From the IMG/VR virus record IMGVR_UViG_3300002137_000068, positions 1 through 32,234 of that record: a stretch of 32,234 nt of DNA; one strand, 5' to 3'. The notes beneath the pieces were generated by a model. It was not told the origin of the DNA. It saw only the letters and a program-made list of their open reading frames with translations, and ran no database searches. The position numbers and the translations under genes were made by a program. Every line of letters begins with the position of its first letter. Within the stretch, counting starts at the first letter, position 1. The DNA is from a virus. Shown here in pieces: positions 1 to 32,234 of the stretch.

Positions 1-578
1 GCTCCTTCAATGGAACTTAGGAGTGCATACTGGCTGCGGACCCGCTTACGTCCTTCCTCTGTGTATGCATTCTCGTGAACAACTACATCATCAAGGATAG
101 CAATGTCACAGTGCATACCAGTGATACCAGTTGTCAACCCAGCTGTGAACACAGAGGGATCACGGATGTTCTCTGCCTTGCGACTAGGGTGGTCCAGTTC
201 GATCTCTGAATTAGTCCACTTGCTCCTACGTCCCTCTTCCTTATGCACATGGTTAGGCCAGTAGCGCCTATAGATAGGTGACGTAAGGATAACCTTGATA
301 AACCCTAGCTGCTTCTCTGCTAGGTTAGCTGTAGCACTAATGTACAGGATACGAAGGGTTGGGTCTTTGGTTAGGTACCAAGCAGCACGGTAGGCAACCA
401 ATCGTGACTTCTGATGATCACGAGGGAACAGGAGTAGCTGGTGTGACTTAGCAGTGTCACGTTCCCACCAATCGAGTACCTCTCTGTGACAAGAGCCTAG
501 TACCTGGGTGGGAGCCAGCAGTGCAATGAAGAACTCCATAGAGTCTTCTGCTTTCTCTCTGATTTCATTGGGTGTCAT
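1..578 (-). CDS. terL: Terminase large subunit, N-terminal part (runs off window edge)
   Basis: This is the ATPase end of the packaging motor that pumps DNA into the procapsid. I translated it from the ATG at 578 leftward; about 192 residues are present and there is no stop before the window ends. Residues about 51-59 (FPRDHQKSR) fit the deviant Walker A of phage terminases. They are followed by a strand such as RILYISATANLAEKQ (about 77-91) and a Walker B, CDIAILDDVV, at about 157-166. The C-terminal nuclease domain lies outside the window. The gene sits downstream of the small terminase on the same strand, separated by a 114-base gap with a long inverted repeat. The motifs make the assignment firm. 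Confidence 0.9.
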   Translation of the reverse strand, partial: MTPNEIREKAEDSMEFFIALLAPTQVLGSCHREVLDWWERDTAKSHQLLLFPRDHQKSRLVAYRAAWYLTKDPTLRILYISATANLAEKQLGFIKVILTSPIYRRYWPNHVHKEEGRRSKWTNSEIELDHPSRKAENIRDPSVFTAGLTTGITGMHCDIAILDDVVVHENAYTEEGRKRVRSQYALLSSIEG

Positions 579-602
579 TAGTTACCTATGCGTTATAAGG
601 AG

Positions 603-667
603 GCTCTAGGGGTCAACTCTAGTCTAGGCTGTGGTAGTACCACTAAGTTAGAGATGACCCCTAGAGC
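603..667 (-). promoter_or_regulatory. Long inverted repeat between small and large terminase genes
   Basis: Two 19-base arms (603-621 and 649-667) are complementary except for one position. The 27-base loop contains a second perfect hairpin, GTGGT-AGT-ACCAC. In the terminase transcript this would be a long, nearly perfect duplex. There is no T-run after it, so a simple intrinsic terminator is unlikely. An RNase III processing site, a translation-control hairpin for the large terminase, or a packaging recognition site are possible. The structure is seen directly; the role is inference. Confidence 0.7.
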
Positions 668-673
668 GTGCTC

Positions 674-688
674 CTAGAGCGTACTAGA
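674..688. repeat. 15-bp motif shared in opposite orientation with 3522-3536
   Basis: CTAGAGCGTACTAGA occurs here, and its exact reverse complement lies at 3522-3536. This copy follows the stop of the small terminase gene on the minus strand; the other follows the stop of the gp88-like gene on the plus strand. Both are thus immediately 3' of a gene when read in their own gene's direction. A partial copy (CTAGAGCGT) overlaps the neighbouring inverted repeat at 661-669. A 3'-end processing or terminator role is possible but unproven. Confidence 0.5.
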
Positions 689-692
689 TCTA

Positions 693-1220
693 TTACGAAT
701 CAAACTTAGCTTGTAACCGAGCAAGGTCACTCTGGTATCCCTCTGTGAGGAGGATATCTTTAGTTAGCTCCCTAGACTCAGCACGGCTCTTACGCTTGTC
801 TACACCTGTCTGACTAGGGCGATGCTCAAAGCCACGCTCCAGTAGATACTTAGAAGCTTGCAGAGATGTCTTAGGGTCTTTGGTAGCCTCAAGGATATTG
901 TCAAGCATAACAGACTTGCGTGCAACTTCAGCTTCACATTCCCAGTCAGCAACCATACCCTTTACAGGGTCCATGCCACGTAGCCATTCCCAGTAGGCGA
1001 AGTCACCGAATACAGCCATAGCAAACTGGTACTCAGTAGGGTCGTTAACAGCATAGGTCATATACAATCGGTACAGCGATGGTAGCCCTTCACGGTCAAA
1101 CTTGTTCATAACGAAGATAGCACCATGTCGGTTCTCTGGAGTGCATAACTCACGAAACAACGACCGGGACTTACGCTTACCAGTGGGGGCTTGTAGCTGA
1201 TCACGGGTGAATAGAGGCAT
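693..1220 (-). CDS. terS: Probable terminase small subunit
   Basis: A 175-residue, largely helical, charged protein encoded directly before the large terminase, which is the usual place of the DNA-recognition subunit. No diagnostic motif is visible, so the call rests on position, size and composition. It begins with a basic stretch (TGKRKSRSLFREL) and ends with a charged helical tail (KRKSRAESRELTKDILL), compatible with DNA binding and with contact to the large subunit. The start is supported by AGGAG about eight bases before the ATG. It is the first gene of the leftward transcript from the 1.5 kb control region. Confidence 0.65.
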   Translation of the reverse strand: MPLFTRDQLQAPTGKRKSRSLFRELCTPENRHGAIFVMNKFDREGLPSLYRLYMTYAVNDPTEYQFAMAVFGDFAYWEWLRGMDPVKGMVADWECEAEVARKSVMLDNILEATKDPKTSLQASKYLLERGFEHRPSQTGVDKRKSRAESRELTKDILLTEGYQSDLARLQAKFDS

Positions 1221-1243
1221 AGGGGGTTCTCCTAGTTTAAAAG

Positions 1244-1282
1244 ATTATACCTAATGGTACCAGTGCATTACAATGATGTCAA
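1244..1282 (-). promoter_or_regulatory. Sigma70-like promoter(s) for the terminase operon
   Basis: Reading leftward, TTGACA (1282-1277) is followed after 17 bases by TACCAT (1259-1254). A second pairing, TTGTAA (1273-1268), 18 bases, then a perfect TATAAT (1249-1244), overlaps it. Either would start a short leader before the small terminase at 1220. The 13-bp motif at 1298-1310 lies just upstream of the first -35 box. Host RNA polymerase is the expected user. Confidence 0.6.
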
Positions 1283-1297
1283 CCCATTTAGATGGGG

Positions 1298-1310
1298 GTG
1301 TGACAATATG
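1298..1310 (-). repeat. 13-bp motif CATATTGTCACAC, minus-strand copy
   Basis: CATATTGTCACAC read on the minus strand; identical to two plus-strand copies at 2189-2201 and 2212-2224. This copy ends about 15 bases upstream of the -35 box of the terminase promoter, a position suited to an activator or repressor site. Confidence 0.6.
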
Positions 1311-1315
1311 CGGTA

Positions 1316-1353
1316 TTGACCAGGGTTATTCTGAGGCCTAAACTCTAAGAGTT
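1316..1353 (+). promoter_or_regulatory. Promoter with palindromic operator over the -10 box (copy 1 of 3)
   Basis: TTGACC (1316-1321), a 17-base spacer and TAAACT (1339-1344) form a sigma70-like promoter. A perfect 13-base palindrome AACTCTAAGAGTT (1341-1353) starts inside the -10 box and would reach about the transcription start. The same arrangement with the same spacing recurs at 6014-6051 and, on minus, at 24586-24623. The similarity to the third copy continues for about 50 bases downstream, including a shared TTGGTTGGTTG tract. The rightward transcript would cross the long repeat region before the first early gene. Confidence 0.7.
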
Positions 1354-1465
1354 GGTTGGTTGGTTGCTAAACATATGTGCCACCTTTGTGATACTAGTAG
1401 ATATATACTATAGTTACACTATTGTTATACTAATGTTACCTGTATGGTATTCCTTCGTAGTGGCT

Positions 1466-1534
1466 AGGTTATACCTATAAGGTTATACCTGATAGGTTAT
1501 AACTATAAGGTTATACCGATAAGGTATAGCTATA
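1466..1534 (+). repeat. Five tandem 14-bp repeats (AGGTTATACCTATA type)
   Basis: Units at 1466, 1480, 1494, 1508 and 1522 (the last 13 bases) follow AGGTTATACCTATA with small changes. The core GTTATACCT also forms the arms of the inverted repeats in the 96-bp elements at 6063-6254. A multi-site operator or an origin-type binding array would look like this. Confidence 0.75.
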
Positions 1535-1815
1535 GCACTACAGTGGTTACGGTGAACTGTATGCTACTACTCCTGTTTGAACTTAAAGGAATATAGGGTA
1601 CGGTGAACAGTTGGTACCACTATGGTGGTAACCTTGTAGGGGATACAACAGATATCCCAGTGGCTCGCTTGATATTCCAATGTTTTCCTAGAAAATTACA
1701 TGGTGTGATTCAGAATATGAGGATGCCGCCCACCCCCCCGGCTCGACTTCTGCTCCACGTGAGTACAATCGTTTTTACTTATGCTCAGCATGAGTGCAAC
1801 TGATGGTACCCATGT

Positions 1816-1874
1816 GATATACACATGATATACAAATGATATACTGATATACAAATGATATACACATGATATAC
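1816..1874 (+). repeat. Symmetric array of 11-bp iterons (GATATACACAT / GATATACAAAT)
   Basis: Units start at 1816, 1827, 1838 (shortened to GATATACT), 1846, 1857 and 1868 (partial). Their order is mirror-like: ACACAT, ACAAAT, short, ACAAAT, ACACAT. The tract is AT-rich and sits inside the gene-free control region. This resembles iterons bound by an initiator or a regulator; no binding protein can be named. Confidence 0.7.
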
Positions 1875-2188
1875 AGCCTGGCTTGAACCACTAGTTGTGC
1901 TGCAATACAACCAGAGTGCAACCGATCTGCAACTATTAGCGGCAACCCTGTAACTTTTGGTATCATCACACGCGACACAATCTAATTACATGCGGCCTAC
2001 CATTCGTTCCATCTTTGTTCACACCAACGGTATCCTATCCTAACAGTAGGAACAAAGCCAGCACAGACGCGTACACTTAAGCACTCCAGCAATTAGATAC
2101 TACGATAACCCAAACGCGACTTGCCTACCCCAGCCCTCTTAAAATGCCTGTTACACTGTCAACACCTAATTTACCCTGATTCGTTACC

Positions 2189-2224
2189 CATATTGTCACA
2201 CTAACCCTATCCATATTGTCACAC
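2189..2224 (+). repeat. Two direct copies of the 13-bp motif CATATTGTCACAC
   Basis: Exact copies at 2189-2201 and 2212-2224, spaced 23 bases start to start (about two helical turns), with similar flanks (ACC or ATC before, TAACC or CTAACC after). The third copy is on the minus strand at 1298-1310. The motif contains TTGTCA, but I see no -10 box at proper spacing, so a protein-binding site is more likely than a promoter. Confidence 0.6.
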
Positions 2225-2565
2225 CTAACCTTTTACCTATTGCATGCCCTGGATCACTGCACTACTCGCGCGCGGTATCTATTCTATTTTTATGGGAGGC
2301 ACAACTAACGGTATTGCATGCGACACAATGGGACAACCGCATTTAATGTGTTGCTATCCTGATCGGTCACGCTTAGGTTCAGATCATCGGAACAAGAGGA
2401 AGCCAACCCGGCACGCCTCGCCAAGCCAACCTCTACAGTGCGACAATCCGCACACTAGCAGAGCAAACGAACAGCCCCTACTTCTAAGGGCAGACGAACA
2501 GAACAGCGACGAAAGGCGCAAGACACCCAGGTGTCACGCTCTTGGACAATTGAATAGCGGTGGTG

Positions 2566-2595
2566 TTGACAACGCTACCAATGTAGGACTAGGGT
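2566..2595 (+). promoter_or_regulatory. Possible sigma70-like promoter before the early genes
   Basis: A consensus -35 TTGACA (2566-2571) is followed after 18 bases by a weak -10, TAGGGT (2590-2595). Transcription would start near 2602, so the leader would begin just before the hairpin chain at 2617-2755. The -10 matches only three consensus positions, so confidence is moderate. Confidence 0.4.
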
Positions 2596-2616
2596 CTTCC
2601 TAGCCGGTGTGACTAT

Positions 2617-2755
2617 ACCCACGCAGAGTGGGTCAAAGGTCGCAGGATACCTACGCACATCGTAGGGGTACTTCCCTCGCCTCATGCGAGCCAATCGGGA
2701 ACCCCATAACAACTACGTGGGGTAACTGACAAGATACACTTAGAACTAGGTGTAT
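2617..2755 (+). promoter_or_regulatory. Chain of five hairpins in the early leader
   Basis: Five consecutive inverted repeats: ACCCAC/GTGGGT (2617-2633, loop GCAGA), CCTACG/CGTAGG (2650-2666, loop CACAT), CTCGC/GCGAG (2676-2690, loop CTCAT, flanked by TTCC/GGAA), ACCCCAT/GTGGGGT (2701-2723), and ATACACTTA/TAGGTGTAT (2734-2755, loop GAAC, one G-T pair). The first three have five-base loops. The chain ends 28 bases before the first rightward start codon. A structured leader, RNase processing sites or an untranslated RNA are possible; it does not fold as a tRNA. Confidence 0.6.
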
Positions 2756-2782
2756 GCTGTGAGTTAACTGAAGGAGACTACT

Positions 2783-2875
2783 ATGTTTAAGTATATGCAT
2801 ATCGGAGGACTACGCTTCCTTCGTATAGGTCGGTTACAACTATCGTGGTGCATCTGCAATCGGAAAGGCAAATAA
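2783..2875 (+). CDS. Small basic early protein (30 aa)
   Basis: The ATG at 2783 is preceded by AAGGAG at the right distance, giving a 30-residue basic protein beginning MFKYMHIGGLRFLRIGRL and ending CICNRKGK. Its stop and the next start are joined as TAATATG, so it is probably translated together with the gp88-like gene. It is the first rightward gene after the control region. A possible nucleic-acid or membrane-surface binding peptide; no family that I recognise with certainty. Confidence 0.6.
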   Translation: MFKYMHIGGLRFLRIGRLQLSWCICNRKGK

Positions 2876-2876
2876 T

Positions 2877-3515
2877 ATGTTAGTCAAGACAGCCGAGCAA
2901 TTCGGCAAGGTATCTAAGAAGAACTCTAAGATGCCAGGAACTACGTTCGCAATGGATAGCTTTGCTTGTATCACTGGGTCCAAGCTTCGGAAGATCGAAG
3001 GAACACCATGCCACAGTTGCTATGCTATCAAGCTGCAGAAGCTTAGGCCTAGTGTAGACAAAGGATGGAAAGCCAACAGTGCTAAGTGGAATGCAGCTGA
3101 GCCTGACCAATGGGCGCAAGCGCTGGCATTCCTTATCAAGCGACGTAATACAGACGGGTACCACCGCTGGTTTGACGGTGGAGACTTGGCTTCTGTAGCA
3201 CAACTGCAGGCGATTGTAGACGTGTGCCTTATGACACCTACCATAGCACATTGGTTGCCTACCCAGGAGCGTGGCATGGTCAAGCAATTTCAGGACAACG
3301 GTGGTACCATTCCCTCTAACCTAGTGGTACGCATTAGTTCACCTAAGGTAGACGTGGCACTAATGCGCACTAGTGACCACACTAGCAACGTGATAACCAA
3401 ACATGCTGAGGCTACCGGTCAAGAGTGCCTAGCGTATACACGCGACAATAACTGCGGTGATTGCCGTGCATGTTGGAACCCTGAGGTCTCTAACGTAAGC
3501 TATAGGAAGCACTAG
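2877..3515 (+). CDS. Gp88-like phage protein of unknown function
   Basis: A 212-residue protein resembling the phage 'gene product 88' family, known from mycobacteriophages and many other phages and of unknown function. Visible hallmarks are cysteines at the start (FACITGS, then GTPCHSCYA at about 43-51), a central FDGGDLAS, HWLPTQER, and a Cys-rich end (CGDCRACWNPEVSNVSYRKH). Clustered cysteines suggest a metal or iron-sulfur site, which is inference. It starts two bases after the small gene before it. Its early location fits a host-takeover or DNA-related role, but nothing in the sequence fixes that. Confidence 0.75.
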   Translation: MLVKTAEQFGKVSKKNSKMPGTTFAMDSFACITGSKLRKIEGTPCHSCYAIKLQKLRPSVDKGWKANSAKWNAAEPDQWAQALAFLIKRRNTDGYHRWFDGGDLASVAQLQAIVDVCLMTPTIAHWLPTQERGMVKQFQDNGGTIPSNLVVRISSPKVDVALMRTSDHTSNVITKHAEATGQECLAYTRDNNCGDCRACWNPEVSNVSYRKH

Positions 3516-3521
3516 TATATC

Positions 3522-3536
3522 TCTAGTACGCTCTAG
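3522..3536. repeat. 15-bp motif, inverted partner of 674-688
   Basis: TCTAGTACGCTCTAG is the exact reverse complement of 674-688. It lies seven bases after the stop of the gp88-like gene. The AGATA/TATCT flanks could extend a weak hairpin. Confidence 0.5.
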
Positions 3537-3555
3537 ATAAGCAAAGGAAACTATC

Positions 3556-3714
3556 ATGATACCCGTGGTTCCGTATAACTACGAAGAAGACAAGCGCAAG
3601 CATCCACTGCCTAAGTGCAGCTTGTGTGACAATAATGCACCAGTGCTAACCGGTGGGGTGCTACTATGTGCGTCCCATTATATCGAACAAGACAAACGAA
3701 GGAAAGTATCATGA
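3556..3714 (+). CDS. Small protein with CxxC...CxxH (52 aa), possible zinc knuckle
   Basis: This 52-residue protein starts at 3556 (AAAGGAAA upstream) and overlaps the next gene by ATGA. Residues 21-24 are CSLC and residues 38-41 are CASH, so Cys-x-x-Cys with a later Cys-x-x-His could bind zinc. The ends are charged (NYEEDKRKH and QDKRRKVS). Small zinc knuckles are common among early phage regulators, but the function here is unknown. Confidence 0.6.
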   Translation: MIPVVPYNYEEDKRKHPLPKCSLCDNNAPVLTGGVLLCASHYIEQDKRRKVS

Positions 3715-3926
3715 CACTTAACGAAATCGTCGATGCTATCAGTAAGCTGACCCTAGAAGAGATACTGGCTGATAGTAAAACAGAGGGAACCCAGGCCTAC
3801 CGAGTAGCATCGGCATCGCGTCGGTATTATCAACTATGGGACGAGGCGAAAGAACACGGGTTTGTAGGTGTCGGCATCATTACCTACGCCGAGAACCAAC
3901 TGGATGCAGAGGGCTACACGCTATGA
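3711..3926 (+). CDS. Small early protein, unknown (71 aa)
   Basis: The start at 3711 (MTLNEIVDAIS) is chosen over an upstream frame opening at 3666 because it overlaps the preceding stop as ATGA and follows GAAGGAAAG. The protein is helical and mixed-charge, with no motif I recognise. It overlaps the next gene by ATGA, so it belongs to a tightly coupled string of small early genes. Confidence 0.65.
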   Translation: MTLNEIVDAISKLTLEEILADSKTEGTQAYRVASASRRYYQLWDEAKEHGFVGVGIITYAENQLDAEGYTL

Positions 3927-4123
3927 GTGTAACGTATAGTGCGAGCTTAGCGAAGGCAGCAGACGATGCGATAGATACACTCCTCTACACACTGCAGACT
4001 ATTGATGCGGAAGCACCCTGGGGTGACTACAGCGCAACCAAAGGTGGCTACCGCGCAATAGCAAGGGTCTATATTATTCTGAAGAACTCGGCTGAATTAC
4101 TGAAGGACACACGCTATGACTAA
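3923..4123 (+). CDS. Small early protein, unknown (66 aa)
   Basis: The ATGA overlap with the preceding gene sets the start at 3923 (MSVTYSASLAKAAD). The reading from 3836 that would extend it is the shadow of the upstream gene. The protein is probably two or three helices. No family recognised. Confidence 0.6.
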   Translation: MSVTYSASLAKAADDAIDTLLYTLQTIDAEAPWGDYSATKGGYRAIARVYIILKNSAELLKDTRYD

Positions 4124-4421
4124 CCTCGTCGCAGTAAGGAAGATCGGCAGGAAACTATCGACTATCGTAGGGGACCGTAACATCCAACGAGGGTGGAACG
4201 AATGCAGAGGTGGGCAGTGGTCAGACAAACGCGGCACTGTTTACGAACAGCTGCGTTACGAGGCTGGTCGGTACATGTACACCATCGCCCGGTGCAATGG
4301 ACCTGAGGGTAACACGTGGGCTCCACCCAGGTGCACCAGTGGGAGAAAACTAATAGACACAATGGGATATGATGTTGTGGCGTCACTGTATTGTGCCGCA
4401 CTGAAGGAGTTAAATCTATGA
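4116..4421 (+). CDS. Early protein, unknown (101 aa)
   Basis: A 101-residue basic protein (MTNLVAVRKIGRKLSTIVGDR...) with a Trp, Gly and Arg-rich middle (RGWNECRGGQWSDKRG). It overlaps the preceding gene by eight bases and the next by ATGA. Composition suggests possible nucleic-acid contact, but no domain is recognisable. Confidence 0.6.
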   Translation: MTNLVAVRKIGRKLSTIVGDRNIQRGWNECRGGQWSDKRGTVYEQLRYEAGRYMYTIARCNGPEGNTWAPPRCTSGRKLIDTMGYDVVASLYCAALKELNL

Positions 4422-4693
4422 GAGTACTTATAACATTCTCTCTGAACCTGGAGACAGGATCGGCGGACATAACACCGGGTAGCAAGAAGAAAATGGAGGA
4501 ACTCACAACTGATGGCTTGATGGCAATGGACCTATTCGGGGACATAGCAGGCATCGCTACTAACTTCTACGAGAGCGCGTTACGTAGAGGGTGGAACTAC
4601 AGTGGCCCTGTTGTTGAGCATGACTGGACTGGTAGAGTGCTCCAACGTAAACCAGAGGGCTGGCGTAGCTATGCCCCGGCTGATGACCTATGA
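4418..4693 (+). CDS. Early protein, unknown (91 aa)
   Basis: The start at 4418 follows CTGAAGGAG and overlaps the preceding stop as ATGA. The protein opens with a beta-strand-like MRVLITFSLNLETG and continues through a helical segment (KKMEELTTDGLMAMDLFGDIAG). No homologue recognised. An in-frame extension from 4391 is the upstream gene's shadow. Confidence 0.6.
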   Translation: MRVLITFSLNLETGSADITPGSKKKMEELTTDGLMAMDLFGDIAGIATNFYESALRRGWNYSGPVVEHDWTGRVLQRKPEGWRSYAPADDL

Positions 4694-4733
4694 TCTGAGG
4701 TACACACATGCAAGCAGGAGGATTGACAATGAA

Positions 4734-4871
4734 ATGAAACGTAACCACATAGCGAAAGACCTACGAACACCTAAGTACCGACAACGTATACTGAAGAACA
4801 AGCGTCGGTACACACGCAAGGTCAAACACTTGGCTTTGCAAACCCAGCGACAGATACAGGAGAAAACCTAA
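4734..4871 (+). CDS. Very basic small phage protein (45 aa), RNPIAKDLR type
   Basis: This 45-residue, Lys- and Arg-rich protein begins MKRNHIAKDLRTPKYRQRIL. A small basic protein with the pattern N-x-x-A-K-x-L-R-x-x-x-Y is widespread in phages and has no known function. AGGAGG lies 12 bases upstream, slightly far. A start at 4683 (MTYDLRYTHASRR) is in frame but has no ribosome site. It joins the next gene as TAATG. An RNA or DNA contact role is inference from charge alone. Confidence 0.6.
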   Translation: MKRNHIAKDLRTPKYRQRILKNKRRYTRKVKHLALQTQRQIQEKT

Positions 4872-5053
4872 TGAATACCTACGTAACGATGCCTGCCAAG
4901 TGTGACGATGGACAGTACCGCAGCAACGTGTATGTTGACGGCGCACTAGTAGGTGGAACCAAAGGACCACGTGACTTTGTCCGCAAGGTGTGGTACACCT
5001 CGCACAACACCATGGATGTTTTCCCACAGACCACACACAGCCTCACCTCTTAA
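4871..5053 (+). CDS. Small early protein, unknown (60 aa)
   Basis: A 60-residue protein starting at the TAATG junction, after AGGAGAAAACC. The middle (GQYRSNVYVDGALVGGTKGPRDF) suggests a small beta structure. No family recognised. Confidence 0.55.
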   Translation: MNTYVTMPAKCDDGQYRSNVYVDGALVGGTKGPRDFVRKVWYTSHNTMDVFPQTTHSLTS

Positions 5054-5065
5054 GGAACTAGCACT

Positions 5066-5275
5066 ATGACACAGAACGACACACTACTGAACCACATGCT
5101 GACTGGCCGCAGCATCTCTCCACTGGAGGCCCTCGGTCTCTACGGTGTGTTCCGCTTGGCTGCACGTATGTTTGAACTCAAAGCTATGGGTGTGGACATT
5201 CAGAAGGTAACCAAGGTGGACATCAACGGCAAACAGTACGCTGAATACAGTATCAACCCTAACGAAGAGGAGTGA
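5066..5275 (+). CDS. Small winged-helix (HTH_39-like) DNA-binding protein candidate
   Basis: This 69-residue protein shows the pattern of small phage and prophage winged helix-turn-helix proteins of the HTH_39 type. It has ML-x-x-G-x-x-I-(S/T)-x-x-E-A at the start (residues 11-22), then a helix with YGVFRLAARMFELKAMG, and a wing-like strand VDINGKQYAEYSI. That order (L..G.it..EA..yg..RLaaRi..Lr..G..I....v..nGk.yaeY) is what I rely on. It has a good ribosome site (AAGGAA) and lies in the early block. It is the best visible candidate for the protein binding the palindromic operators, which is inference. Confidence 0.6.
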   Translation: MTQNDTLLNHMLTGRSISPLEALGLYGVFRLAARMFELKAMGVDIQKVTKVDINGKQYAEYSINPNEEE

Positions 5276-5277
5276 CT

Positions 5278-5547
5278 ATGAGCCTAAGTTCACTATGCAT
5301 GGCAGCCAACGCTTACCTGTTCATATCAGACAAAGATATGTCATCACTGCTAGATATCGAAGGATATACTTGGACACACAACGATATCATTAATGCTGTG
5401 ATGCGCTGGCGGCCTGAGGCTGTCGGTGTGGTGGATATCGCAGGTAATCCAGTGGTAGCACAGATGTCTCTCTGTGTGATGGCCTTTGCTGCCTCTCAGG
5501 AGCACCAGCGTGCCGAACTTGTGCATGAGATGATGGAAGGTACCTAA
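5278..5547 (+). CDS. Early protein, unknown (89 aa)
   Basis: I take the ATG at 5278 because AGAGGAG is ideally spaced before it; a GTG at 5272 would add two residues and overlap the preceding stop. The sequence is helical, with a Met-rich C-terminal half (QMSLCVMAFAASQEHQRAEL). It joins the next gene as TAATG. Function unknown. Confidence 0.6.
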   Translation: MSLSSLCMAANAYLFISDKDMSSLLDIEGYTWTHNDIINAVMRWRPEAVGVVDIAGNPVVAQMSLCVMAFAASQEHQRAELVHEMMEGT

Positions 5548-5798
5548 TGTACTACGCCCAGCTACACAGGCCCGGCCAGAGCCTCTACGCGGACCACCAA
5601 GACGAGGACATAGATGTTGACTTCGTGTATTGGGCTGGGTTTAACGAAGACCCTGCCGTGTTACTCGAATGGGTCAGCCTTGTTAACCGCCCAGGTGACC
5701 GCATAGAGGTATGGTCAGGCAAACTGTTCGATGATCTGTCGTTTGTAACAGAAGACGACGCACCCTACTGCGCCTTCGAAGTACCATTAGTAAACTGA
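5547..5798 (+). CDS. Acidic early protein, unknown (83 aa)
   Basis: The sequence is strongly acidic (DHQDEDIDVDFVYWAGFNED; FDDLSFVTEDDAPY). Acidic small early proteins are sometimes DNA mimics or host-enzyme inhibitors, but nothing specific supports that here. It is coupled by TAATG to the gene before it. Confidence 0.6.
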   Translation: MYYAQLHRPGQSLYADHQDEDIDVDFVYWAGFNEDPAVLLEWVSLVNRPGDRIEVWSGKLFDDLSFVTEDDAPYCAFEVPLVN

Positions 5799-5814
5799 AG
5801 AACGAGAGAAACAT

Positions 5815-6030
5815 ATGCGTATGAGAGGATACCTAAGCGAGCCTGATATCGGTGCCTGTTTCGTTGAACCACCAGACGTAGCTATCCCTGCTGGCAAGAC
5901 AAAGGCACAGCATATAGCAGACACAATCAACCGACGAAGGCTAACAGACCACGAAGAAGACGTGGAAGAACAAGAGGATAGCGTGCGACCCGAGGGTGCG
6001 ACAACAGACGGGATTGACTACCCCTTTTGA
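5815..6030 (+). CDS. Small early protein, unknown (71 aa)
   Basis: The start at 5815 follows GAGAGAAACAT. Basic in the middle (KTKAQHIADTINRRRL) and acidic later (DHEEDVEEQEDS). The -35 box of the second promoter-operator (6014-6019) lies inside its last codons, so this gene ends the first early block. No family recognised. Confidence 0.6.
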   Translation: MRMRGYLSEPDIGACFVEPPDVAIPAGKTKAQHIADTINRRRLTDHEEDVEEQEDSVRPEGATTDGIDYPF

Positions 6031-6051
6031 GAGGCTTAAACTCATAGAGTT
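6014..6051 (+). promoter_or_regulatory. Promoter with palindromic operator over the -10 box (copy 2 of 3)
   Basis: TTGACT (6014-6019), exactly 17 bases, then TAAACT (6037-6042), with the palindrome AACTC-ATA-GAGTT (6039-6051) overlapping the -10 box, followed by GGG. Spacing and order match copies 1 and 3. It should drive the block starting with the small membrane proteins and MazG, through the two 96-bp repeats that follow. Confidence 0.7.
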
Positions 6052-6062
6052 GGGTCACTTAG

Positions 6063-6254
6063 ACATAAGTTATACCTTATAAGAAGAAACAAAAGAGATA
6101 CCTAAGGTATAACTTAAGTAGTACATAGATTGTAGAAGCTAAGTTCTACATATGTTAAACATAAGTTATACCTTATAAGAAGAAACAAAAGAGATACCTA
6201 AGGTATAACTTAAGTAGTACATAGATTGTAGAGGCTAAGTTCTACCTATGTTAA
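6063..6254 (+). repeat. Two tandem 96-bp repeats with internal hairpins
   Basis: Copies at 6063-6158 and 6159-6254 differ at only two positions, and the first eight bases of a third copy follow at 6255. Each unit holds a 14-bp perfect inverted repeat (in copy 1, 6066-6079 with 6103-6116; arms TAAGTTATACCTTA) and a second hairpin, GTAGAA/TTCTAC (6132-6149 in copy 1). In copy 2 the change to GTAGAG keeps the stem as a G-U pair in RNA. There is no coding frame. The arm core is shared with the repeats at 1466-1534. Confidence 0.85.
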
Positions 6255-6284
6255 ACATAAGTATGACAATGAAAGGAGAAACGA

Positions 6285-6371
6285 ATGTTGTACATACAAC
6301 GTATAACAATGGCTCTTGCCTTGGTGGTGGGTACCATTGGGTTGTCACTGATAGTGAGCATGTTCTTATGA
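6285..6371 (+). CDS. Tiny membrane protein (28 aa)
   Basis: AAAGGAGA precedes the ATG at 6285. The 28-residue product, MLYIQRITMALALVVGTIGL followed by SLIVSMFL, is essentially one membrane helix with a short basic N-terminus. Its stop overlaps the start of a second small membrane protein as ATGA. A 69-residue frame starting at 6248 covers the same bases but has no ribosome site and begins within the repeat, so I prefer the two short genes. Confidence 0.55.
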   Translation: MLYIQRITMALALVVGTIGLSLIVSMFL

Positions 6372-6457
6372 AGCGTGGTCACACCATAGCTTTACTGGGG
6401 CTAGCCAACCTATGTGTATGGCTTTTCCTTCTCTATCAGATTAACATGTTAGGATAA
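6368..6457 (+). CDS. Tiny membrane protein (29 aa)
   Basis: The ATGA-coupled partner of the preceding gene: MKRGHTIALLGLANLCVWLF and a short tail (LLYQINMLG), one membrane helix after a basic N-terminus. Two coupled single-helix proteins in an early block suggest interference with a host membrane process or a heteromeric complex; the function is unknown. Confidence 0.55.
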   Translation: MKRGHTIALLGLANLCVWLFLLYQINMLG

Positions 6458-6461
6458 CACA

Positions 6462-6776
6462 ATGGATATGAACACGTACCAAGGCTACGCCTCTAGCACT
6501 GCGGTGTACCCAGAGAGTCAGGCTGTAGTGTACCCTGTACTAGGACTAGCAGGTGAGGCAGGAGAGGTAGCAGGGAAGCTTAGCAAACACCTACGTGGTG
6601 ACGGTCCTCTCGACAAGGAAGCTATGGCATTGGAGCTGGGAGACTGCCTATGGTTCATCTGTGCTGCTGCACTGGACCTAGGTTACTCCTTGAACCAGAT
6701 AGCTGTGATGAACGTGATTAAGCTAAAGAAACGTGCCGCTGAGGGTACCATCAAAGGAACAGGAGATAACAGGTGA
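6462..6776 (+). CDS. mazG: MazG-like nucleotide pyrophosphohydrolase
   Basis: The 104-residue protein carries the all-alpha NTP pyrophosphatase signature: GEAGEVAGKLSKH (residues about 31-43, supplying the ExxE metal ligands) and ELGDCLWF (about 59-66, the ExxxD part). Such enzymes hydrolyse (d)NTPs to monophosphates. In marine phages they may recycle host nucleotides or alter alarmone levels, but the substrate cannot be read here. It is half the length of two-domain cellular MazG, as usual in phages. Its stop overlaps the next gene's GTG start. Confidence 0.85.
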   Translation: MDMNTYQGYASSTAVYPESQAVVYPVLGLAGEAGEVAGKLSKHLRGDGPLDKEAMALELGDCLWFICAAALDLGYSLNQIAVMNVIKLKKRAAEGTIKGTGDNR

Positions 6777-6970
6777 CACCTGAACAAGAGTTTATCCGAG
6801 CAGTAGAAGAGGCATACCTTCTGGCTGTCAATCGTCATCAATCAAAAGATAAGACGTTTGATCTACTCATGTCACGCTTGCTGCTGATATCGGATACATA
6901 CTATGCGCAGACATCTAACCAAGGAACAGTACGACCACCATCGAAAGGAACGCGAACGCATCCAACGTGA
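6773..6970 (+). CDS. Small protein, unknown (65 aa)
   Basis: The start is a GTG overlapping the MazG stop (GTGA). The first 50 residues (MTPEQEFIRAVEEAYLLAVN...) read as ordinary helices, but the last 20 (TVRPPSKGTRTHPT) lie over the start of the next gene in another frame. Either the two genes overlap by 68 bases, or an ancestral single gene was split by a frameshift here. Confidence 0.5.
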   Translation: MTPEQEFIRAVEEAYLLAVNRHQSKDKTFDLLMSRLLLISDTYYAQTSNQGTVRPPSKGTRTHPT

Positions 6971-7079
6971 GTACCATGCGTACTTGGATACGATAGCACC
7001 TCTGTCGAGACAGGAGTTTCTTCTTCTGAGTTTCGATGGTACTATACCAACCCACCGCAAACCAACCAACCAATCCTAA
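6903..7079 (+). CDS. Small charged protein, unknown (58 aa)
   Basis: ATG at 6903: MRRHLTKEQYDHHRKERERI, then QREYHAYLDTIAPLSRQEFL, a charged helix with an amphipathic end. It overlaps the preceding gene by 68 bases in another frame and has a weak ribosome site, so translation by coupling or fusion to the preceding gene by frameshift are both possible. Confidence 0.45.
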   Translation: MRRHLTKEQYDHHRKERERIQREYHAYLDTIAPLSRQEFLLLSFDGTIPTHRKPTNQS

Positions 7080-7089
7080 GGAAAATCTT

Positions 7090-7359
7090 ATGAAAATTCT
7101 AGTGAACGAAGTCGAGAACGAAGGCCTTGAGGCCCTGCTAGGTAAGACAGTGGTCCTCTGGTGTGGCGTGTACATCTACACTGGCCGACTTGTGGGCATC
7201 AACAGTACCTGTGTCAAACTTGACAGTGCCAAGGTGGTGTACGAGACCGGTCCACACGGTGACGCCAAGTTCAAGGATGTACAATCTGTATCTAACGGCA
7301 CTCCTTGGTACGTTATGACACAATCTATCGAGTCCTTTGGTGAAACCCACAAGGTGTAG
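7090..7359 (+). CDS. Sm/SH3-like small phage protein, unknown function (89 aa)
   Basis: The ATG at 7090 follows AAGGAAAATCTT; an upstream in-frame opening at 7036 is over the preceding gene. The pattern is GLEALLGKTVVLWCGVYIYT, then GRLVGINSTCVKLDSAKVVY and a C-terminal WYVMTQSIESFGE. It looks like the small beta-barrel proteins found in many phages, in which a strand-rich core handles 'effect X on L..A..VYETG'. A barrel fold similar to Sm or Hfq is inference. Confidence 0.6.
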   Translation: MKILVNEVENEGLEALLGKTVVLWCGVYIYTGRLVGINSTCVKLDSAKVVYETGPHGDAKFKDVQSVSNGTPWYVMTQSIESFGETHKV

Positions 7360-7364
7360 ACACA

Positions 7365-7390
7365 AGGGCTACTGGGTAACTGGTGGCCCT
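7365..7390 (+). terminator. Hairpin after the early block
   Basis: AGGGCTAC (7365-7372) pairs with GTGGCCCT (7383-7390) with one G-T pair and a ten-base loop, starting six bases after the preceding stop. It is followed by CCCTTTG rather than a T-run, so a leaky terminator or an RNA processing stem before the polymerase block is more likely than full termination. Confidence 0.4.
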
Positions 7391-7409
7391 CCCTTTGAGA
7401 GGATAGCTA

Positions 7410-7604
7410 ATGAGAACCAAGAGACATAAGACACGGTCACGGTCACATTCACGAACAGTGTCAGGGTCACGGTCACATTCACGGACACTGTCAGGGTCAC
7501 ATTCACGGACAGTGTCAGGGTCAGGATTATGGGCATGGTCACGGACAGGGTCAAGATTACGGGCATGGTCAGGGACAGGGTCACAGTCAGGGTCATACAC
7601 TTAG
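7410..7604 (+). CDS. Arg/Ser-rich repeat ORF (64 aa), doubtful gene
   Basis: The ATG at 7410 follows GAGAGGATAG and opens a 64-residue frame rich in RS, SR, SG and TGS ([20 protein letters not shown]...). It lies entirely on the hexamer array at 7435-7596, which keeps all three plus-strand frames nearly open (RS-like, GH/GQ-like and VT-like dipeptide repeats), so openness alone is weak evidence. The ribosome site and start favour this frame. The bases CTAATGAGAACCA at its start recur at the start of the polymerase gene. Confidence 0.4.
7435..7596 (+). repeat. 27 consecutive degenerate hexamers (GGTCAC type)
   Basis: The 162 bases divide exactly into 27 hexamers of the types GGTCAC/GGTCAG, ATTCAC, GGACAG, TGTCAG, GATTAC and GGGCAT, with no slip in phase. 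Higher-order blocks are visible: GGTCAC-ATTCAC-GGACAC/G-TGTCAG recurs in the first half, and GATTAT/C-GGGCAT-GGTCAC/G-GGACAG-GGTCA recurs in the second. It ends 17 bases before the DNA polymerase start. I know of no equivalent at this position in T7-like phages. Confidence 0.85.
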
Positions 7605-7613
7605 GAGCACCTA

Positions 7614-9446
7614 ATGAGAACCATCATACTAGACAGCGAGACTGACGCTATCGATGCTACCGTTGTCTGGTGCGTCGGTACACTAGAGGACGGTGACTAC
7701 CAAGCGTACACCTCGGAAGACTATAGCGAGCTAGCCGCTAGGCTTGCTGCTGCTGATCGTGTGGTCATGCACAACGGTGTCGGCTTCGACTGGTATATCC
7801 TACGTGATCTGTTAGGTATCCTAATACCACGTCATAAGGTATGGGATACCTTGGTAGCCTCACGGTTACACGATCCAATGCGAAGGTCGCACTCACTGAA
7901 GGCCTGGGGTATAGACCTTGGTTGTCACAAGGGAGACTTCACCGACTTCTCTCGCCTCACACCGGAGATGCTGGGGTACATGAAACAGGACGTTCTGCTA
8001 GGCAAGCGTGTGTATGACGAAACCAATGGTGTCCACGCAGAGGCAATGGCACTAGAGATGTCAACACAGTGGGAGCTAGAAGATTGCCGACGTTCAGGTT
8101 ACTGGTTCAACACAGGCAAAGCTAAACCACTGCTGCAACAGATGACACAAGAGGTAGACGACCTACTAGAGCAGCTGCAGGTAGCATTCCCGCCTGAACT
8201 GAAGGAGTACAAGCGTATCAAGCTGCGTATGACCAAGGCCGGTGTGCCTACCAAGGTCGCAGCTGATGCTATGAACCAGTACCATTACGAGATGGACAGT
8301 GACGAGATCGTATGCAAGACATGGCAACCGTTCAAGCCTTCGTCTGCACCTCAGCGTATCGAGCGTCTCAATGCAGCTGGATGGAACCCAGTGGAGAAAA
8401 CTAAAGGTTACACCAAGTACCTTAGGGACCACGATAGAGACCCGCTGAAGGCCGACCATTGGAAGACGTATGGTTGGACCTGCAGTGAAGCCAACCTAGC
8501 CACACTGCCCTCTACGGCTCCCCCAGGGGCTACCATGCTGGCAACATACCTTACACTGCAAGCTAGACTGTCTGATCTAGAGGAATGGATGGCTGTTGTT
8601 GGTGATGACAACAGGGTACACGGTAGTTTCGCTAGCATAGGTGCGTGGACACAGCGGTGTGCACACATGAAGCCTAACCTAGCGAACATCTTCAGTCCCT
8701 TCCAAGGCACACCAGTGAGCGCAGTAGATCATGTCAAGTATCAGTATGATGGTAAACTAAGGTCACTGTGGGGTGTACCTCAGGGTGCGCGACAGGTTGG
8801 CACAGATGCAGATGGTATACAGTTGCGTATCCTCGCACATGAGATGAAGTCAGAGATGTATCGTGATGCTATCCTCAAAGGTAACAAGGATGACGGTACT
8901 GACATACACAACATCAACCGTGAAGCGTTAGGTTTACCTCACGTAACCAGGGATATTGCCAAAACATTCATCTATGCGTTCCTATTGGGCGCTGGTGACG
9001 AAATGATCAGCAGTATTCTGCAGTGCACCACAACCAAGGCTAAGCAGGCAGTCGAACGCTTCACGCACTCTATCGATGGACTGTCGTGGCTTAAGAACAC
9101 ACATATTCCTGAGTTGTGGAAAGCTAACAAAGGGTTCACTGCTATCGATGGCCGCCTAGTGAAGGCACCATCGCAGCACCACATGCTAGCAGGTATGCTA
9201 CAGTCAGGTGAAGCTATCGTTATGAAGCGTGCGTTGGTGCAGTCAATGCCAAAGATACGCAGGCTTGGTGGTCAGTTGCTTACCTTTGTGCATGACGAGT
9301 ATCAACACCAGTGTAAGCCTAGTGTAGCCGAGCAGGTAGGCAAGATTGCACGTGATGCTATCGTTGAAGCTGGTGAGTACTACGGTCTCTTCTGTCCACT
9401 AGCAGGACAGAGTAACATAGGAAGCAACTGGAAGGAAACTCATTGA
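7614..9446 (+). CDS. DNA polymerase, family A, T7-like
   Basis: The replicative polymerase, 610 residues against about 704 in T7 gp5. The 3'-5' exonuclease is at the N-terminus: D7/E9 in ILDSETD, D59 in HNGVGFDW, D126 in YMKQDVLLG. Polymerase motifs follow: A, DADGIQLR (D398); the O helix, RDIAKTFIYAFLLG with R446, K450 and Y454; C, HDE at 560-562. The residue matching E. coli Pol I Phe762 is Tyr454, as in T7. T7's YG after the O-helix Tyr is YA here. Missing length probably reflects small insert loops; a thioredoxin-binding loop is not obvious. GAGCACCT precedes the ATG, and the stop overlaps the next gene. Confidence 0.95.
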   Translation: MRTIILDSETDAIDATVVWCVGTLEDGDYQAYTSEDYSELAARLAAADRVVMHNGVGFDWYILRDLLGILIPRHKVWDTLVASRLHDPMRRSHSLKAWGIDLGCHKGDFTDFSRLTPEMLGYMKQDVLLGKRVYDETNGVHAEAMALEMSTQWELEDCRRSGYWFNTGKAKPLLQQMTQEVDDLLEQLQVAFPPELKEYKRIKLRMTKAGVPTKVAADAMNQYHYEMDSDEIVCKTWQPFKPSSAPQRIERLNAAGWNPVEKTKGYTKYLRDHDRDPLKADHWKTYGWTCSEANLATLPSTAPPGATMLATYLTLQARLSDLEEWMAVVGDDNRVHGSFASIGAWTQRCAHMKPNLANIFSPFQGTPVSAVDHVKYQYDGKLRSLWGVPQGARQVGTDADGIQLRILAHEMKSEMYRDAILKGNKDDGTDIHNINREALGLPHVTRDIAKTFIYAFLLGAGDEMISSILQCTTTKAKQAVERFTHSIDGLSWLKNTHIPELWKANKGFTAIDGRLVKAPSQHHMLAGMLQSGEAIVMKRALVQSMPKIRRLGGQLLTFVHDEYQHQCKPSVAEQVGKIARDAIVEAGEYYGLFCPLAGQSNIGSNWKETH

Positions 9447-10429
9447 CCCAACTAGAGATGGACTTTGGTGGTACCAAAAGGTGTACTAAGTGTAAGGAAA
9501 CTAAAGATACATGTGAGTTCGCTAGGGACAAGGGTAGGAAGGATGGTCTGCGCTGCTGGTGCAAGAGTTGCGCCAAAGGGAACAGCCGCAAACTCACAGC
9601 TTACTACGTAGCTAACCGACAGCCCACACCTGCGACAAAACAGTGCAACGTATGTAAAGAGACTAAAGATGCTGCGGAGTTTAGCAAGAATAAGGCTACC
9701 AAGGATGGGATGCAGCACCCCTGTAAGGTCTGTGCTAGTGTGTATGGCCAACTACTTCACCGCGAGAATACCAAACGCAACACACTAGCAGGGCCGCCAG
9801 ACTACACTGGAACTAAGAAGTGTTCCACCTGTGGCGAAACGAAACAGAAGACTGAGTATTCCATCGATATCCACCAGAAGAGTGGTCTTAGAAATAGATG
9901 TAAGCTTTGCGGCAGCACCAGTACCGCACGGTGGACTAAAGATAACCCAGCTAAGCGCAACGCCACCTTCGCCCGCCGCAGAGCACGTAAGCTCAAAGCT
10001 ACACCAAGCTGGGAAGACAAACGCAAGACCTTATGGTATTATGACGAGTCACAACGTATCAGCCAGGAGACAGGGGTTGTACATCATGTTGACCACATGG
10101 TACCCTTTAACCACTGGTCAGTACGCGGGCTACACTGGCACATGAACTTCGATATACTACCCGGTGCTGAGAACAGCAGCAAAGGCAATAGGTTCTGGGT
10201 AGGTGACTGGTCTGATTACTACAAGGAGTTTTACGAAGAGTTTCAACAGCTTAAGGAGTATGCTAAGTGGCTGAAGAGTCTCACCAACCATGCCCGCGCT
10301 GCCCATCTAGCAACGCTTACAGCTTCAACACAGTTACGGGCCAAGGCTACTGTCACTCATGTGGTTACGGCCACGGTGACCTCAGCAAACAAAAAGGACA
10401 ACGAGAAGATATGTCAAGCATCAGCGTAA
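9443..10429 (+). CDS. HNH endonuclease with three zinc-ribbon repeats
   Basis: The first part has three tandem modules of about 30-60 residues of the form CxxC-(K/G)ETK...(E)(F/Y)...DG(L/M)...CKxC (CTKCKETKDT/CKSC, CNVCKETKDA/CKVC, CSTCGETKQK/CKLC). A C-terminal HNH nuclease follows (HHVDHMVPF, GLHWHMNFDILPGAENSSKG). It is likely a homing-type or phage-restricting endonuclease lying between polymerase and primase. The start is TTG overlapping the polymerase stop, with AAGGAA upstream; an ATG at 9458 is alternative. The last 54 codons overlap the primase gene in another frame, and their composition suggests they are a read-through tail. Confidence 0.8.
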   Translation: MTQLEMDFGGTKRCTKCKETKDTCEFARDKGRKDGLRCWCKSCAKGNSRKLTAYYVANRQPTPATKQCNVCKETKDAAEFSKNKATKDGMQHPCKVCASVYGQLLHRENTKRNTLAGPPDYTGTKKCSTCGETKQKTEYSIDIHQKSGLRNRCKLCGSTSTARWTKDNPAKRNATFARRRARKLKATPSWEDKRKTLWYYDESQRISQETGVVHHVDHMVPFNHWSVRGLHWHMNFDILPGAENSSKGNRFWVGDWSDYYKEFYEEFQQLKEYAKWLKSLTNHARAAHLATLTASTQLRAKATVTHVVTATVTSANKKDNEKICQASA

Positions 10430-11790
10430 GTGATACGTACACAGCAGTGCGCGGTGTCAAGCCTGCAACACTTGAGTTCTTTGGAGCGAAGGACCTCAAG
10501 GAAGGTGAACGTGTAGTAGGACAGATGTACCCATACCCAAAGGGATACAAGATGCGTATTCATGAAGGTAAACGATTCAGTACCACCCCAGGTATTGACC
10601 TGACACTATGGGGTATGCACTGTTTTGACGCAGGCTCAGCGTCTGAACTGCTGATAACTGAAGGTGAGCTGGATGCTATGTCAGCTTACCAAATGCTGAA
10701 CATGAAGACACCATGCATTAGCTTACCGTCTGCTACTACCAGTGAGAAGACGTGGTCACGACCAGAGGTAATGAAGTTCCTAATGAGCTTTAGTCGTATC
10801 TACTGCAGCTTTGATAGCGATGGTAAGTCTGACAAGTACATTGAGAAGCTTGCCGGTATGCTACCCAACCGTGTGTATGCAATGGAACACAAGAAGTACA
10901 AGGATGCTAACGAGTTCCTTCAAGCAGGCGCTAAGGACTTGTACTTCCAGGTTAAACATAACGCTAAGAAGTTTCAGCCGGATAACATCTGGAGCTCTTC
11001 CGAAGACTTCCTCAGGATTTACAACGAAGATCACACCGATGCGTGTACACCTACCGGTATAGACAAGCTTGACCATGCTATCGAAGGGCTCATGAAGGGT
11101 AAGCTCACGGTATTCCAAGCACCTGAAGGTGTAGGCAAGAGTGAGTTCATGCGCCTGCTTGAGTTCAACATGCTAAACCAGGACAAGCGTATCGCAATCA
11201 TGCACCTTGAGGAGTCCCAACAGCGAGCATTGCTTGGCCTTGTCAGCTACTACATGGGTACAAATGTCACACGTAAGACACTCATCACACCCGAACAGGA
11301 ACCCACTGTACTCAAACACTTGGAAGACTTGGGTACTAACGAGAACCTGATGATGTTTCAGTTGAACGAGAGCGACGATCCTAACAGTCTACTGGACAAG
11401 ATTAGGTACCTCGTGGTAGGATGTAACGTAGACTTTGTCTTCTTCGAGCCTATCCAAGACCTTGCGTACTTCCGACATGACGAAGGTAGTGTTGAACAGT
11501 TCCTAAGTAGCATTGCTACAAAGTTAGCGACACTGGCACGTGACCTGAACGTCGGCATCATCACCGTAGCACATGAGAATGACGACGGTAAGACACGAGA
11601 CAGCCGCATGATCAGTAAGCGTGCAGCTGTTGTCATCCAACTCAAGCGTGACATAATGGCAGAGGATGAGACAACGAAGAACACTACTGAACTACTGGTG
11701 ATCAAGAATCGTCCTACCAGTACCACTGGACACGGTGGTTTCCTACGGTTCAACCCTACGACATTCAACTTGGAGGAACATAACCCGTAA
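10267..11790 (+). CDS. Primase-helicase, T7 gp4-like
   Basis: A 507-residue bifunctional protein that unwinds DNA and primes the lagging strand. It has an N-terminal zinc finger (C9, C12, C29, C32), a Toprim domain (TEGELDAM around E132; DSDGKSD at about 183-189) and a RecA-like helicase with Walker A PEGVGKS (K291), Walker B VDFVFFEPIQD and a motif with VAHENDDGKTRDS. GTG at 10267 is the start, with AAGGAG eight bases upstream; it is needed for the finger. Met49 (10411) lies after the finger and could make a shorter helicase-only form as in T7 gp4B, which is inference. Its start lies inside the HNH frame. Confidence 0.93.
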   Translation: MAEESHQPCPRCPSSNAYSFNTVTGQGYCHSCGYGHGDLSKQKGQREDMSSISVSDTYTAVRGVKPATLEFFGAKDLKEGERVVGQMYPYPKGYKMRIHEGKRFSTTPGIDLTLWGMHCFDAGSASELLITEGELDAMSAYQMLNMKTPCISLPSATTSEKTWSRPEVMKFLMSFSRIYCSFDSDGKSDKYIEKLAGMLPNRVYAMEHKKYKDANEFLQAGAKDLYFQVKHNAKKFQPDNIWSSSEDFLRIYNEDHTDACTPTGIDKLDHAIEGLMKGKLTVFQAPEGVGKSEFMRLLEFNMLNQDKRIAIMHLEESQQRALLGLVSYYMGTNVTRKTLITPEQEPTVLKHLEDLGTNENLMMFQLNESDDPNSLLDKIRYLVVGCNVDFVFFEPIQDLAYFRHDEGSVEQFLSSIATKLATLARDLNVGIITVAHENDDGKTRDSRMISKRAAVVIQLKRDIMAEDETTKNTTELLVIKNRPTSTTGHGGFLRFNPTTFNLEEHNP

Positions 11791-11797
11791 TAAGCAC

Positions 11798-11827
11798 TTG
11801 ACCACCTCTCGCGACCCATGGTACAAT
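11798..11827 (+). promoter_or_regulatory. Sigma70-like promoter before the SSB gene
   Basis: TTGACC (11798-11803), 18 bases, then TACAAT (11822-11827), with an extended -10 TGG just before it. The 66-base gap between the primase and SSB genes is one of few in this block. It would give the abundant SSB its own transcript. Confidence 0.6.
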
Positions 11828-11856
11828 ACTGACCCAACTACTTAAGGACTTCCCAA

Positions 11857-12369
11857 ATGGCTAACAAAACTGTAATCCTCGAAGGCACAATCGAATGGCC
11901 GAAGCTCTTCGAAAGCAACCGTGACCTTGGTGGTGACGACAATGACGCTGCTCGTGTTATCGCTGCAGCTGGTGGTCGTTACAATGTGAACTTCTTTCCG
12001 GATGATCCAGAAGAGTTCAAGACATTGTGTCTCAACCTCGGTGTACCCCTCAACTCTATGGGTCATGACCTTATCAAAGAGAAAGATGGTCGTAAGTTCT
12101 TCCGTCCGTACCGCAACCATAACCCTAAGGTCACTGCCAAGGGTGTCGAGATCATTGGCAGCGGTGGTGCACCTAAGGTTATGGATGACGATGGTAACGC
12201 TTGGGACGAAGAGGTAGCCATTGGTAATGGTTCCTCTGTTAAGCTAGCTGTCGAGACGTACCCTGTACGAGGTGACAAGGCAGCATTCCGACTCAAAGGT
12301 ATCCGGGTTGTGGAACTGGTAGAGTACGAAGTCGCAGAGGTTGACGTTACCGACGCTCTGATGGCTTAA
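11857..12369 (+). CDS. Single-stranded DNA-binding protein, gp2.5-like
   Basis: A 170-residue protein with the features of phage SSBs. It has an OB-fold-like body (MANKTVILEGTIEWPKLFES, then GGRYNVNFFPDD and IGNGSSVKLAVETYPV) and a short acidic tail (VEYEVAEVDVTDALMA), as expected for binding replication partners. TTAAGGACTTCCCAA gives a ribosome site. Its TAA stop is followed in the same frame, without a gap, by the exonuclease gene, whose start has no AUG. The tail lacks the terminal Phe of T7 gp2.5. Family assignment is by sequence pattern and place. Confidence 0.75.
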   Translation: MANKTVILEGTIEWPKLFESNRDLGGDDNDAARVIAAAGGRYNVNFFPDDPEEFKTLCLNLGVPLNSMGHDLIKEKDGRKFFRPYRNHNPKVTAKGVEIIGSGGAPKVMDDDGNAWDEEVAIGNGSSVKLAVETYPVRGDKAAFRLKGIRVVELVEYEVAEVDVTDALMA

Positions 12370-13089
12370 CTGAAGTATCCACTGGTCGATGGTGATCTCT
12401 TGGCGTACCGTGCGTGCGCTAAGGGAGCCAAGGAAGACCCTGGTAACCTCAAAGGTACGATATCTATCTTTGATGACCTCGTTGATGAAATGATATGGTC
12501 TGCATGTGGTTGGAAGGAAGACGAACAGACCCTGTTCTTCACAGGCAAACGTAACTTCCGAAAGGAAATCTTCCCTAGCTACAAGGCTAACCGCAAGGGA
12601 CCTAAGCCTGAGTTCCTAGCTGATGTTACCAAGCATGCGGTTGACCACTGGAATACTGTTGTGTGTCAAGGGTACGAGGCTGACGATGGTATCTGTATGG
12701 CTGCTTACGAACGTGGCCTAGACAATGTAGTGATCGTCAGTGCTGACAAGGACTTCAGACAGATACCTTGTGAAATCTTTAGCACCTACAGTTTAACAAC
12801 AGTACATCCAACAGAGGAAGAAGCAGACTACAGCTTCTGGAAGCAAGCGTTAATCGGTGACGCTGTTGATAACATCAAAGGTATCCCTGGTATAGGGCCT
12901 AAGAAAGCAGAAGCTATCCTAGCGAACGATGATGTCAGTTGGGCTACCGCAGTGATCGAAGCCTACGAAGCTTACCAAGAGGAGAACGAAGGCACTGACG
13001 TTAACCTAGACGACACCCTCCTACAGATACGCCTGTTACGTAACCTTAAGGAGTACGAGGAGATACGCAGTCAATACAGCCTCAGCTAA
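12370..13089 (+). CDS. 5'-3' exonuclease, FEN family (T7 gp6-like role)
   Basis: This enzyme degrades 5' ends and flaps, likely for RNA-primer removal and host DNA breakdown. Motifs are LVDGDLLAYRA at the very start (metal-binding Asp), YEADDGICMAAYERG, VIVSADKDFRQIP, and the H3TH region IGDAVDNIKGIPGIGPKKAEA. The catalytic DGD precedes the first possible TTG (12400), so translation must begin at the CTG at 12370 directly after the SSB stop, or by read-through of that TAA. No ribosome site is visible upstream. At 239 residues it is shorter than T7 gp6 (about 300), which is common in phage FEN proteins. Confidence 0.85.
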   Translation: MKYPLVDGDLLAYRACAKGAKEDPGNLKGTISIFDDLVDEMIWSACGWKEDEQTLFFTGKRNFRKEIFPSYKANRKGPKPEFLADVTKHAVDHWNTVVCQGYEADDGICMAAYERGLDNVVIVSADKDFRQIPCEIFSTYSLTTVHPTEEEADYSFWKQALIGDAVDNIKGIPGIGPKKAEAILANDDVSWATAVIEAYEAYQEENEGTDVNLDDTLLQIRLLRNLKEYEEIRSQYSLS

Positions 13090-13132
13090 GGCAAAGGGAC
13101 GGAAGTTTCAGCAGAAGGTAGCAGCTATCTTT

Positions 13133-13402
13133 GTGAAAGCCTTTGGTCTTGAACCAGATGACATCCTAAGTAGATCAATGGGTGCCGGTGGTGAGGACCT
13201 TATGCTTTCACCTGCTGCCAGACGCAAGCTTCCGTTCTCCTTTGAGTGCAAGAAGCACAAGAGTTTCTCTGTGTATAAGCACTACGAACAGGCGATAGAC
13301 AACAGTAACACGTACGACCCAGTGCTGTTGATCGAAGGTGACCGTAAGGAACCACTCGCTGTGATATCCCTTGAACTATTCGTGAGGTTAACCCGTGTTT
13401 AG
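13133..13402 (+). CDS. Probable PD-(D/E)XK-like nuclease; start uncertain
   Basis: The sequence MGAGGEDLMLSPAARRKLPF followed by SFECKKHKSFSVYKHYEQA fits a phage nuclease family with an ED...ExK core. This would be an endonuclease of the T7 endonuclease I or resolvase type; the exact role is inference. The first canonical start is GTG at 13133 with only a distant GA-rich site. In the same frame, sense codons run back into the end of the exonuclease gene (AKAKGRKFQQKVAAIF just before 13133 reads like part of the protein), so an upstream non-AUG start or a +1 shift from the exonuclease gene is possible. Confidence 0.65.
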   Translation: MKAFGLEPDDILSRSMGAGGEDLMLSPAARRKLPFSFECKKHKSFSVYKHYEQAIDNSNTYDPVLLIEGDRKEPLAVISLELFVRLTRV

Positions 13403-13562
13403 ATACGCACTAGCAGCTGCACTTAGGATTACGTTGTTGACTCCATTGTTTGTCATCAGCTTCATCGGCGGTGGAGCAGAAGAGGTAGTCACTTGGCTTG
13501 ATAAAGTGTTGCCTTGGATGTACAAAGAAACAAAAGAAGAGCGAAGGGTACGACTGTTATGA
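13395..13562 (+). CDS. Small membrane protein (55 aa)
   Basis: A GTG start at 13395 overlaps the preceding gene by eight bases. The protein has one hydrophobic segment (about residues 5-26, ALAAALRITLLTPLFVISFI) and a charged C-terminal tail ending KETKEERRVRLL. Its stop overlaps the next start as ATGA. No family recognised; a membrane-anchored small protein. Confidence 0.55.
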   Translation: MFRYALAAALRITLLTPLFVISFIGGGAEEVVTWLDKVLPWMYKETKEERRVRLL

Positions 13563-13738
13563 TGAGCACAGAAGAACTACTGGTATACGCTAAGAAACTG
13601 TGGGCTCACAGCGCGTGGGACCCTGACGGTACAGACTTGAATGAACTGTACCAAGCTATCATCAAAGCAGGCGCTGTGGAAGTGATAGAGGATGCTATGG
13701 ATACGTATAACGGACCAGAATGGGACCATTGGCAATGA
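13559..13738 (+). CDS. Small acidic helical protein, unknown (59 aa)
   Basis: The start at 13559 overlaps the preceding stop (ATGA). A charged helical sequence (MMSTEELLVYAKKLWAHSAW and so on), ending YNGPEWDHWQ, and joined to the next gene by ATGA. A frame opening further upstream at 13514 is a shadow. Function unknown. Confidence 0.6.
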   Translation: MMSTEELLVYAKKLWAHSAWDPDGTDLNELYQAIIKAGAVEVIEDAMDTYNGPEWDHWQ

Positions 13739-13947
13739 ACATCACAATAGACGACGAAGCTATCGACGATCTGACACAGCAGATACTTATCCGACAGTAC
13801 GAAGACCTCACAGCAAGCTATGCTGTCGAACCAGACGGTGAGGATAAGGTTGTGTACGAGAAGGTACTAGCAGCACTACGTGTGGTGCTATCGTGGAACT
13901 GTACACCACAGCAATGTGTAGACCTCAAGATCGAATGGAAGATTTAG
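13735..13947 (+). CDS. Small acidic protein, unknown (70 aa)
   Basis: ATGA overlap sets the start at 13735. The sequence MNITIDDEAIDDLTQQILIR and a helix DKVVYEKVLAALRVVLSW resemble small acidic proteins seen near RNR genes in marine phages, but I cannot name a family. It ends just before the RNR start, so it may be co-translated. Confidence 0.55.
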   Translation: MNITIDDEAIDDLTQQILIRQYEDLTASYAVEPDGEDKVVYEKVLAALRVVLSWNCTPQQCVDLKIEWKI

Positions 13948-13948
13948 T

Positions 13949-15859
13949 ATGAACAGTAACACGATGAGTGAGTACCAGCAGTTCATCCACACGAGCAGGT
14001 ATGCACGATGGCTACCTGATGAGCAACGACGGGAGACATGGATAGAGACAGTAGATCGGTACCTGGACAACATCGTACTACCAGTGGTAGGTGAGGTACC
14101 TGACGAGCTACGTATGGCTATCATCAATCAGGATGTGATGCCTTCAATGCGTTCTATGATGACTGCGGGGCCTGCTGCTGCACGTGACAACACTTGTATG
14201 TACAACTGTGCTTACCTGCCAGTTGACCAACCCTCGTCCTTCGCAGAGGCACTGTTCGTACTGCTATGCGGTACAGGCCAAGGCTTCTCTGTTGAGCGAC
14301 AAGAGATCGCCAAGCTACCTACTGTTCCTAAGTTGGTAAAAGGTGATTACACAGTAGTCGTAGCTGACTCAAAGGAAGGTTGGGCTACCGCGTACAACAC
14401 CCTGATCAACCTGCTGTACAAGGGTATCATTCCTAAGTGGGATGTATCAGCAGTGCGACCAGCTGGCACACCACTGAAGACCTTTGGTGGTCGTGCGTCT
14501 GGCCCAGGTCCTCTCGTCGATCTATTCAAGTTCACCGTTGAGACCTTCAAGGCAGCAGAGGGACGCAAGCTTAACTCCCTTGAGTGTCATGACATACTGT
14601 GCATGGTAGGTGTGTCTGTTGTTGTCGGTGGTGTACGACGGTCAGCTATGATCAGCCTAAGCAACCTGTCTGATGACCGTATGCGTACAGCTAAGAGTGG
14701 TGACTGGTGGAAAACAGATAGCATTCGTGGTCTAGCTAACAACAGTGCAGCTTACACTGAGAAACCCGGCACTGAAGCGTTCATGAAGGAGTGGCTATCC
14801 CTGGTCGAGAGCAAGAGTGGTGAGCGTGGTATCTTCAACCGTGACGCTGCTGTTGCTAAGGTACTAGAGAATAACCGCCGTCTACCTGACTACCAGTTTG
14901 GTACCAACCCCTGTGGTGAGATCATCCTACGTCCACGTCAGTTCTGTAACCTGACTGAGGTTGTCGTTCGTGTAACTGATGATGTCAACTCTCTAGCTAC
15001 CAAGTGCTACTGGGCTGCATACCTTGGTACTATCCAGTCTACCTATACGTACTTCCCATTCCTTAGCACACTGAACAGCGATTGGGAAGACAACTGTAAC
15101 GAGGAGCGTCTGCTTGGTGTAAGCCTAACAGGTATCACTGACAATCCACTTATGACTAACGCTAACGCTGGACTTGATAAGACCCTTGACTTCCTGAAAG
15201 CTATCGTTGTAGCATGTAACAAGGGAATGTCTAAGAGGTTAGGTGTTCCACAGTCAACAGCTACCACCTGTGTTAAGCCTAGTGGTACAGTGTCACAGCT
15301 GGTTGATAGCTCCAGTGGTATTCACACCCGTCACTCTGAGTACTACATTCGTACTGTTCGTGCTGACAACATGGACCCTATGACTGAGTTCATGAAAGCT
15401 AAAGGGTTCCCTAACGAACCACTGGAGGATGCACCTGACAAGACTACTGTGTTCTCTTTCCCTACTCGTGCACCAGACAAGTGTCTAACACGTGACTCCC
15501 TGGATGCTGTCGCTCAGCTAGAGTTGTGGAAAGTGTACCAAGTAAGCTGGTGTGAACACAGTGTCAGCTGTACGATCACAGTACGTGAGCATGAGTGGCT
15601 TGCTGTAGCTGCTTGGGTGTACAACAATTGGAGTATTGTCAGTGGACTATCGTTCCTACCACACAGTGATCATGTGTACCGACAAGCGCCTTACCAAGAG
15701 ATAACCGCAATGGAGTACGCACACGCTGCACAGAAGATGCCTAAGGGTGTCGATTGGTCAGAGCTTGCACTGTTTGAACAAGAGGACCACACTAAGTCCA
15801 GCCAGATGTTTGCCTGCGGGGGTGACAATGGCTCTTGTGAAATCGTTGACATAACCTAG
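13949..15859 (+). CDS. nrdJ: Ribonucleotide reductase, class II (adenosylcobalamin-dependent), monomeric type
   Basis: It converts ribonucleotides to deoxyribonucleotides, supplying DNA precursors. The 636-residue protein shows the RTPR pattern: substrate cysteine region near RDNTCMYNCAYLP, a glycyl-thiyl active-site loop FGTNPCGEIIL with Cys322, and a C-terminal redox pair C623/C630 (ACGGDNGSCEIV). The Lactobacillus-type enzyme is about 740 residues, so this is a trimmed phage version. Class II RNR needs B12 from the host or surroundings and works without oxygen dependence. This is the hallmark that named the cobaviruses. Precedes ThyX in the same operon. Confidence 0.92.
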   Translation: MNSNTMSEYQQFIHTSRYARWLPDEQRRETWIETVDRYLDNIVLPVVGEVPDELRMAIINQDVMPSMRSMMTAGPAAARDNTCMYNCAYLPVDQPSSFAEALFVLLCGTGQGFSVERQEIAKLPTVPKLVKGDYTVVVADSKEGWATAYNTLINLLYKGIIPKWDVSAVRPAGTPLKTFGGRASGPGPLVDLFKFTVETFKAAEGRKLNSLECHDILCMVGVSVVVGGVRRSAMISLSNLSDDRMRTAKSGDWWKTDSIRGLANNSAAYTEKPGTEAFMKEWLSLVESKSGERGIFNRDAAVAKVLENNRRLPDYQFGTNPCGEIILRPRQFCNLTEVVVRVTDDVNSLATKCYWAAYLGTIQSTYTYFPFLSTLNSDWEDNCNEERLLGVSLTGITDNPLMTNANAGLDKTLDFLKAIVVACNKGMSKRLGVPQSTATTCVKPSGTVSQLVDSSSGIHTRHSEYYIRTVRADNMDPMTEFMKAKGFPNEPLEDAPDKTTVFSFPTRAPDKCLTRDSLDAVAQLELWKVYQVSWCEHSVSCTITVREHEWLAVAAWVYNNWSIVSGLSFLPHSDHVYRQAPYQEITAMEYAHAAQKMPKGVDWSELALFEQEDHTKSSQMFACGGDNGSCEIVDIT

Positions 15860-15869
15860 GAGATACCAG

Positions 15870-16061
15870 ATGAAGTGGCTTGACGAGTACCCAGAGCTAG
15901 CTAAGCATATCACTCAGCTGTCCAACAGTACCAACATGAGTCGAAAGGATTGGTCTGAGTTCATGGATGAACTGAGGGTTGAGCTGGATAAACCAAGGTG
16001 TAGTTGTGTAGACTTTGGTGCTCAGTACTCCTTCGGCTTTACTATTGGAGATACCAAATGA
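15870..16061 (+). CDS. Small protein, unknown (63 aa)
   Basis: AGGAGATACCAG gives a clean ribosome site. Helical N-terminus (MKWLDEYPELAKHITQLSNS) and two cysteines (CSC at about 44-46) near the end. Its stop overlaps the next start (ATGA). No family recognised. Confidence 0.6.
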   Translation: MKWLDEYPELAKHITQLSNSTNMSRKDWSEFMDELRVELDKPRCSCVDFGAQYSFGFTIGDTK

Positions 16062-16288
16062 GCTACAAGAATGGTGACACAGTGATCGCTATCTGTCAGT
16101 CCTACATGTACATGGGGGTGGTTGTTTCACCTTCGGGCGCTAACAGTCTTACCTTACAGAATGTGGCAATGGAGCGCACCACTGTTGGTCTCAAGGAAGC
16201 TACGTGGCGACCAGCTGGGCCAGTAGATATGATTGTTACCGTCCAACTAGACCAATGTGAAGCTGTTATCCAGAAGGATACGAGATGA
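16058..16288 (+). CDS. Small beta-rich protein, unknown (76 aa)
   Basis: Start at 16058 by ATGA overlap. Strand-rich sequence (MSYKNGDTVIAICQSYMYMG, VDMIVTVQLDQCEAVIQ). It sits between RNR and ThyX and is coupled to ThyX by ATGA. A frame beginning at 16004 is the shadow of the preceding gene. Function unknown. Confidence 0.6.
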   Translation: MSYKNGDTVIAICQSYMYMGVVVSPSGANSLTLQNVAMERTTVGLKEATWRPAGPVDMIVTVQLDQCEAVIQKDTR

Positions 16289-16950
16289 GGAACAGTGCTG
16301 AGCTAGTAGGGTATACGAATTGGATCGGAGGTAACCCTGCCTCAACCCTAGTGGACACCATCGCTGAGTGTGCTCGTGTGTCGAACCCTAGCGGACCACG
16401 TCGGTCTAGCAATGAGAAGCTAGTGCGTTACCTGATCAAGGAACGACACTGGTCACCACTTGAGATGGCCAACATTGTACTGGATGTAACCACTGACCGA
16501 ACGGTAGGACGCCAAGTGTTACGGCATGATATCAAGGTACAGGAGTTCAGCCAACGATACTCCGCTACTGAGACTACCAGTGGTGTGTACGAGGCACGTA
16601 TGCAAGACACAGCTAACCGACAGAACTCACTTGAGTGTGACGATGAAGACACAGCTGACTGGTGGACAGAACGACAGATGAACTTACGTGACCATGCGTT
16701 CACACTGTATGACCAAGCACTGAAGAAAGGTATTGCAAAGGAAGTAGCACGTGCTATTCTACCAGAAGGACTAACGCTTACACGCATGTTCCTGAATGGT
16801 AGCGTACGTAACTGGTGTCACTATGTCGCAGCACGTACCTCACCTGACACACAGAAGGAACACCGTGACCTAGCGTTCAAGATCGTTGCAGCAATTGAAC
16901 CAGTGTTCCCTATGATCACTGACTTCGTTTACACAGGAGTAGACAAATGA
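16285..16950 (+). CDS. thyX: FAD-dependent thymidylate synthase ThyX
   Basis: It makes dTMP from dUMP using FAD, NADPH and methylene-tetrahydrofolate. In the 221-residue protein, the flavin and dUMP region reads HWSPLEMANIVLDVTTDRTV, then RQVLRHDIKVQEFSQRYS. The usual signature RHR(x7)S is RH-D here, followed after six residues by Ser89, so the third position is not Arg and one residue is lost. The C-terminal half includes LTRMFLNGSVRNWCHYVAAR, typical for ThyX. It is coupled at both ends by ATGA and works with the RNR to supply thymidine precursors. Confidence 0.88.
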   Translation: MRNSAELVGYTNWIGGNPASTLVDTIAECARVSNPSGPRRSSNEKLVRYLIKERHWSPLEMANIVLDVTTDRTVGRQVLRHDIKVQEFSQRYSATETTSGVYEARMQDTANRQNSLECDDEDTADWWTERQMNLRDHAFTLYDQALKKGIAKEVARAILPEGLTLTRMFLNGSVRNWCHYVAARTSPDTQKEHRDLAFKIVAAIEPVFPMITDFVYTGVDK

Positions 16951-17141
16951 CAGCAGCACTGTTCGTTATCGTAGTTATCTTGATGACACCAGCAGGACCA
17001 CTGCCAGCAACTGCACCGCTTCTGTTTGAGACAAAGGCTAAGTGTGAGGTTACGAAAGAGGAGGGAGACAAACAGTTGAGACAAGACCCTGAGATCAAGT
17101 TTGTGGCAAGCTTCTGTGTAGCAATTGGAGGTTCCGTATGA
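16947..17141 (+). CDS. Small exported or membrane protein (64 aa)
   Basis: The N-terminus MTAALFVIVVILMTPAGPLP is a hydrophobic segment resembling a signal anchor, followed by a short tail with two cysteines (KAKCEVTKEE, ASFCVAIG), perhaps a disulfide in the periplasm. ATGA overlaps couple it to ThyX and to the next gene. Short proteins of this layout occur in many marine podoviruses. Function unknown. Confidence 0.6.
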   Translation: MTAALFVIVVILMTPAGPLPATAPLLFETKAKCEVTKEEGDKQLRQDPEIKFVASFCVAIGGSV

Positions 17142-17482
17142 GTAAACCATCTGGGCGAAAGCTATGGGCTGAGTTTGGTTGGAACGACGAGTATAAAGGA
17201 AAAGGAACCACTGTGCTAGATGACCCTGAAGAACCACCTGAGCCTGTAGAGTGCATTAGTACAACGCACCATGACCCGGTAGATAAACCGGAACACTACA
17301 GCAATGGCGCTATTGAGTGTATCGTGTACATGAAGGACAACATGACAGCAGAGGCGTTCCAAGGCTACCTAGAGGGGTGTGCTAAGAAGTACATGCACCG
17401 GTTCAAGTACAAGGGTAAAGCTAAGCAGGACCTACAGAAAGCTCAGTGGTACCTTAACAAACTAATAGAAGATATCGATTGA
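17138..17482 (+). CDS. DUF3310 protein
   Basis: The C-terminal 60 residues carry the DUF3310 pattern: DPVDKPEHYSNGAIECIVYM, then EGCAKKYMHRFKYKGKAKQD and LQKAQWYLNKLIE. This small helical domain is common in phages, is annotated as nucleotide-kinase-like in some, and has no proven role. The N-terminal 40 residues are divergent and acidic. It is the last gene of the rightward operon, 12 bases before the convergent hairpin. Confidence 0.8.
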   Translation: MSKPSGRKLWAEFGWNDEYKGKGTTVLDDPEEPPEPVECISTTHHDPVDKPEHYSNGAIECIVYMKDNMTAEAFQGYLEGCAKKYMHRFKYKGKAKQDLQKAQWYLNKLIEDID

Positions 17483-17494
17483 CAAAGATGTGAG

Positions 17495-17528
17495 GACCGG
17501 TTGACTAAGCTACTGGAGCCAACCGGTC
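17495..17528. terminator. Bidirectional terminator-like hairpin at the convergence point
   Basis: GACCGGTTG (17495-17503) pairs perfectly with CAACCGGTC (17520-17528), with a 16-base loop. It lies between the end of the rightward genes and the stop of the last leftward gene, and touches that stop. No strong T-run follows on either strand, so it is terminator-like rather than a canonical intrinsic terminator. Confidence 0.65.
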
Positions 17529-17833
17529 TACTGCTTATCTCGTTTTACTAATTGATCTACGTCTGCCCTTAACCGTTCAACCTCACGAGTACGTCGTTCC
17601 ATTGTATCAGGTGAGGACATAGATGCTAGGATACCAAGCCTATGTTGGGTAGTGTCCACCGTATTTTCCAGACGGTCTATTCGTTGGTCTAACTTACGTA
17701 GTCTGTTCTCGTAATCCTGAGCTTGGTCAGCGAGTAGTTTTATTTCCCGTTTTGCTACAGCCGCTGCTGCTGCTATAGAAAATAACATCCCACCTAGGGT
17801 TAGGATTAAACTTGTATCTATTGTGCCACCCAT
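17528..17833 (-). CDS. Membrane-anchored coiled-coil protein (101 aa), possible lysis or holin-like
   Basis: An N-terminal membrane helix (about residues 8-26, SLILTLGGMLFSIAAAAAV) is followed by a basic KREIK and then a long coiled coil (RLRKLDQRIDRLENTVDTTQHRL and further heptads). Positive charge after the helix suggests an outside N-terminus and inside C-terminus, unlike an i-spanin, where the coil lies in the periplasm. It is the last leftward gene, with GAGGAGCAAGGGG before the ATG. A holin, anchor or regulator of lysis are possible; none is established. Confidence 0.6.
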   Translation of the reverse strand: MGGTIDTSLILTLGGMLFSIAAAAAVAKREIKLLADQAQDYENRLRKLDQRIDRLENTVDTTQHRLGILASMSSPDTMERRTREVERLRADVDQLVKRDKQ

Positions 17834-17851
17834 CAGTCGCCCCTTGCTCCT

Positions 17852-17980
17852 CTAAGAAATAGACTTGTCTTGCTCAAGATAGGCCTTAGCCCACTTGATA
17901 TCGTTTGTGTACGCACTCTTGCAGTGGTCCTTAGGTTCTTTAGGTATTTCACTGTTGTCTATCCTTGAGAGACTACACAT
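17852..17980 (-). CDS. Possible small protein (42 aa), doubtful
   Basis: This is the only sizeable frame in the 184-base gap between two late genes. It reads MCSLSRIDNSEIPKEPKDHC, KSAYTNDIKWAKAYLEQDKS and IS. The ribosome site is poor, and the frame stays open upstream of the ATG, back to a TGA near the end of the 230-residue gene. Hydrophilic, without a signal peptide. I see no other feature in the gap. Confidence 0.25.
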   Translation of the reverse strand: MCSLSRIDNSEIPKEPKDHCKSAYTNDIKWAKAYLEQDKSIS

Positions 17981-18017
17981 ATCAGTTGGCTCGCAGAGGG
18001 CGTGGTGGCGGCTGTGT

Positions 18018-18710
18018 TCAGAAAAAGGATACAGCAGTCATACACTTCTGACCGTTAGCATTGAGTGACCGTATGGTTCTTGTGGGCATGCCTGGGATAC
18101 CAGCATTGGCTAGGCTGAACACCGCAAAGGTAGAGCTACCATTCTCTAGTGTATCGATACGATCCCTGGTGAAACCAGTAAGTAGGGCGACACTGGTACT
18201 TATGCTGCCACAAGATACACCTGCAATACATGGGCCTGATAGGCTCGTAACGATAGGCTGACTCGTCTGTGTAGCACTATTAGCTGTGAAATCAACAGCG
18301 GTATCCAGTACCTGTGGAAAGTCATTACCGTACACAGCATAGATGTTTAGTGACATACGTTTCCACGCTTGGGTGCCAACAGTTACGCTCACACTCCCAG
18401 TTGTAGCACTCTGGTCACCATCAACGATCCATATAGAACTCCTGCCTTCAGTAGCGTACTGGTCATCGTGAGAGATAACCTCTGTACCAGCTGTGCCGTC
18501 GATGCTAAGTGCTGTGACAGTGGATACGCTAGGGTGGATTGGCTCCCACTGCATGACAGCAAGGAGACGCCTGTTAGTCTGAGCAGAACCAAGGGACGTA
18601 CTGGGCCAAGTGTAGGTTGTTGCATCATCAGTCCGAAGCCGAGACCAAACCCAAGTAGCAGTAACTGGTGCTCTGCCTGCGAATATACTAGGGAACCCAG
18701 GTAAGATCAT
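18018..18710 (-). CDS. Tail-associated beta-rich protein, unknown
   Basis: This 230-residue protein is rich in Ser, Thr, Gly and Val and has no hydrophobic segment. Its layout (TYTWPSTSLGSAQTNRRLLA, VSVTVGTQAWKRMSLNIYA, ending GQKCMTAVSFF) is like the C-terminal part of the 648-residue fibre protein, which also ends with an alternating strand (DGWYAVTAAFS). I infer a jelly-roll or beta-sandwich domain of a receptor-binding or tail decoration protein. Its start overlaps the stop of the 324-residue gene (ATGA), so it may be a partner of that fibre. Confidence 0.55.
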   Translation of the reverse strand: MILPGFPSIFAGRAPVTATWVWSRLRTDDATTYTWPSTSLGSAQTNRRLLAVMQWEPIHPSVSTVTALSIDGTAGTEVISHDDQYATEGRSSIWIVDGDQSATTGSVSVTVGTQAWKRMSLNIYAVYGNDFPQVLDTAVDFTANSATQTSQPIVTSLSGPCIAGVSCGSISTSVALLTGFTRDRIDTLENGSSTFAVFSLANAGIPGMPTRTIRSLNANGQKCMTAVSFF

Positions 18711-19681
18711 GAGCAGTTAATCAGTGCTGACACTACGAAGATAGACGCAGAGACACAGTAGATGTTCAGCAGGCTATACTCGTTAGCTCCTGTTGAGATC
18801 GTAGGCAGGATACCGTAGGCACCTTTGTATGCTGTATCAAAGGCTAGTGTGTTGGTACCACCAGCGTCCTGAATGACACGAATGACACGAGACTGCCCAG
18901 GTACACCGTTAGTAGGGTCGGCTAGTGTACGGTTATCTGTTAGTGTAACCTCGAAGGCATAACCTGAGGTGAAGTCAAAGGCAATGTTGGTAGCATCAGT
19001 AAGTGTGACAATAGCAGTAGCTGCATGAGCCGCAGCAGGCGTGATGTACTTACCAGATGCACCTGTACGTACCTCAGCTGTACTAGCCAGCACAGTGGTA
19101 TCAACATAAGCTTTGATAGACTGCTGTGATGCTACGGCGGTTGCACTGTTGGTACCCATAGCATCTTCGTCAAGCAGTGTGTACCCAGACGCATCAACGT
19201 AGGCTTTAATAGACTGTTGTGAAGCTACAGCGGTAGCATCGTCTGACGCCATGTCGTCTTCATCAAGGAAACTCTGCGGTAGAGACTTACCGGAGAACAA
19301 TTGCCACTTAACAGCAGCTAGATCAGTAGCAAAGGTGCCACTGGTGTGTGCTACTACACAGATGTACACAGAGCCACCGTCTTCAGCCAGGGTATCCACA
19401 GCATAGGCTGTTGCAGTGACCCAAGGACCAGACCATGAAGGTTGCGACGTATAGTCTGTGACAGTAACACCAGCTACCTTTAGTACAGCTATGTTAGCTG
19501 TTGCTACATTTAGTAGATCATTGGAGTTAAGGTCGAAGTCAGCTGTCATTACGTTTGGTACGCTGCCGTCAAGACTAACTGTATTGTCTAAAGCATCATT
19601 GATTGCATTGAGGTTAGCATTGAGCATTGTAGTGCTCTGGTACCCTGAGGCTACCGTAGTGAGTGTAGGTTTCTTAGCCAT
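18707..19681 (-). CDS. Tail fibre protein (324 aa), shares N-terminus with the larger fibre
   Basis: The first 60 residues match 37 of 60 with the N-terminus of the 595-residue fibre (SLDGS-x-PN and ADFD-x-NSND blocks), a likely common virion-attachment domain. Residues about 140-200 contain a duplicated block, LDED-x-M...ATAVASQQSIKAYVD, often found in phage tail proteins. The rest is beta-rich (TDNRTLADPTNGVPGQSRVI). Its ATG directly follows the preceding gene's TAG. Likely a structural fibre or spike component. Confidence 0.7.
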   Translation of the reverse strand: MAKKPTLTTVASGYQSTTMLNANLNAINDALDNTVSLDGSVPNVMTADFDLNSNDLLNVATANIAVLKVAGVTVTDYTSQPSWSGPWVTATAYAVDTLAEDGGSVYICVVAHTSGTFATDLAAVKWQLFSGKSLPQSFLDEDDMASDDATAVASQQSIKAYVDASGYTLLDEDAMGTNSATAVASQQSIKAYVDTTVLASTAEVRTGASGKYITPAAAHAATAIVTLTDATNIAFDFTSGYAFEVTLTDNRTLADPTNGVPGQSRVIRVIQDAGGTNTLAFDTAYKGAYGILPTISTGANEYSLLNIYCVSASIFVVSALINCS

Positions 19682-20224
19682 CTATACGATCCAATACTTG
19701 TCGTCTGCGAAGTCGTCTGGTGGTGGGTCCGCTGCTTCTAGTGTGTCTGAAACAGACCGGATACGCTGAATTTCCGTCCAAACCTCGTCCATTCCAGACA
19801 CCTCAAGTGCCTCCGCAGTAGTAAGGTTAGCCTCACCTTTTCGTAGCAAAGTAAGAGCTCTTGCTAGCATGTTGGATTGCTTCCACTCAGGAGCAATAGC
19901 GATAATACGACGTTTAGCTTCCGCTTTTACTTTACGAATCTGATCTTCTCTATATTGAATCTTTTCTTCTTCAGTTTTATCTACTATGCTCCACTTAATA
20001 AACCATTGATTGTTTACTATTTGAGGTTGCTGTCTAACTATACGTTGAGTAGCTTCGTTATAAACCGGCGAAGGTTCTTCGATAACGGGATAAACTTGAT
20101 AAGAGGCTTTAATCTCGTCAGATATCGTAGACGGAAAACTCACATTAGCATTGTCACGTCTAAATTGCCTGTCGCTATATGGAAAGATACGATTTAGCTC
20201 ATTTATTACTTTTATGTATTTCAT
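19682..20224 (-). CDS. Probable tail fibre assembly (chaperone) protein
   Basis: I take the ATG at 20224 (MKYIKVINELNRIFPYSDRQ) because AAGGAG is perfectly placed; an upstream frame opening is not needed. The 180-residue protein has a central EEEKIQYREDQIRKVKAEAK-type helix. It ends with the 'W..IQ.IR..SD.LEAA' pattern (DEVWTEIQRIRSVSDTLEAA) that I associate with phage fibre-assembly or cap proteins. Like the 648-residue gene it is AT-rich in its 3' neighbour half, so they may have been acquired together. Lies between two fibre genes. Confidence 0.6.
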   Translation of the reverse strand: MKYIKVINELNRIFPYSDRQFRRDNANVSFPSTISDEIKASYQVYPVIEEPSPVYNEATQRIVRQQPQIVNNQWFIKWSIVDKTEEEKIQYREDQIRKVKAEAKRRIIAIAPEWKQSNMLARALTLLRKGEANLTTAEALEVSGMDEVWTEIQRIRSVSDTLEAADPPPDDFADDKYWIV

Positions 20225-20234
20225 TTTTTTCTCC

Positions 20235-22180
20235 TTATGAAAATGCTGCTGTAACAGCATACCAGCCATCTGAAGATGAAGATGTTATTGCTCCCGGATT
20301 TTCAGAAGTGAGAGATTCTTCTTTATAGCATATACAAGTTCCAGTATTAAAACTTGAGGACCCAGCAGTCCCAAGTAGTTCGTACCCCGAAGGCGCAGTA
20401 AATGTAGAATTTTTATCATCATCTAAATGTCCAGTGATAATCCACAAATCAGCAGTAGCTGTAACAGAAGGAGGGTCTAAACTACTACTACCACCATTAG
20501 AATATGCTGAATTTTCAAATGTAGTATATGTAGGTTTAAATATAGCGGCAATAGCAGTTAATCCACCTGATAAACCAGAAGCGCTGCTTAAATACGGATT
20601 AGAGTCTCCTGCTTGAACAATTCTATATCCTACATAGGTTCCGGGACTGCTTTGGTTTGTTAAATTTTGAATCGCTGTAAAGGGCATCCCCTCCCAAGAC
20701 CAACTTGTTGTAGAATTATCCACACTAAATGCAATAACAACTAAATCGCCTTCATCGGCTATACTCAATACATCTAAAACATTATTAGAGTCCCAATCAG
20801 GGCCTTCATCGACCGCTTTAGTGACAAACCCTTTGACTAGTCCTGTTTCTGTTGTTTTAGTTAAGGTATAAGAACTTGTAGTGTCAGAATACACCGGAGT
20901 TGTTTCAGTTGGTGAGTCAGATGCGGCTGAGATAGATGAAGAACCCCAAGTCATACCTCCTGTAGCCGATACCCAACGAGAAGAATTGCCGTAGGTAAGA
21001 TTACCCCACATCCCTGTTAAAGACCCATCATCCGGCAGCCGAGCGATATACCCACCATATGGTGAAGATGTATCTGCTATCGAAAAGCACCATCCGCCTA
21101 GTGGGTGAGCGTGAAGAGAACTATAACTCTTCTTGTTAATAGCACGCTGCCAAGATACAGAACCGTCTGACGGGTCTAACCCCACCATAGCAGTAGTAGC
21201 AGGAATCTCAGTGCCGTCATCCCAACATACAACTAAAACTCCGCCAGTAGTGATACACATATCTAGAGTATTACCAAATTGTTCAGCCGGGTAGGTTCCC
21301 GTCGAATTAAAGCGTTTATGCCACTGTACTGTGCCTGAAGAGTTAAACTTTAAGACGTGCAGACGTTTTGTAAATCCAGAACCTGAAGTTCCGGTTGCGA
21401 TAGATATATAGACATTATCAGAACTATCTACAATTATGTCTTTTATCAGTCCACCATAATCTTCTCCGTTTTGAAGAGTAGAGATAGTGTTCGTAGTTTT
21501 TATACTCCACTGAACAGTCCCAGACGAGTTTAACTTTACAAGGTATGGTCTATACTCATACGTTCCTGCTTCTTTAGCATGACCTCCAGCATAAATATAC
21601 CCACTAGAATCAACAGTAGTAGCCCTAAAAAGTGAAGCATTGGTGCCGTCATTAAACTTATAGAGCCAACCAAGTGAAAGAGAAGAGTCATATTTTGCCA
21701 CTCCTGCTGTACCGACAGTTCCGTCATTATAGTATAGGGCTTGATATATATTATCAGAAGAATCAACAGAAATTTTGTTGGGTGAGTCAAAAGCAGAAGA
21801 GGAAATGCCAGCCTGAGCTAAAACTGCTTGTGTGCTTGCTGATGTTTTAATGAGAGCAATATCACGGCTTGCTCCCAGCCCTAAATCATAATATGTGCTA
21901 ATATAAACGTTGTCTGATGAATCTACACCAATATACTTGAAACCGACGGCATCGTATGTTGAATAGGCATACTTCTTTTGCCAGTTTTCAAGGCCATCTT
22001 TATCGAGGGATACTACAGCAACGGCTTGTGCGTCTTCAAAGGCGGCAATAACATCATTTGAAGAGTTTACTAAAACATCTCCCATACGTCTAACACCAGA
22101 CACCTCTACTACCCAGTAGTCATCTCCAGCAGCAGCAGCACCACCAGCACCACCAGCACCCATTAGTTTCTTAGTAAGCA

Positions 22181-22181
<1 letters not shown>
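20235..22181 (-). CDS. Large tail fibre/spike with propeller-like (SBBP) repeats, AT-rich, likely acquired
   Basis: Start at 22181 (MLTKKLMGAGGAGGAAAAGD), with TAGGAGATGG upstream; it overlaps the stop of the preceding gene as TAATG. The 648-residue protein repeats VDSSDNVYIS-like motifs (at least five, for example VDSSGYIYAGG) as in SBBP beta-propeller repeats, and ends in a C-terminal strand-rich domain (GWYAVTAAFS). Base composition is unlike its neighbours: 32 percent G+C in bases 20401-20460 against 58 percent in 22621-22680. A receptor-binding protein swapped in from another source is the likely explanation. Confidence 0.75.
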
Positions 22182-23968
<1,787 letters not shown>

Positions 23969-23970
23969 TG

Positions 23971-24372
23971 TTACTCCTTAGTCCTCTTAAAGAGTCCGCT
24001 GAACCCGCTGAATATCTGTGTTGGTGTAGGTAGCATCCATCCGATTAGACCGAAGGCTCCTAGCAGTATGATCAGCAGTGTATCTGTCTCATTGACAGTA
24101 ACTGACCCTATGGTGCCTGACTGTACCTTGTTGGTCTCACCTTGGGTAACCTTAACAGAGCCAGTGTTGTCACCTAGCTTGACATCACCAGCATCTGTTC
24201 GTTTACCAACTGTGATCGATTGTTCATTCTCTGCTCCTATTTGTGCATTGACATCAACAGCAGTACCCGAATTGGAAGAGCCACCCAGGGAGCCTAAAGC
24301 TTTGGTAGCAATGTCCAACGGTGTGCAGCTTACTGCAATGACAAACAGGAGCAGAGAGATGAACCTAGACAT
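23971..24372 (-). CDS. Probable unimolecular spanin (u-spanin)
   Basis: It would fuse the inner and outer membranes in the last step of lysis. The 133-residue protein has an N-terminal signal with a lipobox-like end ([10 protein letters not shown], lipidated Cys16 predicted), a beta-rich periplasmic part (residues about 35-97, [20 protein letters not shown]), and a single C-terminal membrane helix (about 98-115, [18 protein letters not shown]) with a basic tail (FKRTKE). The length and layout match the T1 gp11 type u-spanin. It is coupled to the preceding gene by an eight-base overlap. Function is inference from topology. Confidence 0.65.
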
Positions 24373-24520
24373 CGTCGATAATCTTCTTCACTTTAGATGC
24401 AGCTTGGTCAACCCTGAGGTTAACCCTATCCTTCAGTTCTGCTACATCGGCTTTACGACGAAACACATAGGCAATAAGCCTACCGATAGCTCGTTGTAAC
24501 GCCATTAGGTACTTCACCAA
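24365..24520 (-). CDS. Small amphipathic protein (about 51 aa), start uncertain
   Basis: Reading MVKYLMALQRAIGRLIAYVF then RRKADVAELKDRVNLRVDQA and [15 protein letters not shown] lies eight bases before a TTG at 24520; GTG (24517) or ATG (24505) are alternatives. A frame opening earlier (24610) would begin inside the promoter-operator element, so I reject it. The first 20 residues could be an amphipathic or membrane helix. It lies just before the spanin gene and may take part in lysis; that is inference. Confidence 0.5.
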   Translation of the reverse strand: MVKYLMALQRAIGRLIAYVFRRKADVAELKDRVNLRVDQAASKVKKIIDDV

Positions 24521-24585
24521 CGTCTTAACTCCTAGGTATATTCTACAGTAACAAAGGTTGGACAGATGTTTAACAACAACCAACC

Positions 24586-24623
24586 AACTCTTAGAGTTTA
24601 GTCGGTACACAAAGGTGTGTCAA
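24586..24623 (-). promoter_or_regulatory. Promoter with palindromic operator over the -10 box (copy 3 of 3)
   Basis: Reading leftward: TTGACA (24623-24618), 17 bases, TAAACT (24600-24595), with the perfect palindrome AACTCTAAGAGTT (24598-24586) followed by GGTTGGTTG. Past the operator, the sequence continues to match 1341-1400 on plus for about 50 bases (TAAACAT-x-TGT..CC..ACCTTTG and a later TAGA..ATATAC). It sits in the 123-base gap upstream of the lysis and fibre genes and would give them a promoter of their own. Confidence 0.7.
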
Positions 24624-24643
24624 TGCGGTAGATTGTCGCTACC

Positions 24644-24940
24644 TTAGTCACCCTTGCGGATAGCCTTGGTAACAGTGGAGATATCGTCCCATGACACCTT
24701 ACCAAACACAAAGAATAGCACACCGATACAGGTGACGCCTGCTCTGAACAACCATCGTTGGAACCTTAGGGTGTTCTGGATGTCCTTCACAGCAAACAGC
24801 AGCTGGGTGTTGATATCTTTCATAGCTCTAGTGTCTTCTTGAGTGTTCTGCAAGATAACCTCACGCCTAGCTCCTTGTGTCTCCAAGTCGATGAGACGCT
24901 GCTGTATCTGTTGGTCTACCCATTCTGGAAGGTCAGACAT
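24644..24940 (-). CDS. Coiled-coil plus membrane helix protein (98 aa), holin-like candidate
   Basis: The first 60 residues are charged helix (MSDLPEWVDQQIQQRLIDLE and onward). A membrane segment follows at about 64-85 (WLFRAGVTCIGVLFFVFGKVSW), then a short basic tail. This is the layout of XhlA-type haemolysin or small membrane-anchored lysis proteins. It is the first gene after the large ejection protein and precedes the spanin by two genes. Holin activity is unproven. Confidence 0.5.
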   Translation of the reverse strand: MSDLPEWVDQQIQQRLIDLETQGARREVILQNTQEDTRAMKDINTQLLFAVKDIQNTLRFQRWLFRAGVTCIGVLFFVFGKVSWDDISTVTKAIRKGD

Positions 24941-24942
24941 AT

Positions 24943-27882
24943 CTACTCTCCCAGAACAAAAGGTGTGGGCGTTGGTTGCCTATAGGGACCAGAACCTACC
25001 GTAGAAGACGCTGCGGGCTGCTCTGGTTGCTGTTGTCCCTCTTCGCTGTACGCATTTAGGATAGCACTCATGATAGCTCTCTGACGGGCTCCTAGGGCTC
25101 TTATAGTATCAAGTGTGTTGGCACCTTGGAGGTGATCAATGACTTCCTTGACTTCCTTAGGTGTTGCATCTGGAACAGTTTGTGTTACCGTGTCCACGAT
25201 TTGACTCTCAGGAAGCTCATCGTCTGGGATCATACCATCAAGAGCAATACCTGCTTGCTTCACAGTGACACTGGCTTTGTTGCCATCACCGTAGTACGAT
25301 TCGCCTTTCTTGAGAGACACCTGTTTCCCGTCACGGTTGACAACCATATCAGTAGGAATAGGGAACGATGCCCACTCTTTAGCTAGAGCTAGCAAGGCTG
25401 CGTCTCTGTCGTCAGACTTACCAGAGATGTACCTACCGATATCCTTACGTTTCTCGTTGATGAGGTAACCGAATGCTTTGTTCTGCATCGCTTCATCAAA
25501 CGTATCGGTGCTCTTTACCTCAGGGTGTGCCTTAAGGAAGCCCACCATCGTGCTAGGTATGATCTGGAACTTACCAGCTGCAAAGATACGGTTAGTATCG
25601 TTAGGGTCTTTGATCGACTGGAACTGCGTGAGTTCTCCTACCGTAAGGCCAGAGACAGGAATGATAGACTCTACACCGTTACGGGTGACAGACCTACTAG
25701 CGTTGATGTCAGCGCCTACGATACCTTTGCCTTTGAGAGTTCCTCTGTTGACTGCATCGTAGCTTCCTTGGGACTCAGCTTGACCAATACGGTCATCTAA
25801 GGTACCGGCACCTGCTGGACTAATGATCTGCCTACCAACAAAACCAGCAGCATCACCAAGAGCAGAACCTACCTTGCCTACAGCACGCTCACCTAAGGGA
25901 ACTCCATCAGTCTCAGGGAAGCCACCGAGGCCGAGGATACCACCAGCACTGGGAGCAGTTGTTTCAACAACAGGACGCTCGCGAGGAACAGGAGCAGCAG
26001 CAGGTGCAACCTCTTGTGTGAACTCATCGCCAGCCTCCACTGCGGTACTATAGGCATTCTCAATCAGGTCAGCCTCTGCTTGCATACGCCCACGTGCAGC
26101 ATTGATGGCAACCAAGGAGTCCATCTGCTCTTTTAGTTCACCACCTTCTTCCATAAACACACGCATATCCATAGAGTTCATAAACTCTGATACGCCGCGT
26201 GAGAACTTAGGAGCATCAGATCGACCTTGTTTTGAGCCTCTGTAAGCTTTGGTAAATGCGTAGAGATCACCGTCGTACGGTTCCAGTGCAGCCCTCATCT
26301 CATCTTCAATGAACGCACGAAACTCACCCGAGGCAGGTAGGTTGTCAAAGGCGTTAGCCCAGTTTAACCGCACCTTACCGTCTTGACCTAGCTTCGCAAA
26401 GTCACCGAACTTCTTGTTAGCATTCTGGTAGGACTTAGTAGACATCTGGTCTAACGCTTCTGAGTGCTGTCGCGCCATTGCCCACGCTGTTTGTGGGTCA
26501 GTCTTGCCAACTTCACGTATAGTACCAATCAAACCTGTGTTGTACGCATCGTTGATGTCAGCTGCAGCGAAGGGAACAGTCGAGTTGTACACACTAGCCG
26601 CCATCTTCTGGCTAATATTAGCTACCGTTTGGGTCTCCGTACCAGCTGCTTTAGGGGTCAAGGCACGGAAGTACTTACTGATTCCGTTCATATTCTCCAC
26701 GTGCTTCTTTGGATCACCTTTGTAGGCATCAAGAGCCTCTTGAGATATAGTGCCGTTAGGTTTACCTTTGTTACCACTATTTAAGCCGGGCGCACCAGAG
26801 GTAAGGTCACTCTTGTTGCCCTCATTAATCTTGTAGAGGGGTTCATTGGTGGTTTGTAAAGCTTTGAAGGCAGACGCATAGTCCGCACCTGTCAAGCCAA
26901 ACTCCTTAAAGTCTTTGGTGTTTAGGATGACGTGGGTGACAATTGCAGAAAGATCAGGGTTCTTTACTACCGACTGAATCAACGCACTAGCAGCCGCGGC
27001 TTTCAACGTCTCTCCTTTGTTAATTAGTCCGCCGTACACCTCACTGATACCTTCAAGCTTGGCTGTCACATTAGACCATTGTGTGTCGTCGAGCCCAGGT
27101 GGACGTTGTGCTAGTATGTTTCCTTTGAACTGCTTAAACCGTACGCTTGAATTTTTGATTGAAGTAGGATCAAGTGTCTGACCAGCCTGATCAGCAAGCA
27201 TAGCTGCGCCAGCCTCAGCGTTCCAGAATTGGTTTATGACTTGATTAAAGGCTGATAGACCACCGCCTTCAATGTTCCAATTAGCTTTGTTGGTTGCAGC
27301 CTGAGCCTCAGACTTACCGTTAGCTGCAGCGATAGTACTCTTAGCTGCCATGATGCCCATCGTTTCCACCAGGGCTGCTGAATGCCTGACTTCGCCGGGT
27401 GTACCAGGAGGATGGGTGTTGTAAGTGTTAGCTACCGCGTTAGCGTAGTCTTCTCCCTCTGTAATCTTCATAATCGCATGAGTTTCTTCTGACAGACCGA
27501 ACTGGTCAGCATTCCTGCCAGTTACCCGTTCAACCATATACTTAGCTTCTTCTGAAGTAGGGTTACCACCCGCACGAACAAAGTCCAGTGCTATCTGGTT
27601 CTCCATAGCGGTAGCTTGACCATTGAAACCCTGTGCACGTAGCTGTGCTGCCTTCTCTGTGCCTGTTTGGAACGCATTGAGGCTGTTAAGTTCATCTTCG
27701 TCTTTGATTTGCTGGTAGGTTGGAGCTTTTGGCTTAAAGCTATCCAAGGCTTTGTCAGCTACCTTCAGAGCACCAGACAATGCATCGCCAATACCGCTGA
27801 AGACAGACGGCTCAGCAGCAGGTGCCGTTGGAGCTTGTGTGTAGCCGATATCTGAGGTTAGTTTAGGGGCGAAGGGTTGCAT
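24943..27882 (-). CDS. Virion ejection protein with lysozyme-like domain (979 aa)
   Basis: A large internal virion protein. Near residue 703 it carries a muramidase-like domain (about 695-860): GQAESQGSYDAVNRG with the candidate catalytic Glu703, then AAGKFQIIPSTMVGFLK and NKAFGYLINEKRKD. That pattern resembles the lysozymes used by phages to open the cell wall during DNA entry. The remainder is helical, without membrane segments I can define. It follows the 1449-residue protein by one base. By place and size it corresponds to part of the T7 gp15/gp16 core set, but the exact equivalence is inferred. Confidence 0.8.
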   Translation of the reverse strand: MQPFAPKLTSDIGYTQAPTAPAAEPSVFSGIGDALSGALKVADKALDSFKPKAPTYQQIKDEDELNSLNAFQTGTEKAAQLRAQGFNGQATAMENQIALDFVRAGGNPTSEEAKYMVERVTGRNADQFGLSEETHAIMKITEGEDYANAVANTYNTHPPGTPGEVRHSAALVETMGIMAAKSTIAAANGKSEAQAATNKANWNIEGGGLSAFNQVINQFWNAEAGAAMLADQAGQTLDPTSIKNSSVRFKQFKGNILAQRPPGLDDTQWSNVTAKLEGISEVYGGLINKGETLKAAAASALIQSVVKNPDLSAIVTHVILNTKDFKEFGLTGADYASAFKALQTTNEPLYKINEGNKSDLTSGAPGLNSGNKGKPNGTISQEALDAYKGDPKKHVENMNGISKYFRALTPKAAGTETQTVANISQKMAASVYNSTVPFAAADINDAYNTGLIGTIREVGKTDPQTAWAMARQHSEALDQMSTKSYQNANKKFGDFAKLGQDGKVRLNWANAFDNLPASGEFRAFIEDEMRAALEPYDGDLYAFTKAYRGSKQGRSDAPKFSRGVSEFMNSMDMRVFMEEGGELKEQMDSLVAINAARGRMQAEADLIENAYSTAVEAGDEFTQEVAPAAAPVPRERPVVETTAPSAGGILGLGGFPETDGVPLGERAVGKVGSALGDAAGFVGRQIISPAGAGTLDDRIGQAESQGSYDAVNRGTLKGKGIVGADINASRSVTRNGVESIIPVSGLTVGELTQFQSIKDPNDTNRIFAAGKFQIIPSTMVGFLKAHPEVKSTDTFDEAMQNKAFGYLINEKRKDIGRYISGKSDDRDAALLALAKEWASFPIPTDMVVNRDGKQVSLKKGESYYGDGNKASVTVKQAGIALDGMIPDDELPESQIVDTVTQTVPDATPKEVKEVIDHLQGANTLDTIRALGARQRAIMSAILNAYSEEGQQQPEQPAASSTVGSGPYRQPTPTPFVLGE

Positions 27883-27883
27883 A

Positions 27884-30800
27884 TTACTCTGTTCCTTGAT
27901 TCTCTACACGTTTGCCTGCAGCCATTAAGTGGCGTTCGAAGTACCACTGTGCTAGCGGGGTTGAGTTACGTACTCTCATCTGCGTACGGATACCGTGGAT
28001 ATCTAAAGGAGAGAACCCAGAGATATCAATTCTTGCGTTGACTTCATTGAGCAATTGAATACCGTCTGCTTCTTTACCTTCTCGTATCAAATCTATACCA
28101 TGTTGGAAGGACTTTTGCAAGTCTTTTGTGAACTCTTTCACATCTTTTGTTTCTCTCCAGACGTGAGACTTGCTATCGTAGTAGTCTGCTACTGAGTAGT
28201 TTGTGATACCTAAGCCTTGCAACACACCATCAATGGCAGTGAAAGGCAAAGGTATTGACGCACCAGTTTTTGATCGGTACACATTGTGGTTGATGATACC
28301 TCGTGCCTTCACTATATTGTCAATACCAGTAGGAGCCCGAAGTACCCTCTCTATGTCTTCCCAAGCAGAAGCTGTGTGACCATTGAAGATGTTACCTATT
28401 GCTTCGTAAGCAGCCACAACACCGGCACCAACGATCTCAACAGAAGGACCACCTAATGCTGTGAGTGTGTTCTCCTCAGTGACCTTGCGGTAGATATCCA
28501 TGAAGGTACCTAGTGGAGCTAGGCGTGTACCCATAGCTGTCTGAACGTCGTTACCTGAGACACCGCTAAAGAACGCAGAGAGGACACCGTCGTAGAAGCC
28601 GTACTTGACAGCTGCAACACCAGCACCATTAGGGTCCATGTCAAACTTCTCACTGATCCAATCAGCTGCACCTGCTGCGAAGACGCCAGCTGTACCACCT
28701 TGGCCTACCAAGATCAGACCCAAGCGGATACGTTCAGCCTTAGACAGGTCACGCCCGATAACAACAGCTTCCATCGCTCTGAAACTATAGGCAGTCCACT
28801 GTGAAGGCAACCGCCACACACCTTGCTGCAGTGCTGCTTTAGATGCAGTACCCATGTTGAACGTAAGGTCTTGCTCTCTATTGGCAATCCAAGCACGAGC
28901 GTTGTCTTCCATTGCGCTGACATTAGGGAGCCTTTTCTTGTGCTCCAAGAATGCAGTAGTGATAGCAGTTAGACGTGACAGACGTTCACCCTCTGTAAAA
29001 GGAGCAGTACCTGCCTTCAGTACCTTCTTGCCTACAGATGATGCAGCGTACAGTCCTTTACGCATTTCTCTAGGTATGTGTGACTTACCGCCCCATCCTT
29101 TGAATGACCACCCAGGCCCTGTTGCCTTCTCCATTGCGTCATTACCAACGTCGTACCGACCAGATACCATTATGTACTCAAAGAGTTCCTTTGCATCTTT
29201 CTCAGACACACCTAGCACTCTACCTATACGACGAACAGCCTCAGGTGTACCATTGTGTAGAGCAAGACGCAGAGCAGGTGCACCGTATGAAGCCTTCAGC
29301 CCGGCTTTAGGAGACAAAGCTATAATGGAGGACACCTGTGATGCCTGCATGACAAACTGACCGATGTTGAAGAAACCAAAGGCAGACTGAAAGCCCATGT
29401 TAAGCAGCCCACTGACAATAGAAACCTTTGGTACCTTTAGGCCTGTAGTATCAAAGACGAACTCACGCATCTCTTGACCAAAGTGTTCCATTCCACGTGT
29501 CATAGGGTCCTTAAGACCCATGCGTCGTCTGGCAATGTTACCAACTTGGATAAGACTACGTTCCTCAGCTGTGTGGTTACTCCTTGCTGTAAGCTTATTG
29601 AACATATCATCGAAGGCTGCACGATTTGCATGTGCTGTCGTTGTGATACCTAGTGCTTTAGCTTTAGCAACCCAAGACGCTGTGATGCTCTCTGTGTAGT
29701 TAGAATGAGAGTACGCACTGAACTCATTAGCAAGCTGGTCCACCATAGCCTTAACAGGACCGTCGTTCAGGGTCTCAAGGCCAGTACCATAGTCCATCAG
29801 TACGCGGTCTGCACGGCGTCCCTGTTGTGCTTGATAGAAGAGATCGTTTGACGCACCGCCCCATACCTCGTGGTCACCATCAACTGTGTTACCTCCACGG
29901 GCTTTGTAGGATACAGGATTAGCGACCATAGCACTATCTTCACCAGAGCCTGAGACTAAGTTCCAACCTTTGCGCTCTGCAAAAGCCTGCAGTGAAGCTG
30001 TATCGTACACAAGAGTAGGAGCCCAAGAGTTGTTACGAGCAATGACATCATCTAGTTCATCCACAAGTTGTCTTAGTGGCCTTCCAAGAACAATAAGCTC
30101 ATCTTGGATATTCTTGATCTGTAACTTAGCTATCTTAGCATCCTTTTCAGAGAATGCAGTCATAACAGCTTTACCATTGCCTTCACCCAGCGTGATAAAG
30201 AAGTTAGCATCAGGATTAAGCCGTTGTCCACCTGAGTTGTACCCAAGTACATGGTGGTACTCTATATTACTGACAGACTTAGGACGGATAAAGTAGTCAT
30301 CCATCTCAGAACGCCAAATAGCTGTACCATACGGTATTTCGTCACCTGCTCTAACAAAAGCTTGAGCAGCTACGTCGTAAATGTCTTTATCAGCTGGTGC
30401 TGAGGTTACCTGCCTAGCTAGAACACCACCTATATTGGTCTGAACAGCCTTGTAGCCAGCTTTGATGTACCTTTTGGATATCTCCTTAGCTTTCATCAGG
30501 TAAGCTGTGTCGTTAATCGTCTTAGCAGCGTAGAAAGAAGCATGGTCTGCCTCTGTAGCCCGCTTTGTTCTACCAGATGCTTCGTAGAACTCCTCAGCAA
30601 ACTCTAAAGGAGAGTAACCATCACGAATAAAGGCGTCTTCACCATCACGAAGCTTGGTGTACACCTTCCCAATAATCTCTTGACTCTCTAAGTTAGTCTT
30701 TTCCAGTATCCTGAGAGGTTCTTTAGCTATACTCTTGAGCACAGCGAAGCCAGCCTCACCCATGTTGGCTAAATTGTTGTGGTGCTTACTGTCTAGTGAC

Positions 30801-32233
30801 TTAGTAGACCCCAGTGCCTTGGCTATGCTACGGGTAAAGAAGTTACCAGCTGCGGCAACATCATCAATACCACTGGCAACTGAAGATAGGTCAAGAGATT
30901 CCCTAGCTGTTACGAAGTAGCCAAGCTTAGGGTTCGTCTCGTCTACCAAGTCAACCGTAACAGCTATGCCATTGTCCGTAAGCCTTTTAGCCATAGCTTC
31001 AGCTGGGGCTTTCTTCAGGTAGGGCGCTCCATCAGAGATACGACCGAGCTTGAACGTAGCCTGTTTGCCACCCAAGGGTAAGTCAACGATATTGAAGTCA
31101 GCTATTGGTCTGCTGGTGGTTTCCTTTAGTTTAGTCTGAATGTCACGAGCCAGTGATGCTACCTGCTCTGCTGTAGCCCTGCGACCAAACGTGCCTTTGT
31201 TTGTAGCTGCTGTGATCTTGTCTACCAATTGGCTATCAACAGCGTGCGCACCCGTCATCGAGACAACTGGTCGTGTTGCTCCTGTGGTTGTAGCATCAAA
31301 GGCGCTAGCGTGAGCCTCCACCGCGATCTCTGGGTGAACACTGGTGGATGACTTAGTGATAGCCTGATGGGCCTCAGAGGCTGCTACAGGCCCTTTAATA
31401 GGTGCAATGCGTGTTAGTAGCTTGCCTCTGACAATCTTTGTACCGACCTTGCCGATCTTACCAGCGATAGGAAGAAGGTCACCTACAGCAAACAGAGCAT
31501 CCCACTTGGCACTAGGTATGTATCCAGCTGCGGTAGCAACCTCCAAGCCCTGCTGTAAGGCAAAGATATTGTCTTTACGGAAGACACCTTCTTGAGCCTT
31601 CTCAGCTGCATACTGTTTGATGTACACTGTAAATTCATCAGCAGACATTGACGCTTGAGCGTTTAGTATCTCTTCACTCTTGCTGACACCCTCGTATGAC
31701 AAGTCCTCCAAGGCACCAAATGGTATCTGTCGTATGAAGTACTTATCAGCAAAGTCACCGATCTGACCAAACGTAGACGAACCTTCGTCGTTCTTCTGGA
31801 TAGCCTCTTCAAAGACTTCAGCTGCAATCTGTTGGTTGACAATAGCTCTAGCTAACGCAGGGCTGAAGTGTTGATCACCAACTGTCAGGGCTGCTTCCAA
31901 CGATACGTCAGTGTTACCATTGAGGTCACTGATCTTCTGTGCTTGGCTGGCAAGCTGTCGAAGGGCATCCTCTTGGTTCTGCTTCTGTTCCTGGCTTTGG
32001 TTCAACATACCAGCTAGGGTTAGTGTACCCTCGGCTTGCTTCTTAGCATCCACAAGTGGAGTGAAGTCACCACTGTCCATGCGATCAGTAACCTCGTTAG
32101 GACTGACACCTGTGAGTGCTGATATCTCTAGTCCACGGTTCTCCTCACGCAACGGTGTGTCCTCACGGTGTTTCTCCATGATTAGACTAATAGGCCTACC
32201 AGTAGCAGCGTTAGAAGAGACAGGGTATACCAT
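27884..32233 (-). CDS. Giant internal virion / DNA ejection protein, gp16-like (at least 1449 aa)
   Basis: A very long, Ala- and Glu-rich helical protein with no lysozyme motif. The C-terminal third resembles T7 gp16-type ejection proteins: PSQWTAYSFRAMEAVVIGRD, two glycine-rich hydrophobic stretches (LGLILVGQGGTAGVFAAGAA, VSIVSGLLNMGFQSAFGFFN) and an extended charged tail. Such proteins leave the capsid and form a channel across the envelope. The first codon lies one base inside the right window edge, so the start is not certain and more N-terminal sequence may exist outside. It precedes the lysozyme-carrying ejection protein. Confidence 0.75.
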   Translation of the reverse strand: MVYPVSSNAATGRPISLIMEKHREDTPLREENRGLEISALTGVSPNEVTDRMDSGDFTPLVDAKKQAEGTLTLAGMLNQSQEQKQNQEDALRQLASQAQKISDLNGNTDVSLEAALTVGDQHFSPALARAIVNQQIAAEVFEEAIQKNDEGSSTFGQIGDFADKYFIRQIPFGALEDLSYEGVSKSEEILNAQASMSADEFTVYIKQYAAEKAQEGVFRKDNIFALQQGLEVATAAGYIPSAKWDALFAVGDLLPIAGKIGKVGTKIVRGKLLTRIAPIKGPVAASEAHQAITKSSTSVHPEIAVEAHASAFDATTTGATRPVVSMTGAHAVDSQLVDKITAATNKGTFGRRATAEQVASLARDIQTKLKETTSRPIADFNIVDLPLGGKQATFKLGRISDGAPYLKKAPAEAMAKRLTDNGIAVTVDLVDETNPKLGYFVTARESLDLSSVASGIDDVAAAGNFFTRSIAKALGSTKSLDSKHHNNLANMGEAGFAVLKSIAKEPLRILEKTNLESQEIIGKVYTKLRDGEDAFIRDGYSPLEFAEEFYEASGRTKRATEADHASFYAAKTINDTAYLMKAKEISKRYIKAGYKAVQTNIGGVLARQVTSAPADKDIYDVAAQAFVRAGDEIPYGTAIWRSEMDDYFIRPKSVSNIEYHHVLGYNSGGQRLNPDANFFITLGEGNGKAVMTAFSEKDAKIAKLQIKNIQDELIVLGRPLRQLVDELDDVIARNNSWAPTLVYDTASLQAFAERKGWNLVSGSGEDSAMVANPVSYKARGGNTVDGDHEVWGGASNDLFYQAQQGRRADRVLMDYGTGLETLNDGPVKAMVDQLANEFSAYSHSNYTESITASWVAKAKALGITTTAHANRAAFDDMFNKLTARSNHTAEERSLIQVGNIARRRMGLKDPMTRGMEHFGQEMREFVFDTTGLKVPKVSIVSGLLNMGFQSAFGFFNIGQFVMQASQVSSIIALSPKAGLKASYGAPALRLALHNGTPEAVRRIGRVLGVSEKDAKELFEYIMVSGRYDVGNDAMEKATGPGWSFKGWGGKSHIPREMRKGLYAASSVGKKVLKAGTAPFTEGERLSRLTAITTAFLEHKKRLPNVSAMEDNARAWIANREQDLTFNMGTASKAALQQGVWRLPSQWTAYSFRAMEAVVIGRDLSKAERIRLGLILVGQGGTAGVFAAGAADWISEKFDMDPNGAGVAAVKYGFYDGVLSAFFSGVSGNDVQTAMGTRLAPLGTFMDIYRKVTEENTLTALGGPSVEIVGAGVVAAYEAIGNIFNGHTASAWEDIERVLRAPTGIDNIVKARGIINHNVYRSKTGASIPLPFTAIDGVLQGLGITNYSVADYYDSKSHVWRETKDVKEFTKDLQKSFQHGIDLIREGKEADGIQLLNEVNARIDISGFSPLDIHGIRTQMRVRNSTPLAQWYFERHLMAAGKRVENQGTE

Positions 32234-32234
32234 T

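Follow-up and report, generated by a model that had tools for sequence, protein, structure and literature searches.

A promoter-linked 96-bp tandem repeat with dyad-symmetric sites in a Cobavirinae-like phage genome, a possible DNA operator array

Why does a 96-bp sequence stand twice in a row directly behind a putative early promoter of a marine phage, and does it act as RNA, as DNA or not at all? We addressed this question in a virus record of 32,234 bases, called the window here, which represents a genome fragment from a Cobavirinae-like podophage. The placement comes from its Cobavirinae-type genes for DNA polymerase, primase/helicase, exonuclease, B12-dependent ribonucleotide reductase, ThyX and MazG, and the structural arm is oriented opposite to these replication and metabolic genes, as expected of a member of the group. 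The closest isolates are CRP-5, CRP-4 and ICBM2, with 42-46% identity in the polymerase and ~63% in the reductase. The Cobavirus group has been described as having no phage RNA polymerase (PMC6775973, PMC6918029), and we found no gene for one among the proteins scanned, a subset of the open reading frames of a record that is itself a fragment.

The repeat and the promoter in front of it

Tandem Repeats Finder (TRF) places the array at 6059-6262 with a period of 96, 2.1 copies, a 97% match and no indels, which confirms the two nearly identical 96-bp repeats of a preliminary description of this DNA and carries the array on to 6262. The two differences between copies given there are correct in the register 6063-6254; in the register 6059-6154/6155-6250 there are three (6062 G/A, 6137 A/G and 6150 A/C). 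The features of this region, and those it is compared with, are as follows.

1303-1362, + strand: putative promoter P1 (at 1316); alignment with P2 and P3
5066-5275, + strand: small winged-helix protein, HTH_39 (PF14090); Pfam E 5e-12
6001-6052, + strand: putative promoter P2, TTGACT (6014-6019), 17 bp, TAAACT (6037-6042), with the palindrome AACTCATAGAGTT (6039-6051); alignment with P1 and P3
6059-6154, + strand: 96-bp repeat, copy 1; TRF and pairwise comparison
6155-6250, + strand: 96-bp repeat, copy 2, with three differences; TRF and pairwise comparison
6251-6262, + strand: third, partial copy, TTAAACATAAGT; TRF and sequence
6285-6371, + strand: first likely gene past the leader, 28 aa, hydrophobic, with AAAGGAG upstream; sequence and translation
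24585-24645, - strand: putative promoter P3 (at 24623), facing tail genes; alignment with P1 and P2, also present in contig L085

The repeat had been described as lying right after a second promoter copy, and we indeed found three copies of one long putative promoter, recognised by resemblance. They share the exact blocks GACAA (upstream), ATTGAC, TAAACTC and AGAGTTGG, as well as the palindrome AACTCNNAGAGTT, which overlaps the -10, and TARACATNNGTNNNACCTT downstream, and the pattern matches only these three places in the window. P1 and P2 face early genes. To judge from its hexamers, P2 is probably a sigma70-type promoter; the repeat begins ~17 bp past its -10, and the leader that follows precedes the DNA polymerase and primase/helicase genes. 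The main cobavirus papers that we searched nowhere use the word promoter (the wider literature was not exhaustively checked), and leader arrays of this kind appear to be undescribed in them.

A protein-coding role of the repeat was rejected, since it has no frame: no open reading frame of at least 60 aa spans it on either strand, as had been claimed, and the listed frame at 6248-6457 starts in the last bases of the repeat. An intrinsic terminator or attenuator was likewise discarded, there being no G+C-rich stem followed by a T run within the repeat, and a minus-strand promoter in each unit (TTAACA-18-TACAAT) is at chance level.

Stems, folding and symmetric sites

Our stem search found the perfect 14-bp inverted repeat that had been reported for each copy at 6066-6079/6103-6116, with a loop of 23, and again at +96. 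It is the longest short-range stem of the window, whereas in five randomised sequences of the same length no stem exceeded 11 bp and those of 11 bp averaged 0.4 per sequence, so that the stem is beyond chance. The array might nevertheless be a recent neutral tandem duplication, made by slippage between TTARACATAAGT repeats, with an incidental hairpin. Its 97% identity without indels, the short direct repeats that bound the copies and its absence from all relatives found, none of which covers the region, would fit such an origin, but a stem so far beyond chance, the recurrence of a related site at P1 and the analogous arrays in relatives do not. We consider this account quite unlikely for the element as a whole; for the 96-bp duplication alone, a recent and neutral origin may still be true.

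Folding of the transcript region 6050-6300, proposed earlier as a check, gave z = -5.9, with 0/200 shuffles as good. Two hairpins per copy had been described: the 14-bp stem is strong, and the second, GTAGAR-GCTAAG-TTCTAC, is present and weak by itself (z = -2.5 in copy 1 and -0.7 in copy 2). It also holds that one substitution keeps this second stem through a G-U pair, A6137 to G6233 converting A-U to G-U, while A6150 to C6246 loses one pair of the small hairpin and makes another possible. When the 96-bp unit is given three random mutations, 11-20% of the products fold no worse than the other copy does, and the lone A-to-G change is thus too weak an argument to count as evidence of selection on RNA.

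The stem arms have a further property: taken alone, either of the 14-nt arms reads as a near-palindrome (TAAGKTATAMCTTA), symmetric at 6/7 positions, which occurs in ~0.3% of 14-mers in shuffles. Scanning for this dyad gave the following sites in the leaders and upstream of P1, listed with the small hairpin.

6066-6079 (again 6162-6175), + strand: site 1, left stem arm, TAAGTTATACCTTA; stem search, motif scan, self-symmetry 6/7
6103-6116 (again 6199-6212), + strand: site 2, right stem arm, TAAGGTATAACTTA; stem search, motif scan, self-symmetry 6/7
6132-6149 (copy 2: 6228-6245, GTAGAG), + strand: small hairpin GTAGAA-GCTAAG-TTCTAC; folding
6140-6153 (copy 2: 6236-6249, TAAGTTCTACCTAT), + strand: degenerate site 3, TAAGTTCTACATAT; PWM 9.8 and 14.0 bits
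1241-1254, + strand: single further site upstream of P1, AAGATTATACCTAA; motif scan and PWM
1465-1534, + strand: five 14-bp direct iterons of a related site (AGGTTATACCTATA) in the P1 leader; repeat search and motif scan
24532-24545, - strand: weak site in the P3 leader, TAGAATATACCTAG; PWM, 42/1000 shuffles as good

Within a unit the sites are spaced by 37 and 37 bp, followed by 22 bp to the next copy, and the degenerate site 3 falls in the small hairpin. The core GTTATACC has all 7/7 of its window occurrences in the P1 and P2 control regions, where 0.3 are expected in 32 kb, two of the seven being owed to the duplication alone and two more being inverted arms. Twofold-symmetric sites thus recur at promoters of one phage. 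Motif scans beat 100/100 shuffles with a dyad motif defined after inspection of the sequence, the PWM tests were modest (14/1000 shuffles as good for P2, 42/1000 for P3), and a set-based test of k-mers shared by the P1 and P2 leaders did not reach significance.

These results can be set against an RNA leader element, in which the nascent P2 transcript, with two hairpins per unit, would act in cis in antitermination or antipausing, in the manner of HK022 put, or in RNase processing or stability of the early operon. Such an element would suit the P2 leader's folding, which is very strong (z -5.4 to -5.9), the location of the arrays within the presumed transcribed leader and the ability of the small hairpin to absorb both of its substitutions, as well as the good folding of leaders in other phages described below. 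Within this phage, however, the leaders of P1 and P3 fold no better than shuffles (z -1.1 and +0.2), the antisense strand of the P2 leader folds as well as the sense strand (z -5.06 vs -5.39), the arms are individually palindromic, the fold survives random triple mutation at the rate given above, and the repeat has no Rfam match at the gathering score. The P1 leader has no comparable stem pair despite carrying the related site as iterons, and since it shares the site without unusual folding, the element common to the leaders is the sequence dyad and not the hairpin. We therefore regard a role as RNA as possible but doubtful.

No other 200 bp of the window is as rich in AT as the P2 leader (72%), which raises the question of an origin of replication. 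The primary origin of T7 lies in the early region, where AT-rich DNA comes after a promoter, and T7 uses promoters of its own RNA polymerase. Here too, P2 is followed by AT-rich, presumably easily melted repeats upstream of the DNA polymerase and primase/helicase genes, and the P1 leader has iterons, but the window has host-type promoters and its sites are dyads, present after P1 and weakly after P3, with no site of the initiator type; AT-richness alone is not specific. An origin of this type seems improbable to us.

Arrays in related phages

Relatives were sought by scans with the hairpin in exact and in shorter form, with the MazG gene, the 5547 gene and the DNA polymerase, and with the promoter and the iteron pair. 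The only close relatives found were L001-L004 (window ~7.4-19.7 kb) and L085 (17.0-29.9 kb), none of which reaches 6059, so that no record among them covers the repeat region. Over 13 kb (16963-29946) the window matches L085, an IMG/VR contig that belongs to a different record, at 99.85% identity. Matches to the shorter hairpin were set aside, those in L087 and L088 being coding-like sequence and L086 showing no relation to the window. A rule of perfect long stems across the group was also discarded, as there were few among 80 related contigs.

More distant isolates have arrays of their own, and these we observed directly. In CRP-4, TTGACA-17-TACCCT is followed by arrays of the ACTTAAAGGATA type both in the divergent region (near 39780) and in the early gap (near 1650), so that the arrays come directly after two copies of one promoter. 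The two regions share 22 10-mers in CRP-4 vs 0.4 in shuffles, and 10 each in CRP-9 (vs 0.7) and CRP-13 (vs 1.1). The dyad TACT-N3-AGTA lies within these regions in 6/7 (CRP-9) and 6/6 (CRP-13) occurrences in the stretches read, and within the 20-kb early stretches 3/3 occurrences fall within 126 bp in CRP-9 and 4/4 within 187 bp in CRP-13. The early gap of ICBM2 contains one exact copy of the window site, TAGGTTATACCTAT, a result matched by 0/1000 shuffles. CRP-5 showed no sharing of sites between the regions compared, and the plan of phage-specific arrays is therefore not universal. The arrays of CRP-4, CRP-9 and CRP-13 resemble that of the window in that both the divergent region and the early-operon gap carry sites particular to the phage, but these three have other site sequences, ICBM2 being the exception, and the 96-bp tandem copy is absent from all four.

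Leaders in these phages fold well, with z from -3.3 to -4.4 for CRP-4, the CRP-9 gap, the CRP-13 gap and ICBM2, and the gaps contain perfect stems of 14 bp in CRP-9 and 12 bp in CRP-13; the CRP-4 gap also folds well. Strong stems in the CRP gaps are expected wherever near-palindromic sites cluster. The ICBM2 leader offers more to a role as RNA, as its stem includes G-U pairs and the sense strand alone folds strongly (z -3.3 vs -0.8 antisense). This leader (40364-40455 of L091) follows a perfect TTGACA-17-TATAAT, has several G-U pairs in its stem and shares GTTGGTTG with the start region of window P1 and P3. On the minus strand at 2643-2672 of ICBM2, a perfect TTGACA-16-TATAAT promoter points against the early operon and adjoins a single AGGTTATACCTA site.

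Siovirus genomes have a different site, GTTACCT, which is enriched in the control regions of ICBM1, ICBM3 and P12053L, with 6 in those of ICBM1 vs 0.7 expected. The window's HTH_39 protein is a homologue of ICBM2 gp05 (32% identity), and the Siovirus phages, which have a closer homologue of the ICBM2 protein, lack the site of the window and ICBM2. As a binder of the site, HTH_39 is suggestive for the window and ICBM2 but inconsistent with the Siovirus phages and their GTTACCT sites.

Clusters of the word AGGTTATACCT were seen in apparently unrelated virus contigs (L098:600-760, L099:3940-4140 and L101:8830-8910), in seemingly non-coding DNA.

The operator reading and known systems

The reading that we favour, at even odds in our own estimate, is that the P2 repeat is a DNA operator array for a putative regulator. 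Several short sites of dyad symmetry would stand directly behind a sigma70 (host-type) promoter, with related direct iterons in the P1 leader. The dyad sites would most likely be bound by a dimeric DNA-binding protein, phage- or host-encoded, that would block, slow or switch transcription from P1 and P2 and so determine when the early genes are expressed, the group being reported to have no RNA polymerase of its own. The 14-bp hairpin would then be a by-product of two near-palindromic sites in one leader, and the 96-bp tandem copy would double the number of sites. We infer the binding of a protein, its effect and its identity from the arrangement of the sites, and the HTH_39 gene at 5066-5275 is a candidate for the regulator only.

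DNA is favoured over RNA because individually palindromic arms are needless for a long hairpin and needed for a dimeric DNA-binding site, because behind P1 the site comes back in the form of direct iterons and the leader there does not fold unusually, because the antisense strand of the P2 leader folds equally well, and because the sites vary between phages yet recur within one phage. Against an operator array, the sites are located past the start and do not cover the promoter hexamers, the pairing of the 14-bp arms is perfect, beyond the need of degenerate operators, the k-mer and PWM results are as modest as given above for a motif defined after inspection, and the Siovirus phages with the closer HTH_39 homologue lack the site. 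Selection on RNA or DNA structure had been suggested in the preliminary description; a promoter-linked leader unit with symmetric sites stands, while its RNA-specific argument is too weak.

The array has partial counterparts in known systems. The stoperators of Cluster A mycobacteriophages (L5, Bxb1) are repressor sites, part of which lie at promoters while others affect elongation, and are asymmetric, dispersed, mostly away from promoters and in one orientation (PMC6550527). Like these, the window has a set of short sites that are phage-specific within a related group, but its sites are near-palindromic dyads clustered in promoter-linked control regions. The HK022 putL and putR RNAs are ~70 nt long with two stem-loops, downstream of early promoters, in two related copies per genome (PMC9378689). 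The P2 unit likewise has two stem-loops (14-bp and 6-7-bp) directly downstream of an early promoter, but the P1 leader lacks this fold (z -1.1) and thus provides no second structured element, no sequence relation was shown, and what the window's leaders share is a short dyad. Membership in the stoperator, put RNA or T7-origin class cannot be claimed.

A broader proposal, which we think unlikely as it stands, is that cobavirus-type phages share a fast-diverging scheme, each with its own dyad arrays in the leaders of duplicated host-type promoters and a cognate phage protein. If so, the pair of site and protein would set the timing and decide whether a regulator acts on a co-infecting relative. 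Gene timing in this widespread marine group, reported to be without RNA polymerase, is unaddressed in the papers searched, and phage-specific dyad arrays behind duplicated promoters offer a concrete, testable entry to it.

We also noted several other repeats in the window. Tandem repeats occur in the long non-coding region after P1 (1815-1875 and 2189-2242, with TGATATACACA and CATATTGTCACAC units) and, with periods of 12-54 bp (GGTCACGGTCACATTCACGGACAG...), at 7430-7603 immediately upstream of the DNA polymerase gene. An inverted repeat based on CTAGAG/GACCCCTAGAG lies between two minus-strand genes at 587-683, with a partially matching copy, CTAGTACGCTCTAG, at 3517-3536. On the minus strand, 9-base repeats at 23557-23758 lie inside the open reading frame 22181-23968, which matches tail fibre and collagen-like families.
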